DNA of 64,000 nt from Acidithiobacillus ferridurans (GTDB taxonomy: Bacteria; Pseudomonadota; Gammaproteobacteria; Acidithiobacillales; Acidithiobacillaceae). Below, piece by piece: positions 1 through 64,000 of this stretch; the first letter of the stretch is position 1, and every line of letters starts with the position of its first letter. Location of the stretch: contig NZ_AP018795.1 in assembly GCF_003966655.1 (NCBI RefSeq), positions 310,001 to 374,000 of the forward strand, given 5' to 3'. The position numbers and the translations under genes were made by a program. The notes under the pieces were generated by a model that saw only the letters and a list, made by a program, of their open reading frames with translations, was not told where the DNA came from and did no database searches.

Positions 1-2268
1 AACACCTTCTGCTTCACTGCCGCCAATCAGATCCCCAATCTCATCACCTCGCCCACGCAAAATTGCGTTTTCAACGGCCATTTCGGCACCAACTCCATGA
101 CCGGCAACTATGTCGTTCACGGCGAGAACATTGAGGATTACGAAAACAGCGACTACATCCTCTCTATCATCGGCAACGGCAGCATCGGCGGCGTCTCGAC
201 CTGCCGAGCCGTGCGTTTCGCCGCCGGCATAGAGAAAGGGGCCAAGGTGGTAGTTCTCGACCCGCGCGCCTCGGAAACGGCGGCCAAGGCCGACGAGTGG
301 TATGCCATCAAGCCCGGCACCGACCTGGATTTCACCCTCGCCATGCTACGGGAGATGATGAATAACGGCTGGTACGATGAGGAGTTTCTCATCAGCCACA
401 GCAACATGCCCTTCCTGGTGCGCAAAAATGCCCACAACGTCTGGGAACTCTATCTTTCGGCGCAAAAAGAACCCGCCGTCATCGACGCCAAGAGCGGTCA
501 GGTGGTCTTTCTCCCCGCCTTCAGCAACCACAATCTGCAAGGCAGCAACGGCAACAGCGTGACCCCCTTGCTTCGCGCACCCCAAGGCTTTACTCACAAT
601 GGCGAGGCCATGCTGACGGTCTTTGATGCTCAGCATCAGGAGATTCAATCCTATACACCCGAATGGGCTGCTGCCAATACCGGCATCAACGCCGCCGACA
701 TCCGCAAGATCGTTCGCGATTTTCATCAGGCCAAGTCGCCCATCCTCATCCCCGGATGGTCCGGGGCCCGCTACGGCAACATCCAGATGCTGCGCAGGGT
801 CCAGGCCATGATCCAGGGCCTCAAGGGCGGGTTCGACGTGCCCGGCGGCTGGATCTTCGGCGGGGACTACCGCGAGCAGGTGCGGCACATGTGGGAGGTG
901 AAGAATGATCCCAAGGCGCCGCCCATGGCCAGCTTGGCGGGCATGCCCTTCGTTTACTGGAGCGCCAAGGCGGCAGCCGATCCCAACACCTATCCCCACG
1001 GCTATCCGGCCTGGGCGGCGGTGCATCGCGATCAGACTCCCAAGGATTCTCCCGACTGGGCGGCGTTTCCCTTCACCACAGAGGTAGGGTTGGATTCCGC
1101 CGTAAAAGGCAAACTGACCTGGAAAGGCGCGCCCTATCTCTGCAAAGCCATCCTCTTCAACGGCACCAACCCCCTGCGCGATGCGCCCGAGAGCTTCTGG
1201 GAAGAGGTCCTGAACCATCCCAACATGGACTTGGTCGTCGTCATGGACGTAATGCCCTCGGATACCCTGGCCTATGCCGACGTGGTCCTGCCCGAACTCA
1301 CCTACCTGGAGCGCGATGAACCGGCCATCTACGGCAACGGCACCAATCCCGACAACATGCTCATCACCCGTTATCAGGCCGTTCCGCCCCTCTACGACAA
1401 CGTCATTCTGCCCGATGCCTTGCTGAAGCTGACGGAGATCATCAGCGGCAGCAGCGAACCCTATTATCGGGCACTGGAGCAGCTCGCTGGCGTGCCCGCC
1501 GCCCGCCTCAAGGCCCTGACTGCCGAGAATCGCGCCAAGGGCATCAAAAATCCCTTCAACATGGCCAGCCGCCAGGTGGATTTTGAAATGAAGGCCAAAG
1601 GACTCGGCATCACGCCGCAAAAGCTCGATGCGGTGTTGCGCGAGAAGGGGGTCTATCCCGTCGCCAAGGCCGAGGAACTCATCGCCAACTACGGCATGCC
1701 GCGCAAGATGGCCCTGCCCACCCCCAGCGGGCGAGCCGAGTTCTACAGCAACCTCTATGGGCAATTGCGGGAGCAGTTTGGCCTCTGGGATAACCCTTAT
1801 TTTTCGGTACTGGCCACCCACATTCCCGCCGATTGTCGACCGGGCAGCAAGGCACCCATGGCCGATGACGAGTTCTATTTTACCTTCGGCATGGTGCCCG
1901 TGGTTTCCCATTGTTCGCCGAACAACGATTTCCAACCTCTGGTGAGTATCAGCAAGTTCCGTGGCGACATTTATACGGGTCTATGGGTGCACAGCCAGCG
2001 TGCCGGCAAACTCGGGCTCAAGGAAGGCGACAAGGTATGGGTGACCAACCAACTCACGCAGCAGAAGGCCGAGGCATCGGTTCATGTCACCCGCCTCGTC
2101 CGAGAAGATACCGTCTTTCTCTACAGTGGCTATGGCGACCAGAATCCGGCCCTCACCCATGGTTACCGCATGGGCACGGCCCTGAACAAAATCACGCCCG
2201 ACTTCATCGAACCGGTGAGCGGCGGTTTCCGCTCCCAGGAATTCACCGTGCGCCTCGAACGCGCCTGA
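1..2268 (+). CDS. Molybdopterin oxidoreductase, polysulfide/sulfur reductase-like catalytic subunit (5' end missing)
   Basis: The reading frame is open from base 1, so the N-terminus (where a Tat signal and the first Fe-S cluster would lie) is outside the window; 755 residues are visible. The stretch VVLDPRASETAAKADEW followed by IKPGTDLDF is the molybdopterin-guanine-dinucleotide binding region typical of the DMSO reductase superfamily. The end (from about GLWVHSQRAGKLGLKEGDKV) is the C-terminal dinucleotide-binding barrel. The next genes encode a four-cluster ferredoxin subunit and an NrfD membrane subunit, the arrangement of PsrABC/PhsABC/SreABC complexes, so reduction of sulfur, polysulfide or thiosulfate with quinol or hydrogen is the likely role. 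Tetrathionate reductase or another family member cannot be excluded without the N-terminus. The superfamily is certain; the substrate is inferred. Confidence 0.88.
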   Translation, partial: NTFCFTAANQIPNLITSPTQNCVFNGHFGTNSMTGNYVVHGENIEDYENSDYILSIIGNGSIGGVSTCRAVRFAAGIEKGAKVVVLDPRASETAAKADEWYAIKPGTDLDFTLAMLREMMNNGWYDEEFLISHSNMPFLVRKNAHNVWELYLSAQKEPAVIDAKSGQVVFLPAFSNHNLQGSNGNSVTPLLRAPQGFTHNGEAMLTVFDAQHQEIQSYTPEWAAANTGINAADIRKIVRDFHQAKSPILIPGWSGARYGNIQMLRRVQAMIQGLKGGFDVPGGWIFGGDYREQVRHMWEVKNDPKAPPMASLAGMPFVYWSAKAAADPNTYPHGYPAWAAVHRDQTPKDSPDWAAFPFTTEVGLDSAVKGKLTWKGAPYLCKAILFNGTNPLRDAPESFWEEVLNHPNMDLVVVMDVMPSDTLAYADVVLPELTYLERDEPAIYGNGTNPDNMLITRYQAVPPLYDNVILPDALLKLTEIISGSSEPYYRALEQLAGVPAARLKALTAENRAKGIKNPFNMASRQVDFEMKAKGLGITPQKLDAVLREKGVYPVAKAEELIANYGMPRKMALPTPSGRAEFYSNLYGQLREQFGLWDNPYFSVLATHIPADCRPGSKAPMADDEFYFTFGMVPVVSHCSPNNDFQPLVSISKFRGDIYTGLWVHSQRAGKLGLKEGDKVWVTNQLTQQKAEASVHVTRLVREDTVFLYSGYGDQNPALTHGYRMGTALNKITPDFIEPVSGGFRSQEFTVRLERA

Positions 2269-2278
2269 GGAATCTGTC

Positions 2279-2902
2279 ATGACCAAATATGCGATGCTCA
2301 TCAATCTGGATACCTGCGTCGGCTGCAATGCCTGTATGGCCGCTTGCGCCATGGAAAACCAGACGCCCGTGTGGAATCCGGAAAAATACCGCACCTATGT
2401 GTACGACGAAGAAATTGAAATCGGGGATAAGTTCCTCCGCCAGTTTTTTCCCAAGCTCTGTAACCATTGCGACAACCCGCCCTGTGTGAGCGTGTGCCCG
2501 ACTGGCGCCACCTGGAAGGAGGCCAACGGCATCGTCCGCGTCAACCCCGACATCTGCATGGGTTGCCAGGCCTGTGCCATGGCCTGCCCCTACGATGCCC
2601 GCTACCCTGCCGACAGTAACGATATCGACAAGGGACTGGGCTATTACGGCAAGGACTTTCTCAAACGTACCGTGCCCAGCATCGATAAATGCGACTTCTG
2701 CTACGACCGCCTGCAGCAAGGTCTGGATCCCGCCTGCGTGGAAACCTGCGTCGCCCACTCCCGTATTTTCGGTGACCTGGACAACCCCAACGACCTCATC
2801 ACCAAGGTGGTCGCGACCGGCAAGGCTCAGGGTCTGCTCACCGAACTGGGCACCGGCCCCAATATTTACTACATCCACAAGCTTCCGGAGGATCTCGTAT
2901 GA
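2279..2902 (+). CDS. 4Fe-4S ferredoxin-type electron-transfer subunit (PsrB/DmsB family)
   Basis: A 207-residue iron-sulfur subunit starting 10 bases after the catalytic subunit, with a GAGGA ribosome site. Four cysteine groups are visible: C13-x2-C-x2-C-x3-C (CVGCNACMAAC), CNHCDNPPCVSVCP, CMGCQACAMACP and CDFCYDRLQQG...CVETC. This is the standard four [4Fe-4S] cluster wiring of DmsB/PsrB/NrfC proteins, which carry electrons between the membrane quinone subunit and the molybdenum site. There is no signal peptide, as expected for a subunit exported together with its Tat-bearing partner. Its stop overlaps the next start (ATGA), indicating translational coupling with the membrane subunit. Confidence 0.93.
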   Translation: MTKYAMLINLDTCVGCNACMAACAMENQTPVWNPEKYRTYVYDEEIEIGDKFLRQFFPKLCNHCDNPPCVSVCPTGATWKEANGIVRVNPDICMGCQACAMACPYDARYPADSNDIDKGLGYYGKDFLKRTVPSIDKCDFCYDRLQQGLDPACVETCVAHSRIFGDLDNPNDLITKVVATGKAQGLLTELGTGPNIYYIHKLPEDLV

Positions 2903-3933
2903 ACTCGGTCCATTTTGCCACCAGTCTCATCGTTCAGGACCGCTGGGCGACGCTGGTCGCGGCTTATCTTTTCCTCGGTGGTCTAGGTGCAGCCCTCATT
3001 GCCCTGAGTCTCTTCAGTCATCTCTATTTCCGGGCCAACCGGGCCGTCACCCTCTGGGGTACCCTGGCGGGAGAGGCTTTTCTGGGTGTTGGCTCCGCCC
3101 TGCTGCTGATCGATCTGCTTCACCCCCTCAATGTCTGGGAAATCCTGATGCCCTGGAATCCCTTCTTCCTGCCCTGGTCCTGGATCGCCTGGGGTACCCA
3201 GTTCATCGTCTGGGCGATGGTTTTCGGCCTGCTCTACATCTGGCCGCTGATGATCGATGAACCATGGTTCCGCCGCCTGCCGCTGGTGGGACGCTGGCTG
3301 AATTTCTGGTTCGAACTGCCGCTGATCAAACTGGTGGGCGTCTGGGCGCAGAAACTGCGCACCCCCATTGCCTGGGTGGCCATCCTCTGCGGAGTAGGCA
3401 CCGCCGTGTATACAGGGTTGCTGCTACGCTCCTTCCCGGCGGCAACCCTCTGGGCCAACGACCTGGTGCCGCCTTTGTTCACGGTTTCCGCTTTCTCTAC
3501 GGCGCTCGCCTTTCAATTGCTGGTACTGTACGGCGTACTGCATCAGCATGACACCCTGGCCCGCTGGTATGAGCGTCTGGACATGCTCCTCATCGCCGTT
3601 GAAATCGTGCTGATTTTCAGCATCATGCTGGTCATTTTGCCGGGCAATCTCAGCGGTCAGGCCACACTGCACATCCTCCTGCACAGTTGGGGCTGGATGA
3701 TAGGCTTCCTGATGATCGGTCTGATTCTGCCCTTCCTGCTGGAGATCAAAGGCACGTTCAATGGTTGGAAGGGCAGCGCTCCGGTGATCCTCACCGCCTG
3801 TATGGTGCTGCTGGGCGGCTTCCTGCTCCGCCATTACTTTCTCGCCAGCGGGGTGTACGTCTTCCCTTGGGCCAATGCCGGCCACGACGGCGTACTTGGT
3901 GCGGGTATCTATCATGTCCTCACCAGCCACTGA
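2899..3933 (+). CDS. NrfD/PsrC-family integral membrane quinone-interacting subunit
   Basis: A 344-residue, strongly hydrophobic protein with about eight to nine predicted transmembrane helices. It begins with the typical NrfD/PsrC pattern of an early helix rich in small residues (YLFLGGLGAALIAL). Proteins of this family anchor the A and B subunits to the cytoplasmic membrane and exchange electrons with (mena/ubi)quinone. It overlaps the ferredoxin subunit gene by four bases. Its last 20 bases overlap the TorD-like gene, so the operon is tightly packed. No haem-binding motif is evident. Confidence 0.9.
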   Translation: MNSVHFATSLIVQDRWATLVAAYLFLGGLGAALIALSLFSHLYFRANRAVTLWGTLAGEAFLGVGSALLLIDLLHPLNVWEILMPWNPFFLPWSWIAWGTQFIVWAMVFGLLYIWPLMIDEPWFRRLPLVGRWLNFWFELPLIKLVGVWAQKLRTPIAWVAILCGVGTAVYTGLLLRSFPAATLWANDLVPPLFTVSAFSTALAFQLLVLYGVLHQHDTLARWYERLDMLLIAVEIVLIFSIMLVILPGNLSGQATLHILLHSWGWMIGFLMIGLILPFLLEIKGTFNGWKGSAPVILTACMVLLGGFLLRHYFLASGVYVFPWANAGHDGVLGAGIYHVLTSH

Positions 3934-4441
3934 AGCGGGTGTGTGTGCGGAGGTCTGGCGCTTTATCGCCATGGCCCTGGCCGAGCCCGCTGCCGACTCT
4001 GCGGAGTTGATCAGCGAACAACCCTATCAGCCGGAGTGGTTGACCTCGGCCTTGGGGGAATTGGCCACAGTGGCCCTGGATGTCTGGCAGGGCGAGCATA
4101 CGCGGCTGTTCACCTTTCCTGCCGTCTGTCCACCCTTCGCCTCCACCTTCCTGGAGGACGGCGTGCTGGACGGTCACCGCGCCGGCGAACTGGAGCGTTT
4201 TTATGGACAGTATGATCTCGCTATTCAGGGGTTGCCTGCAGATTACCTGGGTACCATGGCGGAGTTCATCGGCTTTTTTCTGGAAAAGGACGACACGTCC
4301 GCGGCGGCCGATTTTTATCGGGAATACCTGGCGGACTGGCTGGATCGTTTCTGCGACTGCCTGGAAAGGCATGCCGAGTTCATGTTTTATCGGGAGCTGG
4401 CGGGCGAAATCCGCCGTCAGGCTAGAGGATTGCGCCCATGA
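3914..4441 (+). CDS. TorD/DmsD-family molybdoenzyme maturation chaperone
   Basis: A 175-residue mostly helical protein. The start chosen is the ATG at 3914 (MSSPATEAGV), since an upstream in-frame ATG at 3875 would lie deep inside the NrfD gene. The central EHTRLF...CPPFAS region matches the conserved core of TorD/DmsD/NarJ-type chaperones, which bind the Tat signal of a molybdoenzyme and hold it for cofactor insertion. The position directly after the three structural genes supports a dedicated chaperone for the catalytic subunit at the start of this window. It overlaps its neighbours on both sides. Confidence 0.82.
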   Translation: MSSPATEAGVCAEVWRFIAMALAEPAADSAELISEQPYQPEWLTSALGELATVALDVWQGEHTRLFTFPAVCPPFASTFLEDGVLDGHRAGELERFYGQYDLAIQGLPADYLGTMAEFIGFFLEKDDTSAAADFYREYLADWLDRFCDCLERHAEFMFYRELAGEIRRQARGLRP

Positions 4442-4971
4442 ACTGGCAACTCATGGCGGATCGCGACGATCTGACCCAGACCCTGGAGGGGGTGTTTGCC
4501 GACTGGCATCAACGGTGCTTTGCAAACAGTCCCAACGTCCATCCGGGACTCTCCGTCGAGATACGGGATTTGCAAAAAGTGCAGGACTGGTATCTGGCCT
4601 ATCTTCTGACGCCCATCGCCCTCTATCGCCTGGCGATGCCCCTCAAAGTCCCCGACATTCCCCTGCCCGAAGGCTGGTCTGCTGCCGCACGGGTGAATCA
4701 GCCCTGTACCGGCCTTGGTCCCGCCCTGAGTCTGAAGATTCCGGGCGTGCTCGGGCAGGGCCACCTCCAATACCTGCCGGAGATCGGGCATTTTCTCTGG
4801 CAACCGCTGGTCCAGAACCTGCGCCGCTATCCCGACGCCGCCGCCGTGTTTGCGGCCTGGGAGGGCGTAATCGACCACCGCCGCAAAACTCGCGCCAGCA
4901 TGCAGGAACAACAGCAGTGTGATCGCCGCGATTTTCTGCGGCGGCTGATGCCGGCGCCCAGGGAGCCATAA
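4438..4971 (+). CDS. HybE-like protein (hydrogenase-chaperone fold), last gene of the reductase operon
   Basis: A 177-residue soluble protein overlapping the TorD-like gene by four bases (ATGA). The order of features (a helix, then PGLSVEIRDLQKVQDWYLAYLLTPIAL, then LPEIGHFLWQPL) resembles the [NiFe]-hydrogenase assembly chaperone HybE family, where a 'VTPW' segment follows a beta-strand pair. Here the sequence reads LTPIAL, so the match is by pattern and is not certain. A second maturation factor for the exported molybdoenzyme is a reasonable guess. If the HybE relationship is wrong, it is an operon-specific protein of unknown function. Confidence 0.5.
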   Translation: MNWQLMADRDDLTQTLEGVFADWHQRCFANSPNVHPGLSVEIRDLQKVQDWYLAYLLTPIALYRLAMPLKVPDIPLPEGWSAAARVNQPCTGLGPALSLKIPGVLGQGHLQYLPEIGHFLWQPLVQNLRRYPDAAAVFAAWEGVIDHRRKTRASMQEQQQCDRRDFLRRLMPAPREP

Positions 4972-5131
4972 GCAATCGCTGTGAACCGCTGACCGATACG
5001 AAGGTCGCTTGCAACCGCCGCCCAGCGCCCGGAACTTGCTGCCGGGCGCGGTCGATATGCCTTCACCTGCGGTCCCAACTTGACAGAATCGCGAGGCTCC
5101 GCCATGGTGGCCTGAAATTGCGAGGGCACCT

Positions 5132-5950
5132 ATGCTGCATTTTCCGGATATCAACACCGTCGGCTTCCAGCTCGGCCCCATCACCATCCACTGGTATGGC
5201 CTGCTGGAGATCATCAGTTTTGTTATCGCCACCGTCTGGCTCATCCGGCGCGGCCGCATGGCGCACTGGAACTGGCGCAAAGAGCAGGTCGTCGACCTGG
5301 AATTCTATGTGGCCGTCGGCGCCATTCTGGGCGGACGGGTGGGTTACGTGCTCTGGTACAACCTTCCCTATTATCTGGCCAACCCTATAAAAATGCTGGC
5401 CATATGGGATGGCGGCATGTCTTTCCACGGCGGCCTGCTGGGTGTCGTCATCGCCTGCTGGGTATTTGCGCGACTCCATGAGCAACATGCCTTTCTGCCC
5501 ACTCTGGATTTTATCGCGCCGGCCGTGCCCATTGGGTTGGGTCTGGGACGTCTTGCCAACTTTATCAACGATCAGCTTTTTGGCCGCGTCAGTCACCTGC
5601 CCTGGGCCATGGTCTTCCCCTCCGGTGGTCCGCAACCCCGGCAGCCCTCGCAACTTTACGAGTTTCTGCTGGAGGGCGTTCTACTCCTTGTGATTCTCGC
5701 CATTTACAGTCGCAAAGCCCGTCCTGCCGGCGCAGTGGGCGGGATGTTCGTTTTCCTGTACGGCGTCTTCCGGTTTGCCGCGGAATATGCGCGGCAGCCG
5801 GATATCCAACTGGGCTTTGTCTTCGGTCCTTATACCATGGGTCAGGTGCTGTCCGTACCCATGATCATTCTTGGCCCGGTGGTGATCTGGTGGGCCTATA
5901 AGGGCGGTTTTTCCGAATCCCCTGAAAGCATACCGGCAGTCGGTAAATAG
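5132..5950 (+). CDS. lgt: Prolipoprotein diacylglyceryl transferase
   Basis: A 272-residue polytopic membrane enzyme that transfers diacylglycerol from phosphatidylglycerol to the lipobox cysteine of prolipoproteins, the first step of lipoprotein maturation. The N-terminal PITIHWYGLLEI and the Lgt signature GLGRLANFINDQLFGR (about residues 133-148) are both present, and length is normal for the family. The start follows GAGGGCACC. It is separated from the reductase operon by 160 bases and is probably a new transcription unit. rep follows after 21 bases. Confidence 0.97.
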   Translation: MLHFPDINTVGFQLGPITIHWYGLLEIISFVIATVWLIRRGRMAHWNWRKEQVVDLEFYVAVGAILGGRVGYVLWYNLPYYLANPIKMLAIWDGGMSFHGGLLGVVIACWVFARLHEQHAFLPTLDFIAPAVPIGLGLGRLANFINDQLFGRVSHLPWAMVFPSGGPQPRQPSQLYEFLLEGVLLLVILAIYSRKARPAGAVGGMFVFLYGVFRFAAEYARQPDIQLGFVFGPYTMGQVLSVPMIILGPVVIWWAYKGGFSESPESIPAVGK

Positions 5951-5971
5951 CGGCTGCAAACCCCCACCCAT

Positions 5972-7960
5972 ATGACACCTATGGCTGATCTCAATCCGCC
6001 ACAGCAGGAAGCCGTAACACACATCCACGGTCCCCTGCTGGTGCTGGCCGGGGCCGGGTCGGGCAAGACCCGGGTCATCACCCGGAAAATCGTCCATCTC
6101 ATCCGGGAGCAACAGGTCGCACCCAGGCATATCTGCGCGGTGACTTTTACCAACAAGGCCGCCCGTGAAATGAAGAGCCGCGTCGGGGAGGCCTTGCAGG
6201 GCCATAACAGCCGCGGCCTGATGGTCTCCACCTTTCATCATCTCGGCCTGCAGATCCTGCGTAAAGACATCGAGCGCCTGGGTTATCGCGGCAACTTCAG
6301 CGTCATTGACCCCGGCGATAGCCTGGGGATGGTGCGTAATCTGCTCCGCGAGGCCAATGGCCCCAGCGACCTCGCCGAAGCCATCCAGTCCCGCATCTCC
6401 CGCTTCAAGAATGACGGCGTCTTTCCCGAGGAGGCACGTGCCGATGACCGTCTCGGCCAGGAGGCTGCTCAAATCTATACGACCTATCAGCGTTCCCTCA
6501 GCGCCTGCAACGCCGTGGATCTGGATGACCTCATCCTCTTGCCCACCCGTCTGCTACAGGACGATGCGGAGGCCCGTTATGCCTGGCAGGACCGTATCCG
6601 CTACCTGCTGGTGGATGAATATCAGGACAGCAACGGCGCACAGTACCGGCTGATAAAAAGCCTGCTGGGCACCCGCCACAACCTGACCGCAGTGGGAGAC
6701 GACGACCAGAGCATCTACTCCTGGCGGGGTGCGGCTGCCGGCAACCTGGATCGGCTGGCGCAAGATTTCCCCAACCTCAAGGTGGTCAAACTGGAGCAGA
6801 ACTATCGTTCCACCGGCCGCATTCTCCAGGCCGCCAATACGGTCATCGCGCAAAATCCACACTTCTTTGAAAAACGCCTGTGGAGCACCCTGGGCGATGG
6901 CCACAGCATCCGCGCCCTGCGCTGCGCCAACGAGACGGACGAGGCGGAGCAAGTGGTCAATGCCATTCTCCGCGACCGCTTTCAGCGGCAGGGTGAATAC
7001 CGCGATTACGCCATACTGTACCGCAGCAACCATCAGGCCCGTCCCTTCGAAGCGGCCCTGCGCAATGCCCGGATTCCATACCAGATATCCGGCGGGCTCT
7101 CTTTCTTTGAACGCAGTGAAATCAAGGATTTTCTGTCCTATCTGCGGCTACTGGTCAATCCTGACGATGATCCCGCCTTTCTGCGGGCGGTCAACACGCC
7201 ACGCCGGAGCATCGGCAGCAGCACCCTGGAACGCCTGGGTGCCTTCGCCAAGGAGCGTAATCTCTCGCTCTTCGCCGCACTTTGGGACGATGCGCTGGAC
7301 GTTCCCGACAAGGCGCGCATCGCCCTGCGCGGCTTCGCCGGCTGGGTGAATCTCAAAACGGACGAAATCGGCAAGACCGAACTCATCCCCGCCCTACGGG
7401 GTCTGCCGGAAGAAATCGGCTACCTGCAATATCTGCAGAATGAGGGAGATGAAAAAGACGCCGCGCGCCGCTGGGAGAATATTCAGGAGCTTTTGAACTG
7501 GATGCAACGCCTGCAGGAACAGGATGAAGGCCCGCAAACCCTTGCGGAGATCCTCAACCGCCTGATGCTCTTCCATGTGCTGGAGCGTGAGGAGGATGAC
7601 GATCGCGATGTGTTGCGCCTGTCCACCCTGCACGCGGCCAAGGGCCTGGAGTTCCCGCAGGTATTTCTGGTTGGCGCAGAGGAGGAACTGCTGCCCCACC
7701 GCAACAGCGAAACCCCGGAGCAGATTCAGGAAGAACGCCGCCTCTTTTACGTGGGCATGACCCGCGCCCGCTTCCGCCTGACCCTCAGCCTTTGCCGTAA
7801 ACGTCGCCGCTACGGCCAGGATGTCCATCCGGAACCCTCCCGCTTCCTCCAGGAAATCCCCAAAGAGCATCTGGACTGGCAGGGCGACCAGAACCCAGAA
7901 GAAGAAATGGACCCCACCGCCGCTTTCGCCCGTCTGCGGGAGATGCTCGGCAAGACCTGA
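5972..7960 (+). CDS. rep: ATP-dependent DNA helicase Rep (UvrD family)
   Basis: A 662-residue superfamily 1A helicase. Motif I (AGAGSGKTRVI), motif Ia (TFTNKAAREM), motif II (LLVDEYQDSN), motif III (VGDDDQSIYSWRGA), motif IV (LEQNYRSTGRIL) and motifs V/VI (STLHAAKGLEF, LFYVGMTRAR) are all visible. Segments such as GLMVSTFHHLGLQIL and the overall length (E. coli Rep is about 673) favour Rep over UvrD. It is a 3'-5' helicase that clears proteins ahead of replication forks. ATG at 5972 or at 5981 (MADLNPPQQ) could be the start; neither has a strong ribosome site. Confidence 0.93.
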   Translation: MTPMADLNPPQQEAVTHIHGPLLVLAGAGSGKTRVITRKIVHLIREQQVAPRHICAVTFTNKAAREMKSRVGEALQGHNSRGLMVSTFHHLGLQILRKDIERLGYRGNFSVIDPGDSLGMVRNLLREANGPSDLAEAIQSRISRFKNDGVFPEEARADDRLGQEAAQIYTTYQRSLSACNAVDLDDLILLPTRLLQDDAEARYAWQDRIRYLLVDEYQDSNGAQYRLIKSLLGTRHNLTAVGDDDQSIYSWRGAAAGNLDRLAQDFPNLKVVKLEQNYRSTGRILQAANTVIAQNPHFFEKRLWSTLGDGHSIRALRCANETDEAEQVVNAILRDRFQRQGEYRDYAILYRSNHQARPFEAALRNARIPYQISGGLSFFERSEIKDFLSYLRLLVNPDDDPAFLRAVNTPRRSIGSSTLERLGAFAKERNLSLFAALWDDALDVPDKARIALRGFAGWVNLKTDEIGKTELIPALRGLPEEIGYLQYLQNEGDEKDAARRWENIQELLNWMQRLQEQDEGPQTLAEILNRLMLFHVLEREEDDDRDVLRLSTLHAAKGLEFPQVFLVGAEEELLPHRNSETPEQIQEERRLFYVGMTRARFRLTLSLCRKRRRYGQDVHPEPSRFLQEIPKEHLDWQGDQNPEEEMDPTAAFARLREMLGKT

Positions 7961-7980
7961 CCAGCGGGTTCGCCGCACAT

Positions 7981-8020
7981 AAAAGCAAAGAGGCGATCCA
8001 CACAACCGGATCGCCTCTTC
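7981..8020 (-). terminator. Rho-independent terminator of rpsT (minus strand)
   Basis: A 12-bp inverted repeat (7988-7999 with 8008-8019, eight-base loop), containing GAGGCGATCC and its complement. On the minus strand the stem is followed by TTTGCTTTTAT, giving a U-rich tail. It lies downstream of rpsT and between two convergent genes, so it may also stop rep transcripts, although the plus-strand side lacks a good U run. Confidence 0.85.
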
Positions 8021-8060
8021 TGCTACGCAGTCCACACGGACTGCGGGAATACCGCCCTCA

Positions 8061-8336
8061 TTACTGGGCGGCGTTACCCATCGCCTTGACACGAGCCGAG
8101 AGCCGGCTCTTGGTGCGGGCTGCCATGTTGCGATGTGCCACGCCCTTGCCAACCGTCTTGTCGATGACCGACTCCGCGGCGCGCAGTGCGCTGCGTGCCT
8201 GCTCTTGATCACCGACATGTACGGCCTTCAGCACACCCTTCACATAGGTGCGCAAGCGCGACCGCAGGCTGGCATTATGCAGGCGCCGCTTTTCATTTTG
8301 TAATACGCGCTTGCGCGCCTGAGCTGTATTGGCCAA
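8061..8336 (-). CDS. rpsT: 30S ribosomal protein S20
   Basis: A 91-residue, highly basic protein beginning MANTAQARKRVLQNEKRR and containing the S20 core (RSRLRTYVKG; VIDKTVGKGVAHRNMAARTKSRL). It binds the 5' domain of 16S rRNA. Length is slightly above the usual 86-88. It is transcribed alone from a good minus-strand promoter and ends before a strong terminator. Confidence 0.98.
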   Translation of the reverse strand: MANTAQARKRVLQNEKRRLHNASLRSRLRTYVKGVLKAVHVGDQEQARSALRAAESVIDKTVGKGVAHRNMAARTKSRLSARVKAMGNAAQ

Positions 8337-8387
8337 CTTTTACTCTCCATATCTACAATCCCGCGTCTGCGGGAAATTAAGTCGCGT

Positions 8388-8416
8388 ATTCTGGCGCCAA
8401 CGCCCAACCCTGTCAA
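8388..8416 (-). promoter_or_regulatory. Sigma-70 promoter of rpsT
   Basis: Read on the minus strand there is a perfect TTGACA (8411-8416), a 17-base spacer and CAGAAT (8388-8393, four of six matches). It lies about 50 bases upstream of the rpsT start. A small GC hairpin (8360-8364 with 8369-8373, four-base loop) falls in the resulting leader. Confidence 0.7.
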
Positions 8417-8470
8417 TATCAATGGATTGCAAAAACCACCAGGCGCTACGAAAATGGGGCGCATGGCCTA

Positions 8471-9484
8471 CTACTCTACTTCGGCCATCACATGTACATG
8501 CTCTGGTGCCACCTGTACCCAAAGCGTGGCGCCTAGCGCCAGAGACCTGCCTTCGCATTGTAAGCGAGGTAACAGCATATCCAAAGAACAAGCCCCTTCC
8601 ATTCTGACGCGCAAGGCGACACCCTCCTCCCGGAGGCTCACGACCTTCAATTTCAGGGCATTCGGCGCTGGGACGCCCAAAACGTCGCCCGGCACGAGAT
8701 CCTCGGAACGAATGGCCACGGTCACCGGTATACCCGGATGCATGCCATACCGAAAACCGGTACGCAGACGCCAGCCAGATCCAGCCACCACCATTCCGGC
8801 TTCCGCTGTCTCCTCAATGCGCCCCACCAGGAAATTACGAAATCCCAGCAAACGCGCCGCTCCCATAGTGGCGGGTCGTGCAAACACCGCACGGGGAGGG
8901 CCTTCCTGCACGATATGCCCACCCAACAGCACTGCCATGTGATCTGCGAGCATCGCCAGGTGCGGATCGTGGCTCACCGCCAGCACCGGCACTCCAAAAT
9001 CGTGGACCTCCCGGATGAGTTCGTCCAGAATCTCGTCGCGCGTGGCCATGTCCAGCGCCGAGGTGGGCTCGTCCAGCAGCAGCAGCTCCGGACGCCGGGC
9101 CAGAGCACGGGCGAGCGCCACCCGCTGACGTTGCCCGCCGGAGAGGGCCGCAGGATAACGCTCCGCCAGGTCGGCAAGCCCCACGCGCGCAAGCAAATCC
9201 ATAGCCTGCGTGCGGCGGCCTGCACCCCTTGGCAGCGGAAAGGCGACGTTTTCCCAGGCCCGCAGGTGCGGGAAAAGCGCATAACCCTGGGGCAAATAGC
9301 CAATGGGGCGTCGCTCGGCAGCAAGGCCACCGAAGGGATACCCATGCGCCGGAATCAAACCGGCGATGGCCTTGAGCAGCATCGTCTTGCCCTCTCCGGA
9401 TAGACCGAGCAGGACGGTGAAATCCCGCACCTGCATCTGGATATCCAGGGTGACCGGCGTTTCCAGTTGATAACGAATTTCCAT
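8471..9484 (-). CDS. modC: Molybdate-type ABC transporter ATP-binding protein
   Basis: A 337-residue ABC ATPase. The ATG at 9484 (MEIRYQLETP) is chosen because the longer frame would run into modB. Walker A is GLSGEGKTM, the signature is LSGGQRQRVALARAL and Walker B is LLLLDEPTSALD. The C-terminal third (after about residue 230) is a TOBE-like regulatory barrel, as in ModC. It lies 19 bases after the permease gene. It powers import of molybdate or a similar oxyanion (tungstate and sulfate are alternatives), which fits the presence of a molybdoenzyme operon in the same window. Confidence 0.8.
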   Translation of the reverse strand: MEIRYQLETPVTLDIQMQVRDFTVLLGLSGEGKTMLLKAIAGLIPAHGYPFGGLAAERRPIGYLPQGYALFPHLRAWENVAFPLPRGAGRRTQAMDLLARVGLADLAERYPAALSGGQRQRVALARALARRPELLLLDEPTSALDMATRDEILDELIREVHDFGVPVLAVSHDPHLAMLADHMAVLLGGHIVQEGPPRAVFARPATMGAARLLGFRNFLVGRIEETAEAGMVVAGSGWRLRTGFRYGMHPGIPVTVAIRSEDLVPGDVLGVPAPNALKLKVVSLREEGVALRVRMEGACSLDMLLPRLQCEGRSLALGATLWVQVAPEHVHVMAEVE

Positions 9485-9503
9485 GAGTTTTAGCGCGGAG
9501 TCA

Positions 9504-10307
9504 TCAGAACATTCCCTGTCGGCGCGAGCGCAACCCCAGCCACAGAGGTAAAGGCACAGCGACCAGAAAGAATATCCAGAGCAGAGGGTAAACCGCACTC
9601 AGCCCCATATCCTCCAGATTGACCCAAAGCTTGACCGGAATGCCCTGCGGGAAATACGCCACGATGAGCACGATGCCGAACTCGCCCATGGCGCGCACCC
9701 AGGCCAGCGCCACCCCGGCCGTCAGTCCCAGACGGGCCAGCGGCAGCGTCACCCGCCAGAAGGTCTGCCAGCGATTGCGGCCCAGGGTGCGACTGATCTG
9801 CTCCAGCTCTTCCGGAACCCCCTCAAAAGCCGCACGGGCGGCCAGCACATAGTAGGGCATGGCCCCGTAAATCTGCGCCAGCACAAACGCCGAGGCGGTA
9901 TTGGTCAGGTAGAGCCCTGCCTGACTGAGCAGTCCACCCACTGGTGAGTAAGGTCCGTAAAAGGAACTCAGCAAAATGCCCATGGCCAGGGGTGGGGTCA
10001 GCAACGGCAACAGCAGCAGCGCATCCACCAGCCACTTGCCGCGGTAACAATAATGCGCCAACCACCATGCGAGCGGCGTTCCCGCCAGCACCACGAGCGC
10101 CAGAGCCAAGGCACTGTAAAACAGGGAAACCTGGATGGCGGCGAGGTCGCCGGGCGCAAAATGAAAATCGTGCCAGTCCGTGGCGAAAACCAGCGCCGCA
10201 AAAGGCGCCAGCAGAAACGTCAGAACGGTGGCAGCTGTTGCCGTCGCTATCCAGCGCGCCGATGGCTGGCGTCCTGCGCTGATCCCTACAGCCGCCCCAT
10301 GACTCAA
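9504..10307 (-). CDS. modB: Molybdate-type ABC transporter permease
   Basis: A 267-residue inner-membrane permease with about six helices and the cytoplasmic EAA loop (LEQISRTLGRNRWQTFWRVTLP region) that contacts the ATPase. The start is a TTG at 10307: on the minus strand AGGAAGG stands five bases before it, a strong ribosome site, and no in-frame ATG is nearby. The sequence after the EAA loop (AWVRAMGEFGIVLIV) fits the ModB/WtpB/CysT family. No periplasmic binding protein gene (modA) is adjacent. Specificity for molybdate is inferred. Confidence 0.78.
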   Translation of the reverse strand: MSHGAAVGISAGRQPSARWIATATAATVLTFLLAPFAALVFATDWHDFHFAPGDLAAIQVSLFYSALALALVVLAGTPLAWWLAHYCYRGKWLVDALLLLPLLTPPLAMGILLSSFYGPYSPVGGLLSQAGLYLTNTASAFVLAQIYGAMPYYVLAARAAFEGVPEELEQISRTLGRNRWQTFWRVTLPLARLGLTAGVALAWVRAMGEFGIVLIVAYFPQGIPVKLWVNLEDMGLSAVYPLLWIFFLVAVPLPLWLGLRSRRQGMF

Positions 10308-10612
10308 AAGAACCTTCCTGATGCGCCATATGCCCTTTGCCCGTCATCCGGGATACTCGCAGCCAGCATAATACGATAAGGCATCCACATCGGCAGATCC
10401 GGCATATTCAGGTGATCCGTTATTGTTCGTCAGATACTTCCGTGACCATCTTATATCGACGCCCCCGGAGCGGGTCAAGGGCACGGAGAAATCTTCCATA
10501 CAAAAGCCCCACCTTGCATTTTTATGCTATGCTTACATGGAAAGGTATGCGAAAGCGGCGCGAGGACGCGCAACATTTTGAACGGAAAATTAAAATATTG
10601 AGCGAACCGACC
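10308..10612. other. Intergenic region between divergent modB and the DsrE-like gene
   Basis: About 305 bases with no supported gene. The left end carries the modB ribosome site (minus strand). The right part has overlapping TATGCT boxes near 10523-10533 but no well-placed -35 partner. No ModE-type palindrome or riboswitch fold was recognised. Confidence 0.5.
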
Positions 10613-10960
10613 ATGCACTGGACCATTCTCATCAAATCCCATCCGGATGCCAGCGGCAATCCCGTTCTTCAGGGTCTGCGCATGGCGGCAGCCGCTCTCG
10701 CCGATGGCATCCCAGTCAGCCTGTTTCTTTCCGAAGAAGCGGCATCTCTGGCGCTACATATAGAAAATCCAGGGGATCGGCAAAAAGTTCACCACGATCT
10801 CATCGCGGAGATTCAAGAACTGGGCGCCGAAATTTATGTAATTGGTCTCGACTGGATGCATGCGGTCGGAAGCCTGACCTTGATTCCCGGCATCAAAGTA
10901 GCGAGCATGAAAACTCTGGTTCGCCAGATGAGGCTTTCCGACCAGGTTGTCGCGCTCTGA
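10613..10960 (+). CDS. DsrE/DsrF-like family protein
   Basis: A 115-residue protein from the ATG at 10613 (MHWTILIKSHPD). A longer frame from 10337 has no supporting homology-like sequence. The pattern of a first beta-strand, then GLRMAAAALADGIPVSLFLSEEAA, is the DsrE/YchN alpha/beta fold. Some members carry a sulfane-sulfur transfer cysteine, but this one has no cysteine, so a persulfide relay role is unlikely and a structural or small-molecule-binding role is more plausible. It sits three bases before apaH and may be co-transcribed. Confidence 0.7.
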   Translation: MHWTILIKSHPDASGNPVLQGLRMAAAALADGIPVSLFLSEEAASLALHIENPGDRQKVHHDLIAEIQELGAEIYVIGLDWMHAVGSLTLIPGIKVASMKTLVRQMRLSDQVVAL

Positions 10961-10963
10961 TTT

Positions 10964-11803
10964 ATGACCACCACGTACGCCATGGGCGACCTGCAGGGTT
11001 GCTATGTCCCCTTTGCCGCTCTGCTGGAACAGGTAGACTTCACACCGCAGACAGACCGGCTCTGGCTGGCAGGCGATCTCGTCAACCGGGGACCGGATAG
11101 CCGCGCCGTCATCAACCGGCTTTACGCCTGGCACGAGCGGGTGCAGATCGTCCTGGGCAACCACGATTTATACGCACTCGCCCGCTGGGCGGGCATCGTT
11201 GCGGCAAAAAAGAACGATACCCTCGGCCCACTGCTGGCCGATCCTCACACCGATGACTGGATGGAGTGGTTACGCACCCGTTCGTTACTGCATACCGATC
11301 CGCAACTGGGCTGGAGCATGGTCCACGCGGCTATCCATCCCGACTGGGATATGGCCAGCGCGCGAGGGCATGCTGACGCCGTCGAGGATGCGCTGCGCGA
11401 TCGTCACTGGCGGCGTTTCCTGAAATCTCTCTGGGACGCCCCGGCACCCAACCGCTGGGAGGCTTGTCGCAACGAGGAAGAGGCGCAACGCTTCCGGGTC
11501 GCCGTATTCACCCGCGCCCGCTACGTGACTGCCAAGGGTGTTTTCAACTGGTCCAGCACTGCGCCCAAGGACACCGCTCGCGAATTTGTACCATGGCATG
11601 AGCGTTTTTTGGAAAAACAGACGTCTGGGTCTATCATCTGCGGTCACTGGGCCACCCAGGGTCTGCTGGTGCAACCACGTTTGCTGGCGCTGGACAGCGG
11701 TTGTGTCTGGGGTCGCCAACTGACCGCGGCACGGATCGATCTGGACGAACCCCTTATTTACCAAACCCCATGCCCTATGTTTGCACGACCGGACAGCGGG
11801 TGA
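10964..11803 (+). CDS. apaH: Bis(5'-nucleosyl)-tetraphosphatase, symmetrical (ApaH)
   Basis: A 279-residue metallophosphatase that splits Ap4A to two ADP and removes Np4 caps from RNA. The metal-binding signatures of the PPP family are present: GDLQG near residue 8, GDLVNRGPDS at about 37-46 and LGNHDLY at about 64-70. Length matches E. coli ApaH (280). It lies three bases downstream of the DsrE-like gene and 55 bases before recQ. Confidence 0.96.
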   Translation: MTTTYAMGDLQGCYVPFAALLEQVDFTPQTDRLWLAGDLVNRGPDSRAVINRLYAWHERVQIVLGNHDLYALARWAGIVAAKKNDTLGPLLADPHTDDWMEWLRTRSLLHTDPQLGWSMVHAAIHPDWDMASARGHADAVEDALRDRHWRRFLKSLWDAPAPNRWEACRNEEEAQRFRVAVFTRARYVTAKGVFNWSSTAPKDTAREFVPWHERFLEKQTSGSIICGHWATQGLLVQPRLLALDSGCVWGRQLTAARIDLDEPLIYQTPCPMFARPDSG

Positions 11804-11858
11804 GGGGCTGACCACCAGATTTTTGGTCCATCCCGTTTAGCGCTCAACCTGAGGCACC

Positions 11859-13670
11859 ATGCCGATCCTCCCTACCCAGCAGCCAGTGGAAATCCTCCGC
11901 CACACCTTCGGTTATGACGCCTTCCGGGTGCCGCAGGAAGAGGTAATCCAGACCCTCATGGCGGCCCGGGATGCGCTGGTGCTCCTGCCTACGGGGGGTG
12001 GAAAATCCCTGTGCTATCAGATTCCCGCCATCGCCATGGCAGGGACGGGCGTAGTCATTTCGCCACTGATCGCGCTCATGGAAGATCAAGTCACCGCCTT
12101 GCGTCAGGCGGGTGTCGCTGCTGCCGCCCTGAACTCCACTGCCAGCCCCGCAGAAACACGCGCCACCGAGGAAGCGTTGCTACGGGGCAGCCTCGATCTG
12201 CTCTACATCGCTCCGGAACGCTTGCTGCAGGAACGCACCCTCAACCTGCTGCAAAGGGCCACGGTCAACCTCTTCGCTATTGACGAAGCCCATTGCGTGT
12301 CCCAGTGGGGTCACGACTTTCGCCCGGAATACCTGCAGTTACGAGTGCTGCATGAGCGCTTCCCCCAGGTGCCGCGCATCGCCCTCACTGCCACCGCCGA
12401 CTCAAAAACCCGCGCGGAAATCACCGAACGGCTGGCGCTACAAGAAGCGGCCGCCTTTATCGGCTCCTTTGACCGACCCAACATCCGTTACCATATCAAC
12501 AGCGGTGGTCAGGGTGCGCGCAACGCCTTGTTGCGATTCATCCGCGACCGCCACACCGGAGATGCCGGCATCGTATATTGCCTGTCCCGCAAGCGCGTGG
12601 AGGAAGTTGCCGAGTGGCTGCAGGGCGAAGGGCTGGACGCCCTGCCCTATCATGCCGGTTTGGGGTTCGACGAGCGGCGTCGTAACCAGCAACGATTTCA
12701 ACGGGATGAGGGTGTGATCGTTGTCGCCACCATCGCCTTCGGTATGGGCATTGACAAACCCAATGTCCGCTTTGTAGCGCACCTGAATCTGCCCAAGAGT
12801 GTCGAGGCCTACTATCAGGAAACCGGGCGTGCCGGGCGCGACGGTCTGCCTGCAGAAGCCTGGATGCATTACGGTCTTCAGGATGTCGTGCAGTTACGGC
12901 AGATGATCCAGCAATCCGAAGCCGACCTGCCGCGCAAACAGATGGAAGGACATAAGCTGGACGCTATGCTCGCGCTTTGCGAAACCACGGACTGCCGCCG
13001 TCAGACCCTGCTCGGCTACTTTGGCGAAAGCCTCTCCTCCCCCTGCGGCAATTGCGACAATTGCCTGCAGACGCCGGCCACCTGGGATGCCACGGTGGCC
13101 GCACAGAAAGCCCTGTCTGCCATTCATCGTACCGGTCAGCGCTTCGGGGTGCAGTATCTGGTAGACGTGTTGCTGGCTCGGGAAGATCCACGCATTCGGC
13201 AACAGGGCCATGATCGGCTCAGCGTATACGGTATTGGCAAAGAACTGTCCGCCAACGCGTGGCGCGCCCTGTTTCGCCACCTCTTGCTGCGCGGACTTGT
13301 GGAAGTGGATCACGACGGTCACGGCGGCATGCGCCTCAGCCCATCCAGTCGCCCGCTCCTGCGCGGCGAAGAAAAGCTGACCCTGCGCCAGCACGAAAGC
13401 TCGGTCCCGAAGCAACGCGAACAACGCCCGGAGATCGCACCCCGCGACACCGCGCTCTGGGAAGCCCTGCGCCAGCACCGCCGTGAACTGGCGCAAGCCC
13501 AGGGCGTGCCGCCCTACATCATTTTTCACGACGCCACCCTCATGGAAATGCTCCATCGACGCCCGCGTGACCTGGAAGCACTGGCGGCGCTCCCCGGCAT
13601 CGGCGAGCGCAAACTGGCGGCTTACGGCACATCTTTTCTGAAGATACTGCATCGCGATCGACCTTCCTAA
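11859..13670 (+). CDS. recQ: ATP-dependent DNA helicase RecQ
   Basis: A 603-residue superfamily 2 helicase of normal RecQ length. Motif I ([12 protein letters not shown]), the DEAH box ([16 protein letters not shown], which includes the RecQ aromatic-rich loop) and motif VI ([11 protein letters not shown]) are present. A zinc-binding cluster follows (C[11 protein letters not shown]...CGNCDNC), then the winged-helix region. The last 80 residues ([21 protein letters not shown] to the end) form the HRDC domain. It acts in recombination and fork repair. The start ATG follows GAGGC. Confidence 0.97.
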
Positions 13671-13757
13671 GTTCCTCGCGCAGATACGACGCGGAGATGA
13701 CGGCTTGCCCTGCGCCGCCGCAGACTGCATCATGAGGGCATGACTCAGGATAGCCCC

Positions 13758-14072
13758 ATGAACCCGCAAAGCTTCGCCGTCACCGTCGAAAGCACCCTCG
13801 ATGACCTGCAGAACCGGATAGAGGCCGATGCTCCCGAAGTGGAGTGCGACCTCGTGGACAGCGTGCTCACCCTGCTCCTGCCCGACGACAGTCAGATCAT
13901 CGTCAATCGTCAGGAAGCGGCGCAACAGATTTGGCTGGCGTGCAGCGATGGTCCGGCACGTTTTTCGTGGCAGGGCGGCGCGTGGCAGGATAGCCGGACG
14001 GGGGAATCCCTGAAACAGGCCGTCGGCCGCCTGCTGAGCCTGCGTCTCGGCCACCCCGTGTCACTGGGTTGA
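13758..14072 (+). CDS. cyaY: CyaY/frataxin-like iron-binding protein
   Basis: A 104-residue small acidic protein (E. coli CyaY has 106). The ATG at 13758 is preferred because AGGAT stands seven bases upstream; an in-frame ATG at 13740 would add six residues. The frataxin core is visible as VDSVLTLLLPDDSQIIVNRQEAAQQIWLA, followed by an aromatic strand (ARFSWQGGAW). The acidic first helix typical of iron binding is present (STLDDLQNRIEADAPEVE). It modulates iron supply to Fe-S cluster assembly. The EVE gene follows after four bases. Confidence 0.85.
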   Translation: MNPQSFAVTVESTLDDLQNRIEADAPEVECDLVDSVLTLLLPDDSQIIVNRQEAAQQIWLACSDGPARFSWQGGAWQDSRTGESLKQAVGRLLSLRLGHPVSLG

Positions 14073-14076
14073 GCGA

Positions 14077-14529
14077 ATGGCCTACTGGCTGATGAAGACC
14101 GAGCCCGATGCCTTTTCCCTGCAGGATTTGCAGCGACGCGGGCAGGAGCCCTGGGACGGCATCCGCAATTATCAGGCCCGAAATTTCCTGCGTAGCATGC
14201 AGATCGGCGACGAAGCCTTCATTTACCATTCACGTGTACCGGTCCCGGGTATCGTCGGCACTGCCGAAGTCGTCTGTACCGCTTATCCGGACCCTACCCA
14301 GTTTGACCCGCAGAGCAAATATTACGACCCGGCCTCCCATCCCGACCGGCCGCGCTGGGATCTGGTGGAAGTGGCCTATCGCCGAACCTTTGCCCACGGC
14401 ATCGCGCTGGACTTTCTTCGCTCCGTCCCGGAGTTTTCAGACAGCCCACTGATTCGCAAAGGGAATCGCCTGTCGATCTTGCCCATTAGCAGCAGCCAGT
14501 GGCAGTATATCCTGCAATATGCAGGATAA
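14077..14529 (+). CDS. EVE domain-containing protein
   Basis: A 150-residue single-domain protein. The opening MAYWLMKTEPDAFSLQDL, the WDGIRNYQARNFLR segment and IGDEAFIYHSR are the hallmarks of the EVE/Thyn1-like fold of the PUA superfamily, which binds modified bases in nucleic acids. The cellular role of bacterial stand-alone EVE proteins is not settled. It follows cyaY by four bases and is probably in the same transcript. Confidence 0.9.
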   Translation: MAYWLMKTEPDAFSLQDLQRRGQEPWDGIRNYQARNFLRSMQIGDEAFIYHSRVPVPGIVGTAEVVCTAYPDPTQFDPQSKYYDPASHPDRPRWDLVEVAYRRTFAHGIALDFLRSVPEFSDSPLIRKGNRLSILPISSSQWQYILQYAG

Positions 14530-14643
14530 AACGGTGCAGGGTGAAAAAGCCAACCTCGCGGACGGCGTTACCATCCCCTCCGATTTACCATGTCATTTGT
14601 CGTTTGGCGGCGTGAGCCGAACTTTCTCATCCCGGAGTCCAGC

Positions 14644-14988
14644 ATGACCTATCAACAACTCATAGAATTCCTCGACCGCCATTTGGGATACCCCTTCCTG
14701 CCGGATATGGCGCCGGATGCGGCGCTGCGTGCCGCGCAACAGGGCGGGCTTGACGACGCGCTGACCACGGAGGTGCTGACCGCCCTCTATCAGGGCAACC
14801 AGTGCAAAAGGGTCGATGACCCCGTGGACCGCGCGCACAGCTTTGATGGACTTGCCCACCTGCGCCTGCGCAGCCAGGCCGATGACACGGATCCCGCCGT
14901 ATTCCGCAAGGTTCTCAAACTTTCCCAGGAACTCGACAATGCGTTTGACCAGGAACTGATTCGCCAGCGTGACGCTGCGCTCAGCTAA
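14644..14988 (+). CDS. Small conserved-looking protein of unknown function
   Basis: A 114-residue acidic, helix-rich protein that I do not recognise. The ATG at 14644 (MTYQQLIEFLDRHLG) has GGAGT eight bases upstream and is preferred over an in-frame ATG at 14590. No membrane segment, signal peptide or cysteine pair is present; the single cysteine lies in the NQCKRVDD segment. Its stop overlaps the convergent lptG stop by eight bases. Confidence 0.65.
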   Translation: MTYQQLIEFLDRHLGYPFLPDMAPDAALRAAQQGGLDDALTTEVLTALYQGNQCKRVDDPVDRAHSFDGLAHLRLRSQADDTDPAVFRKVLKLSQELDNAFDQELIRQRDAALS

Positions 14989-16054
14989 AGCGATGCAACA
15001 CCCCGGCAACAGCCGCAAAGAGCGCAATGGGCAGGAGCGTGGCGGCTAGGGGTGGTATCCCGCCGGAGACGCTGATATATCCCGACATCTCCGTGAGGAA
15101 ATGAAATCCCAGTCCCAGCACCAGCCCCGCCATGACCCGCGCCGCCAGGCCTCCACCTCGGGGATTGCGCGTCACAAACGGTACCGCCAGCAAAATCATC
15201 ACCAGACCCACCCACGGATAACTCACCCGACGCCAGAACGCCAGGGCAAAGCGGTTCATGTTCAACGCCCCGCTCTGCAACGCCTGGTAACTTTGCCACA
15301 GGGTGAGCAAGGTCATGGTGCGTGTCGGGTGTGCAAAACTGCTCAGGGTGGCCGGGTGCAGGGCTACCGGCCAGGGCGTCTCCGTAACGGCCGTCATCCG
15401 TATCTGGTCAGGCGTGATCCTGAACATCCGGACATCGTGGAGATACCAGTGCCCCCCTTGGAATACAGCTTCAGAGGCCGTCGTGATGGCATTGATGCCC
15501 ACCATACCCTGGCGCACGTCGGCGATATGCAGGTTCTGCAGGATCTTCCCGCCATCGCCCACTGTGCCCACCTGGATTATCTGTGTTTCATAGCGCAGCC
15601 ATAATCCCCGCGGTCCCATATTGTGGAAGCCCGCTCCCGGCTCACCGGCGTTGGCCCACATCGCCTCGGCGGCGGGCGCCGTCACTGGTATGACCCATTC
15701 TCCCAGGGCAAACATCAGGCCGGCACCCAACAGTCCGACCAGCAACAACGGCTGCTCCAGGCGCCAGACCGACCACCCCGACATGCGCAGAGCAATCACC
15801 TCGGAATGCCCGCTCAGGATACTCATCCAGACCAAGGCACCCAGCAGTAGCGCCAGCGGGATCACATCGTACGCCACGTCGGGCAACTGCAAAGCGGCAT
15901 AGGACAGCAGACGGGTCATAGACCAGACGCCGTGCCCGGGCCCGGAGGATTTAGCGATGAGCTGGGCGATATAGACCAGCGTCAGCAGCATGGCCAGCAC
16001 GAGGCTGCTATACAGCAGCATGCCGCGAAACAGCAATCGGTCGGCGCGTTTCAT
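14981..16054 (-). CDS. lptG: LPS export ABC transporter permease LptG
   Basis: A 357-residue membrane protein of the YjgP/YjgQ family. The ATG at 16054 (MKRADRLLFRGML) overlaps the lptF stop as ATGA. Two N-terminal helices, a large periplasmic jellyroll (roughly residues 100-260) and further C-terminal helices fit LptG. With LptF and the cytoplasmic ATPase LptB it extracts lipopolysaccharide from the inner membrane and passes it to LptC/LptA. Its 3' end overlaps the convergent small gene by eight bases. Confidence 0.9.
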   Translation of the reverse strand: MKRADRLLFRGMLLYSSLVLAMLLTLVYIAQLIAKSSGPGHGVWSMTRLLSYAALQLPDVAYDVIPLALLLGALVWMSILSGHSEVIALRMSGWSVWRLEQPLLLVGLLGAGLMFALGEWVIPVTAPAAEAMWANAGEPGAGFHNMGPRGLWLRYETQIIQVGTVGDGGKILQNLHIADVRQGMVGINAITTASEAVFQGGHWYLHDVRMFRITPDQIRMTAVTETPWPVALHPATLSSFAHPTRTMTLLTLWQSYQALQSGALNMNRFALAFWRRVSYPWVGLVMILLAVPFVTRNPRGGGLAARVMAGLVLGLGFHFLTEMSGYISVSGGIPPLAATLLPIALFAAVAGVLHRFS

Positions 16055-17172
16055 GACGCAGACCGCCCCGGCCAGGCGGGTAACATCGGCAGATCGCGGC
16101 TGCGCCGGAGAAAGGCATAGGCAGCAACCACCAGAATCAGCACGAGTACCCACAATAATCCGGGGAAAACTGGCATGCTACCATTCATCATATGCTCTTT
16201 GACGTAAACGACGATGTTATTGACGGCCAGCAGAAACAGTATACCCACCAGCATGCCCGCCGCCCGTCCGCTGCCGCGGGGCTCACTGTAAGCCAGGGGG
16301 ATGGCCAGCAAAGCCAACAATGGCAACGCCAGCGGCCAGAGCAGGCGCCACTCCAGCTCGGAGACGGCAAAACGCATCCCGGTGCCGCGCAACTGCCGTA
16401 CCAGCTGCGGCAAAGATGCGCTGCTCCAGTTGATGCCGCCGCGCTCGACGCCGCCGCTGTCCTGGTTGTCCAGCAATACCCGGTAGCGTGCGAAGGAAAG
16501 GACTTTGAACCCGTCTTTTCCCGGCTGCCCCAGGTAGCGTTGGCCATCCACCAGCACCAGGGTCAGGGCACCATCCTGAGCGGGCTTGACCTCGCCGTAA
16601 GCCGCTGTCGCCATATCCAGTTGCCCGCCCTGGGCAACAGACAAAAATATCTCCTGGAAGCGGTGGCTGTCTTTACCGACGGCCTGCCCCACGTAAATAA
16701 CCCTGCCACCGGGTAAATTCGTGAAACTACCAGGCTGCAGCATGGCTTCTGCCGCAGCATTGGCGAGGCGTACCGATTCGGACTGCAACTCGCGCTGCGC
16801 GCCGGGCGCCCAGGAAAGGGACAAAATCAGTTCCAGACAAAAGACGCACGCCGCAACCACCGCGACGGGCGGCAGAAGTCCCATCAGCCCGGTGCCGGTA
16901 CTTCGGATGGCCACCATCTCGTTGGAACGATAGAGGTTGCTGAACACCAGATAAACCGCGAAAAAAAAGGCCAGGGGCAATACCATGACCAGCAAGGTCG
17001 GCAGCGCCAGTCCCAGCAATCGCAGAATGATCGACAATGGCAACTGCCCGGAGGCGACCTGCCTCAGCAATTGGGTCAACTGACCGATAGACAGAATGGC
17101 GAGCACCACCAGGCTGGTCAGCAGAAAGGAGATCGTGAGATTGCGCACGACCTGCATACGAATGCGGGTCAA
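16051..17172 (-). CDS. lptF: LPS export ABC transporter permease LptF
   Basis: A 373-residue partner of LptG, same YjgP/YjgQ fold. The start is taken as TTG at 17172 because an AGGGG ribosome site stands nine bases before it on the minus strand. The next in-frame ATG (17157) has no ribosome site and would remove only five residues. The segment LLGLALPTLLVMVLPLAFFFAVYLVFSNLYRSNEMVAI is typical of the family's second helix and coupling region. The divergent arrangement with pepA is common in gammaproteobacteria. Confidence 0.9.
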   Translation of the reverse strand: MTRIRMQVVRNLTISFLLTSLVVLAILSIGQLTQLLRQVASGQLPLSIILRLLGLALPTLLVMVLPLAFFFAVYLVFSNLYRSNEMVAIRSTGTGLMGLLPPVAVVAACVFCLELILSLSWAPGAQRELQSESVRLANAAAEAMLQPGSFTNLPGGRVIYVGQAVGKDSHRFQEIFLSVAQGGQLDMATAAYGEVKPAQDGALTLVLVDGQRYLGQPGKDGFKVLSFARYRVLLDNQDSGGVERGGINWSSASLPQLVRQLRGTGMRFAVSELEWRLLWPLALPLLALLAIPLAYSEPRGSGRAAGMLVGILFLLAVNNIVVYVKEHMMNGSMPVFPGLLWVLVLILVVAAYAFLRRSRDLPMLPAWPGRSAS

Positions 17173-17288
17173 GCGGGCAACCCCTGGGGATTATACGCAA
17201 GACTTGATTCCCTGTGCCTCTGGGGCTTATGTTCTGTCTTTGACATCGTCTCGAATTCCTCACCCATAAGATTATCAGGAGAACCGCC

Positions 17289-18791
17289 GTGGAGATAGCC
17301 GTACAATGCCAGAACCCGACTACCGACAACAGTGACTGTGTGGTCGTCGGAGTTTATGAAGGCGGCATATTGAGCCCTGCCGCAACGCTGGTTGATCTGG
17401 CCAGCGGCGGCGCGCTCCGGACCCTCCTCGATACCGGAGACTTTAGCGGCGCCTGTGGTGACACGCAGTTGCTCTACCAGGTGCCCGGCGTGGCTGCGGC
17501 GCGAGTACTGGTTCTGGGCCTCGGCAGCCATGGCAAGGTCAAGGACAGTCAGTTCCGCAAAGCCGCGCTGGCTGCGGCCCGCGCTTTGCAGGGTGCCCAT
17601 GTCGGGCGCGCCAGTCTGCACTTGCTCGACATCCCGGTAATACGTCGTTCCGCGCCGGCTTGCGCCAAAATACTGGTCCAGGCCGTGGCGGACGCGGAGT
17701 ATCACTTCGATCGCCACAAGAAACCTGCTGACGCGCCACAACGACCCATATCCGAACTGCAGCTATCCATTCCTGAAAACGATACCGCAGCGCTCGCGGA
17801 GCTTCAGGGTGCCGTAGCAGAAGCTCATGTAACGGCCCGCGCCGTCGCCTGGACCCGGGATATGGCCAACGAACCCGGAAATATCTGTACTCCCACGTGG
17901 CTCGCTGAACAAGCGGAGGCCATGGCCGGGCGGCTGGGCATCAAAAGCACTATCCTCGGTCCGGACGCGATGGAAGCCTTGGGTATGCACCTACTCCTTG
18001 GCGTGGCCCACGGATCCCGGCAGCCGCCCCGCCTGATCATTCTCGAATACCGGGGCGGTGCCGAAAATCAGGCGCCTATCGTCCTGGTCGGCAAGGGTCT
18101 CACCTTTGATGCGGGCGGCATCTCTCTAAAACCCGCCGACAAGATGGATGAAATGAAGTATGACATGTGCGGCGGGGCATCGGCCCTGGCAGCGATTCAG
18201 GCAGCGGCAGAACTCCAACTTCCGCTGAACATCGTTACCGTGGTGCCCGCTTCGGAAAACCTGCCCGACGGGCAGGCCACCAAACCCGGCGACATCCACA
18301 GGAGCATGAACGGCATGAGCGTGGAGGTCGTGAATACCGATGCCGAGGGCCGGCTGATTCTTGCGGATGCGTTGACCTATGTGGAGCGTTTCGAACCCGA
18401 CGTGGTGATCGACATGGCCACCCTTACCGGCGCCTGCATCATCGCCCTGGGGCACCAGACGGCGGCGGTAATGGGCAATCATGAAGGGCTCGTTCATGAT
18501 CTCATCGCTGCGGGCAAGGAAAGTATGGACCGGGTTTGGGAGTTACCCCTCTTCGAGGAATATCAGGAGCAATTGAAGAGCCCGGTTGCGGATCTTTCCA
18601 ACGTCGGTGGCCGGCCGGCGGGGACCATCACCGCCGCCTGCTTTCTCTCGCGCTTCACCGAAAACTATCACTGGGCCCATCTCGATATTGCGGGGGTGGC
18701 GTGGAAGAGCGGCGAACACAAAAATGCGACGGGCCGCCCGGTACCGTTGTTGGTGGAGTATCTGCTGCGGCGGGCTCGGCAGGTGGCCTGA
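17289..18791 (+). CDS. pepA: Leucyl aminopeptidase (PepA, M17 family)
   Basis: A 500-residue two-zinc aminopeptidase. The start is a GTG at 17289, preceded by AGGAGAACCGCC. The metal and active-site segments are complete: GKGLTFDAGGISLKPA with the following DEMKYDMCGGA, and NTDAEGRLILADAL. It removes N-terminal residues from peptides; PepA of enterobacteria also binds DNA in site-specific recombination, which cannot be judged here. holC follows after 11 bases. Confidence 0.97.
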   Translation: MEIAVQCQNPTTDNSDCVVVGVYEGGILSPAATLVDLASGGALRTLLDTGDFSGACGDTQLLYQVPGVAAARVLVLGLGSHGKVKDSQFRKAALAAARALQGAHVGRASLHLLDIPVIRRSAPACAKILVQAVADAEYHFDRHKKPADAPQRPISELQLSIPENDTAALAELQGAVAEAHVTARAVAWTRDMANEPGNICTPTWLAEQAEAMAGRLGIKSTILGPDAMEALGMHLLLGVAHGSRQPPRLIILEYRGGAENQAPIVLVGKGLTFDAGGISLKPADKMDEMKYDMCGGASALAAIQAAAELQLPLNIVTVVPASENLPDGQATKPGDIHRSMNGMSVEVVNTDAEGRLILADALTYVERFEPDVVIDMATLTGACIIALGHQTAAVMGNHEGLVHDLIAAGKESMDRVWELPLFEEYQEQLKSPVADLSNVGGRPAGTITAACFLSRFTENYHWAHLDIAGVAWKSGEHKNATGRPVPLLVEYLLRRARQVA

Positions 18792-18802
18792 GAGGACCGC
18801 CC

Positions 18803-19228
18803 TTGCCTGTCGCCTCGTTTTATACCCTGCCGCCGACACTGCTTACCGCGCACGAACAGCGGCGCGGCATGTGCCGGGTGATTGCCAAGGTGTGGCAGGT
18901 CATGGGAGAAGCAGATATCCTGTGTCCGGATACGGAGGCCGGGCAGGCCCTGGATGACCTGCTCTGGACCTTTCAGGCGGGAGCTTTCGTGCCCCATGTC
19001 CGGGGCGCAGGAGAACCGGTACGCATCCACGAGAACGGCGCATGGCCCTTGCAGGGCAAGGCGCTGGTGCTCTGCGGGCTGGACGAATTGCCGGCGCCCC
19101 TCCCCCCCTGCGAGCGGCTCATCGACTTCATTCCGGTCGCGGAGCAATTACGCGGCTTCGCCAGAGAACGATACAGACAATTAAAGAACGCAGGATTCAC
19201 CATGCAGGTGCATCCCCTGGAAGCCTGA
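18803..19228 (+). CDS. holC: DNA polymerase III subunit chi
   Basis: A 141-residue protein from a TTG start at 18803 with AGAGGA seven bases upstream. A longer frame would overlap pepA out of phase. Its FYTLPPT opening, FVPH segment and C-terminal IDFIPVAEQLRGFARERYRQLKNAGF closely follow the chi pattern (E. coli 147 residues). Chi links the clamp loader to single-strand binding protein. The pepA-holC-valS order is the usual gammaproteobacterial one. Confidence 0.9.
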   Translation: MPVASFYTLPPTLLTAHEQRRGMCRVIAKVWQVMGEADILCPDTEAGQALDDLLWTFQAGAFVPHVRGAGEPVRIHENGAWPLQGKALVLCGLDELPAPLPPCERLIDFIPVAEQLRGFARERYRQLKNAGFTMQVHPLEA

Positions 19229-19241
19229 TCGGAGACACGCC

Positions 19242-19922
19242 ATGGCAAGCATGACCACACGTAAGGAACCTGTCCTCGAAGAGCAGATGGACGTCGATGA
19301 CGACGCCCCGCTGTTGCTCACCAACCTTGTACGTCCGGGGTTGCCACCCCAGCTTTGGCGACATGCGGACGACGAAGCGCCGGAAGCCGTAAACCGTCCG
19401 CCGGCAGAGGCGGCGCCGGACCAACTCCCTCCGCATGGTTCCGGGCCGGTGGCGACGCCCGACAATCCCGCCGCCTTTTCCATGCGTTGGGAGGAGGCTG
19501 CGGCAGCGAGCAATGGCGCAGCAGCGACTGCCGGAGAATATGCACAGGCAGCGCCACACTGGCAGGATGACGCGGCTTCCCCGGAAACACTGCAGGAGAC
19601 CACGACAACCGATGCCCCCGAAATTGTCGGGTCAACCGCCGCGATGCCTCCCATGACCCTCGATTTTCTCAAAGACTTCGAAGAGTTGCTTTTCCGGGAG
19701 ATCGAACGACGGATCATCAACGAGATCGAAGAGCAGGTGACACAGCATCTGCAAACCGTCTGGAAGGAGCGGATCAGCCTGACGATCATGCGTACCCTGG
19801 CGCTGGAGGGCATCCAGTTGCGTGAAAGCCTGAGCGAAGATCTTCGCAAATCGCTTCCGGAAATACTGCAGCGCGTCCTGCACGAAGGCCTGGACCAGAT
19901 CAACGCCTCGGAAATCGAGTAA
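19242..19922 (+). CDS. Protein of unknown function between holC and valS
   Basis: A 226-residue acidic protein that I do not recognise. Residues 1 to about 140 are low-complexity, rich in Ala, Pro and acidic residues and probably disordered. Residues about 145-226 are strongly amphipathic helix ([27 protein letters not shown]...) and may form a coiled coil. GGAG stands eight bases before the ATG. It sits in the pepA-holC-valS operon, 13 bases after holC and 11 before valS. Confidence 0.75.
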
Positions 19923-19933
19923 GATACCCTCCC

Positions 19934-22750
19934 ATGACTGACACTCTGAATCGCCCCTTCGCCCCCGCCGAAATCGAAACCCAATGCTACGCACGCTGGG
20001 AAACCCACGGCCTGTTCCAGCCGAAAGGCAGTGGCACCCCCTATTGCATCATGCTTCCGCCACCCAATGTCACTGGCACCCTGCATATGGGCCACGCCTT
20101 TCAGGATACCCTCATGGATATCCTCACCCGCGTCCACCGGATGCGCGGCGAGCGCACCCTCTGGCAGCCGGGCACCGACCATGCCGGTATCGCCACCCAG
20201 ATGCTGGTGGAACGGCAACTGGTACAGGAAGGCGGCGATCGCCATCAGATGGGCCGCAGTGCCTTTCTGGAACGGGTCTGGCAGTGGCGCCGGGAATCCG
20301 GTGGCCATATCACCCGGCAGATGCGACGGCTGGGGGCATCCTGTGACTGGTCACGCGAGCGTTTTACGTTAGACAGCGGGCTCTCCCATGCGGTCACCGA
20401 AGTCTTCGTCCGCCTCCATGACGAAGGGCTGATCTACCGCGGCAAACGGCTGGTCAACTGGGACCCGGTCCTGCGTACCGCAGTCTCCGATCTGGAGGTC
20501 GTCAGCGAAGCGGAGCAAGGCTCGCTCTGGCATATCCGTTATCCCCTCAGTGATGGCACCGGCTCCCTCGTGGTCGCCACCACCCGTCCGGAAACCCTGC
20601 TGGGCGACGTGGCGGTGGCGGTTCACCCCGACGATCCGCGCTACGCCGCCCTCGTCGGCAAGACCCTGCGCCTGCCGGTCATGAACCGTGAGATTCCCAT
20701 CATCGCAGACGATTATGTCGATCCGGAATTTGGCTCCGGCTGCGTCAAAATCACCCCGGCCCACGATTTCAACGACTATCAGGTGGGGCAACGGCACAGC
20801 CTGGCCCTGCTCAACGTCTTTACCCCTGACGCGCGCATCCGGGACAGTATCGAGGTCTTCGGCGACGGCGTCGTCGCCGGGGAGATTCCCGAGACCCTGC
20901 GCGGACTGGACCGTTATGCCGCCCGCCAGCAGATTCTCGCCCTGCTGGCGGCGGAGAACCTGCTGGAACGCACTGACGAACACCAACTCATGGTGCCCCG
21001 CGGCGACCGCTCCCATGCCGTCATCGAGCCCTATCTGACCGATCAATGGTATGTGCGGGTCGCCCCCCTGGCGGAGCCGGCCATCCGCGCGGTGGAAGAA
21101 GGCCGCATCCGCTTCGTGCCGGAAAACTGGAACAAAACCTACTTCGACTGGATGCAGCGCATCGAGGACTGGTGCATTTCCCGCCAGCTCTGGTGGGGGC
21201 ACCAGATTCCTGCCTGGTACGGTCCCGACGGCAAAATCTTTGTCGCTCGTCGTGAAGAGGAAGCGCAGTCGGAGGCCGCCCGCCATTACGGCATGCCGGT
21301 GGTCCTGGAACGCGACCCGGACGTGCTCGACACCTGGTTCAGTTCGGCGCTGTGGCCCTTCACCACCCTGGGCTGGCCGGAAAAAACATCGGACCTTGCC
21401 CAGTTCTACCCCACCAGCGTGCTGGTCACCGGCTTCGACATCATTTTTTTCTGGGTGGCGCGAATGATCATGATGGGTCTGCGCTTCATGGACGAGGTGC
21501 CATTCCATGAAGTCTATGTCCACGGTCTGGTGCGCGATGCCGAGGGCCAGAAGATGAGCAAGTCCAAAGGCAATGTCCTCGACCCCATTGACCTCATCGA
21601 CGGCATCTGTCTGGAAGACCTCGTCGCCAAGCGTACCCGAGGTCTCATGCAGCCGCAGATGGCGGCCAAAATCGAAAAGGCCACCCGTAAGGAGTTCGCC
21701 GACGGCATTCCCGCCTTCGGCACCGATGCCCTGCGCTTCACCTTCGCGGTACTGGCCACCCAGGGCCGGGACATCAAGTTTGACCTCAAGCGGGTGGAGG
21801 GGAATCGCAATTTCTGCAACAAGCTTTGGAACGCCTCGCGTTTTGCCCTGATGCAGACACGAAATCCGGCCGATCTGGACGGCGAGCGCGAGCTACTGGC
21901 GCCGGAACGCTGGATCATCGGTCGCCTGCAGCACTGCGAGGCGGACGTCAACAGCGCCATCGACCAGTATCGCTTTGCCGACGCCGCCCATGCGCTCTAC
22001 CAGTTTTTCTGGAATGACTACTGCGACTGGTATATCGAACTGAGCAAACCGGTGCTGCGCGAGGGCAGCCCGTTTACCTCGGCACAGCAGTGCGGCACCC
22101 GCAATACCCTGCTGCGGGTGCTGGAGGCCGGACTGCGTCTGCTGCACCCGGTGATGCCCTTCCTCACCGAGGAACTCTGGCAGCGGGTCGCACCGATGAT
22201 CGGCAAGGCGGGCGACAGCATTGCCCTTGCCCCCTACCCGGTGGCCGATCTCGCTCGTGTGGACGCCGATGCCGATGCCGATACGGAATGGCTGATTGCC
22301 GTCATCCGCGCCATCCGCTCGGTGCGCGGCGAGATGGATATCCCACCGGGGAAACCTCTGCCCCTGCTCCTGCAGGCCGGCGATACCCATGACCGGAAAA
22401 GGGTGGAACGCTATCAGTCCTGGCTCTTCGCCCTCGGCCGCCTCGCCAGTCTGGAATGGCTGGGCGCCGAAGAGGAAGCGCCGCCCGCCGCCTTGCAACT
22501 GGTCGGCGATCTGCGCGTCCTCGTCCCTCTCGCGGGGGTGATCAACGTGGCCGCCGAACAGACCCGCCTCGCCAAGGAACAGCAGCGACTGGAACAGGAT
22601 CGCGCCAAAACCGTCGCCAAACTCGGCCAGGAGAGCTTTCGCAGCCGGGCGCCCGCAGAGGTGGTCGCCAAAGAAGAGGAACGTCTGCGGGAGGTGGATG
22701 CCGCATTACTGCAACTGGAGGAGCAGGCACGGCGGTTAGCCTCGTTGTGA
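19934..22750 (+). CDS. valS: Valine--tRNA ligase
   Basis: A 938-residue class I synthetase. The HIGH-type motif lies in [15 protein letters not shown] (about residues 42-56) and the KMSKS motif in [11 protein letters not shown]. The editing domain lies between them (e.g. [15 protein letters not shown]). The last 70 residues form the ValS coiled-coil arm ([19 protein letters not shown]). Length is normal. It charges tRNA-Val and hydrolyses mischarged Thr-tRNA. Confidence 0.98.
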
Positions 22751-22780
22751 TCAACGCCCCCGGAAATCGGAGACACCCGG

Positions 22781-24136
22781 ATGGCTAAACGCCAGATCTA
22801 TCCCCTGGAACCCCTGTTCGGAAGAATGCTCTCACCTTTCGAACAGTTTCTGCGGCGGGCAACGGCGGGTGGTATCGTGCTCATCGCGGCGACCATCCTC
22901 ACCCTGATTCTCAGCAACTCAACCTGGCACACGGCCTATCACGCGTTCTGGGAGCAGCATCTCAGCCTGCACTGGGGTAACTGGATATTCGATCAGAGCC
23001 TGCATCACTGGATTAACGACGGGCTGATGGCGGTATTCTTTTTTGTGGTCGGGCTGGAACTCAAGCGCGAATTTCTGGTGGGGGAACTGTCCTCCCTGCG
23101 CGATGCCGCCCTGCCGGTTATCGCCGCGCTTGGCGGCATGCTGGCTCCGGCGTTGATTTATCACCAATTTAACCCGACCGGCCCGGCGGCAGACGGTTGG
23201 GGAATCCCGATGGCGACGGATATTGCCTTCGCCATCGGGATTCTCGTCCTGCTCGCCTGGCGCATCCCTCGTAATCTGATCATTTTTCTGACTGCACTGG
23301 CCATCGCCGATGATCTGGGCGCAGTGCTGGTCATCGCGATTTTTTACACACCGGCGCTCCATATCAAAGCGCTGATGATCGCCCTGCTCTTGCTACTGGC
23401 CTTGCTTTTGTTCAACCGGAGCGGCGTTCGTCATACCCTGCCCTATCTGCTGGTCGGGCTACCCTTCTGGTATTTCGTGATACTCTCCGGAATCCATGCC
23501 ACGGTGGCCGGGATTCTTCTGGCTTTTACCATCCCGGCGCGGGGCCGCATACTGCCGGGCGAACTGGCGGACAACCTCAGTGCCCACGGACAACACCTGC
23601 GCGATACCATAATCCACGGCAAACGTCTGGATCCTCTGGTCAACGAACAACTTGCCGGGATCATTCAGGACATCCGCAACATCAGCGTCGCCGCGCTGGC
23701 CCCCCAACAACGTCTGGAGCATGCCATTCAGCCCTGGGTGACTTTTGCGGTCCTTCCGGTTTTTGCGCTCGCCAACGCCGGCATCCATTTTGCGCACATC
23801 TCCGTGAACATGCTGTTCAGTAGCGTTACCATCGGTATTTGCCTGGGATTGGTATTGGGCAAATTCCTGGGCATCGGCCTCAGCAGTTGGTTGGCCGTGC
23901 GCCTCAAAATCGCGCGGCTGCCTGCCGGGGTACGATGGCCACACCTGCTGGGCGCTGCCTGGCTCGGCGGCATCGGTTTTACCATGTCTTTATTTATCGG
24001 CCAACTGGCCTTTGGCGATCCGCAGCTGCGAGAAGAAGCCAGGCTCGGTATCCTGCTCGCATCGCTGATAGCCGCAAGCATAGGTTTGCTCTGGCTATTT
24101 CAGGTAAGCCGCAAAAAAGGAGACCTACCCGCATGA
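22781..24136 (+). CDS. nhaA: Na+/H+ antiporter NhaA
   Basis: A 451-residue membrane antiporter with about 12 helices. The ion-binding aspartates are visible in IADDLGAVLVIAIFYTP, and the helix IV segment TDIAFAIGILVLLAW matches NhaA. The C-terminal extension after about 390 residues is longer than in E. coli (388). Exchange of two H+ for one Na+ is the family reaction; in an acidophile the physiological direction may differ. GGAGA precedes the ATG. Its stop overlaps the nadC start (ATGA). Confidence 0.95.
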   Translation: MAKRQIYPLEPLFGRMLSPFEQFLRRATAGGIVLIAATILTLILSNSTWHTAYHAFWEQHLSLHWGNWIFDQSLHHWINDGLMAVFFFVVGLELKREFLVGELSSLRDAALPVIAALGGMLAPALIYHQFNPTGPAADGWGIPMATDIAFAIGILVLLAWRIPRNLIIFLTALAIADDLGAVLVIAIFYTPALHIKALMIALLLLLALLLFNRSGVRHTLPYLLVGLPFWYFVILSGIHATVAGILLAFTIPARGRILPGELADNLSAHGQHLRDTIIHGKRLDPLVNEQLAGIIQDIRNISVAALAPQQRLEHAIQPWVTFAVLPVFALANAGIHFAHISVNMLFSSVTIGICLGLVLGKFLGIGLSSWLAVRLKIARLPAGVRWPHLLGAAWLGGIGFTMSLFIGQLAFGDPQLREEARLGILLASLIAASIGLLWLFQVSRKKGDLPA

Positions 24137-24960
24137 TCCCCGCTGACATATTACACACGGTACAAGAGGCTCTTGCCGAAGATATCGGCAGCGGTGACCT
24201 GACCGCAGCACTCATTCCGGCAGATCAGGAATTGCGCGCGCGCATCATCAGCCGGGAAGCCGGCATTCTTTGCGGACGCCCCTATGCGGATGCCACTTTC
24301 GCCGCGCTATCCCCCGCCCTTCAGATCCACTGGCAATTGGCCGAAGGCGCGTGGATGCTGCCCGATCAGGAAATCTGCAGCATCGCCGGTCCTGCCAGGG
24401 CTCTGCTCAGCGGCGAGCGCACCGCACTGAATTTCCTGCAGACGCTCTCCGGTACCGCCACCCAGGTCAGCGCTTTTGTCGACATGCTGCGCGGCCATAA
24501 AACCCGGCTGCTGGACACCCGTAAAACCATCCCCGGCCTGCGTCAGGCGCAAAAATATGCGGTGCGTATCGGCGGCGGACACAACCACCGGCTGGGCCTA
24601 TACGATGGCATTCTCATCAAGGAAAATCACATCGCTGCCTGCGGCAGCGTCGCGGCGGCACTGCAGGCGGCCCGGCAACTGGCTCCGGCACTCACCCGCA
24701 TCGAAATTGAAGTGGAAAATCTGAGCCAGTTGGAAGAAGCGCTGAGCGCGGGCGCCGACATGATCCTGCTCGACAACTTTACCCTGGAGGATTTGCGCCT
24801 TGCCGTGCAGCGAGTCGCAGGGCGTCTGCCCCTGGAGGCATCGGGGAATATGGACCTGCACAATATCACTGAAGCAGCGGCCACCGGCGTGGATTTCATT
24901 TCCGTGGGCAGCCTCACCCGCCATCTGCGCAGCCTGGATCTGTCGCTGCGTCATCGCTGA
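24133..24960 (+). CDS. nadC: Nicotinate-nucleotide pyrophosphorylase (carboxylating)
   Basis: A 275-residue quinolinate phosphoribosyltransferase of NAD synthesis. The ATG at 24133 overlaps the nhaA stop by four bases. Family features include EDIGSGDLTAAL, GERTALNFLQTLSGTAT, LLDTRKTIPGLR...KYAVRIGGGHNHR and ILLDNF. Substrate-binding Arg/His/Lys residues lie in the TRKTIPG and GGGHNHR segments. It is convergent with the next gene, with only 12 bases between stops. Confidence 0.96.
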   Translation: MIPADILHTVQEALAEDIGSGDLTAALIPADQELRARIISREAGILCGRPYADATFAALSPALQIHWQLAEGAWMLPDQEICSIAGPARALLSGERTALNFLQTLSGTATQVSAFVDMLRGHKTRLLDTRKTIPGLRQAQKYAVRIGGGHNHRLGLYDGILIKENHIAACGSVAAALQAARQLAPALTRIEIEVENLSQLEEALSAGADMILLDNFTLEDLRLAVQRVAGRLPLEASGNMDLHNITEAAATGVDFISVGSLTRHLRSLDLSLRHR

Positions 24961-24972
24961 GCGTTCCGCCGC

Positions 24973-26211
24973 TCAGGAGGCACGTGCCGCCGCATCCAGA
25001 CTGCGCAGGGTCTCATCCGCACCTGCCGCCGCCGTCAGGTCGGCGACATTATCCTTGGTGAAGAAGCCCTGAAAACCTCCGAAGCGCTGTACGTACTCCA
25101 CGATCAGCGAGGAATGCTCCGAAGCGCTGGAGAAAATCTGCTTCAGCCCTTCCCTCTCCGAACCAGCAACCTCCAGCAGAAATTTCTGCCCGCAATTCTG
25201 CAGGACGTGCACCACATGGTCGATATTGGCCTGACCTCCGGTGTGTCCATCCCGCACCGCCACCGCCAGATGATGTAAACGCGGCCCGAAGTTGCGCACG
25301 AAGGCCTCGGTGGGGGACGGTCTGCCGATCAGGTGATTGCAAAAATACGGATGGTTGGCGGCGGTAAAAACCTTGGCCGGGCTCTGCAGTTCACTGGTAA
25401 AATGCATGCTCTTGGTCACATTCGTGGAAGAATTCTGATCGGGAATATCGTAGGAACCCCAATAGTAATAACTGGAGAGAGTCAGATACTCGAGAATAGC
25501 CGCCTCCCGATTCTGACTGTAGACCCTGGTCGCCAGGTGATCGATGGGCAGAAGGAGCTTGTCCAGACCGAGCCTCTCACGCAATTCCTTGGCCCGTTCA
25601 AAGGCGGCCTGCATGTCCTCCCGGATCGAGGATAGCCCCAGGGAATAGACCCGGATGTGGTCGTCCGGGCGCTCCCAGTAACCGACGACATTGTGGGTAT
25701 AGGGAGACGGTTTGACGATGGCCATATTCCCCGGCAACTCCAGGTGGCGAACCTGCTCCTGATTGAAAAAACGGATTTCCCGGCCCTTCTGCACCTCCAC
25801 CACCTCATGCAGGTTTTGAACCTGAAAGATCTCCCCCATATACCGGGAGTTCGGCCGCTGCGCCCCGATGGGATAGACCTCGTTGAGACTGCGAAAAATA
25901 CCGTGCAGGTTGGGATCTTTCACCTCCCGCACCAGCACGTCGGGGGCACTCATGTCGATCCGCAGGATGTGCGTCGAGTGCTGCTCTGTTTCCAAGGTAA
26001 CCAGGTAGTCATAAGGCGTCATCAGGCAGAGTTCGCCGACATAAGCCACGGAATGCCCGGGCTCCACCGTGATCATCAGACTGTCGATACGGCCGATATT
26101 TTCGCTCAGGCCCTGGCGGTCACGGTCTTCCAGCAACCGTCCCAGCCACTCCTCAAAAAAAGCGGAATTCTGCTTGTCGCCCTGCCGCTGAAAATCTGCC
26201 GATGCCTGCAT
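24973..26211 (-). CDS. HPPD-like (VOC superfamily) putative non-haem iron dioxygenase
   Basis: A 412-residue protein from the ATG at 26211, where GGAGAA stands about eight bases upstream on the minus strand. The C-terminal half follows the catalytic half of 4-hydroxyphenylpyruvate dioxygenase. PIDHLATRV (His225), PRLHHLAVAV (His314) and LIVEYVQRFGGFQGFF (Glu372) align with the three iron ligands, the last resembling the FEIIQR..GFG motif. Between them STNVTKSMHF resembles the HPPD strand before the second His. The first 215 residues are not obviously a normal HPPD N-terminal domain. Non-haem iron dioxygenase or related chemistry is inferred; the substrate is unknown. The gene is divergent from a TetR regulator and may be controlled by it. 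Confidence 0.65.
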   Translation of the reverse strand: MQASADFQRQGDKQNSAFFEEWLGRLLEDRDRQGLSENIGRIDSLMITVEPGHSVAYVGELCLMTPYDYLVTLETEQHSTHILRIDMSAPDVLVREVKDPNLHGIFRSLNEVYPIGAQRPNSRYMGEIFQVQNLHEVVEVQKGREIRFFNQEQVRHLELPGNMAIVKPSPYTHNVVGYWERPDDHIRVYSLGLSSIREDMQAAFERAKELRERLGLDKLLLPIDHLATRVYSQNREAAILEYLTLSSYYYWGSYDIPDQNSSTNVTKSMHFTSELQSPAKVFTAANHPYFCNHLIGRPSPTEAFVRNFGPRLHHLAVAVRDGHTGGQANIDHVVHVLQNCGQKFLLEVAGSEREGLKQIFSSASEHSSLIVEYVQRFGGFQGFFTKDNVADLTAAAGADETLRSLDAAARAS

Positions 26212-26335
26212 ATCCACTTCTCCATTCATGTCGTGTCGATCAGTGTAACCCCCCTGATCCAGGCAGCCAACGTACCCCCCTTCGCACTGCCCTTGCTTCA
26301 TCGGCCGCGTCTTGCCGGAAAAGCACATGCACTTC

Positions 26336-26364
26336 TTGACAAGATACCGATTGGTCGGTATCCT
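26336..26364 (+). promoter_or_regulatory. Promoter of the TetR operon with embedded operator
   Basis: A perfect TTGACA (26336-26341), a 17-base spacer and TATCCT (26359-26364). Lying in the spacer and overlapping the -10 is a perfect inverted repeat, GATACCGA-TTGG-TCGGTATC (26343-26362). Binding of a TetR dimer there would block polymerase, the standard autorepression layout. The ATG of the regulator follows at 26372, so the transcript is nearly leaderless. Confidence 0.85.
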
Positions 26365-26371
26365 TAATTTT

Positions 26372-26989
26372 ATGATGACACAGCCCCTACGAAAAACCCG
26401 TAACCCGGAGCAGACCCGCAGCGATCTACTGGATGCCGCCTATATCGAGATTTTGGAATCCGGCTTTCAGGCGGCCAGTCTGGAACGCATTCTTGCCAAT
26501 ACCTCAGTAAGCAAAGGCGCGCTCTACCACCACTTTGGCACCAAGCGCGAACTGGGGCTGGCCGTAGTCGAAGAAGTGATTGCGCCGCAACTTGCGGTGC
26601 GGTGGTTCGCCCCTTTTGCCGAGCACAATGACCCTTTGGTCAGCCTCCATCGTATTCTCGAAGAAAAAATCAATACCGCCGACGAATCCGTCATCCGCTA
26701 CGGCTGCCCCCTCAATAATCTCATCCAGGAAATGAGCCCCCTCGACGAGGCGTTCCGCTGCGGGTTACAGCAGATTCTCGATCGCTGGGTCTCGGTCATG
26801 GCCGACGCCCTGGCCGAGGGGCAGACCGCCGGCAAGGTGCGCACTGACGTCGAGGCGAAAGAGGTAGCACTCTTCATCGTTGCCGCCATCGAAGGCTGCG
26901 TCGGCCTGGGCAAAAATGCGCAGTCCGTCGAAGCCTATCGGCGTTGTTTGCGACAGTTGCAACTCTACGTCCAGTCACTGGCGGCCTGA
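26372..26989 (+). CDS. TetR/AcrR-family transcriptional regulator (NemR-like context)
   Basis: A 205-residue repressor. The start is ATG at 26372 or 26375, just after the promoter/operator. The N-terminal helix-turn-helix is typical (TRSDLLDAAYIEILESGF, then ASLERILANTSVSKGALYHHFGTKRELG). The ligand domain contains RYGCPLNNLIQEMSP with Cys112 in a position where NemR-type regulators carry a redox- or electrophile-sensing cysteine. The following dienelactone hydrolase and Old Yellow Enzyme genes give it a nemR-nemA-like context. Sensing of reactive electrophiles is inferred. Confidence 0.85.
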   Translation: MMTQPLRKTRNPEQTRSDLLDAAYIEILESGFQAASLERILANTSVSKGALYHHFGTKRELGLAVVEEVIAPQLAVRWFAPFAEHNDPLVSLHRILEEKINTADESVIRYGCPLNNLIQEMSPLDEAFRCGLQQILDRWVSVMADALAEGQTAGKVRTDVEAKEVALFIVAAIEGCVGLGKNAQSVEAYRRCLRQLQLYVQSLAA

Positions 26990-27078
26990 AGGGTATCCCG
27001 CATCGTGCCGTGAACATCCGCTTCTCCATTTCCGGCGTGCCGCTTTTTTCTGCTTTCTGACCGCAGCAAGGAGATATC

Positions 27079-27807
27079 ATGTCGCAAATCACATCTGAAT
27101 GGGTTCAACTGGAAAACGGCCTACGCGCCTGGTATGCCCGCCCTGCCGACGTGGGTCCACACCCGGCCGTGCTGATCTTCATCGAGGCATTCGGAGTCAA
27201 CGCACACTTTCAGGACGTGGCCCAACGTCTTGCCCGGGCGGGTTATTGCGCCATAGTGCCCGACCTGTATCACGGCAAGACCTATGAATATTCCGATTTC
27301 AACAGTGCCATCGCCCACCTCAAAACTCTGAACGACGCAGTCGTCATGCAGGAAGCGCACATGGCCATCCAGGCACTGCAGCAACGCGCTGAGGTGCGTA
27401 AGGACGCCATCGGCACGCTGGGGTTCTGTATGGGTGGACGCTACGCCTTCATGGCCAACGCCATCCATGCAGAACATCTCCGCGCCGCAGTCGCCTTCTA
27501 CGGCGGCGGTATTGCTCCCGATCAGGATTCCGTCGGACGTAAATCGGTGCTGCACCTGGCGGATCAGATGGGGGCGCCGCTGCTGCTGCTCTATGGCGCC
27601 GAGGACCAATCCATCACCCCCGGAGAACATGGCCGCATCGCCACTGCGCTCAGCGCCGCCGGCAAGCGCTATACCCTGACCGTGTTTCCAGGCGCGCCAC
27701 ACGGTTTTTTTGCGGATCCTCGGGACAGCTTCCGTCCCGATGCCGCGCAGGAAGGCTGGCGCCTGACCCTTGACCACTTCACCCGTTATCTCGGAGCATC
27801 CGCATGA
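27079..27807 (+). CDS. Dienelactone hydrolase family protein
   Basis: A 242-residue alpha/beta hydrolase. The dienelactone-hydrolase triad is visible: Cys117 in GFCMGGR, Asp176 in YGAEDQSI and His208 in GAPHGF. Glu36 in IFIEAFG corresponds to the residue that gates the nucleophilic cysteine in this family. The family hydrolyses lactones and related activated esters; the natural substrate here is unknown. AAGGAGAT stands before the ATG. Its stop overlaps the OYE start by four bases, so the two enzymes are translationally coupled. Confidence 0.9.
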   Translation: MSQITSEWVQLENGLRAWYARPADVGPHPAVLIFIEAFGVNAHFQDVAQRLARAGYCAIVPDLYHGKTYEYSDFNSAIAHLKTLNDAVVMQEAHMAIQALQQRAEVRKDAIGTLGFCMGGRYAFMANAIHAEHLRAAVAFYGGGIAPDQDSVGRKSVLHLADQMGAPLLLLYGAEDQSITPGEHGRIATALSAAGKRYTLTVFPGAPHGFFADPRDSFRPDAAQEGWRLTLDHFTRYLGASA

Positions 27808-28880
27808 CGCACAAGCTGTTTTCCTCCTGGACGTTGCGCAGCGTCACCCTGCGCAACCGCATCTGCGTGGCGCCCATGTGCCAGTACTCCACGCCCGATG
27901 GCGTCGCCGGGGACTGGCATATGGTGCATCTCGGCAGCCGTGCCGTAGGTGGCGCCGGGCTGGTCATGGTTGAAGCGGCCGCCATCAGCCCGGAAGGCCG
28001 CATTTCCCCCCGCGACCTCGGTATCTGGACGGATACGCAGGCGCAGGCACTGGCCCCTATCGTGGCGTTCATGAAGGCGCAGGGGGCGGTCACCGCCATT
28101 CAGATCGCCCATGCGGGACGCAAGGCGTCCACCCGGCCGCCCTTTCTCGGTGGCGACCCCATTGCGACCGACGCAGAGGACGGCTGGGAGCCTCTGGGAC
28201 CCAGTGCCCTGCCCTTCCACCACAGCCATACCGTGCCCCACGCCATGGACGCCCAAAACCTGGAGAAGGTACGTAGGGACTTTGTGGCCGCGGCCAGGCG
28301 CGCACTGGCCGCAGGATTCGAGGTTCTGGAACTGCACATGGCCCACGGCTATCTGCTGCACAGCTTTCTGTCCCCCATCAGCAACCAGCGGACCGACGAA
28401 TACGGCGGCAGCCTGGAAAACCGCATGCGCCTGCCACTGGAAATCACCGCTGCCGTGCGCGCGGTGTGGCCCGAAGATCTGCCCCTCTGGGTGAGGATTT
28501 CCGCCACGGACTGGGTGCGCGGCGGCTGGGACCTGGAGCAGTCCGTCGTCCTCTCCAAGGCGCTGAAGGACCGTAGCGTGGACGTTATCGATTGCAGCAG
28601 CGGCGGCATGACGCCGGATGCCGTCATCCCCGCCGGCCCCGGCTTCCAGACGCCTTTCGCCAGCGCCATCCGCCAGGAGGTCGGCATACCCACCGTCGCT
28701 GTCGGCCTCATCACCGAGGCAATGCAGGCAGAACACATCCTCGTCACCGAGCAGGCCGACGCCGTGGCCCTGGCCCGGGAACTGCTGCGCAATCCCTACT
28801 GGCCCCTGCACGCAGCCCGAGAGCTCGGCGTCGAACTCGCCTGGCCCGTACAGTACGATCGCGCCAAAGCTCGTCCATAA
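27804..28880 (+). CDS. Old Yellow Enzyme-type NADH:flavin oxidoreductase (YqjM-like)
   Basis: A 358-residue FMN-dependent ene-reductase. Cys26 in VAPMCQYS matches the redox-tuning cysteine of YqjM/thermophilic-like Old Yellow Enzymes. QIAHAGRKAS carries the substrate-binding histidine region. The segment ELHMAHGYLLHSFLSPISN followed by RTDEYGGSLENR is the family signature. It reduces activated C=C bonds of electrophiles such as enones and maleimides. It is the last gene of the TetR-DLH-OYE operon. Confidence 0.94.
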   Translation: MTHKLFSSWTLRSVTLRNRICVAPMCQYSTPDGVAGDWHMVHLGSRAVGGAGLVMVEAAAISPEGRISPRDLGIWTDTQAQALAPIVAFMKAQGAVTAIQIAHAGRKASTRPPFLGGDPIATDAEDGWEPLGPSALPFHHSHTVPHAMDAQNLEKVRRDFVAAARRALAAGFEVLELHMAHGYLLHSFLSPISNQRTDEYGGSLENRMRLPLEITAAVRAVWPEDLPLWVRISATDWVRGGWDLEQSVVLSKALKDRSVDVIDCSSGGMTPDAVIPAGPGFQTPFASAIRQEVGIPTVAVGLITEAMQAEHILVTEQADAVALARELLRNPYWPLHAARELGVELAWPVQYDRAKARP

Positions 28881-28930
28881 TCCCCCTGCCATTCGGGGAC
28901 TGCCATCGGGGTGGCGGTAATGAGGGGATG

Positions 28931-29557
28931 TCAAACGGGGTTCGGGACGGATTCCACCAGCAGCTTCTGCAACTGCGCGAGTGTCGCCCTGCGCAGGGGT
29001 CGACCGTCCACGGGGGATGCGGGACTGCGCCGGTCCTCGTCCAGATCAAAGAGGACCAGACGCAGATCAGCCCCGGCAAAATTCAGTTTCAGGCAAGGAT
29101 AATCCCGGGCCGGGGCATCCCCATAATGAAGCCGCTGCCAGACCTCTTCATAAGCCACCTTCTGATCCATCAGAAAAAAAATCACGCTCTCCGGCGTGTC
29201 CACAAAAAGATGGAGGGTGACGGGCACGTGACGCGTCGCCGTCCCGGTCAGAACCGGCCCGGTCAGACGCGGCCGAAACTCCGCCAGCCACTGCATGGCC
29301 TGCGCAGCCTGCTCGCGGAGCAGGCGCAACTCCGCCTCATGCGCCTGACCATGGAAAAGCTGCAGACGTGACTGAAGCTCTTCCTCGATCTCCGCATTAC
29401 TTGGCCAGTCCTGTTGAGCATCGCCACCAGCGCCCAGGCGGCGCGCCGCCTTTTCCTTGGCCACCCGGAAGTCCACCACCCCTTCGTCAGCCATGATCCG
29501 CGCCGATTCCACCACTAGCAGGCGCCGCAAACGGGATTGTTGCTGTGACTTAACCAT
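28931..29557 (-). CDS. Conserved-looking protein of unknown function
   Basis: A 208-residue protein from the ATG at 29557 (MVKSQQQSRLRRLLVVESAR); an alternative in-frame ATG at 29590 would add 11 residues. The first third (ESARIMADEGVVDFRVAKEKAARRLGA) is a basic helical region seen in a family of proteobacterial hypothetical proteins. The later part (RHVPVTLHLFVDTPESVIFFLMDQKVAYEE) looks like an alpha/beta domain. No catalytic motif is assigned. It is convergent with the OYE gene and its 5' end faces away from tRNA-Leu. Confidence 0.7.
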   Translation of the reverse strand: MVKSQQQSRLRRLLVVESARIMADEGVVDFRVAKEKAARRLGAGGDAQQDWPSNAEIEEELQSRLQLFHGQAHEAELRLLREQAAQAMQWLAEFRPRLTGPVLTGTATRHVPVTLHLFVDTPESVIFFLMDQKVAYEEVWQRLHYGDAPARDYPCLKLNFAGADLRLVLFDLDEDRRSPASPVDGRPLRRATLAQLQKLLVESVPNPV

Positions 29558-29611
29558 TTCCGCACCCCGCTCATTGTCTACAAACGACATTCCGCATAAG
29601 ATAGCGCGAAT

Positions 29612-29696
29612 GCGAGAGTGGCGGAATTGGTAGACGCACTGGATTTAGGTTCCAGCGGTTACGGCCGTGCGAGTTCGAGTCTCGCCTTTCGCACCA
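29612..29696 (+). tRNA. tRNA-Leu (anticodon UAG)
   Basis: An 85-base class II tRNA. The acceptor stem GCGAGAG pairs with CTTTCGC, the discriminator is A and CCA is encoded. The anticodon stem CTGGA/TCCAG encloses TTTAGGT, giving anticodon TAG (reads CUA and probably other CUN leucine codons). A long variable arm (CGGTTACGGCCG) and a GTTCGAGTC T-loop segment are present. No duplicate of its 3' end was seen downstream, so there is no evidence of use as an attachment site. Confidence 0.97.
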
Positions 29697-29765
29697 ACTT
29701 CTCAAAATAGCCGTTGCGCCGTAAGGTTGTCGCGTGCTGCAAGTTGGGTACAAATGGGGGCATAA

Positions 29766-30332
29766 ATGAATATGCAACAATCCATTATGTCAGGATATCA
29801 AAAGTTTTTTACCAGAAGCGGCCGGGCACCGCGCTCAGAATACTGGTATTTCCTTTTATTCTATCTATTGTTGAATATTGCCGTACAACTACTGGGTATC
29901 TATCTCCGGACCCACGATCATTCCGGCACCACTTCCATTCTCCTTTCGATTGTCGCGATGGGGTTCTGGCTGGCAGCCCTGGCCACTGCCGTACCAATGC
30001 TGATGGTCACGGTCCGTCGTGTTCACGATATTGGACGGACGGGTTGGTGGGTAGGCGTCTCCTTTATCAACGGGCTCCTGCTCGACGGAGCGTTTGGATA
30101 TGTGATCTTCAGAACCACTATCATGCACAATACCCAAAATCTGCAGGCTGGTCTGCCCAGTGGCGGTATGGCAATCGTCTTGGGCATATTGGGCTTGATC
30201 GGCATCGCGTTGGGCCTTACGATCTTCATCTTCACCCTCCTGCCGGGAAGCCCAGGAGAGAACCGTTATGGCCCAAATCCTCTGGACTCCCACGCCACGC
30301 CTGTTTCCGGGCGCGAGTTCGATAGATCCTGA
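29766..30332 (+). CDS. DUF805 family membrane protein
   Basis: A 188-residue inner-membrane protein with about four helices. DUF805 landmarks are clear: TRSGRAPRSEYWYFLLFY at the start, VRRVHDIGRTGWW in the middle and PGSPGENRYGPNP near the end. The molecular function of the family is unknown. It begins the small accessory patch downstream of tRNA-Leu. Confidence 0.88.
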   Translation: MNMQQSIMSGYQKFFTRSGRAPRSEYWYFLLFYLLLNIAVQLLGIYLRTHDHSGTTSILLSIVAMGFWLAALATAVPMLMVTVRRVHDIGRTGWWVGVSFINGLLLDGAFGYVIFRTTIMHNTQNLQAGLPSGGMAIVLGILGLIGIALGLTIFIFTLLPGSPGENRYGPNPLDSHATPVSGREFDRS

Positions 30333-30364
30333 TCGAGGCACCTGTAATTCATGAGGATTTAACA

Positions 30365-31159
30365 TTGACCACCTTCAGACCAATTGCATTTGTCATGGCG
30401 TCAACCAATCATGGAACCATGATAGTCAACAGAAATGACTACAGAATCGTTCCCGGCGGGGAATTTGGCGTTGGCCATCAAATACTCACGTCGTCATCTT
30501 TCGACCAGCCCGAAGTGGATCTCGTCCTGCAGTTGTTATCCGCCAGAAGAACCCACCATGGCGATGGCGTCTTTGCCATCGATTGCGGCGCCAATATAGG
30601 CGTCCACACCATAGAGTGGGCAAAGCTCATGTATGGCTGGGGATCGGTGGTCGCCTTTGAAGCGCAGGAAAGAATTTTTTATGCGCTGGCGGGGAACATC
30701 GCCATCAACAACTGCTTCAACGCCAGAGCCGAATGGGCTGCCGTCGGCGCCGGCAACGGATTCATCGGGGTTCCGTCACCGGACTACAACCTGCCGTCGA
30801 GCTACGGCAGCCTGGAGTTGAAAAAATCGGCGAGCAACGAGTTCATCGGCCAGGAAATAGACTATTCAGAGGAAAAAACCATCCGGACGCGGATGGTTGC
30901 CATTGATCAGGCGATAAGTGGACGGGTTGATTTTATCAAAATAGACGTCGAGGGAATGGAAATCGATGTGCTCCATGGCGCAAGGGAAACGATCATACGC
31001 AATAAGCCAGGCATGCTCATTGAAAAAATAAAATCAGAGGAAAACGAACTGATCGGATTCGTTACCGGGCTAGGCTATAAAACATTCCAATTTGGGATCA
31101 ATATAATCGCCGTACACGAATCGGATCCGGTGATCTCCATCATAAATACCACGGTGTAG
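30365..31159 (+). CDS. FkbM family methyltransferase
   Basis: A 264-residue SAM-dependent methyltransferase from a TTG start at 30365 with GAGGAT eight bases upstream. Motif I is FAIDCGANIGVHTIEW and the FkbM signature is IKIDVEGMEIDVLHGA. The acceptor is unknown; relatives O-methylate sugars or small metabolites. The gene is visibly more AT-rich than its surroundings, especially after 30830, consistent with acquisition by transfer. It lies 32 bases after the DUF805 gene. Confidence 0.9.
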   Translation: MTTFRPIAFVMASTNHGTMIVNRNDYRIVPGGEFGVGHQILTSSSFDQPEVDLVLQLLSARRTHHGDGVFAIDCGANIGVHTIEWAKLMYGWGSVVAFEAQERIFYALAGNIAINNCFNARAEWAAVGAGNGFIGVPSPDYNLPSSYGSLELKKSASNEFIGQEIDYSEEKTIRTRMVAIDQAISGRVDFIKIDVEGMEIDVLHGARETIIRNKPGMLIEKIKSEENELIGFVTGLGYKTFQFGINIIAVHESDPVISIINTTV

Positions 31160-31275
31160 ATTCACGCCATGGAGCGGAGCACGACGTGTGCGGCGGCCGG
31201 GCAGAGCATCCTTACCGACGGCGCGAAGCGGATTGTCCTGGCAGATCGCCTGCGACCGAACACAATGCCTGAAAA

Positions 31276-32166
31276 ATGAAACGGTCATTCACCTCGGATT
31301 CCGGCCGGATCGTGTCCTATGAAGACATCGGTGACCCGAACGGAAAGTTGCCGGTATTGTTCCTTCACGGTACGCCCGGCTCCCGCCTGCAACTGGAGTT
31401 ACTGCCTGCAGCCCTGCGTAGCGGTCTGCGCTGGATCGCCTTCGACCGGGCGGGTTATGGAGCATCGGACCGGCAGCCGGGACTGACCATGACCGAAGTG
31501 GCGGCGACGGGCGAAGTTCTGGCCAACCATCTGGGGCTGGACGCCTTTCACGTGCTGGGTTTCTCGGGCGGTGGTCCCTACGCGCTGGCCTGCGCCCGCG
31601 CCATGCCGGGGCGGGTGCGCACCGTGCATCTGGCGAGCAGCTCGGGACCGGCGGAGCTTCCCGAGGTACGATCCGCCTTCGGTCTTCAGGACCACACCAT
31701 CTTTATCCTGGTGCGCCATGCACCGTGGCTTTTCAGGGCGCTGTTGCGCCTCAGAATGGCGGGCGTGCAGCGGAGGCCGGAGCGCTTCGTGGCGCAGTTC
31801 GCGGCAAAGATGACTACCCGGGACCATGCCCTGCTGGCGGCGCCCGACGTTCTGGCGAAGCTTTGCGACGATTTGCGGGAGGCTTTGCGGCAAGGGACTG
31901 CGGGGTTGGCTGACGATTTCGCGGTGCTCAACCGCCCCTGGCCCTTCCGCCTGGAGGATATCCGGGTGCCGGTGCATGTCTGGCAGGGTACACAGGATCA
32001 TGTGAACAATCTGCAGGTCGGTCTGGCGATGGCCGCACATTTGCCAAGTGCGCAGATCCATCTCCTGGAGTCAGGCTCGCATACGCTGTTGCTGACCCAT
32101 GCCGCGGAGATCCGTGCGGCGTTGGACCAGGATGAGGCCCTGGCTGCTCAGGAACCCGCTAAATGA
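31276..32166 (+). CDS. Alpha/beta hydrolase fold protein
   Basis: A 296-residue soluble hydrolase. The oxyanion segment LFLHGTPGSR, the nucleophile elbow GFSGGGPYAL (serine) and a late histidine in ESGSHTLLLTH are all placed as in the family, with an acid residue in WQGTQDHVNN. The substrate is unknown. Its 3' end overlaps the convergent methyltransferase-like gene by eight bases. Confidence 0.9.
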   Translation: MKRSFTSDSGRIVSYEDIGDPNGKLPVLFLHGTPGSRLQLELLPAALRSGLRWIAFDRAGYGASDRQPGLTMTEVAATGEVLANHLGLDAFHVLGFSGGGPYALACARAMPGRVRTVHLASSSGPAELPEVRSAFGLQDHTIFILVRHAPWLFRALLRLRMAGVQRRPERFVAQFAAKMTTRDHALLAAPDVLAKLCDDLREALRQGTAGLADDFAVLNRPWPFRLEDIRVPVHVWQGTQDHVNNLQVGLAMAAHLPSAQIHLLESGSHTLLLTHAAEIRAALDQDEALAAQEPAK

Positions 32167-32728
32167 TACCGGGAACAAGGCAGTACGTGCAGTTGCGGTA
32201 TTCCTGATAAGCGATCCCGAAGGCGTCCACGAGTATGCGTTCCTCTTTGACGATTCTCCAGAGGTAGGCCAAAATAACAGGAACGACGATCAGGATGGCG
32301 GTGGCCCAGTAGCCAAACGACAGCGCCAACCCCAAAAAACAGAGTAGCGCTCCCGTATAGGATGGATGGCGCACCATGCGATAGGGTCCATGTCGGATCA
32401 GCCGGTGCCCAGGCTGAATGGCCAGATCCACGGTGAAATATCTCCTCAACGTCATGATCGCGTATGTTCGCAACAGGAGTCCCGCCATGAGTAACGAAAC
32501 CCCCACCCGCGGTAGATAGAGCGCGATATGTGGCTCCTGACGGATTTCCAGAGCCAACACGCAAGCCCAACTTCCTACGCTGGACAAGATCACGACGTTG
32601 AATATTTTTGAAGACCCGCCATCCTGCCTGTTCGCATTCATGGGGGAACGGAAAAAGTATTCCAGGTACAGCTCCAGCAATATCCACGCTGACAACAGCG
32701 CTAACAGCAGAACAGCAGATACCATCAT
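32159..32728 (-). CDS. Isoprenylcysteine carboxylmethyltransferase/PEMT-like membrane methyltransferase
   Basis: A 189-residue membrane protein. The C-terminal half has the ICMT/phospholipid N-methyltransferase signature: HRLIRHGPYRMVRHPSYTGA, followed by a hydrophobic segment and KEERILVDAFGIAYQEYRN. These residues bind SAM at the membrane face. Bacterial members have diverse or unknown acceptors. The start has two ATGs (32725, 32728). Confidence 0.85.
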   Translation of the reverse strand: MMVSAVLLLALLSAWILLELYLEYFFRSPMNANRQDGGSSKIFNVVILSSVGSWACVLALEIRQEPHIALYLPRVGVSLLMAGLLLRTYAIMTLRRYFTVDLAIQPGHRLIRHGPYRMVRHPSYTGALLCFLGLALSFGYWATAILIVVPVILAYLWRIVKEERILVDAFGIAYQEYRNCTYCLVPGII

Positions 32729-32851
32729 TCCTCACCGCCCTTGAGCCCCTTGCCCCGATCACCAGCGATGAAACAGTGTACCACCATATCTCCACATCCT
32801 GAATCCTTGAGATTATCCCGAATGTTACGACAGCTATTCAACGCCGGTGCG

Positions 32852-33517
32852 TTAGCGGATGAGCCACCCAGGCAAGGCGGTGGGGTCGGCAAAACACATC
32901 GCGGCACCGCTGGCATCCAGGCGTTCCGCGCCGTGTACGCCGCACAGCACCCCCACCGGCAGGACCCCGGCGGCCACGGCCATTTCCATGTCATGCACAG
33001 TGTCGCCCACCATGATGGCCGCTGCTGGGGGCAGGTCATAGTGCCGTAGCAGTTCGCGGAGCATCAGGGGGTCGGGTTTGGAGCGGCTTTCATCGGCACA
33101 GCGGCTGGCGCTGATGCAGGCGGCAAGGAGGGGATGTTCGCCCAGCACCCGATCCAGCCCGCGACGGGTTTTACCGGTAGCCACCGCAATCTCGTAACCA
33201 GCGCCAGCGAGTTGCACCAGCGCGTCTTCCACCCCGGGAAAGAGGGGCATTTGGCCGACCGGGGTGCCGAAAAAGCACTCCCGGTAACCCGCCAGAATCC
33301 GTTCCCGGGTAGGCTGATCCGCATCGGGGGCGAGGGCCGCCAGGGCGTCTTCCAGTCCCAATCCGATAATTTCCCGGTACTGCTGTACGCCGCGATCCGC
33401 CAGCCCTGCATAGGCAAACGCATGGGACAGGCAGCCGCAGATGGTAGAGATGCTATCCATGAGGGTACCGTCCCAATCGAAAACGATCAGCCGGCAATCA
33501 CTGGGGGGCGGGATCAT
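32852..33517 (-). CDS. HAD-superfamily phosphatase (phosphoglycolate phosphatase-like)
   Basis: A 221-residue HAD subfamily IA hydrolase. Motif I is FDWDGTLMDS (two catalytic aspartates), motif II is VATGKTRRG and motifs III/IV are SKPDPLML and VGDTVHDMEMA. The start overlaps the rluC stop by four bases. The rluC-HAD pair is frequent in proteobacteria, where the phosphatase is often annotated Gph-like; the physiological substrate is not known. Confidence 0.9.
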   Translation of the reverse strand: MIPPPSDCRLIVFDWDGTLMDSISTICGCLSHAFAYAGLADRGVQQYREIIGLGLEDALAALAPDADQPTRERILAGYRECFFGTPVGQMPLFPGVEDALVQLAGAGYEIAVATGKTRRGLDRVLGEHPLLAACISASRCADESRSKPDPLMLRELLRHYDLPPAAAIMVGDTVHDMEMAVAAGVLPVGVLCGVHGAERLDASGAAMCFADPTALPGWLIR

Positions 33518-34467
33518 CCGGCGGATTCCTTGCGCAGTTGGGTCAGGACGGCCTGCAGATCAGCCGGCAGCGGGGCCTCGATGCGCATGGGTCGGCCGTC
33601 CTGCGGGTGGCGGAAGGCCACCAGGGCCGCATGCAAAAAAAGTCGCTGCAGGCCCAGGATACGCAGGCGCTGGTTGAAGATCGCATCGCCATATTTCTCA
33701 TCACCCGCCACCGAATGCCCTATCGCTTGCAGGTGAACCCGAATCTGGTGCGTACGCCCGGTATCGAGGTCCGCCTGCAACAGCACCGCACCGCGGAAAC
33801 GTTCCAGTGGTAGAAAACGCGTATGTGCAGCCTTACCCTCCACCGGGTCCACCCGCACCATGCGCTCGCCGGACTGCAGGGTGTTCTTGCGCAGGGCCAG
33901 ACGCACGGAGCGCACCTTGCCCTGCCAGTCACCGGCCGCCAGCGCCAGATAACGTTTCTCCATGAGGCCTTCCCGCAGGGCTTCATGGAGCGCACGCAGC
34001 GCCGAGCGCTTCTTGCTGAATATCAGACAGCCGGAGGTGTCGCGGTCCAGGCGATGTACCAGTTCCAGTTCACGGGCATCAGGCCGCAACTGGCGCAATG
34101 CCTCGATGACGCCCCAGCTCAAGCCCGACCCCCCATGCACGGCCAGCCCGCTGGGCTTGTCCAGCACCAGCAGATAAGTGTCTTCGTAAAGGACAGCGGC
34201 TTCCAACTGGCTCTGCAGGTAGGTGGGCAGCACGGCGGGATCGCTGGGCGCCGCCACCCGCACCGGCGGCAGGCGCAGCACATCGCCCTCAGCCAGGTGG
34301 TAGTGCGGCCGCGCCCGCCCTTTGTTCACCCGAACTTCGCCACTGCGCAGGATTTTGTAGATATGGGAGCGCGGCACACCTTTCATCACCCGCAAGAGGA
34401 AGTTGTCCAGCCTCTGCCCGGCTTCCGCGTCGGTTACCTGCCATTGCCGCACCCCGTTTCCCGTCAT
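33514..34467 (-). CDS. rluC: 23S rRNA pseudouridine synthase RluC
   Basis: A 317-residue RluA-family enzyme. An N-terminal S4 RNA-binding domain (QRLDNFLLRVMKGVPRSHIYKILRSGEVRVNKG) is followed by the catalytic domain with the HRLDRDTSGCLIF motif, whose aspartate is catalytic. Its divergence from rne, with the rluC start about 200 bases from the rne start, is the arrangement known from E. coli and supports RluC over RluD. Confidence 0.92.
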   Translation of the reverse strand: MTGNGVRQWQVTDAEAGQRLDNFLLRVMKGVPRSHIYKILRSGEVRVNKGRARPHYHLAEGDVLRLPPVRVAAPSDPAVLPTYLQSQLEAAVLYEDTYLLVLDKPSGLAVHGGSGLSWGVIEALRQLRPDARELELVHRLDRDTSGCLIFSKKRSALRALHEALREGLMEKRYLALAAGDWQGKVRSVRLALRKNTLQSGERMVRVDPVEGKAAHTRFLPLERFRGAVLLQADLDTGRTHQIRVHLQAIGHSVAGDEKYGDAIFNQRLRILGLQRLFLHAALVAFRHPQDGRPMRIEAPLPADLQAVLTQLRKESAG

Positions 34468-34493
34468 TTTCCCTGCCTCTGTGCTTTTTTCAT

Positions 34494-34523
34494 TTGCGAT
34501 TCTATTCTTTTATGGCATATATT
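34494..34523 (+). promoter_or_regulatory. Probable sigma-70 promoter of rne
   Basis: TTGCGA (34494-34499), an 18-base spacer and TATATT (34518-34523). Initiation near 34530 would place the first hairpin of the rne leader at the extreme 5' end of the transcript. Confidence 0.5.
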
Positions 34524-34530
34524 TCGACCT

Positions 34531-34589
34531 GGGCCGCTGCGCTTCTCGGAGCGCGGCCCCAATTTCAGCATCGACGGGTAACCCCGTCG
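34531..34589 (+). promoter_or_regulatory. Structured 5' leader of rne (two strong hairpins)
   Basis: Hairpin 1 pairs GGGCCGC (34531-34537) with GCGGCCC (34553-34559). Hairpin 2 pairs CGACGGG (34572-34578) with CCCGTCG (34583-34589) around a four-base loop. In E. coli, RNase E autoregulates by cutting its own mRNA through a structured leader, so an equivalent role is plausible here. The inference is based on position and structure only. Confidence 0.55.
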
Positions 34590-34664
34590 GTCCCAATTAC
34601 AAACGCTGCGCTCCCTGGTGGGCCCTTTGGGCTTGCGGGTTGAGCGCCGGAGAACGAAGAACTT

Positions 34665-37016
34665 ATGAAACGGATGTTGATTAATGCCACCCACGCGGAG
34701 GAGTTGCGGGTGGCTTTGGTAGATGGTCAAAAACTCCTCGATCTGGATATCGAACGTGCGTACCGGGAACAGAAAAAAAGCAATATTTACAAGGGTCGAA
34801 TCACCCGTGTGGAACCGAGCCTAGAAGCCGCCTTCGTCGACTACGGCGCCGAACGGCACGGTTTTCTGCCCCTCAAGGAGATCGCCCGGGAATACTTCCA
34901 GCAGCAGGAGCAGGGCCGCAAGCGCATTCAGGATCTGGTGCGGGAAGGTCAGGAAATCATCGTTCAGGTAGACAAGGAAGAACGCTCCAGCAAAGGCGCG
35001 GCGCTCACCACCTTCGTCAGTCTGGCGGGACGCTATCTGGTACTGATGCCGAACAATCCGCGTGCCGGTGGCGTCTCCCGGCGCATCGAAGGCGAGGACC
35101 GCACCCAGATTCGCCAGCACCTGCAACTCCTGGACATCCCCGAAAACATGGGCGTCATCGCCCGTACCGCGGGGATCGGTCAGGAGCTGGAGGCTCTGCA
35201 GCGCGACCTGGAATACCTCAAACAGATCTGGCAGGCCATCGTCGATACCGCGGCGCCGCGTGCCGCGCCTTTCCTGATTTATCAGGAGGGCAACGTCGTG
35301 GTCCGCGCCTTGCGCGATCACTTTTCCGAAGATATCGGCGAGGTGCTGATCGACGAGGAAGGGGCCTACCATGCCGCGGTGCAGTTCATGGGCTCCATGA
35401 TGCCGAAAATGGTGCATCGCCTGAAATACTACGACAACGACGTACCTCTTTTCTCCCGCTATCAGATCGAGCAGCAGATCGAGTCCGCATTCAGCCGCGA
35501 AGTGCGCCTGGAGTCGGGGGGAGCCATCGTCATCGACCACACCGAAGCGCTGGTGGCCATCGACGTAAATTCGGGGCGCGCCACCAAGGGACAGGACATC
35601 GCGGAGACCGCATTTCAGACCAACCTGGAAGCCGCTGAGGAGATCGCCCGGCAGATTCGTCTGCGTGATCTGGGCGGGCTCATCGTGGTCGATTTCATCG
35701 ACATGGAAATCCCCAAACACCAGCGCGAAGTGGAGAACAAACTCAAGGAGGCACTCAAGCTGGATCGGGCCCGGGTACAGTTGGGGCGTATCTCCCGCTT
35801 TGGCCTCATGGAAATGTCCCGGCAACGTCTGGGTGCGAGTCTGGAGGAAGCCTCTTCCGAACCCTGCCCGCGCTGCAACGGTACCGGTCAGATACGGGGC
35901 TGCGAAGCCACCAGCATGCACGTCCTGCGCCTGCTGTATGAGGAGTGCATGAAAACTGGTGCCGCCGAAGTGGAGTGTCAGGTCCCGGTGGATGTAGCCG
36001 TCTATCTGCTCAACGAAAAACGCCGCCAGATTCTGGAACTCGAGGCCAAAACCGACACCCGTATTCTGATCCGTCCCACGCCAGAGATGGTTACGCCCCA
36101 TTATCAGATTCAGCGGACGCGCGTGGAGGGGGGCAGCAGCCGGACGGCTCCGGCGCCTGGCGGTGAAGGCAACACGCTGCCCACCCGCCCCAACCGCCCG
36201 ACGAACGAATCCGCGGCGCTGAGTCCGTTGACCGCGCCGCCACCGCCCGAGGTGTTGCCACCACTACGCACACCACCGGCACCCAGCAGCCCGAAAACGA
36301 AAGCACCCGCCAAGGTCGTTCCGCCGGAAGAGGGCATTCTGGCCCGGCTGGTGCGGGCGCTGGTATCCCGTTATGTGCCCGTTGATGCCGCGACTTTCCT
36401 GGCGGAAACCAGTGGTGCCGAGATGTCGGCAAGCACGGAGCAGGCCAACGAGACCAACAGCGATGAGCAGGAAAACGGCAGCGAAGGGCGCAGCAGTGGC
36501 CGGCGCCGCCGCCGCGGTGGACGTCGGGCGCGCGCCCGGCGTTCCACCCAGGGTGGAGAGAATGGTACGGAATCCTTTTCGGCAGATGAGGAAGTCCCTG
36601 AGGAGAGCTATACGACAGAGGGATTTCAGGATAATGATCTGCTGGCAGGCCCCGAGGATGACAGCCATGTCCTGGAGGAACTCGTCTATCCCGGCTCGGT
36701 ACCCGCCGCTGCCGACTGGCACCAGATGCTGGTCCCCGTCACGACGCGGACTCCGGTTGCCAATCTGACCGTTCAAAGTGATCCGGCACGGGAAGTAGAA
36801 AGCCTGCCCGCAGAGGAGCCCACGTCCTTGGCCGTTCAAGAACCGGCCAAAGACACCACTCGGGAATCCTTGCCGGTGGCCGTGCGACAGGAGCCCACTC
36901 CGGAACCCGTGCAGGGTGACCTACTGGCCGTGGAGGCCATAGAACAGGGGGGAGCAGAATCTGTTGACGTCCCCGGTGACGCCGAGCAACGGTCTTTCCC
37001 GCTGGGCGACGGTTGA
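34665..37016 (+). CDS. rne: Ribonuclease E
   Basis: A 783-residue endoribonuclease. The N-terminal catalytic half has the S1 domain ([30 protein letters not shown]), the DNase I-like domain with [11 protein letters not shown] (magnesium-binding aspartates) and the zinc-link motif PCPRCNGTG. After about residue 500 the sequence becomes disordered, Pro/Glu-rich, with an arginine-rich RNA-binding patch ([15 protein letters not shown]). The C-terminal scaffold is shorter than in E. coli (1061 total). It is convergent with cysS. Confidence 0.95.
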
Positions 37017-37058
37017 GCAGCGGCTACGTCGCGCTACCAACCGGGGCGTAGTGGTGCC

Positions 37059-38447
37059 TTATCCCCGCCGCCATGTGGTGCCGCCGGGGCCATCTTCGAG
37101 GATGACTCCAGCGCCTGCCAATTCCTGCCGGATGGCGTCGGCTCCGGCAAAATCACGGGCCTGCCGCGCCGCAGCGCGCGCGGCAATACGCCCATCGATC
37201 CAAGGCACGTCCGCGTCGTCGCCGCGAAGAAAACCCTCGGCATCCTGTTGCAGCAAACCCAGCACACCCGCCAGTTCCCGTAACAGGGTGGCGAGCGGCG
37301 CTGCCACCTCACTGCCTTCGTCCCGCAGGCGATTCAGTTCGCGGGCCAGATCAAAAAGCACGGCAAGGGCTGCCGGTGTATGAAAATCATCACTCATGGC
37401 GGCATGGAAACGCTCCCGCCACTCGCTACCCATCTCCGCCACGATTTCAGGCCTGGGCATTCCACGCAGGGCAGTATAGAGCCGCGTGAGACCCGCCCTC
37501 GCCTGCTCCAGCGCCTCTTCCGCATAGTTCAATGGGCTACGGTAATGGCTGGAGAGAATGAAAAAACGCAACACTTCGCCGGAATAGCGGGGCAGAAGCT
37601 CCCGCACCGTGAAGAAATTATTCAGGGATTTTGACATTTTCTCGTCGTTGATGCGGACAAAGCCGTTGTGCATCCAGTAATGGGCAAAAGCACAGCCCGC
37701 GCCCTGGGACTGGGCGATTTCATTCTCATGATGCGGGAACTGCAGATCGGCACCGCCGCCATGTATATCAAAGGCACAGCCCAGGGCATCGGCGGACATG
37801 GCGGAGCACTCGATATGCCAGCCCGGCCGCCCCTCTCCCCACGCTGAAGGCCAGGACGGCTCGCCGGGCTTGGCCGCTTTCCACAGGGCAAAATCCAGAG
37901 GATCGCGTTTTTCTTCGCCGACTTCGACCCGCGCACCCGCCGTCAACTCGTCAATGGACTTGCCGGATAGGCGGCCATACTCCGGAAAGCTGCGCACTGC
38001 GTAGTATACATCGCCATTGGCCGCCACATAGGCATGCCCTCTGTGGATGAGTTCGCCGATCAGGGTTTGCATGGCGCCCACATGCTCCGTCGCCCGCGGT
38101 TCCAGATCAGGTCTCCGGCAGAGCAACGCCGCCTCATCTTCATGCATGGCGTCGATGAAACGTGCTGTGAGGGACTGAATCGACTCGCCACACTCCAACG
38201 CCCGACGAATGATCTTGTCGTCGACATCAGTGATATTGCGAACGTAGGTCACCTCATATCCGCGCTCACGCAGATAGCGCACCACCGTATCAAAGGTGAC
38301 CATGACCCGGGCATGGCCGAGATGACAGAAGTCGTATACGGTCATCCCGCAGACATAGAGTCCCACATGATTGGGACGCAACACCTCTAGCGGCGTTTTA
38401 CTGCGGCGCAGGGTGTCAAAGAGGGTCACTACGGGCAGATTGATCAT
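37059..38447 (-). CDS. cysS: Cysteine--tRNA ligase
   Basis: A 462-residue class I synthetase. The zinc-site cysteine and HIGH motif lie in [19 protein letters not shown], the second zinc ligands in WHIECSAM, and KMSKS in [12 protein letters not shown]. Its ATG overlaps the gltX stop (ATGA), so the two synthetases are co-translated. Length is as in E. coli (461). Confidence 0.98.
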
Positions 38448-39871
38448 GGGGTGGTCTCGATGGGCGTTGAGGGGCGTTGGGCCGCGGCATGGAGACGCGC
38501 CAGAGCGCGCTCTTCACCGATAAGGGGAAGGAGCGCCGCCAGTTCCGGGCCGTGAGTGAGCCCGGTGAGCGCGGCGCGCAGGGGCATGAACAACGCCTTG
38601 CCGCGATGCCCGCTAGCCTGCTGCAAGGCTTTTGTCCAGCTCCGGTACTCTCCACCGGACGCCTGCAGCGTCGCCTGAGCGACGGACCAGAACTCCGGAC
38701 TAACGCCGATGATGGCCTCGACCGCGTCGTCAGCCAACGCGGGAACGCCAAAACAGCGCTCGGCCCAATCCAGGGCATCGCCGGGCAGCAGGATATTGGC
38801 ACGCACCGCCGCCACGAAAGGCATTTCCAGCCCCATCGGCACCTTACCCCGCAGCAGTGGCGCCAGCCAGTTCCAGACGGCGGCCTCGTCCAGCGACTGC
38901 ACCGCCTCGTGCTGCCAGTGCTGCAACTGCGCCATATCAAAATGGCTGGGCGCCCGGCTGATCTGGTTCAGCGCAAAGCCCTGCGCCAATGCCCTGCTAT
39001 CCAGAAAGCCAGTCGCACTGTAATGATGACCCAGACGGGCGAGGTAGTTGCGCAGCGCCGCGGCCAGATAACCGTCCTTGCGCAAATCACGCAGGCTGGC
39101 AGCTCCGTATCGTTTGGACAGGGGCTGACCGTCGGCCCCAAGCAACAAAGGCAGGTGCCCATAAGCGGGAACCGGTAACCCCAGCGCCTGCAATATCAAA
39201 ACTTGCCGGGGCGTATTGGTCAGATGATCCTCGCCGCGCAAAACCAGATTCACCTCCATCAGCGCGTCGTCGACCGCATTGGCGAAAAAAAAGGCGGGGC
39301 TGCCGTCGCTGCGACGGATGACAAAATCCCCCAGATCGGCCAGCGCATAGTGTCGCTCACCCCAAACCAGATCCGGCACCGTGAGGGTGCCCTGATCTGG
39401 CACCCGGAACCGCAGGGTAGGCAATAACCCGGCAGCCTCGCGCTCGGCCCGCGCCGCGGCGTCGAGGTGCCGGCACCGCCCCCCATAGCGCGGCGCCTTT
39501 CCGGCGGAGCGCAGCACGGCGCGCTCGGCGGCCAGATCATCGGCACTGCAATAGCAGGGGTAAGCCTGCCCGGCCGCCTGCAACTGGGCATAATACGCAT
39601 CATAGAGGCGCAGACGTTCCATCTGCCGGTAGGGGCCGTGGTCGCCACCACGGTCCGGGCCTTCGTCCCAGTCGATGCCGAACCACCGCAGATCTTCCAG
39701 CAGGGCTCTCTCATAGATCTCTGGAGAGCGCTGCTGATCCGTATCTTCCAGACGCAAAGTGAATGTTCCACCCGCGCCACGCGCCGCCAGCCAAGCGAAA
39801 AGGGCTGTGCGGGCATTGCCAAGGTGCAGGTAACCGGTGGGGCTGGGCGCAAAGCGACTCTTCAGATTCAT
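38444..39871 (-). CDS. gltX: Glutamate--tRNA ligase
   Basis: A 475-residue class I synthetase. The ATG at 39871 ([22 protein letters not shown]) is chosen because GluRS proteins normally begin just before RFAPSPTG; no start has a good ribosome site. The KMSKS-type motif is [14 protein letters not shown]...YGGRC set of residues (in [10 protein letters not shown] and APRYGGRC) looks like the zinc site of zinc-containing GluRS. Acidithiobacillus is known to have two GluRS paralogues with different tRNA specificity; which one this is cannot be told from sequence inspection. Confidence 0.95.
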
Positions 39872-39989
39872 GGTGGTATAGTATTGCGCCATCGGCCGCA
39901 TCGCAATGCAAAAGCCGGGATAGGATACTTCGCAAAGTGCAGGCCAGCATGCGCTTTGCGAAGTACTCATACACACGGAAAGAAACGGA

Positions 39990-42477
39990 ATGGCTCAAGC
40001 GAATACCCCGCGCGCGCGCGCCAGGCAACCGAAGCGCCACCATTATGGACGCTGGATTTTACTGATCATCCTGCTGATTCTGATCAATATCGGGATCGGC
40101 GTCGGCATTTATGTCTACCGCATCTGGCAAACTCTACCGCCTGTCCACGAACTCAAGGAATGGCATCCGGATGAACCCTTGCGGATATACGCCGCGAACG
40201 GCGCGCTGCTGCAGGAGGTCGGTCCTCAGATGCGCTATGCGCTGCCCCTCGACCAGATTCCGGCCCGGTTGCAGGAAGCCTTCATATCCGCCGAAAACGC
40301 CCGTTTTTACAGTAACAACCCGCTGTATTACCCGGTCAGCTATCCCGGGATTCTGCGGGCGGCGGTGGTGGACGTCATTCATATGGCGCCGATGCAGGGT
40401 GCCAGCACCATCCCGGAGCAGGTGGCCCGGAACTTTTACCTGACTCCGCAAAAAACCATTTCCCGGAAGATCGCGGAAATTCTCCTGGCATACAAACTCG
40501 CCGCTCATTTCACCCATAAGCAGATTCTTGAACTTTATCTGAACAAGATTTATCTCGGGCAAGGGGCCTACGGCGTGCAGGCAGCGGCCCGGACCTATTT
40601 CGGAAAAGGCGTCAGTGAACTGACACTGGGGGAGATGGCAACTATTGCCGGGCTACCGCCGGCGCCTTCGGTCCTAAACCCCGTAGTGAATCCCGATCTC
40701 GCCAGGAGGCGCCGCGGCTATGTGCTCAAACGCATGGAAAAGCTCGGCTATATTTCTGCGGATGAGGAGGCGAAGGCCAATGCGGAGCCCATTCTCTCGC
40801 GCTATCATGCCGCCGCCAGCAATGGCGCGCCCTACGTCACCGACTGGATCGCCAGTTGGCTTACCCAGCAATTTGGCAGCGATTTCACCTACCGTTCCGG
40901 CCTCAAGGTGTATACCACCATCGTGCCGCAAGATCAGGAAGCGGCGAATGAGGCGATTGCCGTGGGCCTGGAAAACTACGATATGGGGCTCTCCAGCATG
41001 GATCCCAAAAGCTACCGTGGCCCCATCGCACGTCTCAGCGGGGCTGCGCTGCAGGCGGCTCTCGCCGGCAAGCGGCCGGACATGTTGCCACCACATGATC
41101 CGGCCAACCTCAAATGGGGCGTAGTGGTCAGCGCCGACCCCAAAAGCGCCACGGTCTCTCTGGAAGGCGTAAAAAATGTCACGCTGACCCTGCGCGACGT
41201 CAACTGGGCACGCCCCCGTGTGGGCGCACCCATGCCGCGTACGGTAAACGCGGTCCTGCACAGCGGCGACCTGATCTGGCTGCGCCCTTATGTCCACGCT
41301 GTCACGGCGGGGGCTGGCCAGGAATGGGGAGCCAATGTCTGGTCCTCGGCCGGGAAGAACGCGGGCTGGCAGCTTTCACAAGTTCCCCAGGTACAGGGCG
41401 CCCTGGTCAGTCTGGACAGTCGCACCGGGGCCATCCACGCCTTGGTGGGCGGCTTCAGCTATGAACTCAGCCATTTCGATCGCGCCGTGTTTGCCTACCG
41501 GCAACCCGGATCGGGCTTCAAGCCGTTCGTCTACGCCGCGGCCATGGATGCGCCGGCACTGCTGGCTTCGGGCAAGAACACCTACATGACGCCCCAGACC
41601 CCGATTCCGGACACCCCCCTGTCCATCACCCTGCCTACCGGCCAGGTCTATGTACCGACCAACTACAGTAACCAGTTCTCCAATACGCCGATCCCGGTAT
41701 GGTCGAATCTGGCGTACTCCCATAACGTGCCCAGTGTGCGTATCCTGATGGATATCGGCATTCCCTACGCGGCGCAGTATGTGCAACGCTTTGGTTTTCC
41801 GGCAAAGCAGGTGCCTCAGGTGCCGTCCATGGTGCTGGGCGCGGGGGACTACAGTCCCCTGCAACTCGCTCGCGCCTATGCGGTCTTCTCCAGTGGCGGC
41901 TTTTTGCCCAAGCCCTATCTCATCACCAGAATCGTGAACAGTCGTGGCACCCAGATCTCCCTGCTCAACTGCCCCATGGGCTATACTCCGCCCCCCAGCA
42001 GACGGCCATACCCCCGGGGTGGCCTACCTGATGACTGAAATGATGCAACAAGTGATCAAAATCGGGACCGGTGTCGCCGCCCAGAGCCTCGGGCGCAATG
42101 ACATCGCCGGCAAAACCGGCACGACCAACCACGAAAACAACGCCTGGTTCAACGGGTTTAGCCCGCGCATCACCACCAGCGTCTGGGTGGGCTACGACGA
42201 TAACCGCACCATGGGCCGCTGGGCTGCGGGCGCGCGGGAGGCGTTGCCGATCTGGATTCACTATATGCGTACGGCCATGGCGGGCAGCCCGGCTACCGGA
42301 TTCTTCCGGCCGCCCTCGGTGACCGGCCCGACCATCAGCGGTGGCAGCAATATCATCGGCGTCAGTGATTATCTTGCAGGATATCCGCCCGTTGCCGCGC
42401 CCACGGCGTCAACGACAAGCGGCGCGGGAACGGATATCGGCGACCGACTGATGAACACTATCAAGAGCCTTTTCTGA
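39990..42477 (+). pseudogene. mrcA: Penicillin-binding protein 1A, frameshifted (probably sequencing error)
   Basis: Two frames together encode a class A PBP of about 828 residues: a membrane anchor (WILLIILLILINIGIGVGIYV), the GT51 glycosyltransferase (SAENARFYSNN, QGASTIPEQVARN) and the transpeptidase with SxxK as SGFK, SxN as SHN and KTG in GKTGTTN. The first frame stops at 42038 and the second carries the KTG motif. The switch lies at the C6 run 41991-41996: removing one C restores the continuous reading ...TPPPADGHTPGVAYLMTEMM. If the indel is real, transpeptidase activity is lost. Unusual GT51 details: the canonical ED is EN and QQ is EQ. Confidence 0.9.
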
Positions 42478-42723
42478 GTGGATAACCCAAGCCAAGCGCC
42501 CGCTGCCGCCTGGCGCCGCCCCGTCTGGTCCACCGCCCGGGAATCCTGCGTGGGTACGGCGCTGGGCAGCAGCCCCTTCGTCCAGGTCCCCTGCGCCATA
42601 TTGCTTTTAGCGGCCTCGCCCGTGCTGCAACCGCCTAACTAACCACATCGCCCATGTTCCTTGCGGGCAGGAAGGGATATCGCACAGGCAGGCCCCGTTC
42701 AGCCGGGAAAGGAGAAACGGAGA

Positions 42724-43260
42724 TTGGCAACACGTCCCAAAAAGTGGGCCCGGTCCAACCGCGGTCGATGGGCGATTTTTGTCATCCTCGCCGTGCTGCT
42801 CACAGCCATTGCGGTGGGTATAGCCCTCCATCTGCCGGTTCGTCCGCGGAGTGTCGGCGCGCCGCTCGTGACACGGAAACCGGCGGCGCCGATACCCTCC
42901 CAACGCGCCGTGGACCTGGGGTCTTATGGCGTCACCATTACGGACCATACCGGGCGAATCCATGTCCTGACCATTCATCCGGTGGCCATCCTGCAGGGCG
43001 ATGGCCCTTGGAAGAGCCTTCTCCCATTGCAGGGGCAACTGGATGCGCGCATCGCCAACCCCTTCATGGCGTTTCCTGACCTGGCCGGCATCACCAGCTC
43101 CACCTCAGCCAGGGCTGCGCTGGAGCAACAAATCCAGCGAAATATCGCGCCGTTGCTGAATGGTGCGGAGTCGGGCTGGAAAATCATCGGGATAGAATTA
43201 CATCCGGTACTGCGGCCTCCACCCCCGGAGATTCAGGGCAAGGCAAACGGCGCCCAATGA
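42724..43260 (+). CDS. Membrane-anchored protein of unknown function
   Basis: A 178-residue protein. The start is probably the TTG at 42724, nine bases after AGGAG; an in-frame ATG at 42661 lacks a ribosome site. A basic N-terminus (PKKWARSNRGR) precedes one transmembrane segment (WAIFVILAVLLTAIAVGIAL), and the remainder is periplasmic. The layout and the C-terminal ALEQQIQRNIAPLL...IIGIELHPVL are faintly reminiscent of FliL-type proteins, but I would not assign that. It overlaps the following kinase-like gene by four bases. Confidence 0.65.
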   Translation: MATRPKKWARSNRGRWAIFVILAVLLTAIAVGIALHLPVRPRSVGAPLVTRKPAAPIPSQRAVDLGSYGVTITDHTGRIHVLTIHPVAILQGDGPWKSLLPLQGQLDARIANPFMAFPDLAGITSSTSARAALEQQIQRNIAPLLNGAESGWKIIGIELHPVLRPPPPEIQGKANGAQ

Positions 43261-44255
43261 AATACCTGGGCCGTCTGAATCCCTACGATCCACTCTACGC
43301 GTATCTCGATAGGCAGATATTTCCACGACCAGACCATGGGCAGGGCTCCAGTCAGTTTCGGGTATTTCAGTTTCCGGCATCCAATGCGGTATTTCTCTAT
43401 GAGGAAACCCATTCCCAGCAGAAAGTGATCGGCAAGTTCTTCAACCGTATCCATAGGGACCCGCAACAGGCCTGGGACCGGGCGCACAATGAATGGCGGC
43501 ATATGCATCTGTTGCGCGACCTGGGTTTCCAGACCGAACGCCTGTATATTCCGCAGCCCCTGGGAATTTCACGGGATATCAACAGTGTCATCATCGAGGA
43601 ATTCTGTCCTGGACAATCCCTCTCCAGCGTCATCAGAGAGTGTATTGAACACAACGATGCGGCGTTATTATATGCGCGCCTGACGGACCTCGGCTATTTC
43701 CTTGCCAAATTGCATAACCGGACAGCTCGCGTGGAGACCGTACGCTTTGATGCCCAATTTGCCTATTTCGACAAGATCACGGCGCGCCTGCAGAGACGCC
43801 AGCGGATATCCACCCATCAGACCGGAGAACTCCATCATTACCGGGAACGCTGGCAGTATATGGGCTGCATGTGGGCGGACCGGCAGGTGCTGATCCATGG
43901 CGATGCCACGCCCTCCAATTTTCTCTTCGCAGCCCGTCGGCGTACCATTGCCATCGATCTGGAACGGATGCAGTATGCAGATCGCGCGTATGATCTTGGC
44001 ATGATCGCGGGAGAACTGAAACATCACTTCATGCGCAGCACCCATCATGGGGAGCATGCCGAACCATTCATCGGCCATTTTCTCTGGGAATACAGCACCC
44101 ATTTTCCGGATCGTCATGCCGCTTTCGCGTCGATTACCGAACGGATCCCCTTTTACATGGGCATGACCCTGTTACGCATTGCCCGCAATTCCTGGCTGGA
44201 CTGGCGTTACAGTCAGGTCCTGATCCACGAAGCCACTCACATTCTGCGGAGATAA
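43257..44255 (+). CDS. APH-fold phosphotransferase family protein
   Basis: A 332-residue kinase-like protein. The catalytic loop is VLIHGDATPSNFLF and the metal-binding segment is IAIDLERMQYADRAYDLG, both placed as in aminoglycoside phosphotransferase/choline kinase-type enzymes. An N-terminal lobe with SQQKVIGKFF (nucleotide-binding lysine) precedes it. The substrate is unknown; small hydroxylated compounds or cell-envelope sugars are candidates. It is translationally coupled to the membrane protein upstream and four bases before a HAD phosphatase, suggesting a kinase/phosphatase pair. Confidence 0.82.
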   Translation: MKYLGRLNPYDPLYAYLDRQIFPRPDHGQGSSQFRVFQFPASNAVFLYEETHSQQKVIGKFFNRIHRDPQQAWDRAHNEWRHMHLLRDLGFQTERLYIPQPLGISRDINSVIIEEFCPGQSLSSVIRECIEHNDAALLYARLTDLGYFLAKLHNRTARVETVRFDAQFAYFDKITARLQRRQRISTHQTGELHHYRERWQYMGCMWADRQVLIHGDATPSNFLFAARRRTIAIDLERMQYADRAYDLGMIAGELKHHFMRSTHHGEHAEPFIGHFLWEYSTHFPDRHAAFASITERIPFYMGMTLLRIARNSWLDWRYSQVLIHEATHILRR

Positions 44256-44259
44256 CACC

Positions 44260-45006
44260 ATGTCCATACGCGCCGTATTTTTCGATCTTTATGGCACCCT
44301 GATCAACATTGAAACCAATGAGGAAATGGAGGAGATTTATCGCGGCATATCCCATTATCTCACCTATCACCGGGTCTTCATGAACCGGCGTGAGGTCCGC
44401 GAACGCTACTTTGCCATCCTGAAAGAAGGAAAACGCCAATCTGCGGAAAGATATCCGGAAATCGACGTCGAGGCGATCTGGCACACGCTGCTCGTCCAGG
44501 AGAACAGCAAACCCCTCAAAGGCCGGGCGAAACTGGCCAGAGAACTGGCCCGCCTGCATCGTGGTCTCTCCCGCACCCGCCTGGAGCGTTACGACGGTGT
44601 CAAACGCATCCTGAAAAGTGTTCAGGAAAGCTACCGGATGGCGACCGTTTCCGACGCGCAACGCTGCTTTGCGCTCCCCGAAATGCGCGCGCTGGGTATC
44701 AAGAAATATTTTGACGTACGGGTTATTTCCGGTGACTACGGCTATCGCAAACCAGACCCGCGATTATTCACTATGGCCGCAGAGCAACTGGAAGTGGCTC
44801 CCCATGAAACGATCTATGTCGGCAATGATATGTATCGGGATATTTATGGCGCCCAACAGGCGGGGATGAAAACCATTTTTGTGGACTCCAATCAGGGCAG
44901 CAAATCCTATAACGACGTAGTGCCCGATTATTATGCGAGAGATCTTTATCAGGTGCTGGATGGCATCGGGTTCCTCGCACTGAAACATGCGGATGGCGAT
45001 GACTGA
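44260..45006 (+). CDS. HAD-superfamily hydrolase (subfamily IA)
   Basis: A 248-residue phosphatase-like protein. Motif I is FFDLYGTLINIE (the second aspartate is replaced by tyrosine in DLYGT, as in YjjG/haloacid dehalogenase-like members), motif II is ATVSDAQ, and motifs III/IV are RKPDPRLF and VGNDMYRDIYGA. It follows the APH-fold gene by four bases and is the last gene of this operon, convergent with kdpE. A detoxifying or housekeeping dephosphorylation role is possible; the substrate is unknown. Confidence 0.88.
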   Translation: MSIRAVFFDLYGTLINIETNEEMEEIYRGISHYLTYHRVFMNRREVRERYFAILKEGKRQSAERYPEIDVEAIWHTLLVQENSKPLKGRAKLARELARLHRGLSRTRLERYDGVKRILKSVQESYRMATVSDAQRCFALPEMRALGIKKYFDVRVISGDYGYRKPDPRLFTMAAEQLEVAPHETIYVGNDMYRDIYGAQQAGMKTIFVDSNQGSKSYNDVVPDYYARDLYQVLDGIGFLALKHADGDD

Positions 45007-45059
45007 TTACTGTTTTACCCTCGCCGTCAAAGCCCGTGGTATCTTTCCTCTGAGCACGG

Positions 45060-45803
45060 TTATTTTGAGACCTCCGGATTGCCAAATCGATACCCAACTC
45101 CTTTTTCGGTTACCAGATATTGTGGCATTCCGGGATCATCCTCAATCTTCTCCCGCAGTCGTTTGATATATAACCTTACATAGTGGGCCTGATCGCTACT
45201 GTGCTCTCCCCACACTGCGCCGAGAATTCGTCGATACGACAATATTCGCCCCTGATTCATCACAAAAAGGTGGAACAGTTGATACTCCTTGGGCGTAATC
45301 GGAATGGGCACCCCGCCCTTGCGAAGGGTATGGGTGAGATCATCCAGCTCCAAGACACCAATGACCCAACGGGAAGATTCGGCGGATGAGCCTACTGGCC
45401 GTCGCCGCAAATGGGCGCGCAGGCGCGCCAGCAGCTCGCCAATGGTAAACGGCTTGGTCAGATAATCGTCGGCGCCACTATCGAGAGCCTGTATCTTGTC
45501 AGCCTCGTTTCCACGCGCCGAGATGACGATGATCAATGCCTGTTCCCCGCCGTGGTCGCGTAATCGACGGATCAGTCCCTGCCCATCCCCATCCGGTAAA
45601 CCAAGGTCCAGCAGAACCAAAGCGAATGGCCGACCTTCCTGGATTTGTCGTTTTTCCCAAGCCTTCCAGGCATCTTTCAGCGTGGTTTCCCAGTACAAGT
45701 GATATCCTGGTTCGCGGTCCATCGCCGCCTGTAGAAACCCGCCGATACTCGGGTCATCCTCCACCAACAGGATATCCAGATCACCTTCGTGTAGGTTTGT
45801 CAT
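45060..45803 (-). CDS. kdpE: Response regulator KdpE (OmpR/PhoB family)
   Basis: A 247-residue two-domain regulator. The receiver has LLVEDDP (acidic pocket), VLLDLGLPDGDG (phosphoacceptor aspartate), VISARG and the lysine in YLTKPF. The C-terminal winged helix (LTHTLRKGGVPIPITPKEYQLFHLF ... YVRLYIKRLREKIEDDP ... VGYRF) is OmpR/PhoB-type. It lies three bases downstream of kdpD and is divergent from kdpFABC. It is the likely binder of the TTTATA direct repeats at 48.7 and 54.3 kb. Confidence 0.95.
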   Translation of the reverse strand: MTNLHEGDLDILLVEDDPSIGGFLQAAMDREPGYHLYWETTLKDAWKAWEKRQIQEGRPFALVLLDLGLPDGDGQGLIRRLRDHGGEQALIIVISARGNEADKIQALDSGADDYLTKPFTIGELLARLRAHLRRRPVGSSAESSRWVIGVLELDDLTHTLRKGGVPIPITPKEYQLFHLFVMNQGRILSYRRILGAVWGEHSSDQAHYVRLYIKRLREKIEDDPGMPQYLVTEKGVGYRFGNPEVSK

Positions 45804-45806
45804 GGC

Positions 45807-48547
45807 TTAATCTCCGTCAGACGGCATAGGCGGCTCGGGCTCCCGAAGTACGGTAAAACAAAACACCGCACCGCGCACTGCGACCCGGTTACGCACCCAG
45901 ATACGTCCGCCATGCAACTCTATAATAGCCGCACAAATGGCGAGGCCCAGTCCGCTACCACCCAGTCCGACGGGTGGCTGGACCTGGCTGAAGCGGGTAA
46001 ATATTTCCTCTTCGCGGCCCGGTGGTACGCCAAAGCCGTGGTCGATGACGCAAACGGTGATCTCGGCATCGTTCGCATAGGCTTCCAGTTCGATAGCGCG
46101 GCCACTCGGGCTATATTTACAAGCATTTTCCAGCAGGTTGGTGAGCACTTGCACCATAAGTTGCGGATCCACGAGGAGCAATGGCAAATCTTTGGGTATC
46201 CGCGCCTGAAAAGGACGATCAGTGCATACGGCCTTAACCTGATCGCGTGCGGTAACCAGCAGGTCTTCCAGGGGAACCCATTCTTTCTTGATATGGAGTC
46301 GCCCGGACTGCAATGCGGCCATATGCAGAATGCGGTCCACGGTATGTTCCATCTTTTGGGTTTGCTCGCGAATATTCTCCAGGAGATCACGCTCCTCGGC
46401 AGTCAGGCCCTGCGCATTGCGCGAAAGTGTCGTCGCGGTGCCCAACACGCCAGCCAAAGGCGTCCGGAGATCATGGGAAACGGCGCCTAAAAGCGCATTT
46501 TGCAATTGCTCGACCCGCAAACGGACATCGGCTTCAGTACGCTGAAGAGAAGCTTGCGCCGAATCCAGAGCCACCGCGATGAGCCGCGCTACTGTTTCGA
46601 GAAAGCGCAACCAGTCGGCAGGAGCCCGGCGCAGGTCGAGATCCGACAGCATCATGACCCCCAGCACCCGCTCACCAGACAGCATGGGCATAAACAGTGC
46701 GGGAATATCCGCCAGCGTATCGGTGCTCATCCCGGCGTTCTTTTTATTCAGAAAACTCCACCGGGCAGCAGCCCGCAGGTTGCGTTGCGGAGCTTCCAGT
46801 TCGGTGGACGCTGGAAACATCTGCAAAAGACCATCCGCGTTTTCCGCAGGCGGCAGCCAGAATGCGGCCGCAATACCCAGGGTCTGGTTCAACTTCTCGA
46901 TGCTGGCGTTCAGAATCCCCTCGACGCCACGGGCACTGCTGAGCGCCTGAACCAATTGATAGAGATTGCGAGCGCGCCGCTCGCGGAGCCGGGCCATGAG
47001 TTCCTGCTCGCGGGATCGCGCCACCAGCTGACTGATGAGCAGGATCAGAGAGAGGATCAGCGTAAAATAAGCAAGCGAGCCCACTGTGGTTGGCAAACCG
47101 CGATCCAATCCAAATGAATAGTAGCTCACCACGGCGGCAATGAACGTGATGAGGGAGGGCCAGCGACCATACATCAGGGCGGTGCCCACCGCGCCCAGCA
47201 TATAGAGCATGAACACTCCGGCAAAACCCAGGTAGGCCCCCAAAGACCATGCCAGACCGCTTAAAGCAAGACCTATGGCCCCGCTGATCACAAAGGCGCG
47301 ATTCCGAGTGCGGCGGCGCAGGGAGGTGTCCACGATGCCAAGGTATTGTTGATTCCGCAGGCGGCGATCTTCGGGTATGGCTTTTTTTACCGGCAATGGA
47401 TGAATTACCACATCGATGCCGCGCTCGCTGTTCAACAGATGGGCCGTCAAAGAACCGGGCCACCACCAAAGAAACTTGCGCAGGCCTTGCGCCTGTCCCA
47501 GTACAATCTGGGTGACGTCGCGCAGCCGCGCATATGCCAAAACCTCCGCGCCGATATTTACTCCGGTCAGACGTGCGGTTTCCGCACCCAAACTTTCCGC
47601 AAGATGCAGGTGATTCCATATCCATGCCTGGGTCTGGGGTTCTGCAGCAGGCCGCGTGGAGTGTCCACATGAATCACCAACCAGTCGGCCCGTTGGGCGG
47701 TCGCCAGGTGATATGCCGCGCGCACCAGATGCTCATCTTCCGGGCGGCCACTCACGGCTACCAGCAAACGATCCCGGCTTCCGCTACGTCGCCCCTCCTC
47801 CGGATTCTGTTGATGAAACTGTCGCAGTTCCAGATCAACCCGGTCCGCTGCCAGTCGCAATGCCAATTGCCTCAGGGCGATGAGGTTGCCTTTACGGAAA
47901 AAATGCGTCATCGCGCGCTGACCGCGATCGCCCAGGTACACCTTGCCCTCCTTCAGCCGTTGCAAAAGATCCTCGTCACTGATATCTACCAGAATCACTT
48001 CATCGGCCTGCTGAATGATCTGATCCGGCAGGGTCTCCTGAACCTGTATCCCGGTAATCTGCTGGACGACCTCGTGAACGCTCTCCAGATGCTGAACATT
48101 CACCGTGGTCGCCACGGAAAGACCCGCGTCCAGCAGTTCCTCCAGATCCTGCCAGCGCTTCTTGTGGCGAGAGCCAGGGGCGTTGCTGTGGGCGAGTTCG
48201 TCCAAGAGGAGCAGTCCGGGACGACGGGCAAGCGCCGCGTCCAGATCAAACTCTTCAAGCACAACGTTTTTATAGGGAATATGCACTCGCGGTAACGTCG
48301 GCAGGGCATCAGCCAACGCTTGAGTTTCACTGCGCTGGTGGGTTTCGACGACGCCCACCAAAACGTCCACCCCCTTGGCCATCTCCTGTTGCCCGTAGCG
48401 CAACATGGCGTAGGTCTTCCCAACGCCCGGGGCGGCACCAAAGAAAATCTTGAGGCGGCCGCGCTGGCGCGCCTGCTCCTCCTGCTGTACCTGTGCCAGC
48501 AGGGCATCCGGATCGGGTCGTCCGTCTTTGCGATCTTCAGTCGACAT
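45807..48547 (-). pseudogene. kdpD: Sensor histidine kinase KdpD, frameshifted (probably sequencing error)
   Basis: Two overlapping minus-strand frames give one KdpD of about 912 residues (E. coli 894). The N-terminal part (48547 down to about 47640) has the KdpD ATP-binding domain (GAAPGVGKTYAML; LLLLDELAHSNAPGSRH) and the start of the Usp domain. The C-terminal part has the rest of Usp, four transmembrane helices, a GAF-like domain, the phosphoacceptor AVSHDLRTPLAG and the ATPase motifs (LLENACKYS, DHGFGVPPG). The break is at the run 47636-47639 (GGGG on the plus strand): one extra base restores LLQNPQTQAWIWNHLHLAE. It senses K+ limitation and osmotic stress. Confidence 0.92.
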
Positions 48548-48700
48548 CTGCTACTACCAGGTACCGGATACCATCATCCATAATGCTCCTTTGTTGTCGC
48601 ATCTTCCGGCGTTTGAGCATAGGGCAAAGCCCGGTCATTACCAAGCGGGATAACGCCACCATGATCTGCAATGGGTATGGTTTACCCAGAAAATATACCA

Positions 48701-48739
48701 TTTATATAGAATTTATAGATGATTTATATGGAATTTATA
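48701..48739 (+). promoter_or_regulatory. Tandem TTTATA direct repeats: putative KdpE operators of the kdp operon
   Basis: Two copies of a 17-base unit, TTTATATAGAATTTATA (48701-48717) and TTTATATGGAATTTATA (48723-48739), 22 bases apart, so on the same helix face. Each unit is itself a direct repeat of TTTATA with an 11-base period, the spacing used by OmpR/PhoB-family dimers. Downstream lies a weak promoter (TTGCTA 48749-48754, 16 bases, CATGAT 48771-48776), so an activator just upstream of -35 makes sense. KdpE as the binder is inferred. Confidence 0.7.
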
Positions 48740-48819
48740 GAGGCAATCTTGCTAGGCTTTCTGGCGACTACATGATGAATACGTGCGAGACATTGCCTAG
48801 CGCACACCAAGGAGGCTAC

Positions 48820-48912
48820 ATGGAGCTTATATACCTATTGATTATTATCGGTTTTTTCCTGGCGTCCATAGGGGTTGTTGAGCTATTGGATCGCCTGAGG
48901 AGCATAAAATGA
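48820..48912 (+). CDS. Kdp-operon leader microprotein (30 aa, membrane)
   Basis: A 30-residue peptide, MELIYLLIIIGFFLASIGVV followed by a short ELLDRLRSIK tail, with a perfect AAGGAGG ribosome site seven to eight bases upstream. It has a single transmembrane helix with a basic cytoplasmic end. Its stop overlaps the kdpF start (ATGA). Small proteins of this shape precede kdpF in other bacteria and are usually unannotated. It may stabilise the Kdp complex or serve translational coupling; function is unproven. Confidence 0.7.
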   Translation: MELIYLLIIIGFFLASIGVVELLDRLRSIK

Positions 48913-49001
48913 ACGCTTTTGTGTGGATAGGCCTCGGATTGGGCGCCATGCTCTTCATCTATCTCTTGGTATTCCTGATTAGTCCGGAGCGCTTCCTATG
49001 A
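48909..49001 (+). CDS. kdpF: K+-transporting ATPase small subunit KdpF
   Basis: A 30-residue single-span peptide (MNAFVWIGLGLGAMLFIYLL then VFLISPERFL), close in length and pattern to E. coli KdpF (29 residues), which stabilises the KdpABC complex. It overlaps the upstream microprotein stop and the kdpA start, both as ATGA, giving a chain of coupled genes. Confidence 0.82.
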   Translation: MNAFVWIGLGLGAMLFIYLLVFLISPERFL

Positions 49002-50749
49002 TATCTACCATCATACTGACAGCCGCGGTTTTGCTGTTGACCATTCTGCTGGCCTTGCCGCTGGGACGCTATATGCATCGCGTCTATGCGGGTGATCGAT
49101 TCTGGGCGACACGCCTGATGGGTCCCGTGGAGCGGGGACTGTACCGCGTCATCGGTGTTTCGGCGAGCGAGGAAATGGATTGGAAGCGCTACGCCATCGC
49201 CCTGTTGATCTTTAACCTGATCGGTGGCGTTTTTCTCTATGCCTTGTTGTTGGCGCAAGGCGCGCTGCCCCTGAATCCTTTACACTTCGGTGGCGTCCAG
49301 GGTGGCTCCGCATTCAATACTGCGGTGAGCTTTCTCACCAATACCAACTGGCAGGATTACTCCGGTGGCTCGACCATGAGCTATCTCTCGCAGATGCTGG
49401 GCTTGACCGTGCAGAATTTCCTCTCGGCGGCGACGGGTATCACCATCGTCCTGCCCATCATTCGCGCGATCGCCCGTCATAAAACCAAGGATCTCGGCAA
49501 TTTCTGGGTCGACATGACCCGCACCGTTTTATACGTGCTGCTTCCCCTCTCCGCGCTCTTTGCGTTGATTCTCATGGAACAGGGTGTGGTCCAGACCCTC
49601 ACCGGCGAGGTGCGGGCGGATCTTGTTGCCCCCTTTGTATCCGGCGGCAAGACCATTCTTCATCAGATAATGCATGTGGGACCGGTAGCCTCTCAAGAGG
49701 CCATCATGATGCTCGGCAACAATGGGGGCGGTTTCTTCAATATGAACGACGCCCACCCTTTTGAAAATCCCACCGCGCTTACCAACTTTCTAGAAACCCT
49801 GGCCATGATTCTCATCCCCTCCGCACTCGTGTTCCTATTTGGGCATATGGCCAAGGCCAAGCGCACGGCATGGGCTATCCTGATTTCCATGCTGGTGCTT
49901 TTTATCCCGCTGACGCTCGTAAGTCAGCACTATGAACTGGCCGGGAACCCCGTGCTTACCCAGTTGGGGACCTCCCAGGCCAACACCGCGAGTCTTGCCG
50001 GTGGTGGCAATATGGAGGGAGTGGAAGACCGTATCGGCGCTGGCGCGACCGCGCTCTTTGCAACATTGGCCACTGCGACCTCTACGGGGGCGGCCAACGG
50101 CGCCTACGATTCCCTCATGCCATTGTCCGGGGGGGTAAACCTTTTTCTGATGCAATTGGGTGAGGTCGTGTTTGGCGGTGTCGGTTCCGGTCTCGCCACT
50201 TTCCTCGCCTTCATGATTTTTGCGGTTTTTCTCGGTGGTCTCATGGTGGGACGCACGCCGGAGTTTCTCGGCAAGAAGATCGAGTCCTTTGAAATAAAAA
50301 TGGCCTCTCTCTCCATACTGGTCATGCCGTTGCTGGTGTTGATCGGTACCGCCCTCGCCGTCACCACGGTGGCGGGGCGGGCCGGTGTATTCAATCCCGG
50401 GGCGCACGGTTTCAGCGAAGTGCTCTATGCCGTAACAAGTCCGGCCAACAACAATGGCAGCGCATTCGGCGGTCTGAGCAGCAACACGCGGTTCTACAAC
50501 CTGCTTACCGGCATGTGCATGCTGCTGGGCCGGTACTGGACCTATCTGCCGTTGCTGGCGCTGGCGGGTGCCCTGGTCGAGAAAAAGAAAATCCCCGCAG
50601 GATCGGGGACACTGACGACTTACACGCCTATTTTCATTGGCCTGACGGTGGGCGTCATTCTCCTGGTTGGCGCGCTCAACTTCTTTCCGGCGCTGGCGCT
50701 GGGTCCGATTGCAGAGCAACTGGCGCCCCTTGCCACCCTGACTCATTAA
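48998..50749 (+). CDS. kdpA: K+-transporting ATPase subunit KdpA
   Basis: A 583-residue membrane channel-like subunit that selects K+. Pore-loop segments are recognisable: TNTNWQDYSGGSTMSYLSQM, LGNNGGGFFNMNDAHPFENP and TSPANNNGSAFGGL. Start and length (E. coli 557) fit. It overlaps kdpF by four bases and is followed by kdpB after 12 bases. Confidence 0.97.
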   Translation: MISTIILTAAVLLLTILLALPLGRYMHRVYAGDRFWATRLMGPVERGLYRVIGVSASEEMDWKRYAIALLIFNLIGGVFLYALLLAQGALPLNPLHFGGVQGGSAFNTAVSFLTNTNWQDYSGGSTMSYLSQMLGLTVQNFLSAATGITIVLPIIRAIARHKTKDLGNFWVDMTRTVLYVLLPLSALFALILMEQGVVQTLTGEVRADLVAPFVSGGKTILHQIMHVGPVASQEAIMMLGNNGGGFFNMNDAHPFENPTALTNFLETLAMILIPSALVFLFGHMAKAKRTAWAILISMLVLFIPLTLVSQHYELAGNPVLTQLGTSQANTASLAGGGNMEGVEDRIGAGATALFATLATATSTGAANGAYDSLMPLSGGVNLFLMQLGEVVFGGVGSGLATFLAFMIFAVFLGGLMVGRTPEFLGKKIESFEIKMASLSILVMPLLVLIGTALAVTTVAGRAGVFNPGAHGFSEVLYAVTSPANNNGSAFGGLSSNTRFYNLLTGMCMLLGRYWTYLPLLALAGALVEKKKIPAGSGTLTTYTPIFIGLTVGVILLVGALNFFPALALGPIAEQLAPLATLTH

Positions 50750-50761
50750 GGAATCATATCC

Positions 50762-52830
50762 ATGGAATCTATCCACCATAAACATGCGGCATCTCCGATC
50801 CACTGGAAAGATCAGAGCCGGGGCGCCCTCTGGGACAGCTTCAGCATGCTCTCCCCGCGTCGCCAGTTGCGCAATCCGGTGATGTTCGTCGTCTACGTCG
50901 GCTCCTGGCTGCTCCTGGCCCTCTTTTTTCACGATCTGATCGTGCATAACAGTGAAGCGCCTTTTACCGCTGTGATCGACCTCTGGCTCTGGCTCACACT
51001 GATTTTTGCCAATTTTGCCGAAGCGCTGGCCGAGCGTCAGGGCGAGGCCCAGGCCAACAGTTTGCGGCAGAGCCGGCAGGAAGTTACGGCCAAAAAACTG
51101 CCGAAACCGGTGCGCGAGGCGAGCTATAAGGAGGTTCCCGGCGCCAGCCTGCGCAGCGGCGACTTTGTCCTGATAGAAGCGGGAGACCTCGTCCCCACCG
51201 ACGGCGAGGCGGTGGCGGGGGTCGCCGCCGTCGATGAAAGCGCCATCACGGGCGAGAGCGCACCCGTCATCCGCGAAAGCGGTGGTGATCGTAGCGCGGT
51301 GACCGGCGGTACCCGGGTGATCTCGGACTGGCTCATCATCCGGGTAACGCAGGAGGCCGGACACACCTTCCTCGACAAAATGATCGCCATGGTGGAAGGA
51401 GCGGCACGGCGCAAAACCCCCAACGAAATCGCCTTGAGCATCCTGCTGGTGGTGTTGACGCTGGTCTTTCTCGTGGTCACCGTCACCCTCTTTCCGTTTT
51501 CCTGGTACAGCGTGCATTATGCCGGCCACTCCGGATCGGTGATCAGCCTGACGGTGCTGGTAGCCTTGCTGGTCTGCCTGATTCCCACCACCATCGGAGC
51601 GCTATTACCCGCTATCGGTATTGCCGGCATCGTGCGCTTGCTGCAGAGCAATGTGGTGGCGACTTCCGGGCGTGCCATCGAGGCGGCGGGTGACGTGGAT
51701 GTGCTGCTTCTCGATAAAACCGGCACCATTACCTACGGCAACCGATCCGCAGCGGCGTTTTACCCCGTTTTAGCGGTTACCCAGGAAATCCTCGCGCAGG
51801 CGGCCCGCCGCGCCTCTTTGGCCGATGAGACGCCGGAGGGCAAAAGTATCGTGACCCTTGCCGACAAACATTACCCGCAAAGCCGGGAAGCCTTGCCACC
51901 GGAAGCCCAATTGATCCCTTTTACTGCCGAAACCCGCATGAGTGGGGTGGACTGGAATGGGCAGCAATTGCGTAAGGGATCTCCCGACGCCATGAAGGCG
52001 TGGGTCCAGTCGCTGGGGGCACCTGGCCTAACGAGCTGGACGGCATAGTGCAGGAAATCGCGGGGGGTGGCGCAACACCCCTGGTGGTCTGCTCTGGCGC
52101 AGCGGTATTGGGTGCCATCGAGTTGCGGGACATCGTCAAAGCCGACATCAAATCGCGCTTTGCCGAATTGCGGGCGATGGGTATCCGCACCGTCATGGTG
52201 ACCGGCGACAATCCGTTGACTGCCGCCGCCATTGCCGCTGAAGCGGGGGTCGATGATTATCTCGCGGAAGCCAAACCGGAAACCAAGCTCGCGCGCATTC
52301 GAGAATACCAGAATGAGGGTTACATGGTCGCGATGACCGGCGATGGCACCAACGATTCCCCGGCTCTTGCTCAAGCGGATGTCGGACTTTGTATGGCCAG
52401 TGGTACCCAGGCGGCGCGCGAAGCCTCCAACATGGTCGACATGGACTCCAACCCCACCAAGCTTCTGGAGATCGTCCAGATCGGCAAGCAACTGCTGATG
52501 ACTCGCGGCGCCCTTACCACCTTCAGTGTGGCGAACGATGTGGCCAAATACTTCGCCATCATCCCGGCGGCGTTCGTGTCGACTTACCCCCAATTGAGCG
52601 CGCTGAACATCATGGATTTGAGCTCACCCACTCATGCCATCATGGCCGCGGTCATCTTCAACGCGCTCATCATCCCCTTTCTGATTCCTCTGGCCCTCAA
52701 AGGCATCAAGTTCCGTGCCGACTCGGCACAGCACATCCTGCGCCGCAACGTGTGGATCTACGGATTGGGCGGCGTTATTGCGCCATTTATCTTTATCAAG
52801 TTGATAGACATGCTGCTGGTTGTGCTGTAG
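50762..52830 (+). pseudogene. kdpB: K+-transporting P-type ATPase subunit KdpB, frameshifted (probably sequencing error)
   Basis: Two frames together give a complete KdpB of about 689 residues (E. coli 682). The first frame has the actuator ([20 protein letters not shown]) and the phosphorylation site [12 protein letters not shown], then stops at 52048. The second frame continues with [20 protein letters not shown] and [18 protein letters not shown]. The break is at the G run 52015-52019: one extra G restores [17 protein letters not shown]. KdpB hydrolyses ATP to energise K+ uptake through KdpA. Confidence 0.93.
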
Positions 52831-52842
52831 GAGGATGACGCC

Positions 52843-53463
52843 ATGATCAAAGACATCAAAACCGCGCTGTTGCTGTTCCTGATTCTGGCCGTGATGACCG
52901 GCCTGATCTATCCCTTGGCCATGACGGGTATCGGTCAGGTGGTGTTTCCCCATCAGGCCAACGGCTCGCTCATTCGTCAGCATGGACGGGTCGTGGGCTC
53001 CAGCCTCATTGGTCAGTATTTCCGCGAACCGCAGTATTTCTGGAGCCGCCCTTCGGCGACTTCACCGGTACCATACAACGGGGCGGGGTCCAGTGCCTCC
53101 AATCTGGGTCCGAACAATCCTGTTCTGGCACAGCACGTGGCGGCGCGGATCAAGGCCCTTGAAGCCGCCGATCCCGCGGAAAAGGGGCCGGTTCCGGTGG
53201 ATCTCGTGACTTCCTCGGCGAGCGGGCTTGACCCGGATATCAGCATCGCCGCGGCGCGCTATCAAATCCCGCGCATTGCGCAGGCTGGCGGTATCGCCGC
53301 CGCAACGTTGCGCCACTTGGTCCAGCAAAATACGACGGAACCGTTGCTGGGTTTCATCGGAGAACCGGTGGTCAATGTGGTGAAGCTCAACCTCGCGTTG
53401 CATGCGCGATATGTCGCCGCACATGTGGCAACGGGATCCCTCACGAAAGGGCCACAATCATGA
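52843..53463 (+). CDS. kdpC: K+-transporting ATPase subunit KdpC
   Basis: A 206-residue protein with one N-terminal transmembrane helix (ALLLFLILAVMTGLIYPLAM) and a periplasmic domain. KdpC motifs are present: GSSLIGQYF, YFWSRPSAT and SGLDPDISIAAARYQIPRIA. It follows kdpB by 12 bases with AGGAGG upstream. Confidence 0.97.
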   Translation: MIKDIKTALLLFLILAVMTGLIYPLAMTGIGQVVFPHQANGSLIRQHGRVVGSSLIGQYFREPQYFWSRPSATSPVPYNGAGSSASNLGPNNPVLAQHVAARIKALEAADPAEKGPVPVDLVTSSASGLDPDISIAAARYQIPRIAQAGGIAAATLRHLVQQNTTEPLLGFIGEPVVNVVKLNLALHARYVAAHVATGSLTKGPQS

Positions 53464-53474
53464 TGGCCTTCTGA

Positions 53475-53615
53475 GTGTGCGCAGCTTTGGTCACCCTGCT
53501 CACGATCGCGCTTGGCATATACCACTGCGAGGCGCGGAGAGTGGCACTTCTTCGCCGCAAAATCAGCGCGTTTCAGGGCGGAGCAATCCGCCCGGCAGGC
53601 CCACCCGGCGCCTAG
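53475..53615 (+). CDS. Possible 46-aa membrane peptide after kdpC
   Basis: From a GTG at 53475 the frame encodes an N-terminal hydrophobic helix (AALVTLLTIALGIYHCEARR) followed by a basic tail, which looks like a genuine single-span peptide. Upstream in the same frame an ATGATG overlaps the kdpC stop and is followed by only Ala and Phe before a TGA (53472-53474). If that TGA were TGG, a 51-residue protein coupled to kdpC would result. No good ribosome site precedes the GTG. Confidence 0.35.
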   Translation: MCAALVTLLTIALGIYHCEARRVALLRRKISAFQGGAIRPAGPPGA

Positions 53616-53705
53616 GGGTAATACGACACCACCAAAACCTACCGTTGGCGGAGGGGGTTTCTCTCTTCTACTAACGGCAGGATATCTACGGAGGTACAAA
53701 AACAC

Positions 53706-53930
53706 ATGGAGACGTTGAAAGAAAGCATCCTCGCGGCCGAGTGGGCGGGTTACCGTTGGGCGCTGCAACACCCGGATGCTACCGCCGATGAGCTTGAGGA
53801 CGCCTGCGAAGCGTATTTACCCGAACACATGTCTGGCGTGCTGGCTTACGCATTTGAGCGTGGTTGGGCGATGGCGCGCGAGGGAAAGACACCGCAGTCC
53901 ATCCATTCCGATGAGCCCTCGCTACCGTGA
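53706..53930 (+). CDS. Small protein of unknown function
   Basis: A 74-residue soluble acidic protein (METLKESILAAEWAGYRWAL...). It is helix-rich with a repeated aromatic pattern, AEWAGYRWAL and AFERGWAMAREG, and has one cysteine. GGAGG lies 11-12 bases before the ATG. I do not recognise a family. It stands between the kdp operon and the proB-like gene. Confidence 0.55.
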   Translation: METLKESILAAEWAGYRWALQHPDATADELEDACEAYLPEHMSGVLAYAFERGWAMAREGKTPQSIHSDEPSLP

Positions 53931-53980
53931 CTTGATCATGGTCGATGTGCCGACGCTGCCAACCCACTAAGGAACTCCCC

Positions 53981-54226
53981 ATGTCACCATTAACGCTCTT
54001 CGGCGTAATCGCTGTCACATGGATGATGATCTTTTATGCCCTGGAGGAGCGCTCCCTTTGGTGGACTCTGGCATTTTCCGTATCTTGCCTCAGCACCTCC
54101 ATTTATGGATTCCTGGCCGGTACCTGGCCTTTTGGCGTGGTCGAGTTTATCTGGTGCCTGCTGGCGTTGCGTAAATGGTATCTGCTTTATGCTCGGAAAG
54201 AACACGTTACGGGCAAGACGGAATAA
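53981..54226 (+). CDS. Small conserved-looking membrane protein
   Basis: An 81-residue protein from the ATG at 53981, with AAGGAA about eight bases upstream; an in-frame ATG at 53945 overlaps the preceding region without a ribosome site. Three hydrophobic segments are separated by short loops, with a notable SIYGFLAGTWPFGVVEFIW segment that resembles small conserved inner-membrane proteins of unknown function. It may be co-transcribed with the preceding 74-aa gene. Confidence 0.65.
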   Translation: MSPLTLFGVIAVTWMMIFYALEERSLWWTLAFSVSCLSTSIYGFLAGTWPFGVVEFIWCLLALRKWYLLYARKEHVTGKTE

Positions 54227-54322
54227 TGCAAACCGGTGGAAATACTAACTCCTGTCCCATAATATTACGTTATCGTATGTGTAGTTTGCTCGTCGTGTTA
54301 CGGGCAACAATATACGCAAATT

Positions 54323-54366
54323 ATATACTATTTATATGGAATTTATAGATGATGACCATATACAAT
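54323..54366 (+). promoter_or_regulatory. Putative KdpE-type operator and promoter of the proB-like gene
   Basis: TTTATATGGAATTTATA (54331-54347) is identical to the second kdp unit, and the wider segment 54323-54353 matches 48693-48723 at 29 of 31 positions. A good -10, TACAAT (54361-54366), stands 13 bases after the unit. A -35 would fall inside the unit and is poor (GGAATT), as expected for an activator-dependent promoter. Confidence 0.65.
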
Positions 54367-54416
54367 ATCCGTTGATGACATAACCAAACCGGTTTATCAA
54401 CCAATGGAGTCTTTCA

Positions 54417-55415
54417 ATGCGCATGAATACCGTCGGTAAAACGACACTGCATTCCGTAGTGCCCGACCGTGCAGCGCTACAGCAGCACGCACGCCGCTGG
54501 GTTATCAAGATCGGGAGCAGTCTGCTGACTCAAGACGGCCAACGACTGGATTTGTCGGCCATGCAGAACTTTGTGCAGCAAATACTGCGACTTCGCGCCG
54601 ACGATATTGAGGTCGTATTAGTTTCCTCCGGTTCCGTCAGTGCCGGCAAATGTCACCTGGGATGGGCACAGAAGATGACCACCACCGAAGAGCGTCAGGC
54701 GGCGGCCAGCGTGGGGCAATCCGCCCTGATTCATGCTTATGAGAATCTCCTGGCCGAGGGAGGGACGCATTGCGGGCAAATACTGCTGACGCGCGATAAC
54801 TTCAGAGATCGGAAGCGCCTCAAGAAGACCCGGTCCGCCATCGAAATGCTCTTGAGAATGCAGATGTTGCCCATTATCAATGAGAACGATGTGATCGCCG
54901 ATCTGGATAATGCTCTGGGCAACAACGACCATTTGGCCGCCCTGGTCAGCAACGTCTGGCATGCCGACCTGATGGTATTGCTGACCGATCAATCAGGGCT
55001 ATTTACAGCCGACCCGCGCGCACGGCCTGATGCCGAAATGATCACAGAAGGTATGGCGGGTGACCCACGGTTTGAGCGTATGGCGGGTGGAAGCGGTGGC
55101 ACCGTGGGTACCGGCGGGATGCTCACCAAAATACACGCCGCCACCCATGCGGCGCGCTCTGGTGCGACCACGCTCATTGCCGATGCCCGAATCCCGGATG
55201 TGCTCCTGCGCTTGCACAAGGGAGCACTTTTGGGGACGTTTCTGCGTTCTGGAAAATTCGACCGGAAATTGCGTCGGGATGCCTGGACACGTCTTCAGAT
55301 CCACCACGGCCAACAGTGGGTGATCCATCCCGTGCGCCGGGTAAAAGATGAGGTGGTGTCTTTTTATTCGGAAACGCTGCCTTTTACCGCAATACCAATA
55401 TTCAACGGCCAATAA
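54417..55415 (+). CDS. proB: Glutamate 5-kinase-like protein lacking the PUA domain
   Basis: A 332-residue amino-acid kinase. The ATP- and glutamate-binding segments are intact: WVIKIGSSLLT, VLVSSGSVSAG, LPIINENDVIAD, DQSGLFTADPR and GTGGMLTKIHAA. After about residue 280 the normal C-terminal PUA domain (E. coli ProB is 367 long) is absent and replaced by a divergent 50-residue tail, so feedback inhibition by proline may differ. It phosphorylates glutamate in the first step of proline synthesis. No proA is adjacent, so this is probably a second, stress-linked copy. GGAG stands about nine bases before the ATG. Confidence 0.85.
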   Translation: MRMNTVGKTTLHSVVPDRAALQQHARRWVIKIGSSLLTQDGQRLDLSAMQNFVQQILRLRADDIEVVLVSSGSVSAGKCHLGWAQKMTTTEERQAAASVGQSALIHAYENLLAEGGTHCGQILLTRDNFRDRKRLKKTRSAIEMLLRMQMLPIINENDVIADLDNALGNNDHLAALVSNVWHADLMVLLTDQSGLFTADPRARPDAEMITEGMAGDPRFERMAGGSGGTVGTGGMLTKIHAATHAARSGATTLIADARIPDVLLRLHKGALLGTFLRSGKFDRKLRRDAWTRLQIHHGQQWVIHPVRRVKDEVVSFYSETLPFTAIPIFNGQ

Positions 55416-55491
55416 ATTTGCACATTCATTGGCTACGGGATCGCGCCAGTCATACCTGGTGTACAGGCCTCTTTTACCCAATTGGAGAAAC

Positions 55492-56691
55492 ATGATGAAC
55501 CGCTTCACCACGAAAAAAGCCCCTCGCACCGGTAGCAAACTGGCTTTAACAATCCTGCCACTGGCGGTTTTGTCCACACTGGCGATGGTATCAGACACCG
55601 CTCAAGCCGCCCCCTTCGCATTGCCAGCCCCCCTGAGCTTTGACGCCGGGCCCTTGGGCAAACTTGATGTCCAAGGGGTGTTGAGCGGCTATGGCGTCTG
55701 GCAGGACAACAAGTTCGCAGGATCAGGCAATCCTGGCAACAAGTCTGCGTCCGCCGACATCAGCAACGGTCAGGTGATCATCCAGAAGAACTCCGGTCTG
55801 GTGCAATTTTATCTGCAGGCAGGGGCGTATAACGTCATGACCCTGGGCTCCAGCTATTTCTCCACCGGTACCTTCACTCAGAACACCTTCGGCGCCCTGC
55901 CGGTCGGTTATCTTGAAATCGCCCCCACCGATAACTTCAATGTCCAGATCGGCAAACTCCCGACCCTGATCGGCGCCGAATACACCTTCAGCTACCAGAA
56001 CTGGAACATCGAGCGCGGCCTGCTCTGGGGCCAGGAGAATGCCGTCAACAAAGGCATCCAGGCCAATTACACCATGGGGCCGGTCACCGCTTCCTTGTCT
56101 TGGAATGACGGTTTCTACTCCGATCGCTTCAACTGGGTGACGGGCGCCCTGACCTGGGCCATCAACAAGGAAAACAGTGTCTTCTTCCAGGCTGGCAGCA
56201 ATATGGGACATACGAATTTCGCCTATTCGTCCATTGCCACCACGCCGCTACAGAACAACGAGAGCATTTACGACCTGGGTTATACCCATACCGGCGCAAA
56301 CCTCGTCGTGACGCCTTATGTGCAGTATACCAGCGTGCCGGCGAGCGCAATTCAGGCGCTGGGTGCCGGCACCAGAAAGACCAGCACCTTCGGTGCCGCC
56401 ATTCTTGCCGATTACAGCCTGACGGACAAAATCTCCGTCGCCGGGCGGGTGGAGTACATCAGCAACTCCGGCACTGCTACAGATGGTGCCGCCAACCTCA
56501 CCGGCTTCGGCCCCGGTTCCCATGCCTGGTCGCTGACCGTGACGCCGACTTATCAGGACGGCGGCTTTTTCGCTCGGGCCGAGCTTTCTTATGTTACAGC
56601 ATCCATGCAGAGCGGCACTGGTTTCTCGGGTACCAACGGCCTCGCCCAGAACCAACTCCGGGGCATGGTCGAAACCGGCTTCATGTTCTAA
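55492..56691 (+). CDS. Outer-membrane beta-barrel porin (BBP2/OmpL-like)
   Basis: A 399-residue exported protein from the ATG at 55492, with GGAGAA upstream. The signal peptide ends near DTAQA-APF. The mature part alternates hydrophobic residues in beta-strand fashion and ends in phenylalanine (GMVETGFMF), the outer-membrane insertion signal. The segment YTFSYQNWNIERGLLWGQEN and the SWNDGFYSDRFNWVTGAL strand resemble the beta-barrel porin-2 family. The solute is unknown. It is followed 54 bases later by glnK, an association suggesting control by nitrogen or energy status. Confidence 0.8.
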   Translation: MMNRFTTKKAPRTGSKLALTILPLAVLSTLAMVSDTAQAAPFALPAPLSFDAGPLGKLDVQGVLSGYGVWQDNKFAGSGNPGNKSASADISNGQVIIQKNSGLVQFYLQAGAYNVMTLGSSYFSTGTFTQNTFGALPVGYLEIAPTDNFNVQIGKLPTLIGAEYTFSYQNWNIERGLLWGQENAVNKGIQANYTMGPVTASLSWNDGFYSDRFNWVTGALTWAINKENSVFFQAGSNMGHTNFAYSSIATTPLQNNESIYDLGYTHTGANLVVTPYVQYTSVPASAIQALGAGTRKTSTFGAAILADYSLTDKISVAGRVEYISNSGTATDGAANLTGFGPGSHAWSLTVTPTYQDGGFFARAELSYVTASMQSGTGFSGTNGLAQNQLRGMVETGFMF

Positions 56692-57219
<528 letters not shown>

Positions 57220-57463
57220 ATCCAGACGGATTGGACGATTAAAAAAGTTCAATAGGAAATCTGTGGAAAAGCAGACGTAAAGCTATGCCTATGAAATGAT
57301 TGATTATAATGATACCATACCCATATACCATCGTCGTCAGGATATTTGATGGCTCAGGTGGACATGGAGGCTGAAACTTGGCAGGCCGTTCACTGACGGT
57401 TGTCCAGATGCGCTGTAGTCCCGATGTCTGTCTTTCACCCTTCATGAACACTATGCAGGAACG
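57220..57463. other. Region between the glnK extension and the antiporter gene
   Basis: AT-rich spacer. A TATAAT box stands at 57305-57310 (no strong -35; GCTATG 17 bases upstream), the best candidate promoter for the antiporter gene. No other convincing gene is seen. Confidence 0.4.
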
Positions 57464-59086
57464 ATGATACCGGAAACTGCCATTCTCTATCTCTTTGTGG
57501 CGGCCTCATTGCTATCGGTACTGGCGAACCGCTTTCACATGCCCTATACCGTTGCGCTGGTGCTGGGCGGCCTAGTGCTGGGGGCGTTACACCTGTTTCA
57601 GGCGCCGGTACTGACCCATGATCTGGTATTCACCCTCTTCCTGCCTGGGCTGATTTTCGAGTCCGCCTACCATCTTTCCTCCGGCGCCCTGTGGCGTGAC
57701 CGTCTCGCCATATTTGGCCTGGCGGTGCCGGGTGTGCTTATTTCCATGATTGTGACCGCCTTCGTGTTTCTTTGGAGCAGTCAATATCTGCCCAATTTAT
57801 CGAATGTGGTCATGCCCGTCAGTGTCGCACTGGTATTCGGCGCCGCTGTGGCAGCCACCGACCCAATTTCTGTGGTCTCCATGTTTCGCAAACTGCAGGC
57901 GCCCGCACGGCTGACCTTTATGGTAGAGAGTGAAAGTCTGCTTAACGACGGTACGGCTATCGTCTTTTTTAGCCTTTTCCTTGCCTTGGCGGAAGGCAAA
58001 ACGGTATCCGCTTCGTCACTGGGCATTCAGTTTTTCGCAGTGGTCGGCGGTGGCGCGCTGGTGGGCGTGGTCATTGGCTGGCTGAGTTCCGAAATCATCA
58101 AGCGCGTCAATGATGGCATGGTCGAAATCACTATCACCATTCTCGCGGCCTATGGCAGTTTTCTCGCTGCGATGCAGCTCGACTATTCCGGCGTCATCAG
58201 TACCGTCGTCGCCGGGCTGATCTGCGGCAATTACGGGGCCAAACAAGGGATGACGGCATCTGTTAAAATGGCGGTCGACACTTTCTGGGAATATATCGGT
58301 TTTGCCCTGAATTCACTCATCTTTCTGCTCGTTGGTTTCACCATCCACTTGCCTGACCTGCTCGGTATCTGGCCCTTGATTCTGGCCGCTTATGTAGCGG
58401 TCACCATTGCCAGAGCCGCGGTCATTTACGGGATGAGCGGATTATTGAGCCGCACGCGGGCCAGGATACCTCCTGCCTGGAATTTTGTGCTGGTCTGGGG
58501 CGGCATCCGCGGGGCGCTATCCATGGTGCTGGCCCTGAGTCTTCCGCATGACTTTCCTCATCGCTCCCTGCTGATTAACCTGGTCTTTGGCGTCGTATTA
58601 CTGACCATCCTGATTCAGGGACTGAGCATTTCGCCGCTGGCACGGGCGCTCAAGGTGCTGGGTAACGGCCAGTCCTCCCAGGATTTTGAAATGCAGAGGA
58701 TGCGCGTCGTCCTGGCGCAAATCGGTAATCAAGAGATCGGGCGGCTGCAGCAGGAAGGTCTGCGGGACGGGCACGCGCTGGACCTGCTGGCCACCTATTA
58801 CCAGCAGGCGCAGAAGGATGCCGAAAAAAAGCTGGCTGGCCTGGATAAACGGGACGAAAAACGTGTACTTCAGGGCGATTTCTCCCGGTTATACCGGCGC
58901 CTACTCCTTAAGGAAAGACAGAAACTTCTTGATGCCCGCAACGAAGGTCTGCTCAGCGAGGCAAGTGGCGACCAGATGCTGGCCGACATTGACGCCAACC
59001 TGCTGGAAATTGAGTCCCAGCCAGAGGCCGTTATGGAGCGTTTATCCGCAAAACAGAAACCTGCGGAGGGAGTCACTCCGGGGTGA
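57464..59086 (+). CDS. Na+/H+ antiporter, CPA1 (NhaP/YjcE) family
   Basis: A 540-residue membrane antiporter with about 12-13 helices and a cytoplasmic C-terminal tail (about residues 400-540) that is charged and helical. CPA1 signatures are present: LPGLIFESAYHL, AAVAATDPISVVSMF, ESESLLNDGTAIVFF (ion-binding Asn-Asp) and WGGIRGALSMVLALSLP. It exchanges Na+ or K+ for H+. AGGA precedes the ATG by five bases. Its placement after kdp, proB and a P-II gene fits a local cation-homeostasis theme. Confidence 0.93.
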   Translation: MIPETAILYLFVAASLLSVLANRFHMPYTVALVLGGLVLGALHLFQAPVLTHDLVFTLFLPGLIFESAYHLSSGALWRDRLAIFGLAVPGVLISMIVTAFVFLWSSQYLPNLSNVVMPVSVALVFGAAVAATDPISVVSMFRKLQAPARLTFMVESESLLNDGTAIVFFSLFLALAEGKTVSASSLGIQFFAVVGGGALVGVVIGWLSSEIIKRVNDGMVEITITILAAYGSFLAAMQLDYSGVISTVVAGLICGNYGAKQGMTASVKMAVDTFWEYIGFALNSLIFLLVGFTIHLPDLLGIWPLILAAYVAVTIARAAVIYGMSGLLSRTRARIPPAWNFVLVWGGIRGALSMVLALSLPHDFPHRSLLINLVFGVVLLTILIQGLSISPLARALKVLGNGQSSQDFEMQRMRVVLAQIGNQEIGRLQQEGLRDGHALDLLATYYQQAQKDAEKKLAGLDKRDEKRVLQGDFSRLYRRLLLKERQKLLDARNEGLLSEASGDQMLADIDANLLEIESQPEAVMERLSAKQKPAEGVTPG

Positions 59087-59444
59087 TTCGTTTCAGCCCG
59101 GTTCAGACGACATGCTTAACGCCCTGGTGATCCAGCGCGGATACCATACCGGGGATAGCCCCCGCCAAAGGACGCGTATCCGTATCTGCCGAGAGTCCCA
59201 GCATCAGGACCGCATTCGCTCCCACTGGCACAAAGGTAATCAATCCTTTTACAGTGAGGTTGCGACATTGTGAGCACCCCGTCGTTGCTCGGCGATTTGA
59301 TGGAAGGCTTATTATTCTCGGTGGCATATTCCTGCCGTGGTACAGGATCGCCGGAATTGTCAGCGGCTTCGGCGCAAAGGGGCCAGGATGGCGGGGTATG
59401 ACTGGGCGGTAACTCATCCTCTGGCTGTGCTTTTCAGATGAACC
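59087..59444. other. Intergenic region containing repeat copy B
   Basis: About 360 bases without a supported gene. Bases 59238-59335 are the second copy of the element found after glnK. A GTG frame (59271, MSTPSLLGDLMEG...) parallels the copy A frame but is shifted by the one-base indel. A minus-strand frame (59103-59417) also covers it; neither is convincing. Confidence 0.5.
59238..59335. repeat. Intergenic repeat, copy B
   Basis: Begins TAATCAATCCTTTTAC and ends ATATTCCTGCCG; partner of 57081-57179. The conserved spacing with scattered substitutions suggests an old dispersed element or a degenerate small gene, not a recent duplication. Confidence 0.6.
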
Positions 59445-60050
59445 CTATCTGAAATACGGCAACATGCTAACCAACCTGTGCCTGGATATCAATCCCATAA
59501 CTGTTTTAATCCTACCGTCTTCAGCCCGGTATATAAGGGCGGGTGTTCCTGTTACACCCAATGACCTAACAACAAGAAGATTATCATGAAGCTTGATTCT
59601 CGTCGACGCGCTGGCTGGCACTGTCGGCAGGGTGCTAGTATTTTCGCTACGAAAAGCATCACCAACGATGTTTTCAAAGTGCTGCAACGCAAACAGTGGA
59701 TGTGGGGCCTGCAACCATGCCGCCGCTTCCCCCAGGCTTCCAGGAGTCAGGATCGCTACTGGTATATACCTCACGGTTAGTTTCCCGGACTCAATCAGGG
59801 GGATCTCATTTTCGTATAGTACATGACAATATGGACAATTCGGATCCTGAACATCATATATAACCGGGCCATGCGTTCCATCCTGGATATAGGTAACACG
59901 ATGCCGGAGTATTTGCGTCCATAATCTATTTGCTTTGCCGCCACTATGCGGCGCATCACCGGCCATGGCAACGCTCATGCTCATCAAACACAACACACAG
60001 AACATCAGCAATGAGTTCATGATATTCCGGATACCGCTATAATTCGTCAT
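59445..60050 (-). CDS. Exported DsbC/DsbG-like thiol:disulfide protein
   Basis: A 201-residue protein from the ATG at 60050 (a GTG directly before it is in frame). The signal peptide ends near SVAMA-GDAP. A thioredoxin-fold active site, DPNCPYCHVLY (Cys72 and Cys75), and the cis-proline motif GVTGTPALIY fit the catalytic domain of DsbC/DsbG. The segment IESGKLTVRYIPVAIL also matches. The usual N-terminal dimerisation domain is missing, so it may act as a monomeric periplasmic oxidoreductase. A lipoprotein gene lies 116 bases upstream on the same strand. Confidence 0.85.
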   Translation of the reverse strand: MTNYSGIRNIMNSLLMFCVLCLMSMSVAMAGDAPHSGGKANRLWTQILRHRVTYIQDGTHGPVIYDVQDPNCPYCHVLYENEIPLIESGKLTVRYIPVAILTPGSLGEAAAWLQAPHPLFALQHFENIVGDAFRSENTSTLPTVPASASTRIKLHDNLLVVRSLGVTGTPALIYRAEDGRIKTVMGLISRHRLVSMLPYFR

Positions 60051-60166
60051 CACAAATATCCGGCATGACTGACAACATCACAATATTGCATATCAAAGAC
60101 CGCTCCACATCATTTGCCTAGTCCACGTCGAGCGTTACAGAACCATGGCGAACGCTGGCATGGGCT

Positions 60167-60607
60167 CTACCTGCCATCGCCGTTGAAACGGCACAAACGC
60201 CCGGAACTGGCAGGATAAATTTCCGATATTCTTATCCATCTCTCATGGTCGGCCATCTGAATCTTGACGATTGGTCGTCTTATTTTTACCACCATACCGC
60301 ACTGGGACATATCACCGATTTTGAGATGCTCACGAAACCTCACCGTTTCAGCGAAACCATTTCCTTCAGGGCGGGGCGTTTCTGTTTTTTGTGTATCAAT
60401 AACCTGATGTGCATGATCGGTTATCTTGTTAGACTGGTTTACAGCAATCGGCGTTTTTTTTGCTGGTATGGCGGAGATTTTTTGGAGATCCTGCTGCGAT
60501 GCGAGCCCCTCATAATAACTAGCCTGGCCCTTGTCCTCAGACATTGCGCATCCGGAGAGCAGTTGCACAACAACAAGCGCCATGATTACTTCAGCTATCC
60601 TTACCAT
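60167..60607 (-). CDS. Putative lipoprotein of unknown function
   Basis: A 146-residue protein from the ATG at 60607, where AAGGA stands about eight bases upstream; an in-frame start at 60628 would add seven residues. The N-terminus MVRIAEVIMALVVVQLLSGC is a lipoprotein signal with lipidated Cys20. Two more cysteines (MSQCGMV, GRLCRF) near the C-terminus could form a disulfide, which would make the neighbouring DsbG-like protein a natural partner. I do not recognise the family. Confidence 0.7.
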   Translation of the reverse strand: MVRIAEVIMALVVVQLLSGCAMSEDKGQASYYEGLASQQDLQKISAIPAKKTPIAVNQSNKITDHAHQVIDTQKTETPRPEGNGFAETVRFREHLKIGDMSQCGMVVKIRRPIVKIQMADHERWIRISEIYPASSGRLCRFNGDGR

Positions 60608-61262
60608 TTTAATTTCCTTATAATGCAATAGTTATATGTTACCAAGGACGGTATTCCGTATTTCTTCGAGCCAGACTTTACACTAATAATCTAGATATTT
60701 TCCGGCAATCCTCTTGCCCGGCCAGATTCGGCAGATGGCGCCGTCACCGAAACCAACCTTACGGCACTCGCAACTGCTGCGCAAGCAGCCCCACGGAGCC
60801 CCCCATCGCGGCGTTTCCGGACCCAGCCTTAAAACCCCTGCCGCGGGTCATGACACCCCCACGCAGCACGCCCGGCAACTTGATAGCCCATGGCCAGAGC
60901 ATGGTGATGCGAATCGGAACATGACACACCCCGCTACATCTCCCCTGTTGCATATGTATAAGCGAGATCTTGCTATACTTCAAGTGAATCGCTGGCATAC
61001 ATAAGCATGATCATATCATTTACGAAGAACAACAGTAAATCATGTAGCGCCAATACAGGTTTCCGTGATCCACTTCGGGGATCACCCTTGGAGGCATTTC
61101 TGCCTGGATATAAAAAAGCCGGGGTAAATCCGCCCGGCAATCAAGGAGAAGGTACTACACGACAACGCTAAATAAAACGAGGTTCTTTATCCGTGATCTG
61201 GACGCCCGACTTGGGCAATCATTCGATATAATCATATAAATGCAGAATTCGTTCCCATTTTA
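60608..61262. other. Long intergenic region
   Basis: About 650 bases with no supported gene. Both ends are AT-rich and 60720-60930 is GC-rich. A near-palindrome AGCGAGATCTTGCT (60961-60974, 12 of 14) is flanked by TATA-like sequence. Frames at 60714-61004 (+) and 60759-60998 (-) have no family features. The right part holds the terminator of the OprB operon. Confidence 0.5.
61111..61138 (-). terminator. Rho-independent terminator of the propeller-OprB operon
   Basis: GCCGGG (61118-61123) pairs with CCCGGC (61133-61138). On the minus strand the stem is followed by TTTTTTA. It lies about 125 bases beyond the OprB stop codon. Confidence 0.7.
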
Positions 61263-62384
61263 CTAGGAAAAAGTGACATGCAAGCGTACGATGCCGACCA
61301 GCGCATTTGGATATACTGCACTGGGGTGAACGACATACTGAAGGTCTGTTTGTAGATATAAACGACGGACTATCCGCGCCGAATAATAGCCCTCAAAGTC
61401 TGTCTCCGCATTATAAGGAGCGCCCCTCAACCATGCCCGGGCCATGCCGATACCAGCACTATCGCGCGGGCGCACCGCCCAGAAGTGTTTCAGGCGCAAC
61501 CCGGCACCCATATACCAAGGCAGACTATTCACCGGATTAGGCGCAGCTTCAAACTCCAAAAAGCTGCCCCAATCGATACCGTCCATCTCCCAGCGGTATT
61601 CTCCCGTGGTATACATACCACTGGCGTCATTACCCAGCGTTGCCTGATACTGTGGCAACTGGCGGTTACGCCACCCGCCCACTTTCACCGTATATTTTCC
61701 ATCACCCAGAGAACCACTCTTGTCGGCCTCCAGCCAGATCATGTCTCCACGATGCGTAGGATCCCTGAAAGGATGAATGGCATCTCCCTCGAAAATGCCG
61801 ACCATTCCCGTCCAGCCGTCAGCGCTATAGCTCCCCATCACCCCAAGGCTGGAAAATGGGTAAGAAGAAGCTCCTGGAACATTGATTCCCATAGCGGACC
61901 CAAACCCATAAGAAACATTCAGAAAATTACTCGCTACACCGGTGGAATCGAAATAATCATTGGCACTGATGAGTCCCGCCCTCAATGTGGCATTATCTAT
62001 ATTTTGCCGGTAGTACAGTTGATAGAGTGCGCCCCGGTTAAGTCCGGTAAAGGCGTTAACCCCTTGGGTATCGCCCACGTAGTTCTCCGGGTTGCCATTC
62101 TGAATGGCCAGAAACTGTGCGACCAATCGCCCGCCGGTCCACCAGCCGGCGCGACTGGTATTGAAGGCAAAACCGGCCCTAGCCGTAGCATTACCCACGG
62201 CACCCGGGGCGATTCCTCCGGAGAAATTGTCGATACCCTCCAGACTGAGGTGCAGATTCCAGGACACCGCCGAGCTCAGATAGTTCGCCTCGGCTATCGA
62301 TGGCAATGCCGACAGGCAGCTTAAAATAAGTGCTGCCAGGCAAGCCGGACGACATGCGCGATATCGGTTATATAAATCACTCAT
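61263..62384 (-). CDS. OprB-family carbohydrate-selective porin-like protein
   Basis: A 373-residue outer-membrane protein. The signal peptide ends near SIAEA-NYLSS. Beta-barrel strands follow, with OprB-like segments such as GLNRGALYQLYYRQ, AGLISANDYFDSTG and ASNFLNVSYGFG, and the C-terminus ends in an aromatic-containing strand (RLHVTFS). OprB proteins pass sugars or other small solutes; in an autotroph the cargo is uncertain. It lies 12 bases downstream of the beta-propeller gene in one operon. Confidence 0.82.
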   Translation of the reverse strand: MSDLYNRYRACRPACLAALILSCLSALPSIAEANYLSSAVSWNLHLSLEGIDNFSGGIAPGAVGNATARAGFAFNTSRAGWWTGGRLVAQFLAIQNGNPENYVGDTQGVNAFTGLNRGALYQLYYRQNIDNATLRAGLISANDYFDSTGVASNFLNVSYGFGSAMGINVPGASSYPFSSLGVMGSYSADGWTGMVGIFEGDAIHPFRDPTHRGDMIWLEADKSGSLGDGKYTVKVGGWRNRQLPQYQATLGNDASGMYTTGEYRWEMDGIDWGSFLEFEAAPNPVNSLPWYMGAGLRLKHFWAVRPRDSAGIGMARAWLRGAPYNAETDFEGYYSARIVRRLYLQTDLQYVVHPSAVYPNALVGIVRLHVTFS

Positions 62385-62396
62385 GCGCCGTCCCCA

Positions 62397-63584
62397 TCAC
62401 TGGCCAATGGCTACCAAGGTCCCGCCGATGGTGCCGACATAGACGCTATCGCCCTTGGGGACGGGGCTGGTGACCACATTCTTGCTATGATAGGTCCACA
62501 CCAAGCCTCCGCTCTGTGCATTGAATGCCATGATTTTGTGATCATTTACTTTAAGTACAGCGTCACCTTTCCAAAGTGCCGGTTGTGACTTGGGAATACC
62601 ATGCAACTCGCTGCGCCAAAGTACTTCTCCGGTTGTTGCGGAAAGGCCCAGTATATTTCCGTCCTGCGACGCAACAACCACGATTTGCTTGGCCATGACC
62701 GGAGCGTAGGCCGTGTAGTCCGCCATCCGGGTATACCATAGTTGCTTCCCGGTTTTAGCGGAGAGGGCATAAACGCCACGATCCCCAGCCCCTGACGCAA
62801 TAAAGGCACTGTCATGCCAGATGAGTGCGGTGGTACTAATGGGTCCGTTGGTCGTAAAATTCCATAACGATGTGCCGGTCGTTGTCGAGTACGCATGTAC
62901 GGTACCACCCCGATTTCCGATGATCACTTCATGCTTCCAAACGGCGGGTTGCGCCACAAAGCCATAACCAGTCTTCTGTTGCCAACGAATTTTCCCGGTT
63001 TTATCGAAGAGCCCATAAACACTATGATCGGCAGAACCAAAAATGACGGTATGATCCACCACTACCGGTGCCGTCAATTTGGCACCATCTCCCGTAAATG
63101 CCCATAACCGGCGGTTCGGAATATTTCCGACTGGGTAAAAGGCATATAGACTATGACCATCCGTCTGTGCGAAAAGCAAATGATGCTCGTAATGTGTGAG
63201 ATGGCTACACATGCACTCCGGAGGCTCATGTCGGGTGTAGTCCCATATCAACTTGCCAGTTTTGGCCTCGATCGCCCGTAGATAATGGGTGCTGCCCACG
63301 TCAGACGCAACCCAAACCTGTCCATGACCCACGGTTAGGGGCATTAGAATTGTCCCACCGGTCGTAAATTGCCAAAGAATTTTCCCATTTTTCGCCGAGA
63401 AGACATTGGGGCCCTTGGATTGAGCCGTATCGAAATAAACTACGCCATCGGCTACCCGAGGTGAGTTGTAGATCGGCGCATGGACATCCACCGACCACTG
63501 CACCGGCACACCGGCCATGGCCGTCGACACCGCCACTGACGAAAAGATCATCGTTGCCAAAACGATATTAAGTCTAAACCGCAT
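62397..63584 (-). CDS. Exported PQQ-type beta-propeller repeat protein
   Basis: A 395-residue protein with a signal peptide ending near TAMA-GVPV. At least seven repeats of the form 'AxxxxTGKxLW' (AKNGKILWQF, AKTGKLIWDY, DKTGKIRWQQ, TTTGTSLWNF, AKTGKQLWYT, ATTGEVLWRS, AQSGGLVWTY) build an eight-bladed-like propeller as in PQQ enzymes and BamB. An unusual cluster, ECMCSHLTHYEHH (Cys124, Cys126, His128, His131, His134, His135), looks metal-binding. AAGGAGG precedes the ATG. Tetrathionate hydrolase of acidophiles is also propeller-based, but no specific similarity to it is claimed. Confidence 0.82.
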   Translation of the reverse strand: MRFRLNIVLATMIFSSVAVSTAMAGVPVQWSVDVHAPIYNSPRVADGVVYFDTAQSKGPNVFSAKNGKILWQFTTGGTILMPLTVGHGQVWVASDVGSTHYLRAIEAKTGKLIWDYTRHEPPECMCSHLTHYEHHLLFAQTDGHSLYAFYPVGNIPNRRLWAFTGDGAKLTAPVVVDHTVIFGSADHSVYGLFDKTGKIRWQQKTGYGFVAQPAVWKHEVIIGNRGGTVHAYSTTTGTSLWNFTTNGPISTTALIWHDSAFIASGAGDRGVYALSAKTGKQLWYTRMADYTAYAPVMAKQIVVVASQDGNILGLSATTGEVLWRSELHGIPKSQPALWKGDAVLKVNDHKIMAFNAQSGGLVWTYHSKNVVTSPVPKGDSVYVGTIGGTLVAIGQ

Positions 63585-63679
63585 GGGAATACCTCCTTAG
63601 GGGTTGTATGCGCGCTAGTAACAACTATTTCTATCATGTAATTCGTAGGAATATTACACGCTATGCAGCCCGTATTACC

Positions 63680-63696
63680 TGCGACAAATTGTCGCA
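63680..63696. promoter_or_regulatory. Perfect palindrome TGCGACAA-A-TTGTCGCA, candidate operator
   Basis: Eight-base arms around a single central A. It lies about 95 bases upstream of the beta-propeller start on the minus strand and 240 bases from the divergent gene, in a position suited to an activator or repressor. The dyad shape is like enhancer sites of NtrC-type regulators, but no matching -24/-12 promoter was found. Confidence 0.55.
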
Positions 63697-63872
63697 CCGG
63701 CGCGCAGGATTTATATGTCATAATATTTAAGATTATCGGAATACGCTAAATAAACATTCCGCTCTCCTCGCAGGCGTCTCTGGCTCCACGCATCATTGAG
63801 CCACACGCGCCTTGTTCGGTTACGGAATTTGAGCAGGTGGTTTGGTTTGACCGAACGGCCAAGAACAATGCA

Positions 63873-63901
63873 TTGATCAAATCACTGTAGAAAATGATAA
63901 T
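63873..63901 (+). promoter_or_regulatory. Sigma-70 promoter of the gene starting at 63936
   Basis: TTGATC (63873-63878), a 17-base spacer and GATAAT (63896-63901), 34 bases before the start codon. Confidence 0.6.
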
Positions 63902-63935
63902 ATAGCTCAGTAGCCGTAACCCAAGGGAAGCAACG

Positions 63936-64000
63936 ATGCCGCAACGTAAAAGCCGTCGCCGGATTACACTGACAGTGGCAGCATTCCAGCCACCCCTGAG
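63936..64000 (+). CDS. Start of an unidentified gene (3' end outside the window)
   Basis: From ATG 63936, AGGGAAG stands about six bases upstream and a promoter lies just before. The visible 21 residues are a basic N-terminus (MPQRKSRRR) followed by a moderately hydrophobic stretch (ITLTVAAFQPPL), possibly the start of an export signal. Nothing more can be said. Confidence 0.55.
   Translation, partial: MPQRKSRRRITLTVAAFQPPL

Follow-up and report, generated by a model that had tools for sequence, protein, structure and literature searches.

The enzymes closest to the one described here are 4-hydroxyphenylpyruvate dioxygenase (HPPD), hydroxymandelate synthase (HmaS) and hydroxyglutarate synthase (HglS), in which an alpha-keto acid chelates Fe(II), cleavage of O2 frees CO2, and that very molecule is then hydroxylated by the Fe(IV)=O so formed (PMC7286885). 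HglS, of the DUF1338 family (PF07063), is likewise a VOC protein and an Fe(II)-dependent intramolecular alpha-keto-acid oxygenase (PMC7286885), and it sets a precedent for a branch of this enzyme type with little sequence identity to HPPD. The iron of Arabidopsis HPPD is held by His226, His308 and Glu394; Gln379 and Asn423 form a network with Glu394, and a second network, Ser267-Asn282-Gln307-Gln293, is needed for 4-hydroxyphenylpyruvate (PMC6750108). The genomic context of our protein leads to a different system, the Anbu operon, which as summarized in later papers comprises four genes, coding for Anbu, a CP-ATP-grasp protein, an alpha-E protein and a transglutaminase-like protein, with no oxygenase among them (Iyer 2009 as cited in PMC6376114, PMC5666114). 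The ATP-grasp protein of the operon releases phosphate from ATP, no peptidase activity was found for Anbu, and the function of the operon is unassigned (PMC6376114; PMC5666114). The open-access literature that we found, a scope that leaves aside the 2009 paper defining the operon, names no oxygenase tied to Anbu.

The window, a 64,000-nt stretch of the Acidithiobacillus ferridurans genome, contains on its minus strand a gene whose product we refer to as the HPPD-like protein (Table 1). A GGAG sequence lies ca. 8 nt 5′ of the ATG; an alternative, longer ORF opens at position 26328, although conservation in the family begins near the chosen ATG instead. The coordinates of the ORF given in the initial annotation, its motifs PIDHLATRV (H225), RLHHLAVAV (H314) and IVEYVQRFGGFQGFF (E372), the numbering of these residues and their spacings of 89 and 58 residues were all exact on re-check. 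The gene is present in one copy in the 2.92-Mb genome, whose closest named relative is Acidithiobacillus ferruginosus (98 %).

Table 1. Features of the locus (positions in the window) and of the Anbu cluster in the same genome (positions preceded by C1).
Feature	Coordinates	Strand	Basis or remark
HPPD-like VOC protein gene, 412 aa	24973..26211	-	ORF; family alignment begins at same start
His225 codon, predicted Fe ligand 1 (Arabidopsis HPPD His226)	25537..25539	-	invariant; hhalign
His314 codon, predicted Fe ligand 2 (HPPD His308)	25270..25272	-	invariant; hhalign
Glu372 codon, predicted Fe ligand 3 (HPPD Glu394)	25096..25098	-	invariant; hhalign
Gln358 codon, counterpart of HPPD Gln379	25138..25140	-	invariant; aligned in QIF motif
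Asn388 codon, counterpart of HPPD Asn423	25048..25050	-	invariant; aligned in C-terminal helix
His313 codon, replaces HPPD Gln307 (substrate network)	25273..25275	-	invariant His in family; Gln in HPPD
Candidate -10 element TACACT of the HPPD-like gene's own promoter	26242..26247	-	A. ferrooxidans-group conservation; inference
Palindrome GATACCGA-N4-TCGGTATC	26343..26362	.	candidate autoregulatory operator of divergent TetR gene
Divergent TetR-family regulator, AcuR-like	26372..26989	+	sequence match; neighbour, not counted within the system
Anbu, host genome	C1:832569-833633		
ATP-grasp, host genome	C1:833948-835411		
alpha-E, host genome	C1:835396-836382		
TG-DUF2126, host genome	C1:836421-839783		

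One scan of species genomes returned 205 stretches encoding relatives of the protein, and the best 80 of them (identity at least 70 %), which came from Acidithiobacillus, Thiobacillus, Hydrogenophilales, Gallionellaceae, Halothiobacillus, Methylotenera and Methylococcaceae, were taken as the locus set. In a draw of 398 genomes from the phylum the gene was present in seven, with members reaching down to 66 % identity. Neither the species-genome scan nor the phylum draw detected relatives below this value, the plasmids and viral contigs searched contained none, and no distant relatives were found in the Anbu operons of ortholog-free genomes. The family is compact, its members sharing 66–100 % identity. 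H225, H314 and E372 are invariant in all of more than 100 orthologs, which takes the triad noticed in the initial annotation beyond chance; D224 and H313 are equally invariant in the family alignment, and the invariant positions besides the triad number ca. 160. Searches of Pfam, NCBIfam, PHROG and PDB sequences gave no match above threshold, and the HPPD model TIGR01263 did not match the protein at E values up to 1, its curated cut-off not being reached. The sole library hints to the nature of the family are subthreshold Pfam matches of VOC type: of 34 members, 20 matched Glyoxalase_4 and three matched YecM.

The family profile was compared by hhalign, unguided, with an HPPD profile made by aligning 12 HPPD sequences drawn from genomes. 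Residues ca. 211–395 of the family paired with the HPPD catalytic domain over 150–173 columns, with H225, H314 and E372 falling exactly on the three HPPD iron ligands and several motif pairs in register (SPTE-FVRN/SQIEEYL, LKQIF/LLQIF, IVEYVQR/FFEIIQR, GNF and the terminal N..L helix). P values were ca. 0.0008–0.0016, against 0.3–0.5 for reversed controls, and the score of 31.8 compares with a best of 28.1 among 200 column shuffles and with 12–20 for 14 unrelated families. The absolute hhalign probability of the relation is modest (16–24 %), a consequence of how little the family members differ (Neff 1.7). The resemblance to HPPD proposed from the order and context of the three residues is thus upheld at profile level, with the triad on the HPPD ligands and a score that the shuffles never reach. 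The largest gap in the alignment, of ca. 31 HPPD residues, opens between family residues 346 and 347, and the lack of this ca. 30-residue loop, located in HPPD between the second ligand module and the QIF motif, accounts for the 58 residues between the last two ligands, versus ca. 82 in HPPD. The architecture had been called atypical on two counts: this spacing is indeed so, but the N-terminus of 215 residues is not as unusual as it appeared, as the first ligand of plant HPPD is His226 (PMC6750108).

The same order of His, His and Glu is found in extradiol enzymes, and a VOC metalloenzyme with this triad could perform another chemistry within the Anbu system, as an extradiol-type ring-cleaving dioxygenase, an isomerase or a lyase. 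The weak Pfam matches of the family are to generic domains, and catechol 2,3-dioxygenase (TIGR03211) reaches a score of 33.9, close to that of HPPD. Nevertheless, this match ends after 34 columns around His314 and covers that single ligand, and no alignment to TIGR03211 extended over the two VOC modules and the whole triad, whereas the HPPD alignment takes in every ligand and also the QR-G-N-F motif of the C-terminal helix. The structural comparison described below also lists HPPD and HmaS and no extradiol enzyme, and we regard this other chemistry as rather unlikely. Despite being of the same enzyme type, HglS differs in showing no sequence relation to the family: there was no Pfam match to PF07063, and hhalign against the two partial HglS sequences used gave a score of 20 (P 0.04–0.07), within the range of the unrelated families. 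Searches of the host genome found neither an HPPD nor an HGLS gene.

Residue roles were taken from the Arabidopsis HPPD-substrate structure (PMC6750108) and transferred through the alignment, in which the family retains the 2-His-1-Glu iron triad in HPPD register. The Glu394-Gln379-Asn423 network is kept as invariant E372, Q358 and N388, and Phe381 corresponds to F360. The network for 4-hydroxyphenylpyruvate is not kept: His313 takes the place of Gln307 and Gln293 aligns to Pro300, both changes being invariant, Ser267 is not conserved, and the counterpart of Asn282 is ambiguous (N286 or N292). Additionally, Phe392 and Phe424 are replaced by Ile370 and Val389. As judged from the alignment, the resemblance to HPPD extends to the metal site but not to the substrate pocket. 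With the iron triad and the Glu-Gln-Asn network retained and the 4-hydroxyphenylpyruvate network lost, the family appears to be a separate HPPD-like branch, and the protein is probably an Fe(II) oxygenase that acts on an alpha-keto acid other than the substrate of HPPD. This agrees with the initial proposal of an HPPD-type VOC protein in a new branch, probably with a different substrate, which is supported by the changed pocket and by a genome that contains no HPPD. A genuine HPPD or HmaS that had drifted in sequence would share the triad, the equivalents of Gln379, Asn423 and Phe381 and the match at the level of the fold, but it would also carry the invariant changes of Gln307 and Gln293, the replacements of Phe424 and Phe392 and the loss of Ser267. 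In HPPD, the mutants Q293A and Q307A lose catalytic efficiency by ca. 3,700-fold and 99-fold, respectively (PMC6750108). Together with the lack of a TIGR01263 match and a genomic linkage to the Anbu operon, this makes a true HPPD or HmaS very improbable; HmaS is set apart by the same pocket changes and by its other genomic context.

A template-free AlphaFold model of the full-length protein had a pLDDT of 48.8 and a pTM of 0.56, and that of residues 200–405 alone a pLDDT of 44. Foldseek returned no significant match with the full-length model. When VIA-align was run over the 1000 best Foldseek candidates, all 50 top entries listed were HPPD or HmaS, for a model with a pLDDT of 49 and non-significant Foldseek matches. 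The top entry was human HPPD (3isq; Z 8.5, rmsd 4.6, 232 aligned residues), HmaS (2r5v) gave a Z of 7.3, and the matches spanned residues ca. 23–391 of this low-confidence model, that is, both of its halves. This result is supportive of an HPPD-type fold, which in a VOC protein would consist of paired beta-alpha-beta-beta-beta modules, and not proof of it, because unrelated models can also reach a Z near 8 and the PDB contains many HPPD entries. The protein is known from sequence alone, and a degenerate VOC protein, acting as a ligand-binding sensor or structural partner and having no catalysis, would not be foreign to a system in which Anbu itself has no peptidase activity (PMC6376114). However, neither the three metal ligands nor the pocket residues vary in over 100 sequences with identities as low as 66 %, and we consider such a loss of catalysis extremely improbable.

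Neighbour clustering first pointed to genes for ATP-grasp, alpha-E, transglutaminase-DUF2126 and Anbu proteins, and a direct search then counted one or more of them beside the HPPD-like gene at 53 of the 80 loci. Commonly, alpha-E lies 30–200 bp upstream on the same strand. Gene order varies, the arrangements including ATP-grasp, alpha-E, HPPD-like gene; ATP-grasp, alpha-E, transglutaminase, HPPD-like gene, TG-DUF2126; HPPD-like gene, TG-DUF2126, ATP-grasp, alpha-E, Anbu; and Anbu followed by the HPPD-like gene. Additional linked cases (genomes G029, G413 and G090) were reached by a family search independent of the neighbourhood. The genes are unlinked in most Acidithiobacillus and several methanotrophs, and so they are in the host genome, where a complete Anbu cluster lies ca. 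0.5 Mb away from the HPPD-like gene (Table 1). Every main branch of the family tree includes the linked state; Acidithiobacillus sulfuriphilus, which has the linked form, was placed outside the rest of the Acidithiobacillaceae in a quickly built tree, on which the linked/unlinked label requires about five changes versus 23.6 in shuffles. The cross-genus conserved partner of the HPPD-like gene is the Anbu/ATP-grasp/alpha-E operon. Two further observations concern the Anbu-operon genes themselves. The host cluster is immediately followed by prkA and a DUF444 gene (L154:12242-17176; G000:C1 ca. 840–845 kb), and some carriers of the HPPD-like gene encode, in addition to the separate pair, another ATP-grasp-alpha-E protein, probably a fusion, of ca. 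850–880 aa (L063:7797-10346; G413, G460, G461, G463-G466).

The two also accompany each other across genomes. Among 57 relatives, CP_ATPgrasp_2 was present in 24 of the 25 genomes carrying the HPPD-like gene and in 11 of the 32 non-carriers (Fisher p 1e-6, a statistic that ignores kinship); it was likewise found in 19 of 20 tested carrier genomes derived from the loci and, in the phylum draw, in all seven carriers versus 213 of the 398 genomes overall (ca. 0.013 if independent). These counts are inflated, because the genomes are related and CP_ATPgrasp_2 is common. The reverse does not hold: seven of the 213 carriers of CP_ATPgrasp_2 in the phylum draw, a small share, have the HPPD-like gene. 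All ortholog-bearing genomes tested but one carry CP_ATPgrasp_2, and linkage to or accompaniment of the Anbu operon spans many sulfur- and methane-using bacteria.

The exception (G018, the genome of locus L020) has the HPPD-like gene and lacks both ATP-grasp and alpha-E. There the HPPD-like gene has a 4-bp overlap with a gene for a PutA-type proline/P5C dehydrogenase (L020:8001-14007), and within the genus the two genes either overlap or abut (also L201:8038-13530), followed by a glutamate-synthase-like gene. This arrangement was seen only in one Acidithiobacillaceae genus (L020/L202, L201), in which one congener with ATP-grasp shares it, and it is a possible hint to the substrate chemistry. 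Linkage to a PutA-type gene, in one case in a genome devoid of ATP-grasp and alpha-E, would fit an enzyme of general metabolism, for instance in the oxidation of proline/glutamate or other amino acids, that shared with the Anbu operon only regulation or ecology. We find this unlikely, as the PutA linkage was seen in a single genus and that with ATP-grasp and alpha-E occurs, with differing gene orders, in every main branch.

The initial annotation also proposed that the gene may be regulated with an electrophile-response operon, a suggestion that was not supported. The TetR-DLH-OYE neighbours are common to the A. ferrooxidans group alone, and the palindrome, conserved only in loci of this group, sits between TTGACA (26336-26341) and TATCCT (26359-26364), likely the TetR promoter (TTGACA-N17-TATCCT), and not at the candidate promoter of the HPPD-like gene itself. 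The TACACT element of the latter, conserved in the A. ferrooxidans group, is ca. 100 bp from the palindrome. A partnership with the electrophile operon was rejected, since synteny and the operator search confine it to this group. Elsewhere in the window, a 219-aa protein encoded on the minus strand (28931-29590) is syntenic within Acidithiobacillus and had no NCBIfam match at E values up to 1.

These data add a new branch to a known type of enzyme and link it to the unexplained, peptide-making/proteasome-like Anbu system. Our favoured reading, which we hold to be probable, is that of a new-branch HPPD/HmaS-type VOC oxygenase that does not use 4-hydroxyphenylpyruvate and works in, or feeds, the Anbu/CP-ATP-grasp/alpha-E/transglutaminase-DUF2126 system. 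The N-terminal half would be non-catalytic, and in the C-terminal half His225, His314 and Glu372 would coordinate a mononuclear Fe(II). An alpha-keto acid other than 4-hydroxyphenylpyruvate would most likely chelate the iron before O2 binds, CO2 would be lost, and the resulting Fe(IV)=O would hydroxylate the same molecule, yielding a hydroxylated carboxylic acid. By joining what is known of the Anbu operon with the chemistry of HPPD, HmaS and HglS, we infer that the enzyme could make or oxidise the carboxylic acid activated by the ATP-grasp ligase. What the data themselves establish is the homology signal to HPPD, the invariant triad, and the linkage and co-occurrence with the Anbu operon; iron binding and oxygenase chemistry on an alpha-keto acid are predicted from the ligand set and from homology, and the order of steps is a proposal. 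A more specific version, in which an HPPD-like intramolecular alpha-keto-acid oxygenase of a third kind acts as an accessory of Anbu peptide synthesis and provides a hydroxylated acid (or an oxidised peptide) for ATP-grasp/alpha-E ligation, is put forward tentatively, as possible but doubtful.

HPPD-type oxygenases, a class of herbicide and drug targets, would gain a branch whose pocket has changed. About half of the genomes in the phylum draw encode the ATP-grasp family of the widespread Anbu operon, for which we know of no substrate or pathway; the HPPD-like enzyme would give this system a first oxidising step. An invariant metalloenzyme of a well-understood class beside the operon narrows the chemistry to be expected to Fe(II), O2 and, probably, an alpha-keto acid, and the small molecule that it makes may be what the ligase uses, which would offer a tractable handle on Anbu. 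On the more specific version above, what sulfur and C1 oxidisers produce with their Anbu systems would be a modified peptide, a metabolite or tag whose formation depends on oxygen.
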